Shown here piece after piece: positions 1 to 64,000 of a DNA stretch of 64,000 nt. The position numbers were made by a program, and so were the translations under genes. Origin of the DNA: Alentia gelatinosa (lineage: Eukaryota > Annelida > Polychaeta > Phyllodocida > Polynoidae); the NCBI GenBank assembly GCA_950022655.1, contig OX465581.1, positions 104,577,125 to 104,641,124 of the forward strand, given 5' to 3'. Position 1 is the stretch's first letter, and every line of letters begins with the position of its first letter. The notes beneath the pieces were generated by a model. The model saw nothing but the letters and a program-made list of their open reading frames with translations, had not been told where the DNA came from and did not search any database.

Positions 1-464
1 CCGTAACATTCATAAGGTCACTTGCCATAGACTTAATTACCTCCTTTCCTTTCCCGCCAACCTTTTTCAAGCCTGTACCAGCTTTTGCCTCTGGTTGTTC
101 TATTACATCCTGACTGTCTACTGCATTACTCTCAATGCCCAACTTTTCAGTGAGGCCAAACAACAAGTTCAATGCTCTGTCTAGTTTGTCAGAATTAGCT
201 TGAACTCCCTGAGATAATCTATCGTTTTCCGCTCCAGCAAAAACGATTCTCTGGACTAACTCACCTTCACCTCCCTCTCGGCCTGTCTCCACTCCCTGAG
301 CGCAGCTGTCATCAGTCAGATAAATGAAATTGTCCAATTCAATAGCCTTAAAGTCAAGAAATTCATAAGCCTTTTCTAAATCTCGTCCTGCAAAACTGCA
401 TTGTATTTTAGCTGCCACCAACAACTTGCATGGGGAAGGTACCCTTGGCCAGTGCACATACATG
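1..464 (-). CDS. Unassigned ORF, open at the left window edge
   Basis: This minus-strand frame is open from an ATG at 464 to the first base of the window with no stop, about 154 codons, so the C-terminus is outside. I do not recognise the protein. The start region reads MYVHWPRVPSPCKLLVAAK. Further on there is an acidic, hydrophilic stretch and a short segment with a heptad-like hydrophobic pattern (around RLSQGVQANSDKLDRALNLL), which could form a coiled coil. The last visible part is lysine- and glycine-rich. Composition and the nearby retroelement make a Gag-like or other transposon protein possible, but an exon of a host gene fits equally well. An in-frame stop lies just upstream of the ATG. 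No splice sites were confirmed. Existence is supported only by length and lack of stops. Confidence 0.3.
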
Positions 465-886
465 TATGCACCTCACTAGTCTACGGCCTGCCATCATAAC
501 GACTGGGTAGCTCCGTAGGGTTGGAGTGGTGCGTTGTGGTGGAAAGTGAGGTCGAGGATCCTCCGCTTCGCCCCACAATTTCTTTTTGATCATTTCTTTT
601 ATTACTGTCATTTTTCAGGTACACAAAATTGACAAGTACAAAGTATTTGTATAATCGGTGATGACAGTGAAATAAAAGGGGCCTTTTTTGCGTCAGTTTG
701 TTAACAGCTGGTTTTCATCGCTTAGGCCAAGCCATTACGAAGATCAACACAATCGTTTGCATATCACATATCAGAATTACGTAACTACATGATATGAAGA
801 GTAACCTCCAAGAACTTGCCATGGCCAATCATAATCATCGTTTACATAGCGAAGGTTTGTAGGTTGAGATACTGCGTATATGTGTG

Positions 887-888
<2 letters not shown>
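465..888. other. Intergenic stretch, nothing recognised
   Basis: The stretch contains a 67-codon minus-strand ORF in another frame than the left-edge ORF, but no motif or splice structure that I can support. It leads into the TA microsatellite. Confidence 0.4.
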
Positions 889-948
<60 letters not shown>

Positions 949-968
949 ATATATATATATATATATAT
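889..968. repeat. (TA)n microsatellite
   Basis: About 80 bp of nearly pure alternating A/T, interrupted near 945 by 'cata'. It produces spurious IYIYIY open frames on both strands. Confidence 0.95.
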
Positions 969-1110
969 GTGGGCATTTAACGACACAATACTTCTTTCTG
1001 CTCACAGATGTCGCCTCCATTTTGGATTGCTTGACCTGCCACCTTCCTTGCCGTTTATACTTCAATAAATCCCTTGTGGGATCTCATATAAACATATATA
1101 TATATATATA

Positions 1111-1191
1111 TTACGGCTAACGGTCTGTAATAAATAGTGATAAATAACATGAGACAGGAAATTGGTTTGGCGGAAATATAGACAACACCAG
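1111..1191 (-). repeat. Split direct repeat copy B2 (3' end of element)
   Basis: 81 bp identical by eye to B1, ending directly against a TA run at 1095-1110. It defines the 3' end of the element. Confidence 0.9.
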
Positions 1192-1192
1192 G

Positions 1193-1198
1193 TTTATT
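1193..1198 (-). promoter_or_regulatory. AATAAA polyadenylation signal of the retrotransposon
   Basis: A minus-strand AATAAA sits in the 12-bp spacer between A2 and B2. Cleavage within B2 would give an RNA carrying B1 and A2 complete, as the split-repeat replication model needs. Confidence 0.5.
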
Positions 1199-1203
1199 AA
1201 GTA

Positions 1204-1408
1204 AAAATTAAAACTATTTCCCAACACAAGGAAACGTCTTATACCTACAGGTTGAAAGGCGCAACTGACCCAGGAAAGAACCCGGTGACGTAACCGCACG
1301 CGGCGGGTACATGGCAACCCGAGAGTCTATAGTAACGAACCGGGATACCGTTGTTAGGTAACATGGACCTGGCCGGAATTATATAATTATAGTGTATAAT
1401 AGTACATA
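1204..1408 (-). repeat. Split direct repeat copy A2
   Basis: 205 bp matching A1 over its whole length. It lies between B1 and B2. The two bases at 1409-1410 separate it from B1 and would be the remnant of the circle junction. The 66-codon ORF at 1117-1317 is just the A leader running into B2 and is not a gene. Confidence 0.9.
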
Positions 1409-1410
1409 AG

Positions 1411-1491
1411 TTACGGCTAACGGTCTGTAATAAATAGTGATAAATAACATGAGACAGGAAATTGGTTTGGCGGAAATATAGACAACACCAG
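1411..1491 (-). repeat. Split direct repeat copy B1
   Basis: 81 bp beginning (minus strand) CTGGTGTTGTC and ending CGTTAGCCGTAA, just 3' of the recombinase ORF. It is identical by eye to B2. Confidence 0.9.
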
Positions 1492-1525
1492 CCAACCACC
1501 CGCCAATAACAATTGACTTACATCA

Positions 1526-2473
1526 TTAAGACAATTCCTTAAGAAAATTCGATACAGATAAGTCTTTCTCAAGAATCACAGATACAGTATCATGAATATA
1601 ATTCTCGACCACCTTTGACTTCCAGTGTCCCCGTTTCTGGATATCATTCAGGGATAATCCCACTCTGGAAAGGAAGGTGGCCCCACCGTGTCTGATTGAA
1701 TGTGTGGAGACACGTGACTCATCTAGGCCGATTTTTGAGGCCAAAAATTTCAGTTTTGAATTAAAACTCTGATAATTCAGCTTATACATTTTCCCTTGGG
1801 ATTCTTCCAGAAACAGGTACTGGTGAGGGAAGGATACCCTAGAGGCTAACATCCGCCTAATATTTGGAACTGGACACAAAGGAGAGCCCTGAATTTTTCC
1901 CAAATAGGTTGAAACTGGAACTTTCCCAAACTGGGAGGTTTTAGAGGACCTAATAGTCAAAAATAAATTCCCATCCGGAAAAGAAACATCAGAAACTCGG
2001 AGAGTATGATTAGAGTCTACCAAATGTGAAATCCTTAACAGTGCCCTGAAACCCAAGACAAGGGCAGACCAAAACACCAAGTCATTGTAGACTGATAAGT
2101 CCAGGAATTTGAAAATACCCAGTAGATCCTCAGGGGTTAGAGGATATTTTTCTACCAATGGAGTGGAGAACAACCTTTCAATACCTTTAACTGTTTGGGA
2201 AACCATAAAGTTGCCCACTAAGGGAGTGAAACCTAAAGATTTCTGTTGAAAGTTCACCGCAGACAAGTAATTCTTGATAGAAACTGGTTTCATTTTTTCA
2301 GACAAGAAAGACACAAATAAGGAACAACTTCTAGGAGTTGCTGGGAAAGGAGTAATTTCATAAGACTCACAAAATCTCGAGTAGCATTTTATCTGGCCCT
2401 GCCTGGTTTTCCGAGTATTTTCCGAAATCGCAGATTTCTGAAGAAACGACTGTCTCGACTCTAGAACGATCAA
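1526..2473 (-). CDS. Tyrosine recombinase (integrase) of the YR retrotransposon
   Basis: A 315-residue frame counted from TTG at 2473. It should integrate the circular DNA form of the element. An N-terminal SAM-like core-binding region (about 15-100) precedes the catalytic domain. Visible catalytic residues: R147 in ALLRISHL, K178 in RSSKTS, H258 and R261 in THSIRHG, W284 in RGHW at the second-histidine position (as in many family members), and the nucleophile Y292 in VENYIHD. Length and motif spacing match DIRS/Ngaro recombinases. The open frame extends back to a TAG near 2570 with no ATG. The first in-frame ATG is M61, inside the core-binding region, so initiation there would truncate the protein. 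A +1 (or -2) frameshift from pol, or splicing, is the likely route; this is inference. Downstream come B1, A2 and B2. Confidence 0.92.
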   Translation of the reverse strand: MIVLESRQSFLQKSAISENTRKTRQGQIKCYSRFCESYEITPFPATPRSCSLFVSFLSEKMKPVSIKNYLSAVNFQQKSLGFTPLVGNFMVSQTVKGIERLFSTPLVEKYPLTPEDLLGIFKFLDLSVYNDLVFWSALVLGFRALLRISHLVDSNHTLRVSDVSFPDGNLFLTIRSSKTSQFGKVPVSTYLGKIQGSPLCPVPNIRRMLASRVSFPHQYLFLEESQGKMYKLNYQSFNSKLKFLASKIGLDESRVSTHSIRHGGATFLSRVGLSLNDIQKRGHWKSKVVENYIHDTVSVILEKDLSVSNFLKELS

Positions 2474-4307
2474 ACTGGGGGCTGGAAGTACAACACATAT
2501 CCATTTTTGATAGTTGTTCCATACATAACGCTGAATATCCGGGTTGGGATACCCGGGACAATTGATCTGCTAGGACATTTTCTTTTGAAGGGATATAACT
2601 GGCGAAAAACTCAAAGTTAAAGAGAAAACTTATCCAGAAGAGTTCCCTAAGCCATTCCATGCATGTGCGATTTCTGCTCCTCCCAGTGTTCAGCATGGCC
2701 AAAACTTGCATGTTATCAGTCCAAATGTGAATTCTCCGATTTTTAAAATAGTTTGACCAACGTTTCACCCCTACCACCACCGGCCACAACTCCAAAACAT
2801 TGATATTTCTGGTCAATACATCGAAACCAGGTGGAGACACCTGGTGACTACAATCTGAATCAAAAACAACTTCATTATCCCAAGTACCTAGCACAAAATC
2901 CTTACCACACCATGCGCCGAACCCAGTAAACGAGGAGTCAGTGACTATCGGGACTAGGCCACAATCTTTCAGGATAATACTTTTTCCGTTAAATACTCTA
3001 ACGAGTTTCTTCCACCAAGATAAATCCTCAACGAGTTCGTCGCTCAAACCCACTCTCTTTCCTCTAGGGGTATTAGAACAAAGATCGAAAAGGCGTCTGC
3101 TAAAGGTCCTACCGCCCCTGACAACGTGGGAGCAGAACGAAATAAGCCCCCCCAGTTTCTCAAGATCCTTTTTAGTAACAAATTTCTGAGAGAAGACTTT
3201 ATCAATTTCGGTCTCTAGTTTCACCAGTTTCTCAACAGGAAGGGATATCGTCATTTCTTCCGTATTAACTTCTATACCCAAAAAAGTACAGACTCGGCTG
3301 GGAACAGTCACTTTCTCTAAAGCCACCACAAAACCAAAGTACTCTAGAACCTCGACTAGAATATCCCTGCCCCTCAAACACTCTTCTTCAGAGCTACCGA
3401 TAATCAGAAAGTCATCAAGATAATTCACTATCCTATCAACGCCCCTGCTCTTGACACACTCAACGATAAAATCAGAAATAGAATTGAATATATTCGGAGC
3501 GCACTTTAAACCAAAGCATAAACGACAGTCCTCATAAAAACTTCCACCAGTACTCGAATCCCAGAAAAATCCCTGGAACTTTGTGTGTCCCGGGAACACA
3601 TTTATCGACCTGTAGGCCGCTCTGATATCAACCACTGACAAATACTCATTGCCGATTAGATTATCGCATACGTCAGATATCGAATTATATTTGAAAGGTA
3701 CGTATGTTTCGTTCATGAAATCATTTATACATTTACCCTCAGGCCTACTACAGTCTGTAATAGGGCGTAGGCAACCGTTTGACTTTGGTACTGCTCCTAG
3801 GGCATGAACACACTGAGGCACTTCGTAGACCTCCTTCACCTTGCCCTCACGTATTTCAGTTTCTAACAAATTTGTCATTTCTTTCTGAAAATCACCCTCG
3901 GTGATCGAGGAATAATTATCACAATAATACTTTGACGAGAAGTTATTATCCACAATTCTGAAACCATCAGAAAAGCCATTCTTCAAGAACAGCCTACTAT
4001 CGATACTCATGTCGCCACAGATCAGGTCATTATCTAGGACGGGGATTAACCTACATATTTTCAGTTGTGACCTATTTTCTCCGATGTAATGAGTGCACTC
4101 ACAAATACCTCTAACACAGTCATTTGAATTTTCAACATCAACAATTAAAGATTCATCTCCTAAAGTGTCAGTGTTTACATCATAAACTAACTTTGTAGCA
4201 GTGTTAGTGTTAGCGCGGCTGACCGCTGGTTCAAATCGAGCGCGAGCGTCACCATAGTTACCAGCGTCAACAACTTGAACGCCTTCAAATCCATCGCTAT
4301 CGCTCAA
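2367..4307 (-). CDS. pol: Reverse transcriptase / RNase H (pol) of the YR retrotransposon
   Basis: A 646-residue open frame counted from a TTG at 4307; this is the beginning of the open region, not an established start. It copies element RNA into DNA. The N-terminal ~130 residues are unassigned and Cys-containing. The RT domain runs roughly 135-350, with catalytic D227 in SVVDIRAAY and D298/D299 in NYLDDFLIIG. A connection region leads to RNase H with the acidic set D457 (VTDSSF), E506 (LELWPV), D531 (IWTDN) and D581 (LADQLSR). No integrase, protease or methyltransferase is visible, as expected when a tyrosine recombinase does the integration. The frame is in phase with gag across one UGA. 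Its 3' end overlaps the recombinase frame by 107 bp in a different phase. All catalytic residues are present, so the protein is probably active if expressed. Confidence 0.92.
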   Translation of the reverse strand: MSDSDGFEGVQVVDAGNYGDARARFEPAVSRANTNTATKLVYDVNTDTLGDESLIVDVENSNDCVRGICECTHYIGENRSQLKICRLIPVLDNDLICGDMSIDSRLFLKNGFSDGFRIVDNNFSSKYYCDNYSSITEGDFQKEMTNLLETEIREGKVKEVYEVPQCVHALGAVPKSNGCLRPITDCSRPEGKCINDFMNETYVPFKYNSISDVCDNLIGNEYLSVVDIRAAYRSINVFPGHTKFQGFFWDSSTGGSFYEDCRLCFGLKCAPNIFNSISDFIVECVKSRGVDRIVNYLDDFLIIGSSEEECLRGRDILVEVLEYFGFVVALEKVTVPSRVCTFLGIEVNTEEMTISLPVEKLVKLETEIDKVFSQKFVTKKDLEKLGGLISFCSHVVRGGRTFSRRLFDLCSNTPRGKRVGLSDELVEDLSWWKKLVRVFNGKSIILKDCGLVPIVTDSSFTGFGAWCGKDFVLGTWDNEVVFDSDCSHQVSPPGFDVLTRNINVLELWPVVVGVKRWSNYFKNRRIHIWTDNMQVLAMLNTGRSRNRTCMEWLRELFWISFLFNFEFFASYIPSKENVLADQLSRVSQPGYSALCMEQLSKMDMCCTSSPQFDRSRVETVVSSEICDFGKYSENQAGPDKMLLEIL

Positions 4308-4325
4308 ACCGCTCGAGGCCTGATT

Positions 4326-4328
4326 TCA
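4326..4328 (-). other. UGA codon between in-frame gag and pol (candidate readthrough site)
   Basis: The codon series AAA-TGA-AAT-CAG ends gag. The pol frame continues in the same phase with no further stop for 652 codons. Pol has no ATG for its first 99 residues, so stop readthrough is the simplest way to make it. The flanking bases do not match the well-known CARYYA or UGA-CUA readthrough contexts. Confidence 0.6.
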
Positions 4329-5285
4329 TTTACTTGCCATAGGCTTGGCCTTCGCATTACTGCAATCATAGGCGGCGTGACTATAGCTTGAACAAGTACT
4401 ACATTGGTGTTTGTATTTGCACGCTTTAAAAGTGCAGCCCCCAGCGGTTTTATTAAAACTAAAACAAAACCCGTCTAGGCCCTTGCTCTCAGTCTTAGGT
4501 TTGGATTTCTTGGTTACTGAGGCTGCCACAGTTCCCTCGTACGATAGGAATTTAATAATTTCTGATGGATTAACCTCCGAAAAAACCCTCAAACCCTCAA
4601 TCTTAGCCTTTTCTTTGATAGCTTTGTCGTATCTTATCAATGCTTCTGCTGTGAAAAGCTTAGAATCCGCTTTTTCCGCAATAAGGATTACATGTTTTAC
4701 AAAACCTGTCACATCTTTTCCAAGGCCTAAAAGTTTTTCTAAAATCATGGCATTAACAAGGATCAGTCTTTCGTAAGTAACCAATTTGTCACCTTCATTT
4801 AGATAGTTTTTGGCATCGAAAATTGTTTTTCTACCTTTTTTCTTTTTCCTGGAATCCCTAGAAGCGCTTCTCGACGAGGAAGTATTACTGCTGCTTGTAT
4901 CAGAATAGTCACTGTGTCTGTTGGAACCCATTTTCAACATGTCCCTAGAGCGACGAGCTAACTTTGAAGACTTGAATTTATCGCTGACGATAGTCTCCGA
5001 TACCGTTTTTTCCCCTATTCCTTCCACTTTTGAAGAGACATCTACGAGTTTCTGAATAGTTGTTTCGAGCATCTTCTCCAATTTGTCCAGGCGGGTCCCA
5101 GCGATCCCTGTAGTCTCCGACCCGGTCCCTTGTGTCGCCCCCGTCTGGTCGATGGTCTCTGCTGTTGTCACAGGCTGTTGTGACTGCTGAACCTCCGGAA
5201 CAGCATTAACAGCAGTAGAGCCACCCGATATCCTTAAGTTGCCACCCTGAGCGGATTGGGCCGCAGACCCTTTCCTTCTGCCCAT
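4326..5285 (-). CDS. gag: Gag-like protein of the YR retrotransposon
   Basis: A 319-residue ORF starting at the first in-frame ATG (MGRRKGS..., 5285), immediately after repeat A1. The open frame continues upstream through A1, but only with non-AUG codons. The N-terminal third is low-complexity, rich in G, S, T and Q. It is followed by a likely coiled segment (LDKLEKMLETTIQKLVDVSS), then a Ser/Arg/Lys-rich basic stretch, and a helical domain from about residue 155. The C-terminus carries two adjacent zinc sites: C274-X9-C284-X4-C289-X3-H293 (CCCH type), then C295-X2-C298-X4-H303-X4-C308, a classical CCHC zinc knuckle. Zinc knuckles bind RNA in Gag proteins, so the inferred role is packaging the element RNA. 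The ORF ends in a single UGA, after which the same frame stays open through reverse transcriptase. Confidence 0.85.
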   Translation of the reverse strand: MGRRKGSAAQSAQGGNLRISGGSTAVNAVPEVQQSQQPVTTAETIDQTGATQGTGSETTGIAGTRLDKLEKMLETTIQKLVDVSSKVEGIGEKTVSETIVSDKFKSSKLARRSRDMLKMGSNRHSDYSDTSSSNTSSSRSASRDSRKKKKGRKTIFDAKNYLNEGDKLVTYERLILVNAMILEKLLGLGKDVTGFVKHVILIAEKADSKLFTAEALIRYDKAIKEKAKIEGLRVFSEVNPSEIIKFLSYEGTVAASVTKKSKPKTESKGLDGFCFSFNKTAGGCTFKACKYKHQCSTCSSYSHAAYDCSNAKAKPMASK

Positions 5286-5288
5286 TTC

Positions 5289-5486
5289 AAAATTAAAACT
5301 ATTTCCCAACACAAGGAAACGTCTTATACCTACAGGTTGAAAGGCGCAACTGACCCAGGAAAGAACCCGGTGACGTAACCGCACGCGGCGGGTACATGGC
5401 AACCCGAGAGTCTATAGTAACGAACCGGGATACCGTTGTTAGGTAACATGGACCTGGCCGGAATTATATAATTATAGTGTATAATA

Positions 5487-5493
<7 letters not shown>
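5289..5493 (-). repeat. Split direct repeat copy A1 (5' end of element)
   Basis: 205 bp, read on the minus strand from the TA-repeat boundary to four bases short of the gag ATG. By eye it is identical to A2 at 1204-1408. It should hold the promoter and 5' leader. An out-of-frame ATG inside it (near 5402) would make a small upstream ORF. Confidence 0.9.

Positions 5494-5540
<47 letters not shown>
5491..5540. repeat. (TA)n microsatellite flanking the retrotransposon
   Basis: About 50 bp of alternating A/T adjoining A1. A shorter TA run (1095-1110) adjoins B2, so the two are probably halves of the original target. Confidence 0.9.
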
Positions 5541-5547
<7 letters not shown>

Positions 5548-8500
5548 TTATATCAGTTATTCCTTTTCAAAAACTGTCTTCCCATTAAGTCCCATTAGAT
5601 GACGTTATGTTTTCCGCATGCTCACTGTTAACAGCCAACACAATTCAATTCTTTTGTCTAATGAATAATTACTGCCCAGAAATTATTCCAATCCAAATAC
5701 ATTTCTCGAAATGATAATAACAAAAATGCTCACATTCTGCTTTGATAAATACCCCTCACAGCAGTGTTTCCGAAAATGACAGTAAAGGTTCCAGCATTCG
5801 GAAATGTCTGCTTGATATGTTTTATGCGGACACAAATCAAATTCAACGGACTTATTGAGTAACACATATTGTTCCAGAAATGATAAAGAATATTCAATAT
5901 CGCCATGGTTTTCATTATTTGCAATTATGTTCAGAGTAATTATGGGACATATAGACAATAATATCATCCTAAATATGGAGGGTATTTACTCTGATTCTTC
6001 AGAGCAGGTAATTACGAATACGCTTACATTTCCCCGACTGTTTACCATCTGGCACAGACGTATACCATTGCCCATTACTCTGCACATCAAAGCGAGTTTT
6101 AATAAGCTGCACAGTTGGCCTATGGCAGTATGATAAAAGTATTATGGAGACAGAGCTCCGCTACTGAAACCCAAGACGAACAGTAAGAGTTTGCCAAATG
6201 GAATTCATCCAACAGAACGTCATTTGCTGGAAACAGGCCTTTATGAATCAGTAAACAGCATTCTTTCTCCCTGAGATGGACGCATGTTGTGGTGTACGTA
6301 TATGAAGGGATATCATGTTTAGATATAGATTTCGTAATGTTTTACTCCAAATGGCACATTCTGTTACGTCATGTTGTGATTATAGCATCTCAAAAGTATG
6401 ATGTTGATAGACTAGATTGTTCCTAGATAGGTTTATTATTCATATCCGTATTCTCTCTTTACTTCAGTCCTCAATGACAATAACCATATCATATACCTTC
6501 ATATATCAATATATTTCTACGCTCACTCCACAATATATATATCGCCTATGGGTGTGTGCGCTGGTTCTACAACATCGGTGAAACACTCGCACACCATATC
6601 TAGACGTCTGGGCTTTCTATAAGTAAAACTGGCTTCTCTGTGTGGAAAACGTGACCCTGTTTGCATAGCCTGCACCATGTGAAGGCGTCGGGCATGTTGC
6701 TTACTATATTCCCTACGATGTTGAATAGCCACACGACGCTGCCCCACGAGCCCCATTCACAAGTCTCGTTGTTGGCACAATTGACCGGCTGAGCAGCTCA
6801 CGCCGCGCCTTGCATAACAAAGAAAGCCGCTTTTCGCTGGAACCCAGTGTGCTCTCTGCTCGTATGGCTGGCGGGAATCTTAGCTTTCCTCAAGCATAAG
6901 GAGAGATAATAGGATGTTTTATCTTATCCGGGACGGTAATAAGAAAAAGAACCCACTCTAACACCTTTCCTTGATGCATCATGCAGATACATTTTGAGAT
7001 TCATATTCTATCAGGGAAATACATCACGATTGTATAGATGGCAATTTTGAATAATATTTCATTCATCTGATATGTAGGAGGAAGGTTATTTCTAATAACG
7101 AACATTATTTTGTGGCTACAATAAGGGATTCCGGTCAATTGCTATGAGACAGTGATAAGATCCATGTAGAGTAATGCTAAAATACGGGAGGAGGAAGGTG
7201 AAAAAGAATATATATGTGATTTTGTCTTGTTCATAAATAATGCTTGAGAGAAGATTGAATAATTCTCGATCTATGGACGATTTGCTTTCAAAATGAACAG
7301 TATGCAGCAACGTCAAGTTGAACTTATTCTTTTAGCAAATGAGCTTAGCTCTCTTTATTGTTCAAATAAAACACATGTATCATTCTTATTATTAGTAGTA
7401 TTAATCTACATGAAATAATCCGTTCAATATTCATATACCTAGTACAGCGGAAACTTCAGAAACATAAAGAGTTGATTATAGACATGAATCATTTATCATA
7501 GTATAATGATATTTGAAATGAGCTGACTAATAACTTAATTTGTATCACCTCATTTCATCATGAACAAAACTAAGGAGAAAATGGATTCTTGCACTGCAAT
7601 ATAAGAAGTCTTTACCTAAATTTTCAGGAATTCCAAATTTGATATTATAGGAATAACGGCTAGATGAAAGACTGCCAAATGGAATTCAATCATCCATTGA
7701 TCGGAGACGTTTTGACCCATATCGTACTGGACAACGTTCCATAATATCGACAAAACATCGAGATTTTAGTGGATGTGGAACTACTCCTAATTGTCCATGT
7801 CGCATTTTAGTGAGTTATGCATTGAAATTCAAATATTCTCGGCCATCTGAAACCAAACTCGCTCGCTAACAGACAGTAGGCCCTGCACAGTACCTTGTAA
7901 AACTTTACCGTTTCAGAACACAAAAACCTTTTTTCCCAGAGTATTTCAATATTAGTGTTAGTTAGGCCTTCTGCCCTGTTAGGTCCTTCAACTCCTTTCT
8001 CCTAGCACCTAGAACTTCCATACTCGACGAGAATACGTCGGACTCCATCATCTTCTCTGGATACACAGTATTGACCACAAAGGTATCTGGAAAAAATACA
8101 TGTTCATATACTTACAAAATTTAGTACAACACAATTCGTTTATTCTTTTACATATTTGATGTTATCGTATATTTTCATTAGTTATCAATTTTTACCAGTT
8201 TATGCCTGTGTGTATTCCTGTTATAATGTCGGACTCATAGTATATCTCTCCACCTTGTGTTGTACAGATAGTTCACGACGTCGTTATTCATCAACACAGG
8301 CTCAATATCTTCTAATTTCTTTCCTCGGTGTAAGCTTCCTTCAGATATTCTTAAAATCTGCATACGACCTCCCATAATATCATTTAAAATTAGTTCTGAT
8401 TAATTTTTATACTCAAATTCAACTTTTGTTTACATCTAGATTTTTTGTATATCTGTAACTTTTGAACAAAATATATTAATGTGTCGTTTTTTTGTGTTTT

Positions 8501-9264
8501 TTTTGTGTTCTATTGCCCGATCACGTATTCCTGCATCTCTTCATCGCTCATAATATCTAGTTTTTCCTCTTTTTTTTTAGGATATTCACCCTTTTGACAG
8601 CATCAGACTATTTGGGTTCATCTCGGACATCGCTGGAAGCATCGCGATATCATCTGCACCATTTGATCTCGTTTCTTTCACCAAGTAAGCCACTTCAATC
8701 GTATTTCCCTCTTCAAATCTCTTCATTGATTAAATCTACCAAATATCGTCGTCTATCGTGCTATCGCTGACGTCTGTGTGTTGTTTGGCTCCATCTTTAG
8801 CATATTTACCCCATTTTCATCAAAATTATCCCCAATATCGCGAATCAAGACTGTGGCCTATTTATGTAGTCGTAACAATCGCGTTGTCATCGTGTTAGGG
8901 GGTACTACTGAGGAACTTCTTTTTGCTCTCCAATCACAGGTACAGTATTGAAATTTAGAGACAAGTAAGCGAAACATCTGATTCAGGAGTGTATTTTCCA
9001 TATACCACAGGTTCGAGGGCCTCATACCACAGTTACAAAATCGGTATACCAAAGTATGGGTATCTGATAGTTTTTATATAATGGGTAGTGGTTTACTGAG
9101 TCCTCATTTATTCTCAATGGGGTCTTTGTATACCATGGATTATATATGACTATAAAATAATACCTCACATACACACCATTTTGTATTGGTGATTCCGGAA
9201 ATCGCTTCATTTCTCGCTCGGTGTGTCCTCAGTTTCACAGACAAGATGAGGCTATGATTCAGCT
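5541..9264. other. Intergenic, no gene recognised
   Basis: A+T-rich DNA with only short, unsupported ORFs on both strands. No splice-linked exons, RNA gene or clear transposon termini were found. Confidence 0.5.
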
Positions 9265-9268
9265 TTAA

Positions 9269-9948
9269 AGGCATATCCTACAATTCAAGATGGCGCCACC
9301 TGGAGATTTTTAGATATTGTTAAATATCAGTTAAAACTGGTTTCTCGGGATTCATTCTAATGAAAATCAAATGTTTTGTCCAGTTCGTCGAATCGAAGGT
9401 AAATAGGCCAATTGGTATTTGGTTGATTTACATAGTAAATGTTCTGGAAAATATTGTTTTCTCAAAAAGGATGGTGACCGTTACAATTTAAATGTGTAGT
9501 ACTATGCATCTACTATATCCTGTGAAAGTTTGAGGAAAATGGGTTTTACCATGTGAAAAGCAACTTTTTATAGTTCCTATATATTCGATTATGAAACTAT
9601 CCTAATATTGAACTCTTAATCAAAAACGAGAGCGGTGACCCCCAATTTTTAAGTTAGATATGTGTTCAACAACACTTAGAGATTTTTTTTGATTTTTGAT
9701 TTATTGTACCAAACAAAAGGTGTACATAGTCAGGCCTCTGCAGAGCAGATCTTATGGCTTTCTAGCGATGGATTTACAATATTTAACAAGTTCCGTCAAT
9801 ATGGAGTAATTACAGTATATATATATATATACATGGATGTAATGAGATATGAGAAGATGAAGCAAAAACTAGTATGGCTAGTCATATATTCAAGTTTCAG
9901 GAAAGTCGCATGGGTTTTGATTATCAAACCAAATTGTACGATATGCCT
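9269..9948. mobile_element. Non-autonomous TTAA-flanked DNA transposon (Kolobok- or piggyBac-type)
   Basis: 680 bp bounded by inverted repeats: the left end AGGCATATCCTACAATT pairs with the right end ATTGTACGATATGCCT with one mismatch over about 17 bp. TTAA is present on both flanks (9265-9268 and 9949-9952), matching the target duplication of Kolobok and piggyBac superfamilies. There is no transposase; the 87-codon internal ORF has no domain I recognise. Confidence 0.65.
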
Positions 9949-9952
9949 TTAA

Positions 9953-10763
9953 GCCATTGTAGACACCGACCTAATGAAAACCCTATCTGTGCATATCATC
10001 TCTAGATTTGAAAGTACATGTACATAGTGAATGTATTCACGAAAGGACGGACCTCTGAATAATGAGACTATCCTCCTCGGCTTCATGGAATCCATAGAAA
10101 CTAGGTTTTCAATTGTGTTTAGCATGTCCTAGAATGCGAGTCGCCCCACCACAACCTCTACACTCTATTTTATCATCTTCTATTATCCGTCCAAGGCTCT
10201 TTGGAAGCCTGGCCTCTCTCTGCATGCCATAGCTACCAACATGAGCTGTCGGCGATACATGAGTTTGATATTAAGGGTAATACATGCAAATTATATATCA
10301 ACAAAATGAACATCTTAGTAGCACACTGAAGATGAAGAAGAATTGAGTAATATAAATTGAATACTACCAGAAAATGTACATTTGTGTGAAAGCAAGGCAA
10401 GAGTTGGATGAATGTAATGTCGAAAATGTCGCAACATGGACAAAAACCTGGTTAACGGACAGACACTGAAATGGAATATGAATTACTGTCATACGTTAGC
10501 CCAATTTCTCGGGCCTAATCTGTGTACCAACTGGCTTGATCTAAGTTCTCGTGTGAAATTTTCTTGTTGCCTCCGCACTAACGGAAAGGCTATAAATCAT
10601 GTACCCTATAGCTATAACATGTAATAATACCGCTTATGGTATGGCTGGGTCATATGAAACTCTTCAACTCTTGCACCAAATTTTATATATTGTCATTGCC
10701 GAGGAGGCGTTATGGTTGTTTTCCTTTTATATTACCTGAAGTCAAGAAAAAAACACATTGCGA
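9953..10763. other. Intergenic, nothing recognised
   Basis: No supported gene or repeat. Small ORFs only. Confidence 0.45.
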
Positions 10764-10797
10764 CCAATGAGATATTAAAAACGTACATATAAAAAGG
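10764..10797 (+). promoter_or_regulatory. CCAAT box plus TATA box, putative core promoter
   Basis: CCAAT at 10764-10768 is followed 20 bp later by TATAAAAAGG at 10788-10797. Initiation would be expected near 10820-10830, upstream of the ORF at 10922. The next 120 bp are pyrimidine-rich, then GC-rich. Confidence 0.4.
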
Positions 10798-10921
10798 ACC
10801 CCCTCCCGACTATCTCCTACAGTCATCACTGTCCCATATCCTCCAGTAACCACCAATTGCTCGCCCGGCTAGCCTCCCTTTATGTCCCTACGTTTGGGGC
10901 GGCCGTGCGCAGGCAGCGCCC

Positions 10922-11200
10922 ATGAGCCCCGAACAACGGACGGCTGGAATTATGAAACTGAAATCCCTTCGTGACAGTGACATTGACAATGGATCTGTCG
11001 CACGCGATTTCCCAATGGACAGGGGGTCAACTGAGTACATCTTTAAGCGCAGATCCACCCATGTCGGAGGGAAGAAACAGTCACCAGGTTTAATCAGAGT
11101 AACAGACCGGACTAACGAACTAGACCTCAGTGAAAGTTCTATTCATCTAAAATGTTTTTTTGTGTCTGTCAGTGCCTATTACACCATCAGCTTTGCTTGA
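10922..11200 (+). CDS. Candidate small protein or first exon downstream of a TATA/CCAAT promoter
   Basis: A 92-codon ORF (MSPEQRTAGIMKLKSLRDSD...) starts about 125 bp after a TATA box with an upstream CCAAT box. The first ~60 residues are charged and basic. The last ~25 (around LKCFFVSVSAYYTISFA) are hydrophobic and look like read-through into non-coding sequence, so a splice donor may end the real exon earlier; 'CCAG|GTTTAA' near 11085 is one weak candidate. I do not recognise the family. The surrounding block (10800-11110) is richer in G+C than its neighbours. It could also be chance. Confidence 0.25.
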   Translation: MSPEQRTAGIMKLKSLRDSDIDNGSVARDFPMDRGSTEYIFKRRSTHVGGKKQSPGLIRVTDRTNELDLSESSIHLKCFFVSVSAYYTISFA

Positions 11201-13396
11201 TGTTTGTGTCTAGGGACTGTACATTGAATCGTGTTTGAATTGTTATTTTTCCACTGAGTTGACAATCGACCGTATTGTCTCTATCTGGTTACCTCCATAT
11301 GATCGCTTTTGAAAAGCTTTGAAAATATCCATTAGTTAGACTCCGACTAATTTTCAAATTATCTCTTGTGAAGGAAAGAATTAGATTTAGTAATTAGAAA
11401 GAGGAAGAGCAGTCACAATTAATGAGCAACCATTTGAGTAAATCATCCAGCCTCTATATGTTAGTCTATATATGGTAGTAATTAGTTGGGGTCGATGTTG
11501 CATTCCTGGTATATTTTGCAGACAACGTCCATCCAAAAAAGTGAAACCATACAAATCTCACAAAGATCAGAATAATGGTTACTGAATGATTGCCTGATAT
11601 AGGTTGGAAAAAGAGAGTAACATCAAGTGTACCAGATAATAGGTTCTGGAATATTGGAACTTTCCTATACTGAGAATATTTTGAGGAATGGGTGAATTAT
11701 GAGTCATGTGTTTGTTGTTGCTTTATGTTGGAGTTGATACCAAATTTTGAATTCAAATCTTATTCCCCTAATTGTGTCCCTGTAATCAATAATTGATATG
11801 TTTTGGTCGCCGGTGTCAAGGTAAACCGCTAGTATCTAATTCTATTAATCAACAGATAACTAATTCAACAACCTCTTCCAAAATATTTAACAGTGAGGAA
11901 ATACTGAGGCGAACGAGTAATTGGTTGTGGTTTTATTACTGAGGAAACCAGTGATCAGTATATGGTCGAAGTGGCATTTATGATAAAAAAAGGTGGTTTT
12001 TTTAAACTTCGTCTATCGCTTTGATAAGGTCACATGATTATGGACTACTAGAGAGTAGTGTACTTGAAGGCACAGAGAAGGCAAAGCTAAAAATAGGAAT
12101 ATATGAAATTGTGATGAGTATAGCACCCATATATGTCCGGCAAAGATAGCCTTTATAGTTATGACAATAGAACTAAAGCGAGGACTGATCAGGCATGTCA
12201 TGCCGGTGAAGAGGAATATAACTACTGCCGAAAACGATAGCGGTCATATCACCAGCGGAATGGGCTGAGTATTAGGTTCGTTTTTTACCATCAGACAACT
12301 TGCTATAATTCTGAAAGTGCTGGCGGTGGGGCAGCAACACTGAAATTGAGCATGTACAGTGTGGTCTGCAGGAGTTCCTGTTAGCATCACTGTCACCCTA
12401 CTATAGGAAAACATCAGGATTATCATATTATAAGTGGAAAGGTAAGTTCTTCTTCTTCTTCTTCTTCTACATTTTCACATTCTTTTAACAGCCATTTTAC
12501 CTTCCGATCTATTCAACATATATCACAGGGGACTTAATTTCTCCTTCCATTCAAGAAAATGGGACATTGTACAATGGTCCTAGAGTAGCCGCTCAAAAAT
12601 GAAAATAAAGAAAGCATTGAACAAATACTGCCATAACCAGTTGATTATCAATCACCCTTGATGTCGAAGATGATGAGTTCTGGATGAACCTGTCCACTGG
12701 ACACTAATCGGTCTTCCCGAATGCCGTTTGTTGTTTTACTCTGTCGCCCAGACTCTACACGGTAAAGGACAAAAGGACCCCAGAAGCCGCACCCTCTTTT
12801 TTTTTTTATTCAGTGTGAAAAAAAATAGGATACACAATCGCCTCCATGGGCGTTCTTCCTTGCACAGCCAACAAAAAAATAAAATAAAATAACAAAATAC
12901 ACAGAGAAGTATCGGTCCTAAGTGTTCATCGTTGATATTGTTGATATCATTGCAGGTCATGTGACACTGCCTTGCTTTAAAAGTCTTTCATTTTAAACTC
13001 ATTTGTTCTTCTGTTGATCAAGGGTTATTTATCATATCATACAAGGACACTTACGTTTACATGACACAGTACATAAGACACAATAGACAATCACACCACA
13101 GGTACAGTACAGTTGACAAATACAATAACAAATGGAGAGCATAACCAGCACAACAACTTACTTTACTGCATGTATGAATTATTAGTTATGATTGTTAGAT
13201 TTAATCACAGGCAGTATGGGCTCAGATCTTCATTCATTCCTCATGTCATAGTTATACCTGTGAGGTAGTACTGATACGGATTAGCCGCCGGTCATTTGAC
13301 TCAGTTTATCCGGATTACACTAGTTTTACTTGAAGGCCTCCAAGTCAATGCTGTTATCTAGCAAGTATGATTTAATCGCTGTTTTAGATTGAGAGC
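11201..13396. other. Intergenic, short simple repeats only
   Basis: Contains a CTT run at about 12449-12470 and poly-T/poly-A tracts near 12785-12830. No gene supported. Confidence 0.45.
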
Positions 13397-13425
13397 GAAA
13401 GGTGATCCAGAGAGGATCACCTTTC
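13397..13425. repeat. Perfect 12-bp inverted repeat (hairpin)
   Basis: GAAAGGTGATCC and its exact complement flank the 5-base loop AGAGA. Too short for a typical animal pre-miRNA on its own. Confidence 0.7.
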
Positions 13426-13635
13426 ACTGGGTGAGAGTTAATTGTGAATGAGGTCGTTAGGGGGACGCTAGAAGCATCGTATTAATTGGAGAATCTTAAG
13501 TATATATCTACGGAGGTCACATTTGAATGGTGTAAAGTACTAGCAGTCAAGGACTTCGGGAAAAGACATCCCATCTCTGATCAGAACCAGATAGGACGAC
13601 ATATATATATATATTGACATGAAAAATACTTCTCA

Positions 13636-13847
13636 CGTTAAACCCCGCTTACTCTTAAGCGGGGGGTGAATACAGCTAAAACCCGGTTTTGGGATACCTC
13701 GCTTAAGGGGCCACCCCGCTTAAGGGAACAATTTTCTTGGTACAGAAATTTTCATTTAGTTTATTTCAACCCCGCTTAAAGAGACACCCCGCTTAAGGAG
13801 TCACTTTGCTCCGAAATGAGGGTCTCCCCTTAAGCGGGGTTTAACTG
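13636..13847. mobile_element. pogo/Tigger-like MITE remnant
   Basis: About 212 bp with inverted ends: left GTTAAACCCCGCTTA, right TAAGCGGGGTTTAAC. The right end reads inward as TA-CAGTTAAACCCC, resembling the CAGT...-AAACC termini and TA target of pogo/Tigger elements; the left outer bases have diverged. The motif CCCCGCTTA recurs several times inside. No coding capacity. Confidence 0.6.
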
Positions 13848-13849
13848 TA

Positions 13850-14289
13850 TATCTATTTGAAAACGACTACACAGGACTGATTTCGATGGCCGATGTCACC
13901 TATATGGATAAAACCTCTCCCGTATTGATCTGACTGCCAGCCCTCATCACCGAGACCTCACAGAGCGGATCTAGTCATGGGTGGCATATAGAAGCAACCA
14001 CTAAATGATAGACATCAGAACGTGCCTCAAGCGGCCCGGCAGACTACAATTACTAAAGGCACGTCTGCTCGTGGCGAGACAGGGAAAGTGGGTGAAAATG
14101 GTGATCATGCGCAAGTGAGTTGACTTATGGTGTTCAGCTGAGGAATGCGGTTCTTCGTAATTGGCCCATATCACAGGTTATCACATTCCCGTTATGATTT
14201 ACGATAGCCGCAAGGGCCTGCAAAAACCAAATTCTGCCTATTTCCAGTTGGTGCACCAGTAAAGGCTACAGAGGTATTGCTATTTCCGC
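13850..14289. other. Intergenic, nothing recognised
   Basis: No supported feature in this stretch. Confidence 0.4.
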
Positions 14290-14535
14290 CACCATCCGCC
14301 AGGAAATTGTAAGATAGCGCCACTGTAGTCGGGGAGGGGGACCACCACTATTTTCTGCTGTCATAATCTATAGATAACCGTGAGACGATGCTTAAATCCT
14401 TTTATGGTAAATCCAATTTTTTTAGTAACTTTCATTGATAACTAGAGCCGCCACCTGGCATTATTTCTAACGTCAGGGGGGGGGGGGGGGGCAAGATGTC
14501 CGTCTCCATAACAGAATAGCTATGTGGCCTATACA
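14290..14535 (+). repeat. Dispersed repeat family R1, copy 1
   Basis: Shares ordered blocks with 50155-50400 and, inverted, with 52437-53790. Blocks include ...GAAATTGTAAGA...GCCACTGT.GTCG..., a TCATAATC.AT.GATAA block, CCGCCACCTGG and CAAGATG.C.GTCTCCA. A G16 tract (14476-14491) interrupts it. Confidence 0.65.
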
Positions 14536-15540
14536 TATTAGTATTCAGATTGCCGCTGTATAGTTATTACTACATTGGTTGTATCCTTTGGTAAATTTTA
14601 TTTAGAATTTGCCAAATATACGTTCACTGCTTTTCTAAATCAATGAAGTAAGTTTACTTCGATTATACTGAAATACTTTGATTCTACACTTGCAGGTACA
14701 CGTTATAAATATACATGTAAAAGACTCGTTTGCTAATGGAGTGCCTGGCGGGTTCCTATTATTCACCATAACAAGGTTTATGGGACAAACCAGGGACTGT
14801 TCAAGGCCTCTTTCCAAATGTACCACCAATGGAATCCGACATTTCTATAGGTTTCAGGCAGTAAATGGGATTCATACTGTACACTCTAGAGACCCAGGGC
14901 GTGATGCTTAAAATATAACCGCCGTCACAGCGACCAGCGTGCATGCACATTGAACGAGAGGAGGTGGTGCAAAGGTTTAAACAAAGTGCTGCAGGAGAAG
15001 CCATTTGCAGTCCCCAATGCAAAATTCATGAAGATGGATTTTACTGTTTAGACAGATCATAATGAGGTAGTTTATGCCGGGGTTATCAATAGTCCATTGC
15101 TGCTTCCATGCAGCTCACGTGCCCCGCGCGGCTATCTAATCATGCTTTCCCTTTAGCTATAATCAAGTCTCATACTTAAAATTCACCGTCATGGTAAAAA
15201 ACTCCCTCATACACTTAAAACGTCTTTAGAGGGAAAAGTGTGTACAGTGTTACTTCCCGTATTAGCCAAACAAGACAACATAAAGAGGTGCACCCTAAAT
15301 AACATCTCAATGTTACATAAGATAATCATATTGTTGAGTAATTTGCAAACATTCATGTTCCAATGTCTATGTTAGGTTATTCAATCAAATAAGATACAAT
15401 TCACATGAATGGTATTCAAATCTTATTCCTGAATAATTCGCATTCTTCCATGTAAGAGTAAAACGTAGAGTCGACCCTGATGGAGAGCAATCAACATGTC
15501 CACCTTGTTGGGGATTCCGACCTCACGCGAGGCTTCTTAC
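14536..15540. other. Intergenic, nothing firmly recognised
   Basis: Includes overlapping small ORFs near 14635-15022 on both strands, none with a recognisable domain. An octamer-like ATGCAAAAT lies near 15017. Confidence 0.4.
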
Positions 15541-15600
15541 TGACGTCAGGCTTTTATCGGTGACGTCAAGAACGTCATCCACACGTCACACACGTCTGAC
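15541..15600. promoter_or_regulatory. CRE (ATF/CREB) site cluster
   Basis: Two full palindromic TGACGTCA sites at 15541-15548 and 15561-15568, exactly 20 bp apart, plus further ACGTCA half-sites at 15572 and 15583. The spacing puts the two full sites on the same helix face. It looks like an enhancer or promoter element; the target gene is unknown. Confidence 0.5.
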
Positions 15601-18420
15601 ACGTGGTCATGAACTATGTCGGTTCTAGACGAGAGGCTTAAGGGCAGGTAAGAAGGGCTGAGCTTGGACTCACTGCTGGACTTTGTTACTGCTTATATTC
15701 AAGCTCGGTCTATGTTTCTCTTGGTGACTCCATCTCCTCCAATAGGTGAACATGTATACATGCCTGCATGAATATGATTTGCATTCACTGCCTGCATAAT
15801 CTTACGTAGTTGTAACTCTCCATAAGCGACAGTATTTTGACATGAACCCGTTGTAAATATAATTCATTATTCGGATATGATATATCAAATACGGTAATTG
15901 GAAGCTATTTAACCAACTTTTGTGGTCCATGGTGCAGAGAATGCTGCTCGGAGGATTTCTTCTGTATACGAATGTTGACAAATGATTGTATACTGAGTGG
16001 GAATTCTGGACAAACACCAGTAAGGGAATCCTCTATGGCGTCGTATTGTGCGTCCGCAATGTGTAATCAACCTTGACAGGCGACCGAGCGGTTCATGCCA
16101 GCTCAGCTAGCAGCTTTAGAGCCCTTCCCCTGCCTGTTGACAAAGCATGCCGCAATGGCACGTAACGCTGTAATTAGGTGCCAAAGCCACCATATTTCTG
16201 GGCATGCGGGAAGAAGGGAGGGGAATAGGCTGGAGCCGTGAGGGTAGTGTACGTGAGTTTGTGAAGGGGACGTTGTCCGCAGGATATTGCGTGGGATGTG
16301 AGGTCCTTTAGCAGCAATTGTGTTGGATGATAGAGCTGTACATGAGGTTGAGTGGGCGCCGTGAGCGCGTACGAGGTGATGTAAAGGGGCGATCGTGTGA
16401 ATCTGTATGAGAATTATGAGAACTGTACGATTGCAATGATGGGATCGTATAAGGATATTATGAAGCAGATTTTGACAGCTGTGCCCTGAATACCAAACCT
16501 GTTTGCAACTACGGGGTCATACGTAGATTCATTTAGGGACAGATTTGTTGTTCCTATTAGGCATCTGGAGCATGTCCTAGGGCTTATGTCTGCTATCATG
16601 AGGGCTGTCAGTATGTATTCTGATGGGATGCAGCCACGTGCAGACTAATCTGTGAGTGATATAGGGCAGTTATGTAATTGAAGGCGTAAGAGATGATTGC
16701 GGATTGGCTGGTGCATACATCAGGACACTATAGATATAGTATAACACAAACTGCACACTCCAATTGATCTCTGAGAGGTTAGGGATGCTTTAAGTAGATG
16801 CTATTGTAGAGAGCGTTACAGAGAGATATTTTATATGAAATTTCACTGACTCCAATAACAGCAGTGTCTACAGTATAATAATAATAAGGAACACTCCCGT
16901 ATTACAGACTTGCTGCATAGAGGCCTGTACTCCTCGTGTTTGATGGTGCAATAATTGTTCTGGGGTGAACGATAATTTAGGTGGGGTGCCTTACAGTGGA
17001 CTGGCCAGGCCTGGCGTGACACGAAGCCACCTCTGCCCCTTCCCCACCCGGCTGCATCCACCAACCGGCCACGGGCCCAGCTTACATCATGTGGCTGGGT
17101 GTGGCGCGAGTCGATGGTAAATAGAATCATCAGGGAATGCAGTTAGTCAATGCGCCGAGGATCGACGGGTACCCCGTCGCCCGGAGAGCGCCACCAGACG
17201 TGAAGCTAATCCCACAAACAACCCACAGACCCAATCTGCGTCCGACAGATGTCGCCAGCAGCGGACCAAGCGCCCTGGTGCCTACGTGGTCCGCGCCCCT
17301 CGAAGAAAAAGAACTAATCACGTTCGGTTATGAAGGAGGCGTGGAATTAGACTGAATTTAAATTAGGTTAAATGGATAATTTAGCTCACAGAAAAGTTCT
17401 CTCAGGCGACTTTCAAGGTTTGGAAGGTTGCTTTAAGCCCACTGACAGGCTTTGGTCTAAAACGCAGACTTGCTCGTTTGATATGTTAAAAATTCACACA
17501 GGCGCTCCTTGTCGCTTTCGTTTGAACAACAAGCAGACATTGATTTCTAAATGGTAAAACGCTTGTTGGTGATTGAGTGATTGCCAACGCTTTTTGTTAC
17601 GGACTCTTTCAACGTAGCCGAGTAGCCGATACGATCGATCCGTTGAAAAATGTGGAATGGTGCGCAGAGAGAGGTCTTGGCAACCCTCCTAGCTCCTACC
17701 TGCTGCTAGCTCCCATCCTTTACCTAGCCCGCCCACTTTAAAATAAAGCCTTTCCCTAGGCTTCATAGCCGTAGACCATCTGCATACCCAACACCCTACC
17801 AAAGAGCTAACAACTTTTACGATATACCCCCTGTACTTTATCCTCTTAAACTATGACTATATGTCTATTCTCCTGAGCCTGCTATTGTAGCTCGCCTCGC
17901 TCCATGGTCTGAATGATCGACTTGCAACTGGGAAGAGACAGTTTCAGGTATTACAGATCCCTAAGATCATACTTTCTGACAGCAACCTTTTTCGATCTCT
18001 CAAAGGTTTTCCTTAATCTTGCCTACGGTCTCTCCCTCAGATAACTTGGTCCTCTTCAAGTTGTGCAACATGACCGGATCCCTAGATTATAGGTACGCAT
18101 TCTCTGCACTGTCAGGTTAGAATCCTTATAGCCTCCCTCAGGGGTCTTAAGTAACCAAACCAATTATCATCAAATATCCATGATGTTCTATCATGTATAT
18201 TAGCGTGAATGGGATCGCACGAACAGTATTACTTATCAACGTATAGGCATTCCTATTACAAATCCTACCATGTCTTGGCCATGGTTTATTTCAAGTTGCC
18301 ATTAAGATTCTATATTTGGAATAATATGAGAAATAATATACTGTAATACATAGTATAGAAAAACTGCTTACCAAAGTACTACTATTTTCTATTCTTATTC
18401 ATTCCTTTTCCAGAAAATGA
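15601..18420. other. Intergenic, GC-variable, no gene supported
   Basis: A GC-rich patch at about 17000-17320 carries overlapping ORFs on both strands without recognisable domains. The rest is unremarkable. Confidence 0.4.
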
Positions 18421-18432
18421 CAGAAAATTGGC

Positions 18433-18510
18433 AGTGTGGGGGGAAGGGGGTGGCGTTGGGTGGTGGGGGGCGGTAGGGGGTGGGGTTGGGAGGTCGCGGG
18501 TGGCGGGTCA
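18433..18510 (+). repeat. G-rich, G-quadruplex-prone tract
   Basis: Dense GGG/GGGG runs over about 75 bp on the plus strand, ending near GTGGCGGG. Translated frames here are artefacts of the repeat. Confidence 0.7.
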
Positions 18511-18587
18511 GTGTAGGTGTATCCTCTACCAACACCCACAGGCCCGGGCGGGCCGCGGGTCGCAATTTGCTTTTTTTTGGGTATCAT

Positions 18588-18654
18588 ATATACGCCTGGC
18601 GTATATATATGTTGCGCAGAGTATATTTTATCTTAAATACGCCAGGCGTGAAAG
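18588..18654. repeat. Near-palindromic ATACGCCTGGCGTAT motif, repeated
   Basis: A 15-bp palindrome (one unpaired centre base) near 18591 recurs about 50 bp later as ATACGCCAGGCGT, giving a possible hairpin. It may be a decayed transposon terminus. Confidence 0.4.
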
Positions 18655-18799
18655 ACAGCCAAGTCGCGCGCGTCTACATATGGAAACTGTCTTGTAGACG
18701 CCCGAAACGTAGACGCGTATAAGAGGTGTATACAAGTATAAACAAGCCACGATACAGCCGATACGTGCGTTATCGCAATGGCGTATATATATGTAAAAT

Positions 18800-19960
18800 A
18801 GTGGTTTTCGTGCAGTGATATTTACTATTCACAAAGAGAGACAATCAGGATATTCCATTGTTCAAAGATGGAATGGAAGCATGCCATCAACAGTCATGTT
18901 TTGTAAGTTTAACAAAAAAAGAGAAAATCGAAGGTAACTGTAGTAATAATCAATAGAGAAGAGCAATGTTCTTGGGTATAAAAAAGATATTCGATTATTC
19001 GCTATAACCCCGTAACACATAACTTCCTTCTCCCTAGTGTGTTAGGTCCCCCATTACGCTTGCTGGGCTCCACTTGCAGAATCCTCGTCCACCCATACAC
19101 ATTGAATTAAAGACATCCCATTGCAAAGTCTTACTAGAGCCAACGTGGAGTCATTGCTCCAGTCCTACACCGTACTAACTACAGGTCAAAGTGAGACAGG
19201 AGCTGTTATCCAAGGACTAGATGACACAGTTGCCGCCCCGATGTCTTGCAATCGGCACTTTATCCCTCGCCTAAGTAAGCACAGCACTCAGTCGTCATCA
19301 GGCACCCGTAGTTGTCTCGGAAGCGTCTAAGGCGATGATGTGTAAAACACCATTTAACCATTAAGCCAGCTCGTAGGGAGCTCTGATGGTGGCTCCCTAC
19401 CGCACTAAACTCACCATCCAGGTCCAAGCATGCTTTTAACCTCTGTACAAAGCTGAGAGGTCCATAGAGGAAAATCACCCTCCCCACTCTCCTCCATCCC
19501 CTCATCCCATCTGCCCAATAAAAACTTTTAATATGATTCTGGAGTTTCGCTAACAGCTTTGGACTTTTGTTTTATTTCGCGTGTGTTTTTTATTCACTGT
19601 TGGTGCTGAGGTGTTTTGTGGGGATGGTGTTTGACATGGAATGTTGCCAAATAGGTTGAAAGGTCGTCAACAGTATCGAATAAATGCTGATGGATGCCCA
19701 TTGTGGAATCCCAAATAATGCCAAATAGGAGCTTCTCGGGCGTGGTCCAATCCCCCGCGTTGATGTATGACGTCGGAGTCGTCCGAGTCGTCAGATCCAC
19801 GCACTCAGACAGCGACTTCACCAACATTGATTTCATGTAACCTTAGCTGGTTTTGACAGCTCTTTGAGAGCCTGTCAGAGGTTGGAAATTCACTGAAATA
19901 TGTTAAAGAAAATAGACAAATATTCCCATGCGATACAGGTTTTATGTATTTACTACAGCA
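18800..19960. other. Intergenic, nothing recognised
   Basis: Only unsupported short ORFs. Confidence 0.4.
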
Positions 19961-19963
19961 TTA

Positions 19964-20245
19964 GGCCCGGCGTCCACCTACTACGATATGGCACCGATAT
20001 GCCCTACGATGCACCTCCCGATACAAAATCAAAATCGCGTCGGAAGGTCACCTAATATCGGGGCAGTTGACCACGTTTCTGCGATTAGACACCGATAAAA
20101 CGCCCATGCAATGCATGGTGGATTGGCATGTCTAGACATATGTCTACGATTTTGCACCTTCCCGATATGGCACCGATTTTGAAATTTTGTATCGGTGCCA
20201 TATCGGGAGGTCTACGATTCTATCGTACTAGGTGGACGCCGGGCC
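19964..20245 (+). mobile_element. PIF/Harbinger-type MITE, copy 1 (282 bp)
   Basis: Inverted termini GGCCCGGCGTCCACCTA / TAGGTGGACGCCGGGCC with TTA duplicated on both sides (19961-19963 and 20246-20248). A 3-bp TWA target and GG-starting ends fit PIF/Harbinger. No ORF. The interior is itself partly palindromic. The same element is present inverted at 23284-23565. Confidence 0.85.
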
Positions 20246-20248
20246 TTA

Positions 20249-20750
20249 CAGTAACAGCGCTATATGCACCGTGATCGATTTTGCTTATAAAACGGTTGAA
20301 CAGTGTTCTACCGAGAGCTGACGTTATCTTCCCTGAAAATGTAATCTGTTAAGGAACATAGCATCCCCTTAGATCCCATAGTCGCCAGGAGGATTGAAGG
20401 TCGAATGCCAGAGAGCAGCTCACGAAAAGAAGACGCTTATATCTAAGCAGCTCACAGAGTCTCCAGGCACCAGTATCCCGTTTGGCTTGAGTAGTTAAAG
20501 GCGCCCTTCTCCTATCTTTTCCCTTTTTCCCTGTGGACAAACCCGACACAACACCTTTACCCCGGCAACACCAAACACCCCTCTTCTAGAAGCCCCTTGT
20601 GTGTGTACACCCCTCATACCGGCCATGCACATCGCGCTCACTCGCCCCCTTTTATAGCCGGGAGATGCAACCTAACCGCCCGGGGATGATGTGAGGTGGA
20701 CGCTCAATCGGCGCATGATGATGTCTAGGGGTAGGCCTGTCGCGTGGTAG
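20249..20750. other. Intergenic, nothing recognised
   Basis: GC content rises from about 20550; no gene supported. Confidence 0.4.
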
Positions 20751-20769
20751 TCACGTGCGGCGTCACGTG
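20751..20769. promoter_or_regulatory. Tandem E-boxes TCACGTG x2
   Basis: TCACGTG at 20751-20757 and 20763-20769, 12 bp apart, in a GC-rich patch (20600-20880). The motif suits bHLH-Zip factors (MITF/TFE, USF, Myc/Max). No adjacent gene was identified. Confidence 0.4.
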
Positions 20770-21280
20770 GTCGCCTCAGCCTTGACGTACTGTCACGCCA
20801 ATGGCCATCTAACGACCGCTAGGGGGACAGATGCTTTGTCCGAGATAATGACCTGGCACTTTTTGTGTGGCCGCCGGGGGCCCTCGTAGAGAAGGGTGGT
20901 TAAGTTCAGCACCAGCGCAACCTCCGATGTCATCACTGCTAATGCTCTCCCATAATAGACTATATTCCCTCTTTGGATCCCCATTAGGGTGCCTTCCGTA
21001 CACGGTTAGCTTCTCTATTCATCTTAGAAGTGAATGGATGTCACTATTGATGCGATCGCGTAAATCTTCATAAGCAAAGATGAGAGCAGTGTTTTGATTA
21101 TAGGACAGAGCCTAGGTGAGGATACATACACAAACTAGCTATGCTTGCATTCGATTTGGAGGTGTGAGAATTCAGCCAGCGGCTGCAAACATCTGTTTAG
21201 ACATTCTCATTCAGCATCAGTCATTTCATCCATTTTTCTTTTGCATTCATACATAAATCAGCAACAGATACATTCGCTTC
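20770..21280. other. Intergenic, nothing recognised
   Basis: Overlapping short ORFs on both strands near 20793-21073; no domain recognised. Confidence 0.4.
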
Positions 21281-21283
21281 TTT

Positions 21284-23870
21284 CAGTGAACCTGAGACTG
21301 GTGTACTTCACACCTTTGCACCAGTCATTTACTATTTCCAGCTGGGTACAAAGTTTCACAGATTGGGGTGTTCTTCAGTCTCAGGGTAACATGGCGGATT
21401 CGATTCACATGGGAAGACTTAACAGGTACATAGTCTCACCCCTACACCCCTACACACGGAACACTTGGTACACAGGGTACACAGTCGCCGACTCAGGGTA
21501 CTTCCCTGTGTGAATAGGTGTTATTTAGGACCACTGAGACTCACAGATTGGGGAGAACGTATGAAATACATTTGTCTCACCAAAATGCCCCTCTAAATGT
21601 TAAACCTGTTTGGAGTGGGATTCACACGAAGAGACTCATGTACCTGAGACTGGTGTACTTCACACCTTTTCTCTAGTCTCAGACAATTCTCGTTTGGTAA
21701 AAAATTCTCATGGCTAAGTACTTTTATCAGTCTCAAGGAAAAATGGCGAATTTGATTCACATGGGAGGACACACCTGGTACATAATCTCAGACATAGTCA
21801 CAGTGACCACTTACCTTGGGACTCAATAACCCTTGATGTGAAGGGTGTTACAAACATGTAATTATGCTTGCTGGCCTCCTATTGGCTAGGGCAGGTACAT
21901 GGTCGCAGCAGGTCCATTTGTCTCACCAAAATGTCCCTATAGATTTTAAACCTGTTTAAAGTCAAAATCTCATGAGATTCTGTTCCTTTTTAGGGGTGAT
22001 TGTCGCCGACAATTGCGAGGGAAAAAAGTTGTCTCAGCAAAATGGAACCCTGTCATTCACACGAGGAGATTGTGTTCCAGTACCAAATCTCAACAGGATT
22101 TGTCTCAGACAAACACTTTGTGAGGTACATGGATCCCACCGTGTGAATCCCATTTTATATATTCTCTAGTCTATGATACTGGAGAGCCTATGTTATACAA
22201 AAATAGTGCGTCATCTCCTACATTACAGGTTAACGAGCGGGTCCTTTAGGGAATCATAAAGAGTATCAAAAGACACCACGCAAGCTCAGCTCCAGCTGGC
22301 ATTATGATCCTGATTGAGACTAACGAGGCTATTCTCTTGTTACTGGAATGCAAAGGCAAGGTTTGTCACATCATAATAGTATTGTATGGTAGCTTTCTTT
22401 TAAAGTTTTGAGAAGTATACCTTATCATTCGCACTGAGTGATAAACAGCTTTCATCTGACATGAGCGTAGGAAGAATGCACTGTGAAGATTGACGACGAA
22501 GTGTGCTGCATGTGCTGTATGCTGTATAAATCTTACTTGATGGGGACTATATAAAATATTTTTCTTTTGATTACCTTGATGGCATAGTGACCGTGTTCCC
22601 CAGGGATTCCTGCTTAATGGTTCTACGTTTATAGAGAGAAAAAGAGCTCATTTGTCTACCTTTCGCGAGATTATTCTTCCCTATGATTAAGCCGACACTG
22701 TAGAGCCTTTCTATGTTTGAGGCATTGGGTGAAGTCTATTATTCATGATAACAGAAAATGCATATAAAGGGTGTAATAGTGATACGTGGATAGGAAATCG
22801 CTTTTCCCTTTTAGGAAATTGAGGATATCCGCCCAGATACCCTTTGTAAATTACGCTCGTCGTTATCAACCGTCTTATTCAGTGGGACTCCGCCAAGTCT
22901 ACTTATTTCCAAAAGGCAATCCTCAAATAGGCTGCTTGTGGTGAATAATTCAATACATTTTAGGGATTTCCTTGAAATTGCAAAATAGGTAATTCTAGAA
23001 GAAGGAATCAAAATCTAGTGAGATCATCTACTTCTGGTGGAGAATTTGTCTGCGACAAGCTTACCTTTACCAATCTTCAGTCTCCGGGAAATGAAACCCC
23101 GCAATTCAGATTAGGAGATTGTGTTCCAGTACAGAATCTCAGGGTAATTTGTCTCAGAGGTACATTAATCCCATCGTGTGGATTCCGCTTGAAATTTGAA
23201 AAAGAAGATATTTTAAACACGTTAAAAATATGAAGGGGGTATTTTGGTGAGACAAAGGTACCAACTTCTTAGCTGCTGACTAAGGCCCGGCGTCCACCTA
23301 CTACGATAGAATCGTAGACCTCCCGATATGGCACCGATACAAAATGTCAAAATCGGTGCCATATCGGGAAGGTGCAAAATCGTAGACATATGTCTAGACA
23401 TGCCAATTCACCACGCGTTGTATGGGGTCTTTATCGGTGTCTAATCGCAGAAACGTGGTCAACTGCCCCGATATCAGGTAACCTTCCGACGCGATTTTGA
23501 TTTTTTATCGGGAGGTGCATCGTAGACCATATCGGGGCCATATCGTAGTAGGTGGACGCCGGGCCTAAGTACCCAGCCTAGGCAATTGTAAGCCAGCAAA
23601 TAGGACCACATTTTTCACGCTGCTCATCTCAAGGGCACCTGAGTCCCGGGTGAGTGTGCACGGGGACTTTGTCTGAGACTGTGTACCAGGTGTGTCCTTC
23701 CATATGAATCCAATCGACCATTTTTTTCTTAGATTTGCAGAAGATAAAAATGGCACCCTAGCCTGCTATGAGATCGTTGTACCAAGAGAGAATAGCCTGA
23801 GACTGGGGGAAAGGTGTAAAGGTCATCCATCTCAAGGAAAATAAGTCTATATTTGTGAATCCCAAGGTTT
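21284..23870. mobile_element. Large decayed inverted-repeat (foldback-like) element
   Basis: The left arm (about 21284-22170) contains a tandem pair of ~360-bp units, each beginning CCTGAGACTGGTGTACTTCA (near 21286 and 21643) and later carrying TTGTCTCACCAAAATG. The right arm (about 22990-23870) holds related sequence in inverse orientation: for example, the block at 23670-23720 is the approximate complement of 21740-21790. Motifs GAGATTGTGTTCCAGTA and GTCTCAG recur near 22067-22110 and 23116-23157. No transposase. The MITE copy at 23284-23565 sits inside the right arm and is therefore younger. Boundaries are approximate. Confidence 0.5.
23284..23565 (-). mobile_element. PIF/Harbinger-type MITE, copy 2 (282 bp)
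   Basis: Same length and termini as copy 1 but inverted, with TAA target duplications at 23281-23283 and 23566-23568. Sequence similarity to copy 1 is high throughout. An internal sub-palindrome spans about 23310-23370. Confidence 0.85.
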
Positions 23871-24006
23871 GATCATGAGGGTAATGAAGCGCTTTTAACA
23901 GAACCACCACTGCATTTTCTCATTCACCCACATCATTAATCCATATTTCAGTTTTATTCCATTTTCTTACATTTCTGTCTATCATTAAACACACATATTT
24001 GATATC

Positions 24007-24402
24007 ATGTATAACATTCAATTATATAAAAAAAAACTGTCGTACTTAATATTTATCAAATATATATATATATATATATATTTTATATTGTTTATTGGAC
24101 ACAATTCAACATACAACGTTGGTTTTCAATCGCGACCACCTCTATGTCAGAACGATTTTCTAAGTCTTCCACAGTTTCTCAATCATGAGATTGCTATATA
24201 TATACAAGTAGATGAGATGGATGTAACATATGATAATAAGTGGGTTATACATGGTGATAATAATAATAACGTAACATTGACAATATACAAACTGATAAAT
24301 TTTGTCAATCCAAAATCAAATCTTCACATATTGTACAAATGGAGTGGCATTAGGAATGAAGGATGCCTCTGCAGTATCTACTTACTTCAGGGTCAATTAT
24401 AA
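24007..24402 (+). pseudogene. ORF fragment inside the putative retroposed transcript
   Basis: 131 codons. The first ~35 residues are repeat-derived (IYIYIY). The remainder (from NSTYNVGFQSRPPLC) looks protein-like, with segments such as DNKWVIHGDNNNNVTLTIYK and NLHILYKWSGIRNEGC, ending at TAA at 24402. About 400 bp of untranslated sequence follow before the AATAAA and A tail. I do not recognise the family. It may be the C-terminal part of a retrocopied host gene or of a LINE ORF, or chance. Confidence 0.25.
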
Positions 24403-24836
24403 ATGTTTACATGCTCTGTGACCGAATTACTCGGATTGTATGTCATGGACGTGATATGAGCCATATATTATATAACTACAATGGTCGATACTGCTAATCT
24501 GTTTCATGTGTTAAAACTATGTACTGTTTGTCCCTATGTCTAGTCCTAAAACGAAGTTTACCATGTTTTTCTGAAGCTGGTCCTCCATAAAGACCCAGTA
24601 GTTAAGTACCCGGTGTGTTTACATAGATCTGGAGTGGAACCCCTTCTAAACATATTGAATGGAATGTGATTTTGTATGGTAGTACTCCCCGACAAGATCG
24701 TTTTTCTTACTATGTATGTACATGCTGGTAACTCTAGTTTGTTATGTATTTGTGACGACTGAGATTGAAAATCATTTACTTGTATATGAATCTTGCCTCG
24801 TCAATAAAAACTTTTCCAAAAAAAAAAAAAAAAAAA
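24014..24836 (+). mobile_element. Putative retroposed transcript 3' end with poly(A) tail
   Basis: AATAAA near 24804 lies about 12 bp before an A20+ tract ending at 24836. The 7-bp ATGTATA occurs immediately before the segment (24007-24013) and immediately after the A tract (24837-24843), consistent with a short target duplication from L1-type retroposition. No introns are apparent. The upstream part holds a 131-codon ORF and a (TA)n run at 24059-24082. The duplication is short and A/T-rich, so chance is possible; a LINE 3' end is an alternative. Confidence 0.4.
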
Positions 24837-24843
24837 TGTATAT

Positions 24844-26450
24844 CCTGAAGTTTTAATATGAATAATGGCCGTCACGATAGGTATATTTTGGAATACAAAA
24901 TTATGAGAGTCCAATAAATTCACGCAATCTAGATATCAAATTTATAGTGAATACTTGCATGGTCCCCTCTCCTGGAAGGTGGCAAATCCTATTTATTTTA
25001 CTATGATTTTCCCCGAGACTTGGAAAATGGTAGTGCCCGAGGCCGAATTCCACTCATCGTTCATTCTTTCCGTATTGCATTAGAGTCAGATGTGCCTGCG
25101 TAGTAGCACGCTGAGAAATAGTGTGCTGATTTGCAGCGACATGTTACTACATTGCTTTGGTACGGAAGTGAACAATGAAGTTACAAGGATTGAATATCAC
25201 TCACGGAGGACTCACTAGCTGCTGGAATGAAAAGCCAAATTCAAAAGAGATCAGTGATAATTGAATCAGCGGGTTTTATTAGACTTCAGTTTCACAAATT
25301 GTAAATTAAATTACCTTCAGTAAATCCGATCAAGGCAGCACATACGATGTTTCTTTAACAAAGACATCTGTCAGTCTAAGCCCACATCCGGAAGAAGACA
25401 AATTAAATGCTGGTTTTAGAGATACTTCTGGATTCGTGAACAAGGTATTTTCTTCCCTCCAACGACACCTATGGCATGTACCCATCAAATATCCAACAAA
25501 TTACCACTCCGACTCTTAATCCATATGCATGAGAATATGCCAAATCCTTACCTCAGCCCTACCTCCATCTTAACCCTTCTGTTCTCCGTATTCTGAGCAC
25601 TCAACATTTTCTGGACATGGTTTTCCTGAACGGTTCAGATGGCATTCTATCCTCAGGTACGTTTGAAATTCATTCTGATAATGCGTTTCCGGCAGGAATA
25701 ACGTGTCTTTATTGGTATACATTCACATATAGTGTACATGTCAGTTTAGCATATATAAACAGACTATATTCTATGGCGCCTGGCTTGCATAGTAAAACAA
25801 AGGGTGATCAACTATGTAGACTGGGACAAATGTATAATATTTGGACACCACTTACGACTTGTGTAATGGTAAATTTACATATAAATACTGTTGTGTCATC
25901 TCTTATCTATGGTTTATGTTACGCCAAGAGACAGACGCAGGGAGCTGACTGAGGCCTACATTTATATCTAGTGGGGTAAATATACTCATATATGATTTTC
26001 TACCGAGTATATCCTCACTTACCTTATGATAAGCCTATCACCATTATTATTATATATATAAGTATACACTTAGCATGCAATTCTAGTTGATCGAGGATCT
26101 TTTGAGAAATGAAAGAATCTCCAAAGTACCTTCGCCTGTCCATGTCTGGTTATGCATTGGTGTGGGGTTTGCCAGAAATTAGATAATAGAGCCTGCTGTA
26201 TGGTAGTATCAGGCCAGGCTGTGGATGCAGCGTAAAATCATCTACATATATATATCACTTAGTTGACATCTCTCTTTATATAAATATTCAACAAATAACG
26301 AAAGTGGTACTGTCCCTGGACAGTTTTGTAATAAGTCCGGACATCATACACCCATTTCCCTCCATTAACAATACAAAGGGGACAGGAAATATGTAGCGGT
26401 GCCATTTCAGTTGACGTTTACACGTGTGAATATCGTGTTTCCGGTTTGTA
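24844..26450. other. Intergenic, nothing recognised
   Basis: A+T-rich; includes a 111-codon plus-strand ORF (25617-25952) with no recognised motif. Confidence 0.4.
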
Positions 26451-27240
26451 GGGAGCATGCTGGGGCAGGAGAGGGCCGCTGGGTTAGTTTATTGAGAGAG
26501 GAGGGAGGGCTATGCTGACGGGAATGCATGCTGCAGTATGATGTACTGCAGATGGGGGCCATTGCCTAGGGCGTTCCGCTCCCCCACTCAGATATCATTA
26601 TGTGCACTCCCAATGGCCTCAGACTCATCCTGACATTAATGCAATATGCCCGAGCAGGAGAGGTCCATGTTGGGGTTATGGACGGAGGTGAAGGGTCGGA
26701 TGAGTGAGAGCGCCCGCGGTGGAAACCGTGGCTGCACCGGCTGATGGTCGGTGATTGTGCGGCAAGTCCGGTCAGGCGACCCCGGATGAACCCTGGAGCG
26801 GGGAGCAGAGGCGAGTGTGGGGCCGTAGAGGCTGGGGGCCCTCTCTGAACACAGCCCCCCACTACTCCTCCCTGAAGCGAGCACTCCCTAATCACTGCTC
26901 GCAGGAGCCCCACGCTCACAGCCCATTCCGCAACGCCTCCCCCGCCATCCCCACAAGCCTCCACCTCCAGCGCGAACTGGGTCCCCTCCACCCCTCCTAT
27001 TGCCCCTAAATCAGTCGCGCCCTTTTCCGATCAGCGCCGGCTCCGGGACGTCGGTTCCGAACCGATTCTAAAGGGAAATCGAACCGGAAGTGTACTACAA
27101 GAGTGTGGATTGATTGGGGGCCACTAGATGGCGGCAAATGAAGGCGGCGTGCCGGGCGCTGATTGGTGCACTGCTGGTGTTGGCTGGTTCCCGCAGTCTC
27201 TCATCAGGATAAAAGGGGACCTTAATAGACTCTGCAGAAG
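26451..27240 (+). promoter_or_regulatory. GC/CpG-rich promoter-like block
   Basis: A marked G+C rise with many CpG between about 26450 and 27110, followed by an ETS-type CCGGAAGT (27084-27091), a perfect CTCF-type core (27121-27134) and a TATA-like ATAAAAGG (27209-27216). This would place initiation near 27240. ORFs across it on both strands look like GC-composition artefacts. Confidence 0.35.
27121..27134 (+). promoter_or_regulatory. CTCF-type core motif
   Basis: CCACTAGATGGCGG fits the vertebrate/fly CTCF core consensus CCASYAGRKGGCRS at all 14 positions. It may be a chromatin boundary or promoter-proximal site; binding is inferred only. Confidence 0.4.
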
Positions 27241-27263
27241 CTTCCTGCGTCGATGGAGCAGAA

Positions 27264-27512
27264 ATGACCGGGCTAATCTCAGCAGTCAACTCAAAAAGGT
27301 GGCGACCGCCGACCGTCTGCAAAATGGCCAACTGGGCTTCACCAAATGGTCACCGACAGATGTATTATGTGTGTCCAGAGGGGATTTACAGTCACCTCAC
27401 CGTTTCTATATACGGGGACAGAAATGTGCCTCTTTATAAGGAGCTTTCAATAGCAATCAAAGAGAAACGTAGGCTTCGCTTTGTAGGTGTCCCAGAACTA
27501 GTTTCTAAATAG
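27264..27512 (+). CDS. Candidate short ORF downstream of a TATA-like element
   Basis: 82 codons (MTGLISAVNSKRWRPPTVCK...) starting about 48 bp after ATAAAAGG. The middle (RQMYYVCPEGIYSHLTVSIY) looks protein-like and the C-terminus is basic. A splice-donor-like CCG|GTAAGA at 27531 follows the stop, so the region could instead be a non-coding first exon. An upstream out-of-frame ATG at 27254 makes a 4-codon ORF. Family not recognised. Confidence 0.2.
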   Translation: MTGLISAVNSKRWRPPTVCKMANWASPNGHRQMYYVCPEGIYSHLTVSIYGDRNVPLYKELSIAIKEKRRLRFVGVPELVSK

Positions 27513-27565
27513 CAGCCACTGCACATCCGGTAAGAATACAGCCAAGCCTATGCGACATGGGAGAC

Positions 27566-27700
27566 GTCTCTCTCTCGGTCTCTCTCACTCTCTCTCTCTG
27601 TCTCTCTCTGTGTGTGTCTCTCTCTCCCTCTCTCTCTGTCTCTCTCTCTGTCTCTCTCTCTGTGTCTCTCTGTCTCCCTCTCTTCTCTCAGTCTGTCTGT
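27566..27700 (+). repeat. (TC)n-rich microsatellite
   Basis: About 135 bp of CT dinucleotides with interspersed TGTG and CCCT. The minus-strand RERDRER ORF is a by-product. Confidence 0.9.
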
Positions 27701-28985
27701 GTTTCCATCTGAAATCAGCCTGGATATAACCATCAACACACTATTTTGGTGTAGGATATTTCAAATATAGCCATAGGAGAAGACTAAGAGAGCGTCATGA
27801 GAATGATATAGGAATATTAAGTTTGCAGCTGGCGGGATATATATTTTAACTTCAGTTCTGTTTTTATTGAATTCTAATTCTTTAAAATGATATAACAGCG
27901 GAACTTATAGGATCGTATAGGTATTATTGTAAATACCTACTAGTCCCAAGGTGATAGGTAACCCTAAACACTAATTTGGAAACAAATACTTCTGTTTACA
28001 TTAAATATTCTTTCAGATAAGTGTTCGGAGATATTTGGATTTCTTACAATGATTTGCCAATGCACTGGTCAAATACAAGGGATCTGAACAATGAAGATAT
28101 GAACTTATGAAAATAATGACTGACGATATCTTGAGTCATATGACCAACAAAACAATATGAGGGTACATAACCCATTGTCTGAAGACTGAGCAGAGAGAAC
28201 AATATATATGCTTTATTCTCTTATGTTTTTCTATCCACCTTGTGATGTGATGTATTGTTCTATGCACCTATTCGACTAGTATATGGAAGAACGCCCGCAA
28301 AAGGCGAATGTACAATGTCAAAACTTGAATAAAAAAACCAAAAGAAACCCCAAAAAACAAAGGCAGTACTTCTAATGGTGTTTTACTTTCCAAGTACCTC
28401 TAAGACTAAAATCTCGGTTAAGACTTGCCTAGATATGGAGTCTGGAGAGGAGAAAGCTGGGTTCCGATCGTGACCAAATATGCTGCATTGAATATATTGT
28501 TTAATATAGACCCAGCCAAAAACATATCCGCCTAGCATTGACTTTGATTTATTCAAGTCCATATATATATATATAGACTATGACGAGACGTTTTGTCTGG
28601 GTTAAAAAAATCCCTTTTATGGTAGAGGAAAAAATAAAGTTGCCCCACACCCCAAAAAAATTGAAAATCCACCATATCTATATTCATACTCGATACATTC
28701 GTAGATTCACTGCTTTCGGAGCTGTTGTTGTTCTTCTTTTCATGTTGTATTTCATCTTAATAGAACTTGATACCTTTTAGTCTTGAGAGTAGGTTATATT
28801 ACATCGGTAACCGAAAACATCAGAGGACATTTCACTTAATTCTCTCCCACTATAATTTATGTCTTGCAGAACATTGAGGGCATACATTTGCACATGTGTA
28901 GGTTCGGGAACATACCCTGGATGTATGCATGCTTTAATCAATTTCTCTTTAACGATGATCTTACTTTTCTATACTTAGGTCCAGA
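27701..28985. other. Intergenic, nothing recognised
   Basis: A+T-rich with a TA run near 28561-28576. The 66-codon plus-strand ORF at 28580 has a basic, then hydrophobic, composition but no support. Confidence 0.4.
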
Positions 28986-28999
28986 GGTTTGCTTTATCT

Positions 29000-29060
29000 C
29001 CACCAGGGGCCGCGCTCAACATGACTGTCACGTGATCAGTAATCGCGATCTGATTAATCT
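29000..29060. promoter_or_regulatory. Putative regulatory cluster (CTCF-like, E-box, homeodomain sites)
   Basis: CCACCAGGGGCCGC (29000-29013) matches the CTCF core with one mismatch. GTCACGTGATC (about 29028) is an E-box. The GATTAATC-type inverted TAAT pair near 29052 suits homeodomain factors. Function is inferred from motifs alone. Confidence 0.3.
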
Positions 29061-30229
29061 GAGAAAAAAAAGCCGACACGGCCACCCATCGATCTGCCGC
29101 TTCGTATTTCTTGTTTTATCGCCCAAATCATCACGCCTGTGACTGTTAAGTTGCTCCTGTGAGATGCGTGACTGAACACTGACCGCCGGCTGCAGTAGAC
29201 ATGCACGAGCCCTCCTACCAACTTTTACTAGTCGTCATCAATGCTGAATACGAGCGAAAAGGTAATTAAACACGAATTTTCTTAATTTCCTTTATTTCCA
29301 ATGACGGTCAGCATGATTGTGTATATGGATAATACTTATGGCAACAGATATATGTATTCATATGAAACATGCCTTGGTCAATTTTATTTTCTGGGGGGCT
29401 TCCCGAAGCTGTGTACGCTTACAAGGTTGGCATGAAATATTGTCTCTGTTACCGCCAATGTTCATTGAGCGGTCATTAATTCTATCAAGCTGGATATCAG
29501 CAGCGATAACGGTGGATGATGGCATAATACGGAGGCCCACAGTGGGTGTTCGCGGGGCCTGGGTCTCTGAAAAGGCGGGATAAGTAGATTCTCTGCTGGC
29601 CATATTACAAGGAGGTAAATGCATAAAAGAACCCCGTGGGATTACAGTTTGGTGTTGCAGAGGCCTAGTTTTCTGAGCATCTACCTTTGTCAGAATGTCG
29701 GCATGCTGATTATCATATTCCTGTAAATGGAAAGGGAAGATCTATGGTTGGAAATAAGACTAACGCCTCTGCTGATAAAATAAGATTAATACTATGGCGC
29801 AACACCGTCGAATAAATGATAGCAATTATCTTAAATGTAGAATTTCACTATTTTCCACTTGATCTCCTTTACACATGAATATTCATTTTCTGTTGATTCT
29901 AACCATCAAATGTTGTTCATCACTGTTTTCATTTGTCCTACATCCAGTTGGACTTTCTTATCGGTTCTTTTCTTAACTGTATCTGATATCAATCCTTATG
30001 TTTTACAATCATTTGAACATCTTCGTCCTTTATGTTGGACTTTTGTCTAGTGATATCTAAACATGCTTTGACTCAGGTTTCGACTACAGTGTAATCATGT
30101 GTTTAAAGTAAAGGCATTGATATATCTAGAAAACTGTATTTGTATTAATGGCAATAATGAAATCGGGGCGGATATAAGATCTGCTTTGATCTGCTTTTCC
30201 TAAAAGTACCGGGGGCGCAGTTTCAAACT
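29061..30229. other. Intergenic, nothing recognised
   Basis: Short ORFs on both strands without support. Confidence 0.4.
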
Positions 30230-31445
30230 ATTCCAACCCTTGGCTGAGGCAGACAATCGTAACAATATATCAATAGCATTATACATAGACATTCGAAAAG
30301 CGTTCGACTGCGTGGACCACAAGCTTCTTGTGTACAGACTGGCAGAGGCAGGAGTAGGCCCGCGACTACTAACATGTTTTATATCCTACTTAGAAAATAG
30401 GTGTTGTCACACCACGTATGGGGAAGTCCGATCAAAGAAGAAACCGGTATATTATGGTGTGCCTCAGAGCTTCATTTTGGGCCCCCGGTTATTTTATATA
30501 TATATGTAAACGACCTACCCGAATGCGTTAGCGATCAGTTTGTGCTGATGTGCTCTGATGACCTGGTCATTGTAACGAGCGGCAGGAATATACATGAAGT
30601 AGAATCAGAAATTCAACTGGCAGTAAACAAACAAGATAATTCGCATACAGCCAATAGACTGAGCATAAATACCCAGAAAACCAAACTAGTGTACCAGGGT
30701 GATAGAAACCAAACCAAACCAGAAAACAGAGGGAAAATAGAAATAAGAGGGGCTACTATAGAAACGTGTGAAGAGATTACTTACCTAGGGGCAGATGCCT
30801 ACGTACAGCGCTGAGGAAGGAGGCATATGAAGATGAGGGAATGATCGGTAATGAAACGTTATTATGTTGATGTGAAGTAATGGAACCGCATATCCGGCGA
30901 AGAATTCTCCTAGCAGGTATACTTAGAGGACTTCATAAGATAAAGGGTATCAAAGAAAAGGAAATTGATAAGAATGGGAATGTGATAAGGGGACAGTTAA
31001 AAAAGAACCTATTTCTACCAATGCCCCAAAAAGAGCGATTTAGGAAAAGTGCAGTATACTATGGAATAATGAATATTGGGAACTCCTTCGAGGAAATCAC
31101 ATACACAAGCTGTACACACCACTGCTACGTCTACCATACTTTGATACTATGGAATAATGCTCTGGAACAAGCTAGGCTTAAACATACAAACAGAATGCTC
31201 TAAGAAATTGTTCAAGATAAAGATAGGGGAAGTGCTATTGCATGATAATAACAACCGAAACTAGAAAAAATTGTGCGGGTTCCGCACTGAGCTGTACTAC
31301 TCACATATATATTCCGCTCTAAACTGCTCACCTGAGCAGTCGATTTTTAATCTTACTTCGATATATAATTAGTTGTTTTAATCTTAGACTTGTATACCTT
31401 GATGTGTAGGACTGGGGTTTGTCACAATGTATTATTGAATAAACC
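30230..31445 (+). pseudogene. Broken LINE (Jockey/CR1-group-like) reverse transcriptase
   Basis: A 5'-truncated non-LTR retrotransposon. The first piece (30240-30509) contains the RT motif DIRKAFDCVDHKLL and a degraded GVPQ(G)S.LGP block. A frameshift near 30480-30505 moves the frame, and YIYVNDLP then continues in the next ORF (30401-30814). There the catalytic motif reads SDD in place of the usual ADD (LMCSDDLVIV), followed by LSINTQKTKLV and an EITYLG box. A stop and a second frame change precede a third piece (30880-31203) holding the typical C-terminal KERFRKSAVYYG and a degraded WNSLP-type segment. The 3' part ends near an AATAAA at about 31438. Not functional. The clade is a guess from motifs; the 5' boundary and target duplication are not resolved. 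Confidence 0.8.
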
Positions 31446-31533
31446 CTGTTTTGGATATTTTCCGCCATACACGTCTTCGTCTCAATTATTCTATCACGTG
31501 TATTATCGTATTACTTAATGATTATTGTTGTAC

Positions 31534-31539
<6 letters not shown>

Positions 31540-31602
<63 letters not shown>
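31540..31602. repeat. (TA)n microsatellite
   Basis: About 63 bp of pure alternating A/T, shortly after the LINE remnant. Confidence 0.95.
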
Positions 31603-31606
<4 letters not shown>

Positions 31607-34600
31607 GATTGGATATCTATATTGTATAGTAAGCATCATGAAGATGATTGAGTTCCCTGCTGGAATATGATGTATCTCATTGTAAATACCATCACAATTC
31701 TGTTCATATCATACTGTTCGTCGACATTGAATTGGAAGAACTATTGTACCAATAGAAATAAATAAAGACATGTAAAAATAAAATTAAAAAAACTACCCCC
31801 CTCCTTAACAACTAATGTGTCACGAGTATTTAAATACTTACACCAGTTTTATCTACTCTGTATAAAGTGAGGATTTACTGCAAATACCCTGTCTTCTGTG
31901 AATAGGGTGTCTTACTCTACTCCCCTCTCTCGTATGCAAAAGCCGTTCTTAAAATAGCAGGCATTTTGATTGTGTTGCCAGGTCACATGATTGAAATCAA
32001 CTGACAATTGGAAAGACTCAGGAAACCTGGTATAAACTAGGAGCAATTAATACGTTCATCATTGATAAATAAGCGTGCAATTATAAGTAAATAATAATAA
32101 AAAGGTTTGGGTAACATTTTTTCTATGGATAATATTCTGTAGTTCACCTGCACCCATTCAACTTGTCATTTCTGCAACTGCCTGAGTCCTGGATCCAAAC
32201 ATGTCATGCACCAGTGGGTCAATGAGGTATTTTGGTCTCTACTGATCGGTCATGGTCAGCTGGGAACATCTCTAAGACCTTGCGACACTGGCCCTCTGCT
32301 CCTTTCACAATATCACAGTGAATAGCACGCAGATAGTGAAAAAATAGTTTTCTAGAACTATCCTCAGTATTTTTCTGGTCACCGGATTCAGCTAAGTGTT
32401 TGATTTCAATACTGCGGGAGGCTGTAGCATTCCGTGAGCAAGTTCTTTCGTCAGACGGGACGTCACTCTCCATAAAGTTGGCCATCCATGGCACTGGTCC
32501 AGTCACATCCGGTCACCGGTCTAGGAAAGATAGAGCCAAGGTAATTAAGGAACCGGCTTGGTGGCTGTGCATCAGTGCTTTTTCTAAAGTAAATACAGCA
32601 GTGAACTAAGAAATTTCAAGAATCTTTTAACGATGACAATAAGGTCTGGATCTTTAAGACTTGTCATCTCTATGCCCTGTTCTATACAAACGATTGCATG
32701 AGTTATATGTCTTATGCGTTACAGTCCTATTTAATGACAATACAGAGGTTCTATAGTATCGTAAAACTGGAGTTTGGCATAGTGACTTCATGATGCGAAG
32801 CCGATTGAAGTTTGGTGCCAACACTCTAAGAGTGGCATGCGGTGGCCAAGATTAAAATGAATCAGGTTTTGATTTTATCCTACCCTGTCTTCTCAATTTT
32901 GGAATATTACGTGTGATAACAATTCTGCATGCCACTAGTGCCATATAAAACTCTGTATGCCAGTCAGCGTGGCATACGGAAACTCAATGTTAAGCCTATG
33001 GGATTTTATATTAGGGGTAGCATAATGATTTTTATGTCGCAGGGATAGTTTAATAACAAACAGTTCAAATTCCGACACATAGATGTATTTGCCATATGAA
33101 GCTGCACTTGGATTTCCTGTAAGGCATTCATTGCATGAAAAAGACCCATAATGTCTAGCAGATACATTTACCACTAATATTTCATTGTGAACGAGAACGA
33201 CCTCGTGATTGGTGTCTATACATAAATCATATATACGAATTAGCTTTAATACCTATCGTGCCATTGTGGGCTAATGAATCTAGTTAAAAGTCCCTTCAAT
33301 AATCGATTTATTCATGCATGATATATCTGAAATGCACATGCTCTCATCAACCTTGTTGTGTTGTTGGTCTAGGGTCTCAGGTGACCAAGTAGTATATGGA
33401 ATCGAACTTTTTACCCGGGTCTCAACAAGTAGACAGGAGAATTAGGTCACGGAATGGGCATCCTATGATAGATCACACAGAAGCAGCAGTTGCACGCTCA
33501 CGGTCAGATTTATATTACAAATACCATTACATCGAATCCAAGGATTTAGCCTTTCTGCACTGTGTTTTATGGACCCTTCTCTAGGGAGCATGGCCAGCCA
33601 TGACCTTGCGTGATCTGAACGATTTAGAGCTAGTAAAACAGCTAAAAGCGCCAGGTCCTGTAGCCAGCCATTTACAGGATATTGCTTTTGGTGGTGTGTT
33701 CACGCACGCTTTCTCTCCCCTAAGTGGAGTGCGGCTTAATAACAACTGAGGACATCACCTCTTTCGGGGGTTGCCCTGGATAGGTATCCGAGGGCGTTGG
33801 CCTACGGGAGCAAGGGTCAAATATGTTGGTTAATTGAGGATCTAGGCCCCTAACACGTGCGGGTCGTTGTGGAAATTGTCCCCAGGTGAGCTGTGAGGGG
33901 TGTGGGTGGTAAGAGATAGCGAGGCGAGGGCGCCAGGCGGAACGGGAGGCGATATAATTGAAGTGGACCGAGACCCTTTAACACCACCTAAAACGTTAAA
34001 AAAAAATTCTACTTATAGAAGTCCCCACAGTATTCACACCAGTCATTGGATGTCTAACTTTACCCGGGAGCCGTACCACTAATGCGGTGTTTCCACCTGA
34101 CGATTCTGGCTACCGATTATAGCTTTTTCCACCACCAATAGTTTGCTGACTATTTGCCATTGTCGACCTCCACATTTTCATTGCAAAACATAGCCATTTC
34201 CTTACCGACGACGATTATTACATTAATCCTCTAGGAACACTTATTTGAATTCTGCCACTGTGTGTACCTGAAATATATGCTTGACTGTAACATAGGAAGG
34301 GTTAATTTCGTCATTTTATAAGTAAACTCCGTGTGCCTTTTCCTGGCGTCAAGTGGAAACGATGTGTGTTCTTTGGAGGTTCATGAATATGTGTAAAGAT
34401 AAACTCACAAGTGCCACCTTCGACGACTGGTTTTACAGTGACCAGATAATCGATCGGTGAACACATAGCTGTCAGGTGGAAGCGTCGCAATAGACTCTAT
34501 AGGGAGCGAGCACATGGAAGCAGATAGAGACGTGTTCATGCTGCAGGGCTTACCTCCTGGCACCTGAGGGAATACACAGCTAATACTTACCCAGTTGCTC

Positions 34601-37040
34601 AAACACCTGCTCTTTGTCCCTGGTGGAGTGTCCGCGCCACAGGAGGGCCTTGTGAAGTGGTAGTTATGACCGTCAGTATACTCTGTGATGAGGTTATAAA
34701 ATGGAGGGGCTATGCCGAGCCAGTATAAGAGAGCTTCTTCAAAAGTATAGATGATACAACGAAATCCTGCCAGGATGGGATTTTATGGGAACGTAGTGGC
34801 ATTACAGCCTGAGTAATGTAGGTGCTGATCTAATGAGAACGATAATGTTACAAAAACGGCAAATATTATTGCCTATATAAATTGGTGCACTAAATCATTA
34901 ATTACTTTAATTTGTTGGTATGTAGTTCCTGTATCATTTTTATATATGTTTGCGTGTTACAACTTCCTTATCTAAATTACTAGAACTTACTGAAGCGTGC
35001 ATAGAGTAGTCTGATATAGAGTGGAAATGGATATGTTCCTCTAGTACCTCCTGTGGGATGAAAAGTGCTCCCACGCTCAGATTATATCACACGGATTTTA
35101 TAGATACCCTATTCGGATTCATAAGGCTACTTTACATATCACCGGAGGGCGGTCCGACATATCAACGGAATAAATTAGTTCTTGGAATTGTGAGGCTTCT
35201 AAGAACTCTGTGTTTACTTGATCGGCGCAATACCGAGGATTGGGGAGTACGATGGAGCAATTAATCAATGGTTTGGGTGCATAACACTATATAGCATTCA
35301 TCCCTCTCCCCTGCACCTCCCGTCACACGTGCCCTCTCAGATATGTCAAATACCTTCCATTAAGAGGGAAACGCCGCGTTATATGTGGGATCGTGTAGGC
35401 ATAGGCTGCTTCACCAATTAGTACATGTGATGATATGTCAGAATAGATCCTGTTCTTACAATATCACTTTTCTGCTTCACAAAGTATAATGTGATTTGTA
35501 TAAACAAAAAGGGCGTTATATACTGCCGCTATAGCAATCACCTTAATAAAGATTAATGTATATATATATGTATATGCTTTATGATTTAGGCCTAAATCCT
35601 AGCCTCATGGGTATGATATAGATGATTTTATTACACTCCGCAACCCTTTTCTTAGGATTATATTTATATTTGTGAGGGTTTCTTTATATGTAAAACCTAT
35701 CTATGTAGAAATGTGATTTGGATACAGATCCCAAAACTCGTCAGTTGTGCATCAGTAGAGGCAGAATATCGCCAAATCTAAGTATTTGTCTGCATAATCA
35801 AAATATGTTATCATCATATATGCGCAACGACATCTTAAACCAATAACGGCAACTACCTTTCTATTTCCATAAGATCCAAAATATAACATTCAATTGTATC
35901 GTACTGCATGTATAATCACTATTTTCATTTGCGGAAATATCACGTTTCATCTCCGTTTATATGAATGCCTTCGTGTTTGATTTACGCATTACATTCAAAT
36001 CAGGCAATGACGGGTTGAGACACTGAGAGGGCTAAAGTGACAATGAAATTGCATTGCCTTGAAATGTTCCTATCCACTCTACGCCATTCTCCACACTGAT
36101 CTCTTGAAATTCCACACAGTGCCTTTCGGTTGTCCCCCACCTGTCATTATCATCGCAGGAACTTAATTGGAAAGTAAATTATATTAATTTGAATTGCTTT
36201 GAAGTGTGACGCAAATTAAGGCAAGGATTTAATACATATCGTCCCTTGTGCCTTTAATCTCTTTCCGAACTAGTGATGGTCTTTGTGAATTTTCTCCCCC
36301 CCCCCTTCGAGAAAATAATATAGATGGATCGTCTGAAATAGAAGTAGAACTATTTATCTTTCGAGAATACAGTGATCATCAATTACACTGCAATACGGCA
36401 ACTCTCTTTCTTCGCCATTCTGAGGTAAGGCTGTGAGACATCAATGGCTACCGCTCCATTCGATGTGTTATTCAGTAATTCTCTACTGGCGGCTAGTCGC
36501 ACGCTTATATAACCCTTTAGATGTATGTGACGTAACAACAGACACATATTCCTGCAAATTGAAATGGTCAATGTTACTTAAGATTGATGTGTAGTGGTAT
36601 TACTCTGCATACATTGAGAATGGTACCTTGGTCTTGGCTAAAATAAATAAATAAATATATTTGTAATCTAAGGACCAAAATGTAGGTATTGAACAGGATG
36701 AATGATCTGGACACCAAAGTGACTAATATGAGAGTTCACGGACACGTATTAGACTCACGAACTATAATGTGAAAGGAAATCCCTTTGCTTTTATTTCCAT
36801 GACACACAATATATTGTAATTGATTATTTCATCTGCGATACTCTGTTTCTGAAAGACCATCAAGCCAAATTATCTCAATTAAATGGTCGGGATCTCAGCT
36901 TTGATATCCCGAAGTGTGGCATTTCAATAGAAACCCTTTAAACACTAATCAATCCATTTATCCATTACATGTTCAATTTGACTGAAATATCTTCTCTTCC
37001 TCAGTATATCTTTATATATACACCGGACACCTGAGGGAAT
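31603..37040. other. Intergenic, no gene recognised
   Basis: Long gene-poor interval with a GC-richer patch at about 33600-33950 and a C-run near 36296. ORFs of 60-95 codons on both strands lack domains, splice support or composition contrast. Confidence 0.45.
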
Positions 37041-37047
37041 GGTGCAT

Positions 37048-37170
37048 CTATGATGCACAATATGATACACATCGAACCGCCGTAACTTGCCACCGACATC
37101 CCACCACTAAAAACCCAAATCGTAGGTCTCCCAATGAGATTGAACATGCTCGATTTCTCGTAGCGTATTG
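37048..37170 (+). repeat. Direct repeat R2, copy 1
   Basis: Shares GATGCAC..., CGAAAC/CCG blocks and CTCCCAATGAGATTGAA.ATG.TCGATTTCTCGTAG with 37423-37533. Confidence 0.6.
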
Positions 37171-37422
37171 GTGTGTATTGGGAGCCTAGAAGGTGATTCT
37201 TCTAATGCAGTACATATATTCAATAACCATATTCAAACTACATCATACCATAAATAGTTTTCTTTCATTTATTACATATGACAGTAGATGTATGTATTTA
37301 AGCTATACTGTGTAAGGTTTGGTGGTTAGAATTTTAAAAAGAACAAGGAAGTAAAATCTGAGTGATAATAGCAGTATAAGACCGCGCACCCACTGTGCTC
37401 CCAATTGTAGCAGTGTATCACA

Positions 37423-37533
37423 TTTCTATGATGCACCCTACGAAACATACCGACACGCCACAATTAGCCCCCCGAAACTTAGGCCTCCCAATGAGATTGA
37501 AGATGTTCGATTTCTCGTAGGTTAAGGTGACAG
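37423..37533 (+). repeat. Direct repeat R2, copy 2
   Basis: Second copy of the block at 37048-37170, same orientation and about 370 bp downstream, diverged with small indels. Confidence 0.6.
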
Positions 37534-38296
37534 CTGAGGTAAGCTAAAGGTTTCTGGTAGATCCAATTACACTATTTAGCAACACTACACAAAAATAGCG
37601 TTATGATCCTGCAACTACAGGTGCTGCGGATGACTGTGTAAGCTCAAGAACCACCCAACCATTGCCGGGAGGCTTGGTGCATCTGAAACATCTTTTTTTA
37701 TATTTTATATTTATTTATCTGAACCATAGGTAGATCTTCCACTGAATCTTGAGGAACGACATGGACATGTTTGACTTTGAGCGAAGGAACAAATTAGGCT
37801 GAAATCTCGCTCTTGTGCCTATAGATTAGACCCCCCTGACCACAATCGGCTGTGATAACGAACAATCACATGTCCATGTAAACTGTGATATTGACTGCCC
37901 ATCGATAAATGAAGATGGCAACTTTTCAACTTCGTCTGTCAAATCTGTAAATAAAAAGATGAATAAGCCATCACTATACTGTGGGGGGGGGGGGGGGGGG
38001 GAATCCAACTGGAGAAGTCCTACGAGTTCACAGAACACTCCACGATGGAAATACCGTTCCTGCACACCAAGCCAACGGCCAAATATGGCTAGAATCTATG
38101 GAATTGTACATACACGAGATAGATTTTAGAGTAATTAGAATATAAGAGAAATATCACCAGCTATTGAAATGGCCCTACCAAGTAGGGGAAATTAAGGAAG
38201 TGAGAGTCGAGAGTTTTTATAGGGTGGGCGGGTGAATCCGTAATCGTTGGCGTCGCAGGAGGAAGTGGACGACAGCGGGGTGTGCAGTGATGGGGT
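37534..38296. other. Intergenic with a G19 tract
   Basis: A 19-base G run at 37983-38001; otherwise nothing recognised. Confidence 0.5.
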
Positions 38297-38330
38297 CACG
38301 TGGCCGGGTTTACATGACCGGATCCACGTG
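38297..38330. promoter_or_regulatory. Paired CACGTG E-boxes
   Basis: CACGTG at 38297-38302 and 38325-38330, 28 bp apart, in a short GC-richer block (38220-38345). The target gene is unknown. Confidence 0.3.
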
Positions 38331-38345
38331 AGTTGGCGTCTGTAG

Positions 38346-41270
38346 CAAAACTCTTTTCTGTTTCACATTCCCGCCAACCCTTCGGTTAGTCCTAATGATA
38401 AACCCCTCGTCAAATATTCTCCCAACCTTGTTGTCGCTGCAAATCGTTTAGGTTAATTGTTAAATAAGTTCTATCGTCGATGTTCCAGACCATCTAGATT
38501 AGAACGTCACAAATCTTGACATCTATCCCAAAGCAATATACTTACATGCGCGAACACAGAAAAAACAAATAGCCATTGGAGCATACATCAGTTGTTCATA
38601 TAGAACTGGGCCCTATGTCTGTTTGTGTATACATTGGGTTCTCGTCTTTGTCTGATATGTCCATTTGCTATACAACAACAAGAAATATGAATAATACATT
38701 GACATGATAAACTTCTTTTTGTTTCGTTTTTAGTCACAGCACTTTATTCAATTATATAGCTATAGTAACCATACTTCACCATACGAACCACAGAATGCTG
38801 TTCGTGTAATATAAAATGAAGTTGGTCTAGATGGTAATATGACGAAGCAATGGCGGAAGTGCTGTATTGCGAGGCGCCCACTGCCGATGTGGACTGGCTG
38901 AACCAGCTGTATTAGTAGATTGAGGGAATGTCTTCGATAAATAAACATTGCTTCTTTCGCTCCACAGCTGACATAATAGACGCACTTAGCGTAATCAGGG
39001 ATGACGACCAGGGACGGTGGTCGGCCCAACACGCATTGCTCTTTGATCGATGTTAAGATGGCGCAGTGTGCGACTACGTTAAGCGGCCGCTAATTTACAG
39101 GAGCGACGGATTATGAGTCGAGAGAGTATGTGTGGTGTGTATAAATGGATGAAGATGCAGCCACCATTAGCAGAGAGCGTGTCGGCGACAGAAAACCAGT
39201 GCTTTTATCAATTACACGAAAGGCTAGGAGGATCGAGAGCATGAGCGATAATAGCAGGCCTTGGGGTGTCGCATACCATCAGATAGCGGGTCACTGATTA
39301 CTGGAAGTGTCTCTGATGGTGGGAATGTATATGTACGTGCTCGGACCGGTCATAAAGGTCTGAGTGAGCAGTTACCATACTCTGGGAGCAATATCGTGCT
39401 CGGTCATACGGCTTCGTCCTTAAATCTTTTACAAAACCTGTGAAACAAACTAAATCCTGTCCCATGCATACATTTGATACATTTGTGCTTGCCAAATATC
39501 ACAAATGCCATGCTCATTGAGGTACATATATATGTAAAAGAAATGTAGCAATATAAATACATTGAGTTACCCTTTACAGGACTTAGTAAACTCATTTTGG
39601 AACAATTTCTACAGAGCAGAACTCTGCCTTTTAATATGTCAAGTCCTTTGAATAAAAGCATGATTAATGAATTATATAAGTATGTTATCTACATCTATGA
39701 ATATAGATAATAGGATGGAAATTAACTTGGTAGTGTCACACTAACATTTCTAAAAGGAAACTATTTATGGTGTGGCTGAACGTACTATATACACTTTCAT
39801 GTTCAACAAAAACTACATTTATTTACAATTTAGTCAGTAGCAATTCATCAACAGGAATAGTAAAGAAGTATAAATATAACAATACTAAATATACACTGTG
39901 TGCTGTACACCTTTGTTCTATGAGGTTTAGGATTACTATATAGCAATAACCTTTTATCAATAATATCATGAGGCATTTCTGAAGAACCAGGAAGAGCTGG
40001 TGTTCTGTGAGTGGCGTAGTTTCAGTGCTTCCGCTAAAGGCGGCAGACCTGACAATAAATATCTTACATTACCATAGATTGCTGAGTCATACTATTATGT
40101 AGGACGAGACATCAATCAGCCACATCCCCGCTGTCAGCCTGGAGGTCTAACCAGCATCAATGTCCTCATAGTAAGGAGACAAATCATATGTGTCTGCCTA
40201 ATATTCGATGGAAAGCCAGCTGCCGAGATAGATACCCTGAGATTGAGATCGTCCATTGAATTGCCCGCGTGTTATGTGACTACCTTAACGCCATTACTAG
40301 ACCGATCTATCAGTGTGATTTCTTGTCCTTATATCAGAGATAAGATATGTTGTATTGCACTTGCATGGAGGTCATTTCTGACTATCAGTCTGTGGATTGT
40401 GGAAATGTGCGGGGGAAACTGTCATATCTGCAACCCCCTGGGTCAGATCTGGCCGAGTGGTTACTTGTATTGTGAGAAAATAATAAATCCTTTTCTGTAG
40501 TGCTGCAATTTTATTATTGTTCATCAATACCACTCCTGGTACTCTTTAAATTACTTAATAGAAACAACAGAGGGACCGAACGGTAGAACGGCAATGCCGA
40601 GTTCGGAAAGTATGTATGTTTGTAACCCTAATAAATGTTTTGAAAAAAGGTTACAGCTTCTTCAGAAGTGGATCTCACATCTCTAATGCTATTGAGATTT
40701 TTGTTGAGAGCAGCTGCCCCGTAGTTAAGACTGATCAAAGGTGAAAAGATTCATTACGAAAGGAAATGTTAGTAAAAAAAACCATTGATTTACTGAAAGC
40801 TAGAAGCAAAAGGATCTACAGGTCCTTGTGAATGGGAAGGCCAAAAGTCCCAAAACATTTCCTGAATTGACCTAGAGAAACGAAAATACAATTTTTCCAA
40901 TATAGTGTTATAAATAGAACGATTACTTGTAATGCGTATCTGAAAAATACGTAAAATAACAGATCTATGAATATAATTCTGGATTCATGTAGTAATGTAA
41001 CTCAGAAAGAAATACTGTATGGTAGAGTCGGAGGAGTGATTAACAACAGAGACAAATTGACAAATTATATATTATTGCAAGCCAAGTGGTTTATTCATAG
41101 ACAACGATTGTATCACTTTAATAAAATGGACGTTTCGACTTTCATTAATGGACTTAGACTACACGTTAAAGACAAATGCTGGTACTTGGGTGATTTCTAA
41201 ATTCTATTGAGATTTGCAAATAACTCAGGTTAATATAAGTTCTATATATCAACAAATAGAAAATTAAAAA
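38346..41270. other. Intergenic, nothing recognised
   Basis: Unsupported short ORFs. The fragment at 40451-40467 resembles a tRNA D-arm but no tRNA can be folded. Confidence 0.4.
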
Positions 41271-41272
41271 AA

Positions 41273-41553
41273 AATGGCATGTCACCACGCTAACTTCTAT
41301 GGGAGGGGCATCTGAAAATGTAAGTGCTTAACTATTGGTGTCTATGGGAAACTGCTAGAATTTGACTTTGTTGCTAAATGACACTGATGTTCTATTGCTA
41401 TCTTCAAATAATTCTGGATTATGATAGTTGGGAACATGTACAAATGAGAAATGCTAAAGAAATGCTATGTCACCATGCTAATTTCTATGGGAAGGCCATC
41501 TGAAGAAGGTAAGTGCTTATCTATTGGTGTCTATGAGAATCTGCTATATTTTC
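41273..41553 (+). repeat. Tandem duplication, about 188-bp period
   Basis: 41273-41364 and 41462-41553 share ATG.TGTCACCA.GCTAA.TTCTATGGGA and TAAGTGCTTA..CTATTGGTGTCTATG blocks in the same orientation, with roughly 85-90% similarity by eye. Confidence 0.75.
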
Positions 41554-44500
41554 ATGGCCCCAGATGGCAGCACCAGTGTTAAACCAGGGGACGTTTCGAT
41601 ACCTACCCGCATTTATCTTTAAAGTGGAGAAAGTCACCACTTATATCTAAATCAAAAGCATAAATTTAAGTTCATGGAGGGACTGGAGAACGAGATATTG
41701 TTTGTGATCAGAAGAGAACATATCATACTGCTCACTTTACACTAGATTTGAATTATCTCCTGTTCATTTACCTTCTTATCTCATAATTTTCATATCCATA
41801 TTCTTTAATGATATATCATTTGTTGTATAAATGTCCAGTAAGTGTTAGAGTAATGTGCTGCCACAGAAAACGTGAAGGTCTTCTATGTCTTGAAATTGTT
41901 TTGTTACCAATTGTTCTTTCTCCACCCGGAACTGAAAACTTATGAAGAATTGCCTTTTACAATGGTCATATATAAACTGCAGTAAAAGACTGAAAAGAGG
42001 TATCTAAAGCTATAAGAATATAGGAATATGATAGAAAAGGACGATAGTTGGGAAAATGATAACGGGTAGTATTGTATCGATTCTATTAATACCCAAAAAT
42101 ATAAATATTGGGAGTACGAACAGACCATAGTAAGTAAATGTGGGTGTATTGATATGTGAACGAAAATATAAATGTTCGGTGTAAGAAAGAATGAAAATGA
42201 TATGTATTGAAAGGAATATAAATATTTACTACCCGAAAAGAAAAGTACTGAAATGAATAGGCTACACAGAAGTCCTCTTGATCGTGGCATGAAATTTTCA
42301 TATTAGATGCACATTTTCGTCTTAAGTAAATGTTCCACCTTTGGCTCAGGCTCCGGACAAGGCTCATGGCAAACAACTCTGCATTCGTTTATATTCGCAT
42401 TCCAGGAGCAGTATATGGATCCCTCCTCCATGGAATTTGCATTCGCCTCACAGCTTCATTTCATGCAGAATGTTCAGGGAGTGATGGATAGGGCATGGGT
42501 GCTGGCCGCTGTCCTCTTTGGTGCCCATCGATTACACACGCCCTGCCCGTCATGCAGTATGGCCGGCGAGGACTCAGACACGGCATGGCCACTGTCGGGC
42601 CCGAAAACTACTATAATCCGTGAGGACAAAACATGCTCCGTCTGTGTGGCTTTCTAGTTACAGCGGCGGGTCTTCGTGTTTCGCGTGGCAGACGACATTT
42701 AACTGGCACATTTGATGCGCCCACGGTGCCGACACCGTGAATTTGCTGATCGGGTTTCAGCGGCAGTAACGTGAAGACATCCAAGATGGTTGCCCTGAAT
42801 GATGGTCACGTGACCTTCTGGCTTGTCGACAGTGACCCTAAGTGAACTGATGGCAGTCCAAAAGTAAAGAATAATACCAGGATGTCGTGTCTGGGAAGAA
42901 ATGAGAAAAACAAGAAAAAAGAATAGAACATGTGGGCAAGGGATTCGTGTCTTGTGTTTTTCTCGCTAGTTAGGTTTGATAGTCTAAGGGTTTCGCCATT
43001 CATAGTAGCGGGAGAGCCAAATGTAGAAAATACAACCGATCGTTAACTTAGTCTCGGCCATGTAATTGTAATCGTTTTACCAATCATTGTGAGTTAAATG
43101 CCTACTGTGCATTTTTGCATACCAACTATGTCGCAGTTCAATATGGATGAATTGGATAGGTACTACATGCCGATGTTTTAGTTGACTACAATGTATAAGC
43201 ATAGATGTTCCAATCATTCACCGTGAAAAAACATGTCCATTTCAGGTCGTTCTCCAGGTCGTTCCATCATTGATTTGGATCATTTCTTAAAACAATTATT
43301 TCACTTGTATTTTAATTCTACCGAAGCAACTCAATGGGACGTGGATTATATGGAGGAATCGATGATCGTTGTGGAATGGAAAAACACACAACTGGCCGAA
43401 TCCATGTGGTGCATGTTAGACTTGTAGGTCATTTCGGGACCACTAGCATATTATAAGATACTTATATAGTACTTATTCTGAGACCTTGTAGGACCAGAAA
43501 GAAAACGAAGGACCAGAACCGTTTTGTAACTGTTTTGAAACATTATTTTCTAATGTATATCTCTGTCGGACATAAGGATTTCACTTATTGTCATCGAGAC
43601 TTGAGCTCCTCATATTTGATCATACTCTATATAGAGAGCCACGTCATAACTAAATTATTGGCAGAATCCGGCGCTGTACATCCGTAATGGAAAGGGAAAA
43701 GGCAACCTGTAAGCAGAGTTATTAGCCTTGATTTTATCACTCCTCAGATCTCAAGGCTCGGGTATAAAACCAACGCAAAGAGGATGATGGGCAAGGGAAG
43801 GACAGGACTTCCGCCACTGTCGACGTTTCCTAGCCAGCTATTGTTTGTGAGATAAAAAGAACAACAAAATCCTGATGCAGAATGAGCGTGCGGGGGAGGG
43901 TAGAGTGCCTGGGACAAGCTGCTCGTTTCCACATGGTGAGCTGCTCAGGAGGCTTGACATCAAAGACCCCCCCATGATGCAGTGACTTACGTTGTTCCCG
44001 CATTGGCTCCATCTTCGTGGCAGGAAATGATCTTGTTAGCCGTCATAGCAGACATAAAACCCTTGGATCTTCAGCCACTCCATAGACACACCACAAGGGT
44101 GATCTCACCCTCTTTGCCCCACGAGTCATCACTACTGGGGTGGTGGTGGTGGGTGGGGGGAGGTCTGTGATAGTGTCCGGTCAACAGAAGCATCAACAGC
44201 GGAAGTAACCCATGTGAGGGTCATTAGGGAGCACATAGTCCGGAAAACATTGTCAGATAAAGGGTCATCCCACCGCTGTATAGCGCTAGTTGTATCGCTG
44301 GGCGGCAGAGGGGAGATCTGGGTGCATTACGGTTCGGTGGGAGGATGGTGGGCGGTCGAACCTATGGATGACTGGGCGTTACAGGAGATGTGAGCATTGC
44401 AAAGAACCTGCGTAGGATTGGACCAACGGCTCTATACTCGTTGATTGGACTGACAGTGGTGTGTGGGTGGTGAAGGGTAAGACACTAATTACTAATATGA

Positions 44501-46065
44501 TGATGGGAGAGTCGGTGCATGGGTGAGGCATTCGCGAGTAGGGCCTTCTCCAGGGTTTTTTTATATGGGTGGTGATGATACGTCGGGGATGAGTAGCATG
44601 CGAGTAGCTGTGTGGGAGGACGTTAAGGTATTGGTTCATGTTCAAAGAGGATGATTGGTATGGCTTTGGGCGTTCATGCAGAATGTAATATGAAATCTTA
44701 CAATATAATTCCTGCTCCCTTACCACGCCTTCAAAGTACTCGTTATGCAGCACTAAAGTTGCTCGTAGAAAAGGATCAATGTTAGCGTCAAGGGGTCACG
44801 GTAAACCCGCCATAAAGAATTAAATTCATTTCTAATTATTTGCACGTCCTTTTCTGTTGATTTATTATTTGGTAATTTGAATCCTTTACAGATGAGATTG
44901 CTGTTTTGAATCCAACGGCTTCAGCCTTACGTTATTGACCTATGCAATGAATTGTTACAAAGAAAATAAGGCCGAGGCAGACTAGTAGTAAATTTACCCA
45001 TCAATTCCAGACCGTCGTTTTGCATGGTTAAGATGATTGAATTTCGTAAACTTAAAGGAATTGGACCAGTATCTGTATTCTGAAGCATTGGACCAGCATC
45101 TGCAATCTATTTGTTGGTGAGTTGAACCCTTTTTTGATAGGGTCGGTCCCTTAGTAACCATTTTGTAGTATACGTATTAGAGATGTACTGTCTTCTGCCT
45201 GGAAAGAGGCTAATATGTTGTCCATATTGGACAAGAGAAAAGGACTCGTAGTTGGAGTATGTATCACTCGGACGATAAATCAAGACTGGCATACTATTTA
45301 TTGCCTGTCAGCGTATCAGGATCAGGATAACGATATAGGATGCAGAAAAGGGGGGTCACGTGGGTGCATGTCTAATAGCTAATAGAAACAGGACACTCAT
45401 CCATAGTAATATCATATACCTATGTGCGAATAAATGTAAAACATGTACATACACCGCTCAGGGTTCCCCTCGTTGTGTAGTAAAGTATGCACTGATTGGT
45501 TCATGTTATCGCATGAGCTAATCCTTCCAGGTTTTTTTCTTGTGGACCAATTCTTAACCGAGGGGAAGAGCGTCAACCGATGATTAGCACTCTTACTCTA
45601 GTTATTTGAACCACTATGAGAGGGGTGGGCATACGGATCTGCCACCAAGTGTCAAATGGATGCTTGGATGTCCATTTGCCTACCTGGTGTTAAATGGGTA
45701 CGTGCCTTCTTTCTCTAGATGACTCTTATCATGTGTAATACCACCGGTTTTTAATTTCTCATTAGGCTTGTTTATGGCTGAAAGTTAAGCATGAGGTTCA
45801 CACTGCATCGCTCGAGCAACCAAGAAAGTACGCTGGTTCCACAGTCATCCGCTAGGGGCCATGGCGGTATATGCCCGCAGGGAGAGCACAATAAAATTGG
45901 TCAGGATCTGTTCAATACTGATAGTGCATGTGGGGACCACATACTGTGGATAAACAGCATAGAGTGCGTGTCTGATGTGTAAGGGAAACGGAACCGCGAT
46001 TACACTCACAATATACAGAATGATGGTAAAAAGCCTTTCGGGACCGTTCATTATTTACGGCAGGG
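41554..46065. other. Intergenic, no gene recognised
   Basis: Includes a 116-codon plus-strand ORF at 42307-42657 in a balanced-GC patch (MDPSSMEFAFASQLHFMQNV...) which I do not recognise, and an ATTTGCAT octamer near 42437. A CCAAGATGGTTGCC-type YY1-like motif lies near 42780. None is firm enough to call a gene. Confidence 0.4.
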
Positions 46066-46070
46066 GGGAT

Positions 46071-46320
46071 GAGCTATTGGGGGGGGGGGGGGGCAGGTTC
46101 TATCAGGGTATTTGCCTGGGGGGGGGGGGGCAATTTATTTAGAGGTATTTGCCTTGGGGGGGGGGGGACATTTTATTTAGAGGTATATGCCTGGGGGGGG
46201 GGGACATTTTATTTAGAGGTATATGCCTGGGGGGCATTTCATTTCGCGGTATTTGCCTTGGGGGGGGGGGGACATTTTATTTCACTGTATTTGCCTGGCA
46301 TGGGGGGGGGGGGGCATTTC
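46071..46320 (+). repeat. G-rich minisatellite, array 1
   Basis: About six units of 30-45 bp, each with GGTAT(T/A)TGCCT, a run of 6-16 G, then CATTT.ATTT. The G runs make it strongly G-quadruplex-prone on the plus strand. Glycine-rich ORFs here are artefacts. Confidence 0.85.
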
Positions 46321-47430
46321 AATTTCAATGATTTACGGTTTTTGTGATTCACCCACATAAGAGGTTCTAGAACTGTGTATTTTGGATAATCTATACAATT
46401 TAGAGGCCAATAGTGTCTGATCTCTTCTAGCAGAATTAAGAAATTTACATATATATTATAAGTATGGAGATTGTGGCAGAGAAGACAATACTGTAACACC
46501 TTGCAGTGCCATGTCTGTGGAGTGGCAGCTCATCATACTAATACTTCTTGTAATCTGCCATGCAAGAGCTTTTCTGAGATAATGTTCATTTCAATGTTTT
46601 TCAATGATCATCTTACTAAAGCTGGCAGCAAAATTGTTGGCCTATTGAGGCAGAGACTATCACAGGGTTATTGCAGGTCCTTGTATTGTCATTTATGTCC
46701 TAAGTGATCTGTAGTTTTACCATAAAGGTACATATTTTCAACAGATAAACCCTGATAATACGACAGTTGCCTGAAGAAAATGTAAGGTAAATGACAGTTG
46801 CTGTGATGAATGACTATTTTGATGAAATTCACTCAACAAACTCCCAAATCACCGCAGTAACATTACCCATAAGATAATACCTTCAATTGCTTATTTATGA
46901 CCCTTATTTTGCTATCAGATATCCTTCATCACCATAAATACAACAAATAATTTACTATAAGAATGTATTATGTGCCTGTCAGGACGTCCTCAGGCAGCAA
47001 AACCAGGACTATTTTCCGCACAAGAAAACTGCAATGATTTTAGAGTTTGTAGGTTGTGCATGAACATGCTAAGACTATCAAAGGCAATACCACTGTTAGG
47101 AGATTGCTCCATGACCTTATGCATTGCAGCTCTACTGTATTAGTATCTGTTCTCAGCTCAATTGTCAATTCAGGTGATCGCCGTGCAATGTAACTTAGCA
47201 CATACAAGTTGTCTTCTTGGTGCCTCCACCATCTCAATAGAACATCCCCTTAAGATACGTCTCAGAGCAGCAGGTACATAAGGTCCCATGCCAGCATGTC
47301 CTGACAGGCTAAGGGTTCACTTCCCAGATGGTGGATATCTAATCCTATAACTATGATACGCCAGTTTGCAGTCATTGCTTTTAAACCATCATTAACAGTC
47401 TACATTTTTCAAGGGCCGGGAGGGGCTAAG
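46321..47430. other. Spacer between two related minisatellites
   Basis: About 1.1 kb without a supported gene. A GCCTGTCAGGAC motif at about 46976 recurs inverted near 47300. Confidence 0.4.
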
Positions 47431-47565
47431 GGAGGGGGGGGGGATGTGTATCAGGGTATTTGTCGGAGGGGGGGGGGGCATTTTATTTTGAGGTATTTCC
47501 AAGGGGGGGGGGGTATTTCATTCAGAGGTATTTCCAAGGGGGGGTGATTTATTTTGGAGGATTTG
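47431..47565 (+). repeat. G-rich minisatellite, array 2
   Basis: About four units related to array 1 and in the same orientation; both begin TATCAGGGTATTTG after a G run. Later units read GAGGTATTTCCAAGG. Confidence 0.8.
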
Positions 47566-48785
47566 CCGAGCAAAACCCACACACCCCACATGTGTCAAGT
47601 GAATGGAGTGAAAAGTGCTGATTACACCAACACACAAGATGTAGCGAGATTAGACACGATTTGGGTCTCTTGCTAAATCTTGCCAAATTTTGAATAATCG
47701 TGTGCATAATTGTCGCGATGCATCTTGGGGTGTCCCAGTGGTGGAGCACCAAAGTATAAACGTGATTTCGTGAAAAAGTATGCATACCATTTCACGCAAC
47801 GTATCGCGACAAAAGAGGTACGAAATATCATGACACTATAAGATATAAAAATGCATCGTGTTGGTGGAACCAGCGCTGAAGGCAACAAACAAAATGGCGA
47901 GTGTGATGAAAGTTTGAGTAGAACCCACATGTGATGGAAAATGCACACTGTAAGTTTATATATCATAACAAACTAATAGGGAAATGAAGTTTTGTAACCC
48001 TGCCTTTGTTTTAGAAAGCGTTACACATACTGCCAGTCGATCTCTGAGCAAGATGCACGGTCAGAATTAATCATCAAGTGGCTGCAGCTCCCATTATCGC
48101 CTAAGCACCTGTCAAAAATGGCATTATATTTTCCTCTTCTATTAAATTGAATCTTATAAGTATAATATCCAATTGAGGGTTAATGTTCATGATAACCACC
48201 TCGCAATGACCGCGATGTCCGTTGATATTTGAAAATTGAGCTTGTTTCAGGGTCTGTAGCAGAATCCAGCCAACCAAGCAAGAAACCGGAGCGGTGCAGC
48301 AGTATGACAGCGAACAGACAGCAACAGAGGGGTTGTGGATAGTGAATAAATGAATTCATAAGTGAATAAAATGGCGGTTTTTTTTGTGATTTGAAGTACA
48401 TGATGACAAGAAAATGAAACAAAAGTTGAGCACTACTCAATAGCTCAAAAGATTTTGAAGTAGAATATATTGCATTTTGATTATCTTTGATCGAACCTCT
48501 TTCCTTAATATTGTGATTGGATAACGAGTCTGAAAACCTATGATTTATGGTGTCTGATTCATCACCTGAGAATTTATTTTCATGATGGAGATGCATGCAG
48601 GTCGTACAACATAAAAATGCCGTCTATGAGTACATGTACAGTGGTACTAAAGTCGTATGGATTTTGATAATCTCAACAGTAATAATAGGTGCCTGGTTGA
48701 ATACACTTTACAAATGTGTATCACATAGTATATACATATGTACAGAGCCTAATATAATGGCGCGGAGAAACAGGAAACATCTTTA
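47566..48785. other. Intergenic, nothing recognised
   Basis: Unsupported ORFs of 60-140 codons, mostly minus strand, without domains or splice structure. Confidence 0.4.
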
Positions 48786-49200
48786 ATTGGTAGACCATTT
48801 CAGAGGTATCTCCAGGAGGCGCACCGGGCGCCTTGGTTTATCTCACACATGACCGGACAAATGGCGAGACAGCTCTCTTAGCGCTAACAGACAGATCACG
48901 GTAGGGAGATAGGGAGTTCGCACAGCCTAGCAACACCCCTTCATTCCCTTCTAAATCTCCCAACGCCCAGATAGCACTTATCTGTTCCCACGACGGGCGA
49001 GCATTAAGCGCGTTGCGGGAAGACGTCTCTGTGTCGACGAGCAGCGTCGCGTGCGCGTCCATTGTTTGACGGGAACCGGAACTTCGCCTGATAGATTTTC
49101 GTCTTTCCTGCATTGCTGCCTTGTGAGTAAAAGCAACAGGACTGGCAGACAGTTACTTTCCTGCTGCTGGTGCACTTACAGTGAGCTAGTGGTGGACCAC
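48786..49200. promoter_or_regulatory. CpG-rich block 3' of the LRRC74-like gene
   Basis: A compact CpG-rich interval (notably 48960-49090) in A+T-rich surroundings, 600-1000 bp beyond the stop codon of the minus-strand gene. It carries a 91-codon minus-strand ORF (48838-49113) of plausible composition but unknown family. It could be a promoter of a divergent or downstream gene. Confidence 0.3.
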
Positions 49201-49624
49201 CATAAGTGAGTTAGAGACACATTACATATATGCATGCATTTAGGGCAATAGTTGATAACATCAATATCTCTGAAGTGTCATATATTTGCGACTTCTATGC
49301 ACGGTATAAATCTCTTTAAAGTGCAATCGCATTGATGAGAATGGCATTATGTGAAGAGCAGTAATCATCTGGATCATTTATCGTAAGCTGTGCTCTCAAG
49401 GTAATACAATAAGTACAACCCATCCCATCCAGTCGCTTATATTGTATTTCTTTCGTTCTAGAAGTATATTGGGTCATTAACGTGAAAAAATGTATTCTGT
49501 TTGCCGTAGATTCTCCAGTACTTCATATCGCCATAGTTACTTCTCATTTTGCTGATAGAGCTTAAGATGTCATTTATATTCATATATTTATACATACAAA
49601 TATATATATATATAATGAAACGCA
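49201..49624. other. Intergenic, nothing recognised
   Basis: A short TA run near 49602-49614; no gene supported. Confidence 0.4.
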
Positions 49625-49630
49625 TTTATT
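49625..49630 (-). promoter_or_regulatory. Candidate AATAAA polyadenylation signal of the LRRC74-like gene
   Basis: Minus-strand AATAAA lies about 190 nt downstream of the stop codon at 49817, a normal 3'-UTR distance. Confidence 0.45.
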
Positions 49631-49816
49631 GTGCATCTTATCGATTATCGATTAAGCATACTGAACGCACTGATATATAAATCATGCTAGGTCATACATA
49701 GCGTTAGATAACAGCTAAAATCTTCATTGGATGTTATGGTGCCAGCACATAAAAAATCAATCACATATTCCTGGTGTGTTCCTCTGAAAGACGTCAGCAG
49801 AAGGATGTATCGACAG

Positions 49817-49982
49817 CTATGTGGTCGAAGGCAAATCTGGTTCCTCTATGTCCAAAGCATTAAGCATTGCTTCCATAGAGGCAACGCTTTCTGTGTCATC
49901 TTCATCAAGTCCTCTCTCCTGTTCCTGTTTCTCCATCAGTCGTTTGTGTTCACGTTGTTTGTTGTCGGCATAGACCAGCTCC
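49817..49982 (-). CDS. LRRC74A: LRRC74-like terminal exon with stop
   Basis: 166 bp; acceptor ATTCACAG. Completes the Gly and Glu of the second EF loop, then LVYADNKQREHKRLMEKQEQ... to PSTT and TAG (49817-49819). Confidence 0.9.
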
Positions 49983-52900
49983 CTGTGAATACAGAATGTG
50001 TGATACAGATTTCTCTAATCTTAGCTATAACGCAAACCGCAAATGCAAACCGTTTCTGAAGGCTATCAAAAATGATACATTTTCAACCGGTATTTCATAT
50101 AAAGAATTTGTTTTACTTCTCATCGAAATTTAACGCAGATCTTGCCACCGTTACAGAGTGATTGCTAGTTCTGCCATCATTCCCATGAAATTGTAAGAAG
50201 GTGCCACTGTTGTCGAGAACAAAACTGTTATCAGTTATCATAATCCATTGATAATCATGAGCCACAGCTAAAACGCTCTAAGACAAGCTGAATTTCTTTT
50301 CTTTTTTAAATCCACTGATAACTGCACCCGCCACCTGGTGTTTTGTTTGGCGTCGTTGGCAAGATGGCTGTCTCCACAGTACAATAGCTATCCGTCTTAC
50401 ACCTGTCTCTTGATATACCGTATTCTCATTCTCACCCTATGAAACGTAGAAAATGATTATCCACCATCGGAAGGGCAAAGATACTTAATAAATCTTGTAC
50501 GTATGAATAGTTCAAAATAAACAAGCGCAGAGGTCATCTCCGAACGAACGCAGACCTGCTGTCTAGTCCAATCAAAGGGAACTCGCGAATTTCCTCACAG
50601 AATGTCTGCATGAAGGGCTACAGATCTTTGCTGATGCTTGGGAATAGACAGTTAATCGCCAATACGTGTTGGTCGGGAAGGAAATGAGTTTACCAGCTTC
50701 AACGTGTTTATAGACGGAAGAACAACCTGTGGATTAATTAAATTTCCAACCGAAACGCCCTTGCCACCAGCATTAAAGGAAGTAGATACGTGAGTCCCAT
50801 CATAATTAATGTGAGATTACACAGAGTTGTAACAAACTGGGACCCTGTACTCCTTCCCTATCATTAACACCAGGTAACCTACTATCCTGCCAAAGATAAA
50901 GTAGAACATCTTAAAAGTTTCCCCTGATTCTACTGCCTGAAGATTCACAGATTGGTGGAAAACCATGAAAGAATTAATTCCTCGCCCTTCTCGGGAGGGT
51001 GTTCTAATCAGATGATGATTATAGGGTTGATAATGCAGAACAGGTTACACTAATTAACCTACCCGTAATCAATTACACCGTCGCCGTCTTTGTCGAGTCG
51101 GGCTGCCAGGAAAGCCACCTCATCCGTCGTCATGTCTATCCCACTGGTCTGCAAGAGGGAAATAGGCATTTTATCAAATGTCAAGTCGTCGGGACTAGTC
51201 CAATAAGTAGATAAAAAGAAGATCAGATTAAGTCATTGCATTATTTTACGCTCCTATAAATATGGTTTATTTTTTTCTTTGATGTTAGCCGATCAATGTT
51301 AACATAGCTTATGTGATCATCTTGAAAGTGATATTAGTTGTTTTTATTTTAATCTGCTCTTTGGATGACAATTTGTAATTAGATATTGAATTCACAATCG
51401 GTTTGAGTCCAAGTCACGAAACTATGAAATATATTTTCGGAATTTTACATAAATATTCTTAAGCTTTTATTTATGCTGGAGGTATATTCTTTCGAAATAA
51501 CCATGTCGATATAAAAGATTTTATCCAGTCTTTTTATTGACTGATGTAGAACTCAGACTCATATCTTCCTGTCCGGGAACCGCTAGACAACCACGTGATC
51601 CATGAGTCAATTACATGTAAATTGAACATCAGGGGAGGAAGTAGAGTTTCAAATGAGAGGGACTCAGATAGGGTGGATTCTTCTTATGTATGAAAGAAAT
51701 ATAAGGATTCTGATGTGTGGAACTCACTATCTATAGACTGTTCGAGGTTGTGGAAGGGGGATTTATCGGCACGCTTGAAACCCAACTGGGTCCGCCACTA
51801 AACAGTGTAGATGGCATGCACCTAGTTACTTGTTTCATCTCATGTGTAGATTCCTAAACTTTGTATAATTTTGGTCTAATTTGCTATGCTGCTGCCCCCT
51901 ATGGGGTATCCGCTTCACATCACCCACCCTCTAGCTGTAGAATTGTGCACCATTATGTCACATGTATGGAGCGTCTCATGCACCCTTCTTATAGATTCCT
52001 ATCACATCCCCAAGATATCTGCTTTGAATTGTGATTACCACCTCCGACCAACTGGCTTATGGATCATGAACTGCTACGAAAAGTGGGGCCCCGAGGTTTG
52101 AACAACTGGGACCTGTTTCGCTAGTTTCATGACATGTCTAGATGGCGTCTAGATGGTGTGTCCGGTTTCATAAGAAATAGACATTAGCCTTCGTTTTGTC
52201 CGTTCTTGCTTGCACTGTTGGTGCCGCTTTTCATATCTGTCTTAACACTTTTGTCACGAAACTAGTGAAACAGGTCCATGATGTGTCGGTTTTTCTAATT
52301 CATATGTTTGGGGTCTGTCTTTTCCTAAGGGCAGCTACTTGTGTTGTCACGAAACTAAACAACCCCAATGTATGCATGGTGTCACAGACATGTCACGAAA
52401 CTAGTGAAACATGTCCCTAAACTGTACCTAAAGGGCACATAGCTATTGTGCTATGGAGGCGGCCTTCATGCCCCCGACGATACCTAAACGCCAGGTGGCG
52501 GGACAAACTACAATGGATTTTATCAGAAATATTTTTGGGGCATGCCAAGGAGGAATTTTAGTCTTGTTTTCTCAATATTATCTATAGATTATAACAACTG
52601 ATAAGTGGTTGGCCCCCGACTACACTGAAAAAAATGTCCGTAAAATATACAGTATACTACCGTAAACATGGACGGTATATCACTGTAATCTTACTCACAG
52701 TTCCATACCGTATATTTGATACCAAAAAACGGTATTCAACTGTAAAAATATTCAGGACTGTAATTCACCCAATCTACGGTCAGTTTACAGTAAAAATCTG
52801 TAAATATGGACATATTAGATACACTTAGATTTACTCCAATATCAGCAACAAATCAAAGTGGAGAATAAAATGCAAGAGTTAACTTCATCAAAATGTGTAA

Positions 52901-55900
52901 TAGATATTCATCGATCTCCTGTGAAGTTCCTATCATTTAAAGCACATTTATTCTCATGTTGTCATGACATCAATATCATAAAGGGGATTAGACACCACTT
53001 TCATAGGACATTTCTAAATTATATGTAGGATTGACTTCATCCTACTTTATCAAATGCAGCCTTGTAGTGTCAGATTCTGATGAGTATACCTGTAAAATAG
53101 TTTGCACTAATAACAGAGTTGAAAAACTTAGATGTTGAAATATCATTTATAATAATTATTAATGATACTGATAAGCCAATAGGCTGATAGAGAATATATG
53201 ATGGTAGCCAATACAAAATATTCACTTATATACTCATAATCTCCTAGGGGCCATTCATAAAATGTCATGTGCACTGAGAGGGTAGGGGGGGGGGATTGGA
53301 GGGTCAAGGATTTAGGAAATTCTGTATATGCTCTTTCTTTGATGAATTGCATAAAAGTTTGGGAGGAGGGGTTGGAGGTTTGAAATTTCAGAAATTCTGT
53401 ATACATACTCTATAGGTGGCCCTCTACATATAACAATTCTCAAGAACCTCAATAACAGGATATCTGGTATATGTATAATGAAGGGCTGTGCATATAGTAT
53501 ATTTCATACAGCTTTGCTCCTCTGTATTTACAGGTCTGAACCGTTTTCGAAATACAGTTTATTACAGTGAAAATTCATGGTCTGAAATATATTACAGATT
53601 CAAACCGGTAGGAAAATACAGTCTAGGACAGTTATAATTTACGGTCAAAAATATATTACGGTCACCCGTACAACTTACGGTATTTCCCTGGCACCCCAGT
53701 TGCCTGGGAAATACCGTAAAATTCACGGGAAATTGTTTACAGTGTACAATTTCCTGGCGGATGATGGCAGAACCAGCAATCACTCTGTGCTCTATAGAGA
53801 AAATAAGTCGACCTAGAACTCGAACGATATGAAGTAGAATGCCCCTTTCAGCAAGTAAAATCAGACATCTAATTGAGGGAATGGATAATTCTGTTCTGAG
53901 CAGAAGTGCTCCTCTAAATAGATGCCTTTTGAAAAATAACAATCACGGGACTACATCAAACCATATATAAGCTACAGTTGTTAATGCACCACTCTGGGAT
54001 AGGTAGGACCACGCAAACCACCAAATGCAATGGCTGAGGTCTAGGCCACTTTATTGAAATACGTTATATAAGGCTTCTTATAAACAACAAAGTGTATCTA
54101 AACTTGACTCAATAAAGAAGCCTATCAACAACAAAATCTGAAAGAAAAAGATGGGGTGTCCCCTTCCACAGGATGAATCTGCAGTATCTACATTTATAGT
54201 TTATTGTAATAGATTTAAAGCGTTGCGTTGTGGATAGTAAGCCCAGGTCATAGGCGCAATGAAATGCTATGCTCCATATCTCACGGAAAGGATGTTTCAA
54301 ATATGAATTAATTTTCTATAAGTAGCATTTCTGATGGAATGTTGCTGTAGAGTCATAGTCATACATCATGACTGCTCCGCTACCAATGTTAATACAATAT
54401 TTACCTTTATGCCAGTCCTGAACTCTTTTATGTCTATATTCCAGGAACTATCCTTGTCAAACTGTTTGAAGAGGTCGACGAGTCGGAAGCCGGAATCGTC
54501 GATGTATTTGCGGAGTTTAGTTAACAGGTGGTGGTAACGCTCCTGGTCACTGAGCTTCCATTTGGAGCCTCCGCCGATCTTAATCCGGTACTTCTTGGAC
54601 ATGACCCCACCGTGTAACACCCGCAATGTTCGCACCTCCATCATCTTGGTGTGGAGATCCTCAAAGTTGTCGTCCACCATGACGCCCTGTTTTGAAAAGC
54701 AGCGTGATTGGTACGAGAGAAATTCGTAAACGTTGGACAGTAATGCCTCAGGATAAAAGACGCGTAGTCTGTGCAAAATCCAAATGGTAATCTCTTTATC
54801 AAACTTTACGACATTCACTTTCATGAGAATCTGAGACTACAATCAGATCGAACAATGGGAACACTGTTTACATGCTAAGGTAGACAACCTGTTATAAACC
54901 AACATGTTCAGAATGTATACATACGCTATAAATCTATATAAGCAAATCTACATTATTATATTCATACCCGCCTCTCGTTCAATAGCTGACTTCGTTTTTA
55001 CCATACTATATTTCTGATTGCAATTGATCAGATCATTTGCATATCTGATAATAATCCTATTATCCTCATTTCTAATTCTCTTAGGAAATTTAAAAGTTAG
55101 AAGATTCTTGCCACGGTGTCTTGGAGTGATGGTGGATTTGGACGCAATGCTACTCAAAGTACTATTATGAAAATTACTGGTAGTGCATCTAATAAGAGAA
55201 GTTGTTTCGTATCACGAAAAGCTTATATGACCTTTACAGCTATATTGTTCCCTCATCATATTACCACCGTGCTTAAAATGTTCGTCATTGCATAAAGTGA
55301 AATTTTCTTAAAGGTCAATATCTTTTGTAAACGACTGTTGAGGCTTTATGGCTTACAAAATATGCAGGAGACAAATACAACCCTCTGTAGGGAACCTATC
55401 ACGTAGCATTAACCTATCTCTCTGTATAACAGGTGTACGCCCAGTCACCCCTGATGCTATACTGTACAGAAACTAAACCGAAACACTGAACGAAACACCG
55501 AGCTGCAGAGTGAAGGCTTAATGTGCGTGCTCGTGTTTGAAGGATATTGTTTGGAGTATAGCTATTATTTATGGGATGGGCGTGCCAGGTGGTGTCCTAT
55601 GAGCGGCAGTGCCTACCTGCATGTGGAGAAAGTCCATCTCAGTGTTCTCGTTTTTACTGATGGCTGTGAGGAGAGTCATGGCTCCTACGTGGGAGATAGG
55701 GTTCCCGCCAATCTGTGATACAAAACACAAGGTGAAACATCGTCAGGGGATGTGCAAATAGGAGTGATGTGGATGGATATTCTATGTGAATGCATATAGC
55801 ATGCCATATACGAGAGAATTTATATAACATATGTGCACATACATACAATAGAACCCAGATAAATGCAGCAGTCTGTGTTCCATACTTAAGACTGATAAAG

Positions 55901-58900
55901 TGATTCAAGTCGCGTGGTGGTCCGAAAACAATACACTTTCTATGAAAGAGTCGGGTGGTCCGCTCAACGGTTGGTCCCCTTTATGGGATGCCTCGAAATA
56001 AAGGTAGTAATAAAAAGAGGTTTTATGCAATAAAGCATGCATTATATGTATGATATACATATATGACGACAGGGAAATGATGTATATGAGGGTCTTTATA
56101 TATGGGTAGCATGCAAATGATCGAGAACAACATATTTACATAGTCTGCTATAAAAAGTATTCAAGGTATAGAATGGAGTGAGTTTGCAGGGAGGATATGA
56201 TGTTATCCCTGGTAAGAGATCCATATGACAGGTGGATTGTGCTTTTGCGTGATCTAGCCTGTAGAAAGAGAGCATACATAGGAAGTGGTGAATAGCAACC
56301 CTACAGAATAATCCCTCGTTGAGGAGGTACCAGGAGAGGCAAAGAAATGTAGTAATGTATGAGCCAGTCATGAATTGAGGCCTTCATGTGTGGATATCAG
56401 TCTGGCAGCTGCCTCCGTCATTTTTGTCATCGTTTGCCCTAAGCGAAGTTTGTCATCAGGGATCTAAAATTGGCGTTGGATGTAGAACATATGTCCATAA
56501 CGAAGCTCAACCCACTGTGCTCTATTCAGATATACTGTGATACGAGCACAGATAAAGAGTAAATGAGGGGTGATAGGCATGATAATAGACTCATCAGGGA
56601 TCACGTAAAAGCGTCAGTGAATACTGGAGTTTTGTTAAAGGTGAAAACGCGGGATCGCACATATATAGGAAAGTGTATAGTTTATATACCAAGGACAGAT
56701 ATAGGAAGATAAACCTCAAAAGGAAGCAGAGGTAGGAATAGGAAGAAGCAAAGGTAGATGGAGAGAAATGGTTGATTAATAGCACAACGGAGCCTCAGCT
56801 ACAACATATAATGCATCTAATTACGGGTACTGTGGAATAGATTCTCGAAATCATTATTCAGGAATGTAGGCAAGCTTTATGCTGGCGTGGTTCTTCCACC
56901 GCTTACATCAAGATTGCTCAATTAAGATTGCTTAGTTATGAACGTTCCCTTCCATTAACTGAAAATAAAACGACATAACGGTGGATAACTAAGACGAAGG
57001 ATTGTGGCTAAGAGAACGTGGATATACTGAAGAGTACGTGTAGAAGGGGGTTGGTGAGTGGAACGTCATAGAATGAGTATCTAGGAAGATGGAATTATTC
57101 ACCCATGGCTGACAGCTTTGTCAGACTATTCGGAGGACTGCATGTAAAATAAACGTAGCGTACAATCCAATTTTCAGTGACCAGTATCAAAATGCGTGCT
57201 GATCCATTGGAGCCTTACATCTGGCAATACCCCTTACCAGCGATGATTGATAGGCGGCGGCCGAAGCAAGGCGCGCCTACAGGGACACCTTAAAGGTGCC
57301 TTGGACCCGCATTCACCCGGATAGTGACGTTAATGGTCAGCTGACCCCTATCACGTGACACACAGCCTTCTCATGTTGATTGAACTTGTCTCTGGCAAGT
57401 ACACCCCGAGACTCGAAGTGAAATAGCACACTCCCTCCACAGGCAATATACTGCCGCTAGGTGTCTCTGCCTACCTTGAGAAGCTTGAGATCTGAGTTGG
57501 TTTGTAGGGCGCGGCCTATGTCTAGGGCGCCCTCTGAAGTGATTCTGTTAGAACTAAGGTCGAGCTTCTCCAGGCATTGATTCTGTTTGAGGGCCTGGCC
57601 CATGGCCTTTGCACCTTCCTTAGCAAATCCATTCATCGAAAGATATAACTCCTTCAGTCCGTAGTTTTCCTAGTACAGAGAAATCACAAGCAATCATTAG
57701 TATTACAAGCATTTTTTTTCAATAGTATAGCAATTGTCAATAGTATAGCAATTGATACTTTTTATTTTCATTGGGCATCATGGTAATTCCTTAAGTAGGA
57801 CATTTAGAACAGGTTTAAGCCTGACGATATACCGGTTGAACAATAGAAACATATTAAGGAACGCGTTAACATGATCAAACATATGAATCCATTCGTTGCG
57901 GTCACGAGTGTGGTATGCACAGTTACAGCCGTTTCGTTCGTGACTGAAGGCGACCCTCCATAGTAAGTTCAATACATTCACATACTCAATATCTACCAGA
58001 CGTCGTAGTTCAAAAAGACCCTACCTTGATACCCTCTGCCAGCAGGCACGCGCCCTTTAACCGAAAGTGGTTCCAGCTGAGGTCGAGCACGCGCAGACTT
58101 TCATTAACCGAGAGGGCCTCCTTGAGGGCTTTCGCAGCATTCACGTCGAAGTGATTATGGGCTAGACGTAGCTCTCTGATAGTTGAATTTTGCTGTAGAT
58201 GGGCGGAATTTATGAAACAAATGGCATGGATTTACATAAAATATATAAGAATTACCATCAAAAACATTACAAGGCTTTTGAATAAAACGAATTGTTTATA
58301 TGCTATGATAGATTTTATTTGGGTTTAGAGTTATGGATACTATTATGTATGTATATGATCAACCAAATGCAGTTGCTTTCATGAGCTAAATTGTACGTAG
58401 AAATAACAAGTTTTAAGTGTTCCGTATGAATGCTTTTGGTATTGGTGTGTGACGGATGTGAGCATAGATATTACCTCCAAGAGTTTCAAAAAGAAGTCTC
58501 CATCTGGGTCGTTAAAATTATTTCCTGCAAAGCAAAATATAAAAAGCAAAATATAACAACCTATCTGAGTATCAAAATGTGATTTTAGCAGATGGCATCT
58601 GTCTATTGAGGTCACTGTTCCACGTGCTATGAAACGTATTGAAACAAGCACTGCAAGGTTTCGGAATCTTATGTCTTGGCTAGTCATACCTTTTATTATC
58701 CACCAAATAAGGTGTGTACATAGAAAACACATTCCCGGAGCATACAGATATGTTATATATTATGGGCTGCAAAAACGGGCGCATACAGAAAAATAGTGCA
58801 TATGAAAAAATAGGGCATACCTTAATGAACTAATATCGGTACGCCATTTGCAAGGAAAAGGTCGATAATAAATGAAATATAGACTGGTTTCAGATAAGAG

Positions 58901-61900
58901 CGGTTGTATGCTCCTCGGAGTTGACTGTGCATTATCCTCGCATATGCTCCGATATTACTACGCGTCAACTCATCGGAGCATACGACCGCTTATATATCTC
59001 CAACTAGTCAATATTGTGTATGTATCTTCTCTCACTTTTATATTCCAATACTGCCATCTCACCTGCGTAAAATAACTTCTCCTATTGTAAAGTAACTTTC
59101 GTGCATACGGGGTTGAGGCCTCCTTGAATGGCACATTTAGTAGTATATAAAAAGTAAACCATTACTGCCGTTAATTTGTGAATTTGACCCATTTTATGAT
59201 TTTTGTTCTACTTGCCTAGACAAGAAATTGCATGGCTTGGATTTATAAATGCACTTAGCTTTCTTGACTATGCAAAATGTTAGTATAGCAATTACCCATT
59301 GTCTTGGATATGCTTACCTGAGAGATCCAACTTGCGTACTGTGCTGTTTTCTGATAACATATTGCATAATGATTGTGCACCCAGTGAACATAAGTTGTTT
59401 TCTGATAGAACCTGAAATGTAGCAATAGCCATTTTTCACGACGGTCTATATAATTTTTGAAGAAGGTACACGTATATCAGGTTTTTGTAATGAAGCTATT
59501 ATGGCAATTATATGTCACGTTTGTGCATTGATTAGACGTGATGACTGATAAAGGTCCCCCAAAGAGTCATTACTTTGGAATTTAAAAAATATTTTAGGTG
59601 CAGATTCAAAGCCATTGCTAGACAATTCTTCCTGGGGATAAAATCACTCATAACCTTAAAGTTGAATTTGACACATCTTATACAAAGATATGTATCTATA
59701 AAGGCGTGTCCTTTCTGTTAATAGGAGTACATAAACTGCCACAGTAGGGATACTTAAAACATTAAGTAATGGAGTGTGCCATGTAAGTTATCTGAATATC
59801 AATATCATTTCAGCCACCCTTGGATAAATAGAGAGGTATCTGATAGCACTTCCGTTTTATGGAATTGGAAATGTGTCATATGGAATCTAAATTACATTCA
59901 TTTCATACTACAACTGTATTTCCCTGGACATACATCTAGAAGGACCTACTGTTTACATTGCCTCAATATTACAAAAACCTTTTCCCCGACAATCTATATC
60001 AATACTCTCTAGGATAGCAATTTCATCGCCAAGTGGAAACTAGTACAGCCTTCATGACAACTCTCGGGGGCGAAATCATTATTCGTGTCCACTAAACCTT
60101 GCAGGATTAATCAAGCGTAAAGCGAAATCACAGTCTATCGTCACCATGTAAGAAACTTCGGATTGTGTGAGCAGCTGCGTTTGGTATTTTTCTAAGCCTA
60201 CATCGGGTGTTGCTTTGTTACATGCAACTCTGAGGAAGTTGTTATTCCTCATGCCCTTGTTTTTAAACTACGCAAAACAAATGTCTGAGATATAAAAATA
60301 GCCTTGGGTAATATAAAGTCCTTAATCAGGTATTAATCAATGGGCAGTAGGACCCGCACACGCGCAGCTGGTACTCATATTTTTTGTGTGTAAGTAGATA
60401 GCTGATATTGTAAGTAGATGGCTGAAGGGCATTCTGGCATCGTAATCATAACAAAAATATTTACGACGTTTAATGACAAACCCTATTTACTTACTAGTTC
60501 TGTGATATATGTGTTGTCCTTCATCATTCTGGCTAGATATTTTGCACCGGCTGCTTCTATACAATTTCCTTCTAGGTCTACAATTTCTATTGATGTGTTG
60601 CCCTGGAATTTGAAAATCAAAGGATAGATTGAATATCAAAGGATATTTGAATTAGTGATATTTAGGGTATCATGTTATAAATTGCAATCTTTCACACTCA
60701 TAAAATATACTTAACTTGTTAAGGGATTCTATTCGGTCATTGTACGAAATAGCTTAGTTAATATCGAATAAAATGATAAGGAAAAGAATGATATATCCTA
60801 TTCGACAATATTGCATTATTGATTATAATGTATTTTTGCCTGCATTCAGAATCCCAGGGGAAAGTAAGTAAGAGTGGCATCATTTTGAAGATGTCGATGA
60901 AAAAATATTATCGAAGCAAGCTCCCATTGACCCTAGAGGGCAGTAAATTAACAACATAAACTGTCTGTTTCAAACCCTAGTATTAGGTACCTGACGGAAA
61001 TATGCGAGATTCCGGAGGATACCATGAAAATAAAACATTGATAAAAATAACAAATAATGGATTTAGAAATGCAGCCCAAGTCGGTTCTTTTGAATTGGCC
61101 GACTAGATGGCACCAATAACTATAGCATTGTGGTTCTGGAATAGCATTGTTAGCCTGCCTGTATCTTAAGATTCTCTGTCAGTCAGACCTTTATTATATG
61201 TCGTTACGATGCCAACTTTTTTAGGCGACTTATAATAACTCTTATATAGCGGAGTCCATTAGCACACGCCCAACAACTCCTATTTCGTAGATTTCGAATC
61301 CGTCCCCTGCTTTGTTATACATGTTTGTACATACAAACATGTAGTGAACATTGGAGTAGTGTCATTATATTATTAGCAAACAATAACAGTAGACCTAAGT
61401 ATTCAGAAAGGATAAGAAGATCTGAAACCTGATACAAGTAGCCCTTGCCCATATTGATAAGTAGTTGTATATCATATGTTTACATCAACGCAAAAACTGA
61501 CTTCAACAGATAGCTAAACAAGTCGTATTTGGCTATTTATGATTCACTTCCGTTGCTCGATGAACCAAGTATTCATGACGGTATCAAAGGTGGGACATTG
61601 ACTATATGCTGAGGACATCTGGTGTCGACAAGCTAGACTACACCTTTATTCCACCATTTGAAGGTTTCAGAAAACAAATCTCTGTATGTACTTAGACATT
61701 TTAAATGGTAATCTGGTGAGAAGACTATCATCATCAGGTATGATAAACTCCTATAACCTATGTACATCATGGCTATTGATTTAGAGCAATCATTCTGTAT
61801 ACTGCTATCAGAGATATAAGACAGTAATAGATAAAATTTAATACTCACCACAAATTGAATCGTAAATAGTATTTATGCACTACCGGTAGAGAAATAACAT

Positions 61901-63408
61901 GTTCCTGTATTCACCCTATTTATGCAAAATCAGCAGTATTTCACCAATAGACTTTTCAATAAACATTTGTCATTATATTCTTCCATCAGAGAGGTATCCA
62001 GCATGTATGAAGTAGTATCATCACTGTTTGAAAAAATAACTGAAACCATTTGCCATAAATATTGATATTAAAAACAGGTGTTAATTCCTTGGAAATGCGT
62101 TGCATATAACTCATGCTGTCGAGTTTAGTTAAAAATGTCCATGAAAACTGAAACAAAGTGTTATCGCGGGTTATCGTGGCGCCTCCCAGTGAGGGCGGCT
62201 GGAACTAAGTTAATGGTAGGACTCACCTCCAAAGGTTTGGCAATGGCTTTAGCACCTAAGGGTCCCAATCCGTGGTTGCGCATGCAGAAGTTTGCGTCAT
62301 GTACATGTCGTTTAAAGTAGGCGCACGGGATTACACCCAGCCGGTTACACTCACGAATATAGTCCTTGATACCGCTAGGGTCAAACTCGGCCGGGCCGGC
62401 GATGAACTCTAAAAATCAAGTGACGAATAAAATGAAATCATAACGAAAATGATGATACAACATTTGGAGAAACACTCGTAGGACATGTAATTGCGCTGTT
62501 CTTTGTCTCTTTGAAGGCCTATCCATGTGCCAGAGTGTTAAAGGAATTTAGAATTTTTGTTAGCGATCGTTTTTGGTATGAGCGGTTCTTTGGTATCAGG
62601 GCGGATTTTTTTGTCAAAGATCGCTAACGTTCTCATTATTTCCCTGCAGCCTTGACTTCGCCTGCCGCTTCGTTCAACTTGGATCATTTCCAAACACCAT
62701 TTTACGATACAAACATTGAGTAGGGCTGTTTTGAACATCAGATCCTATGTGTCTGTATTACATATCGCTTGAAATGGCAAAGTCTCATGGTAGTACATGT
62801 AATTCATATCATTCCAATGTATATAGTGACTAACTGTTAACGCTAGCTATCATTATTATACAATGTGTTATACTAGATGTTATATAATGTATATACTCTA
62901 TGTTATATACTATATAGATACGTATAAAAAGAGTTACTCATTTTAATGTTACATACTAAGACCCCATTTATCTAAAGGACTGAAAAATATTCTAGATAAT
63001 ATATTGTTAGGATTTCAAGATTGTGTTGGTAGATTATTATTAAAAGGGATTTTAAGATAGCCGATCAACTTATCACTATTATGTTATATTGTGGTAGACA
63101 TTTACGTCTATATATAATTTATATTTTCAAATTAAAATATTATTAGAAGAATTTGATACTAACCTTCATCATCGAATTCTAAGTCTGTATCGTATCCATT
63201 GTCGACAGTGATGTCGACGTCATGGTAGTCGTCACCGTCATGTGACGTGTGACCATAGTCCTCGTCGTCATCATCGTCCGCTGTCCAATCAGCGGCGTTT
63301 ATTTCTATGTGCTGCGGGACATCGTAGTCATCTCTCTCGTTGCCCTGAGTTATGAGAACGTTCTGTGACGATTCATCATCTTCCCCCTGATGCACTGACG
63401 AAGAACGC
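49817..63408 (-). CDS. LRRC74A: LRRC74A/B-like leucine-rich repeat protein with EF-hand pair (11 coding exons, 5' end outside window)
   Basis: The exons join in phase across GT-AG introns to 557 visible residues. Residues 1-82 are strongly acidic (DDDDDEDYG, YDTDLEFDDEGE). Residues 83-142 form the N-terminal cap typical of LRRC74 (FDPSGIKDYI, GVIPCAYFKRHV, NHGLGPLGAKAIAKPLE). Residues 143-375 hold eight ribonuclease-inhibitor-type LRRs of about 28 residues (pattern LxxLDLSxNxFxxxGAxxLxxxLxxN). A linker leads to two EF-hands at 457-468 (DKDSSWNIDIKE) and 493-504 (DKDGDGVIDYGE), 36 residues apart with all oxygen-ligand positions filled, so calcium binding is likely. The C-terminus is a charged helix ending EEPDLPSTT. 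No signal peptide or membrane segment is visible, so it is probably cytoplasmic. LRRC74 proteins have no well-defined biochemical role, and I infer only a protein-binding, calcium-responsive scaffold. The symbol marks family membership, not proven orthology; another RI-type LRR protein is a less likely alternative. Confidence 0.9.
50155..50400 (+). repeat. Dispersed repeat family R1, copy 2 (in the last intron)
   Basis: Same block order and orientation as 14290-14535, without the G tract. It lies in the intron at 49983-51062. Confidence 0.65.
51063..51148 (-). CDS. LRRC74A: LRRC74-like exon, second EF-hand
   Basis: 86 bp; acceptor CTTGCAG, donor ACGG|GTAGGT. Encodes TSGIDMTTDEVAFLAARLDK then DGDGVIDY, ending two bases into a Gly codon. 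Confidence 0.92.
52108..52417. mobile_element. MITE with 32-bp inverted termini, in an LRRC74-like intron
   Basis: Left terminus 52108-52139 (GGGACCTGTTTCGCTAGTTT...) and right terminus 52386-52417 are inverted repeats with about four mismatches. A third copy of the core, in right-end orientation, lies inside at 52253-52277. No ORF; target duplication unclear. Superfamily not assigned. Confidence 0.6.
52437..53790 (-). repeat. Dispersed repeat family R1, copy 3, split by an insertion
   Basis: Inverted relative to copies 1 and 2. One part is 52437-52622, the remainder resumes at about 53746-53790 (CAATTTCCTGGCGGATGATGGCAGAA). The two parts are separated by a CACTG-ended element. Confidence 0.6.
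52625..53745. mobile_element. CACTG-ended non-autonomous DNA transposon nested in R1
   Basis: About 1.1 kb with imperfect inverted ends: left CACTGAAAAAAATGTCCGTA, right ACGGGAAATTGTTTACAGTG, each flanked by TA. Subterminal regions are full of TACGGTA/TACAGT motifs. A perfect 13-bp hairpin (53676-53688 with 53706-53718) lies near the right end. No transposase. CACTG ends occur in EnSpm/CACTA and some TA-target elements, so the superfamily is open. Confidence 0.55.
53791..54404. other. Remainder of LRRC74-like intron, nothing recognised
   Basis: Unsupported short minus-strand ORFs only. Confidence 0.4.
54405..54686 (-). CDS. LRRC74A: LRRC74-like exon, linker and first EF-hand
   Basis: 282 bp, phase 0; acceptor TCAAAACAG, donor AAAG|GTAAAT. 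Encodes GVMVDDNFEDLHTKMMEVRT... through the first EF loop to FRTGIK. Confidence 0.92.
55617..55712 (-). CDS. LRRC74A: LRRC74-like exon, LRR 8
   Basis: 96 bp, phase 0; acceptor TATCACAG, donor GCAG|GTAGGC. Encodes IGGNPISHVGAMTLLTAISK... to FLHMQ. Confidence 0.9.
55713..57474 (-). other. LRRC74-like intron with a GC-rich patch
   Basis: A 1762-bp intron. A GC-rich patch at about 57235-57420 includes an ATCACGTGAC E-box; it could be regulatory. Otherwise nothing recognised. Confidence 0.4.
57475..57669 (-). CDS. LRRC74A: LRRC74-like exon, LRRs 6-7
   Basis: 195 bp, phase 0; acceptor GTACTAG, donor CAAG|GTAGGC. Encodes ENYGLKELYLSMNGFAKEGA... to ...NSDLKLLK. Confidence 0.92.
58025..58195 (-). 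CDS. LRRC74A: LRRC74-like exon, LRRs 4-5
   Basis: 171 bp, phase 0; acceptor ATCTACAG, donor CAAG|GTAGGG. Encodes QNSTIRELRLAHNHF... to ...LLAEGIK. Confidence 0.92.
58475..58524 (-). CDS. LRRC74A: LRRC74-like microexon-size exon, LRR 3
   Basis: 50 bp; acceptor TTTGCAG, donor GGAG|GTAATA. Completes Gly, then NNFNDPDGDFFLKLLE. Reading phase and LRR register confirm it although it is too short to stand out as an ORF. Confidence 0.88.
59318..59411 (-). CDS. LRRC74A: LRRC74-like exon, LRR 2
   Basis: 94 bp; acceptor ATTTCAG, donor TCAG|GTAAGC. Encodes VLSENNLCSLGAQSLCNMLS... and the first base of a split Gly codon. Confidence 0.92.
60495..60602 (-). CDS. LRRC74A: LRRC74-like exon, LRR 1
   Basis: 108 bp, phase 0 at both ends; acceptor ATTCCAG, donor CTA|GTAAGT. 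Encodes GNTSIEIVDLEGNCIEAAGA... . Confidence 0.92.
60603..62226 (-). other. LRRC74-like intron with a CTCF-like motif
   Basis: A 1624-bp intron. CGACTAGATGGCAC at 61100-61113 matches the CTCF core with one mismatch. No repeats identified. Confidence 0.35.
62227..62408 (-). CDS. LRRC74A: LRRC74-like exon, N-terminal cap
   Basis: 182 bp; acceptor TTTTTAG, donor GGAG|GTGAGT. Completes a split Glu codon, then 60 codons (FIAGPAEFDPSGIKDYIREC...). This is the most family-diagnostic exon. Confidence 0.92.
63164..63408 (-). CDS. LRRC74A: LRRC74-like exon (first visible), acidic region
   Basis: 245 bp; acceptor TTGCAG upstream, donor GAAG|GTTAGT. Its first base completes a codon from an exon outside the window. 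It encodes RRSSSVHQGEDDESSQ... through the Asp-rich run. Confidence 0.85.
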
Positions 63409-64000
63409 CTGCAAGGCAAGATATGCAATATTCTTTTTTCGATGTTTATCCTTATGCATTGTTTGTTTCATGTTTTCATAACATAGAAGCATCAAACCAG
63501 TTCACCCTCTAATAGAATCTACATAGAAATAATTTTGTTGTATGTTGTTAGACTGTCTTAAGTACGACTAATGTTATTAGTCATGATTTTGTAATAGAAA
63601 CATCTAAATGAATTACAGATCAACTATACATAGGATATAGTATATTTAATAATGGAAAATTAATTACGTATTACAAGTCCATAGAAAGCGTAGTATGTGG
63701 GATGTAGTTCGACAATCTACCACGGGGAAATCCAAACTGACCAGCACCTACACACATCAAACTGCACACTTAGACAATTTTAATTTTCCTCAAGCTATAG
63801 CCTTTTGCAAACCTTTCAGTTGTCATTGAAAGTTTCTTCTTTTTCTTTTTTTTTGGAGGGTGGGGGAGTCCAAAATTAACTTTCTCATCATAAAATCTAT
63901 ACACTACAAATCATAAGTCAAGTGCACTCAGGTAATTCTAAAGGGGTCCATGCACAAGCTCAAGAAATAACTTAACAACACATCACCTATAGGAAAGGCA
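63409..64000. other. Probably intron of the LRRC74-like gene up to the window edge
   Basis: No exon is visible upstream of 63408, although the exon there begins mid-codon, so at least one 5' exon lies beyond 64000. Confidence 0.5.

What the first reader, a model, noticed from the sequence alone, without database searches (positions are those of the whole stretch)
1111..5493. Apparently intact split-direct-repeat tyrosine-recombinase retrotransposon
The A1-gag-RT/RH-YR-B1-A2-B2 layout is complete, with by-eye identical 205-bp A copies and 81-bp B copies and all catalytic residues present. Identical repeats and undamaged frames suggest a young, possibly active copy. YR retrotransposons of the Ngaro/PAT layout are much less common than LTR or LINE elements.
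Basis: partly seen in the sequence, partly recalled or inferred. Interest (0 to 1): 0.8.

Follow-up and report, generated by a model that had tools for sequence, protein, structure and literature searches.

The report
Ngaro-type retrotransposon targeting AT repeats
A young jumping element of an uncommon type sits in a run of AT repeats, as most of its close copies do, and relatives in the same genome keep a UGA stop codon between their first two genes that ribosomes probably read through.

Summary
On the minus strand at 5493-1111 lie A1, gag, RT/RNase H, tyrosine recombinase (YR), B1, A2, B2; both repeat pairs are identical (205/205, 81/81) and all catalytic residues are present. It is Ngaro-like (split direct repeats, no methyltransferase); no named tree could be built.

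The host genome (1.23 Gb, unnamed) is held. (1) Target: 37 of 39 independent right ends read CCGTAA-CTTATA, 33 of 34 readable left ends TAT-GTAC, so the junction CCGTAACT[TAT]GTAC seems to recombine at a 3-bp TAT core. 33 of 39 right flanks are AT runs of at least 10 bases, against 4% of background TAT sites. The window copy alone lacks CT. (2) Gag and pol share one frame, parted by UGA, in 64 of 64 junctions with a recognisable gag end (18 clusters; 5 of 69 junctions had none). Synonymous change is suppressed at and after the UGA (pS 0.04; rest of pol 0.36). Best explained by programmed readthrough; nothing was measured. (3) AATAAA lies between A2 and B2 (36 of 37 rows), so RNA should end in B2, with B1-A2 as junction template. 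'Intact' needs care: pol and YR lack their own AUGs.

The parts
5289..5493 (-). A1 repeat (5' end); holds a TATA-like TATATAA at 5470; its first three bases are the TAT core
   Evidence: identical to A2
4326..5285 (-). gag ORF, 319 aa, with two zinc-binding-like motifs: C274-C284-C289-H293 (CCCH-like) and C295-C298-H303-C308 (CX2CX4HX4C)
   Evidence: the eight residues are invariant in the 4-sequence alignment
4326..4328 (-). in-frame UGA between gag and pol
   Evidence: TGA in 35 of 35 aligned rows that reach the junction and in 64 of 64 junctions with a recognisable gag end, 18 clusters
4191..4334 (-). stretch with suppressed synonymous change at and 3' of the UGA (proposed recoding signal)
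   Evidence: 25-codon windows pS 0.04-0.08; 0.13 over the first 60 codons against 0.36 for pol codons 61-652
4236..4316 (-). possible stem 3' of the UGA: arms 4316-4310 (UCGAGCG) and 4242-4236 (CGCUCGA)
   Evidence: outer helix 98.9% of cells paired but hardly varying; inner helix 87.3%, one pair with compensatory change in 4 of 25 sequences; inconclusive
2367..4325 (-). pol: reverse transcriptase and RNase H, 652 codons from the UGA, no ATG before the conserved block
1526..2569 (-). tyrosine recombinase ORF, +1 to pol, overlapping it at 2367-2569
1411..1491 (-). B1 repeat
   Evidence: identical to B2
1402..1416 (-). internal copy of the proposed circle junction, CCGTAACT-TAT-GTAC
   Evidence: found in 39 of 40 loci examined (not in L027)
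1204..1408 (-). A2 repeat
1192..1203 (-). A2/B2 spacer with poly(A) signal AATAAA (1198-1193)
   Evidence: AATAAA in 36 of 37 family rows and in 5 of 5 other elements
1111..1191 (-). B2 repeat (3' end); lacks the CT seen in other copies
1094..1110 (.). AT tract of the target, 3' flank of the element
5494..5553 (.). AT tract of the target, 5' flank of the element

Best explanation
This is a recently inserted Ngaro-like tyrosine-recombinase retrotransposon. Inferred cycle: the RNA starts inside A1 and ends inside B2, after the AATAAA. Ribosomes make Gag, and a fraction read through the UGA into RT/RNase H. YR is made from an overlapping frame. The internal B1-A2 segment, which holds the full end-to-end junction, restores the truncated ends and yields a circle with CCGTAACT-TAT-GTAC. 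The Cre-like YR then exchanges the 3-bp TAT core with TAT in an (AT)n tract, with no target duplication. Shown: layout, residues, junction sequences in many copies, AT enrichment at the ends, conserved UGA and suppressed synonymous change. Inferred: readthrough itself, RNA ends, the circle, and YR's part in choosing the site.
For: Layout and repeats. Ends: 37 of 39 right ends CTTATA, 33 of 34 readable left cores TAT. AT runs of at least 10 in 33 of 39 right flanks against 4.1% of 3714 TAT sites in the rest of the window, p 6e-40; joined tract of at least 20 in 24 of 34 against 4.1%. UGA in frame in 64 of 64 junctions with a recognisable gag end, 18 clusters, no further in-frame stop in the next 60 codons of the 18 cluster representatives. 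pN/pS gag 0.22, pol codons 61-652 0.15, YR after the pol stop 0.12; pS dip at the UGA. AATAAA at the A2/B2 border. The YR profile matches Cre in sequence (3.7e-14) and the YR model in fold (E 2.7e-12).
Against: No expression, readthrough or circle was measured. Five of 69 junctions show no recognisable gag end, with TAA, TAA, TAG, TGA and TGA as the last stop. In the 60 codons after the UGA pN/pS is 0.84, so codon-level constraint is weak there, and plain column conservation does not single the junction out (0.75-0.90 against a mean of 0.88; two of 15 representatives are deleted there). The base after the UGA is A in 10 clusters, U in 7 and C in 1, not one strong context. Predicted folding after the UGA is not uniformly strong (z from +1.6 to -2.5; -1.16). 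In 8 of 18 clusters an AUG does occur within 60 codons. The window copy's own right end departs from the rule. No empty site was found. The AT background comes from this window alone.
Confidence: 0.7

Rival explanations
1. Pol is made without readthrough: by reinitiation, an internal ribosome entry site or non-AUG start, or from a separate transcript with an internal promoter. The constrained stretch would then be that promoter or entry site.
For: In Tca2 (Candida), another gag-UGA-pol element, junction sequence did not direct readthrough in yeast and held promoter activity (abstract of PMC2194720). The stretch after the UGA shows constraint on nucleotides (pS 0.13, pN 0.109) more than on codons, which fits any cis-acting signal. 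8 of 18 clusters have an AUG within 60 codons.
Against: It does not explain why gag and pol share one frame in 64 of 69 junctions, why the stop is UGA in all 64, or why the 60 codons after it stay open in all 18 cluster representatives. 10 of 18 clusters have no AUG in those 60 codons.
Confidence: 0.25
2. The AT tracts are a consequence, not the target: the element inserts at any TAT(A) and its AT-rich ends seed microsatellite growth afterwards.
For: Six of 34 copies readable at both ends lie at short tracts of 4-15 bases (L013, L018, L028, L031, L035, L045), so a bare TAT can be used. One of them, L013, is very young (6 differences from the window copy) and lies in a tract of only 5.
Against: Other very young copies (L009, L010, L012; 4-16 differences) already have tracts of 25-72 bases.
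Confidence: 0.15
3. It is a PAT-like (echinoderm-form) element that lost its methyltransferase, not a true Ngaro.
For: PMC4157794 (passages) reports that repeat layout and loss of the methyltransferase are homoplasious, and that a C. briggsae 'Ngaro' is a derived Pat1.
Against: None of the 120 listed of 844 RT relatives carries a methyltransferase label; there is no Dam match in the ORFs.
Confidence: 0.15

Closest known systems
Ngaro-like elements (Xenopus DIRS-53_XT; Cafeteria Ngaros)
   Same: A1-gag-RT/RH-YR-B1-A2-B2, no methyltransferase; DIRS-53_XT has A of 236 bp and B of 152 bp, each pair identical, and overlapping ORFs (PMC9210276, passages; PMC8547959, passages)
   Different: No SGNH hydrolase ORF (only 34 bases lie between YR and B1); gag and pol in one frame split by UGA, which the passages seen do not mention for those elements; insertion mostly in AT tracts. 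Cafeteria types 1 and 2a prefer virophage DNA instead
DIRS1-like integration model
   Same: Circle junction recombines at an identical 3-bp sequence, no target duplication (PMC3266345, passages)
   Different: DIRS1 has inverted repeats and an internal complementary region; here split direct repeats and core TAT
Tca2 of Candida albicans
   Same: gag and pol ORFs separated by a UGA (PMC2194720, abstract and outline)
   Different: an LTR element; there the junction did not suffice for readthrough in yeast
Cre recombinase
   Same: Sequence and fold match over both domains, same catalytic set R-K-H-R-W-Y (Cre's set recalled; window residues)
   Different: about 20% identity; target is a short AT core, not loxP

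Membership tests
Ngaro | split direct repeats A1 ... B1-A2-B2 | tested here: met
Ngaro | gag, RT/RNase H and YR in this order on one strand | tested here: met
   the RNase H match is below Pfam's cut-off but its four acidic residues are present
Ngaro | no methyltransferase (Dam) domain | tested here: met
   Pfam scan of the three ORFs to E 1
Ngaro | YR with complete catalytic set | tested here: met
Ngaro | RT and YR fall with named Ngaro references in a tree | not testable with these tools
   no named reference sequences; all 120 listed RT relatives and all 10 YR relatives are unnamed
PAT-like | methyltransferase domain in pol | tested here: not met
PAT-like | split direct repeats | tested here: met
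   shared with Ngaro, not diagnostic
DIRS1-like | inverted terminal repeats with internal complementary region | tested here: not met
   the 25 longest of 192 inverted pairs in 1-9000 are AT-tract pairs; the other 167 were not shown
VIPER-like | gag, then YR, then RT order (recalled) | tested here: not met
   RT precedes YR here
programmed stop-codon readthrough elements | in-frame stop conserved between two constrained frames | tested here: met
programmed stop-codon readthrough elements | conserved 3' RNA structure | tested here: inconclusive
programmed stop-codon readthrough elements | fusion protein made | not testable with these tools
   no expression data

The most novel reading that the evidence does not exclude
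A large clade of Ngaro-like retrotransposons in this genome makes Gag-Pol by programmed readthrough of a conserved UGA governed by an RNA signal of about 150 nt. Its Cre-like recombinase sends the elements into (AT)n microsatellites through a 3-bp TAT core, a safe haven that would have let them reach high copy number.
Probability: 0.55. Interest if true: 0.7.

Novelty: new variant of a known kind. Interest (0 to 1): 0.56.

Why it matters
How YR retrotransposons express pol and choose targets is little studied (my own judgement). Here many families in one genome share a testable expression signal, and one family shows a clear target rule. The junction sequences give a direct picture of a Cre-like enzyme that seems to use a 3-bp core, relevant to site-specific integration in animals. 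In what I saw of the held open-licence library, nothing describes UGA readthrough or AT-microsatellite targeting in Ngaro elements (searches; mostly listings; passages of nine papers, one abstract with outline, and one term search without a hit were read).

Tried and rejected
No relatives in viral contigs, bacterial/archaeal contigs or phages. No Rfam match in the window. The Gag model was poor (pLDDT 48) and had no PDB fold match at E 0.001, so I make no claim about a capsid fold. Readthrough stem: of 357 sliding 110-nt windows the lowest z (-3.1, 40 shuffles) begins 13 nt before the UGA, but the 123-nt fold gave z -1.16 and other families vary, so it is left inconclusive. A stop-start overlap (AUGA) at the gag stop was considered and rejected: that frame is -1 to pol and closes after 10 codons in the window, and L050 has AAGTGA instead. 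A damaged single copy (TGA as a mutation) was rejected. The rest of the window was looked at only briefly. Rows dropped before counts: L029 (same flanks as L028); left ends of L020, L021, L026, L033 and L043 (A1 start not found by the pattern); five of 69 junctions without a recognisable gag end (L059 TAA, L062 TAA, L063 TGA, L064 TGA, L074 TAG); L011, L021 and L047 were not put in the DNA alignment; L026 and L027 are deleted at the junction and their clusters were left out of the pN/pS comparison.
Full report
WHAT IS THERE. The window's first 6 kb hold one element on the minus strand. In element order: A1 (5493-5289), gag (5285-4326), pol (4325-2367), YR (2569-1526), B1 (1491-1411), CT, A2 (1408-1204), a 12-nt spacer, B2 (1191-1111). 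A1 equals A2 over 205 bases and B1 equals B2 over 81. Pfam finds a reverse transcriptase, a sub-threshold RNase H and a phage integrase domain, and no methyltransferase. All catalytic residues are present by codon. Gag ends in a CCCH-like motif followed by a CX2CX4HX4C knuckle; the eight residues are invariant in an alignment with the three relatives found.

EXPRESSION. Gag and pol are in one frame, parted by a single TGA. Pol has no ATG before its conserved block, and YR, in the +1 frame with a 203-nt overlap, has no in-frame ATG before 2293. To see whether this is damage I used the host genome, which is held (1.23 Gb, 101 contigs, unnamed). Of 39 further copies fetched, 36 were aligned with the window copy; of the 37 rows, 35 reach the junction and all 35 have TGA, and two are deleted there. 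Five other elements, 52-56% identical in RT to the query P0001 and falling in four clusters, have the same arrangement, 5 of 5. Of 17 further junctions, 13 have a gag zinc-knuckle end followed by TGA in the pol frame. Of 12 more distant ones, found with P0106, 11 do. Altogether 64 of 69 junctions have a recognisable gag zinc knuckle in frame. All 64 stops are TGA, in 18 clusters at 75% identity. None of the 18 cluster representatives has another in-frame stop in the next 60 codons; 10 of them lack an AUG there and 8 have one. The clusters share ancestry, so they are not independent trials. The five others have TAA, TAA, TAG, TGA and TGA as the last stop before pol.

CONSTRAINT. The window copy compared with 12 copies, one from each of 12 of the 14 other clusters, gives pN/pS 0.22 in gag, 0.15 in pol codons 61-652 and 0.12 in YR after the pol stop. 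In 25-codon windows pS falls to 0.042 in the window spanning the UGA and stays at 0.06-0.08 for about 45 codons after it. Most of gag and pol lies higher, from about 0.14 to 0.64, with lesser dips at codons 24-48 (0.089), 819-843 (0.095) and 396-420 (0.121). The only lower non-overlapping window (0.005) lies in the pol/YR overlap, where two frames are read. In the 60 codons after the UGA pN (0.109) is higher than in the rest of pol (0.053) and pN/pS is 0.84, so the constraint is on nucleotides more than on codons, as expected of a cis-acting signal but not proof of translation. Plain column conservation does not single the junction out. A stem with arms UCGAGCG/CGCUCGA is kept (98.9% of cells) but hardly varies; the inner helix pairs in 87.3% of cells, with one compensatory change seen in four sequences. 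Folding energies are not uniformly low. I read this as programmed UGA readthrough, with the mechanism of the signal open. Tca2 is a warning: its gag-UGA-pol junction gave promoter activity, not readthrough, in yeast (PMC2194720, abstract and outline).

TARGET. In 37 of 39 independent right ends B2 is followed by CTTATA; one has CTTGTA; the window copy alone has TATATA, that is, it lacks CT. Left ends read TAT-GTAC in 33 of 34 readable copies. The internal B1-A2 junction reads CCGTAACTTATGTAC in 39 of 40 loci. So both ends keep TAT and the junction has it once: a 3-bp crossover core, as in the DIRS1 model (PMC3266345, passages). For L035 the joined-flank query matched each flank up to and including the TAT; no empty site turned up. 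The flanks are mostly AT microsatellites: 33 of 39 right flanks have an alternating run of at least 10 bases, against 4.1% of 3714 TAT sites in the rest of the window. The joined tract is at least 20 in 24 of 34, against 4.1%. Three copies very close to the window's (L009, L010, L012) already lie in tracts of 25-72 bases, which speaks against later growth, though a fourth (L013) lies in a tract of 5. The five other elements also have AT runs at or within 14 bases of at least one end, but whether those belong to the target or to the element is not settled.

REPLICATION. AATAAA stands between A2 and B2 in 36 of 37 aligned rows and in 5 of 5 other elements; another AATAAA lies within the window's gag at 4454. 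A TATA-like motif lies 24 bases into A1. RNA should thus start inside A1 and stop inside B2, and only B1-A2 would hold the complete junction. This is the accepted logic of split direct repeats (general knowledge), here with a concrete signal in place. YR matches Cre over both domains in sequence and in a model with mean pLDDT 83 (Foldseek E 2.7e-12).

AGE AND NUMBER. The closest copies differ by 4, 6, 11 and 16 of about 4383 bases. Of 33 rows of at least 4300 nt, 19 keep all three frames open by my length thresholds. The 381-bp 3' end gave 220 first-look candidates with 40 scored, and the RT searches 11,504 and 10,705 candidates with 69 and 75 scored; true copy numbers were not established.

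WHAT IT IS CALLED. By layout and lack of methyltransferase it is Ngaro-like. PMC4157794 (passages) warns that these features are homoplasious; with no named references I could not test the tree. PMC3266345 says Ngaro elements do not usually have ORF overlaps, while PMC9210276 reports overlapping ORFs in Xenopus Ngaro families; here pol and YR overlap by 22 to 203 nt in the six elements read. In what I saw of the held library nothing describes UGA readthrough or AT-tract targeting for Ngaro. I read passages of nine papers, one abstract with outline and one term search without a hit (PMC5009743, of which only the first 300,000 of 475,107 characters are held); otherwise only listings. The founding Ngaro papers were not read.

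Noticed in passing
window 2367-2569: Pol and YR overlap in different frames with almost no synonymous change in pol (pS 0.005 over 25 codons). The YR frame is +1 to pol in the window copy and L048 but -1 in L049-L052; how YR is started is unexplained.
   Followed up: partly
G000 C2:20746684-20869898: Ten RT hits with the same pol frame length (768 codons) and nearly the same score lie within about 123 kb, apparently clustered or tandem copies of another Ngaro-like family; their sequences were not compared.
   Followed up: no
window 5139-5213 (gag codons 24-48): A second dip of synonymous change near the 5' end of gag (pS 0.089), perhaps a packaging or replication signal.
   Followed up: no
L028 and L029 (C1, about 69 kb apart): Two copies share the same flanks, so the insertion was probably duplicated with its surroundings.
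   Followed up: no
L012:201-384, flank of one copy: This copy abuts a short repeat beginning CAGTAGAACCCCGCG with 1287 first-look candidates in the genome, probably a MITE.
   Followed up: partly
window 30401-30814: Fragment of another reverse transcriptase (RVT_1, 1.6e-4, below cut-off).
   Followed up: no
window 54366-54836: Open frame on the minus strand with a weak EF-hand match (1.3e-4, below cut-off), perhaps an exon of a host gene.
   Followed up: no
window 46080-47544: G-rich minisatellite arrays with units of about 35-38 bases.
   Followed up: no
window 19961-20248 and 23281-23568: Inverted pair of 288-bp copies, 95% identical, probably a repeat family.
   Followed up: no
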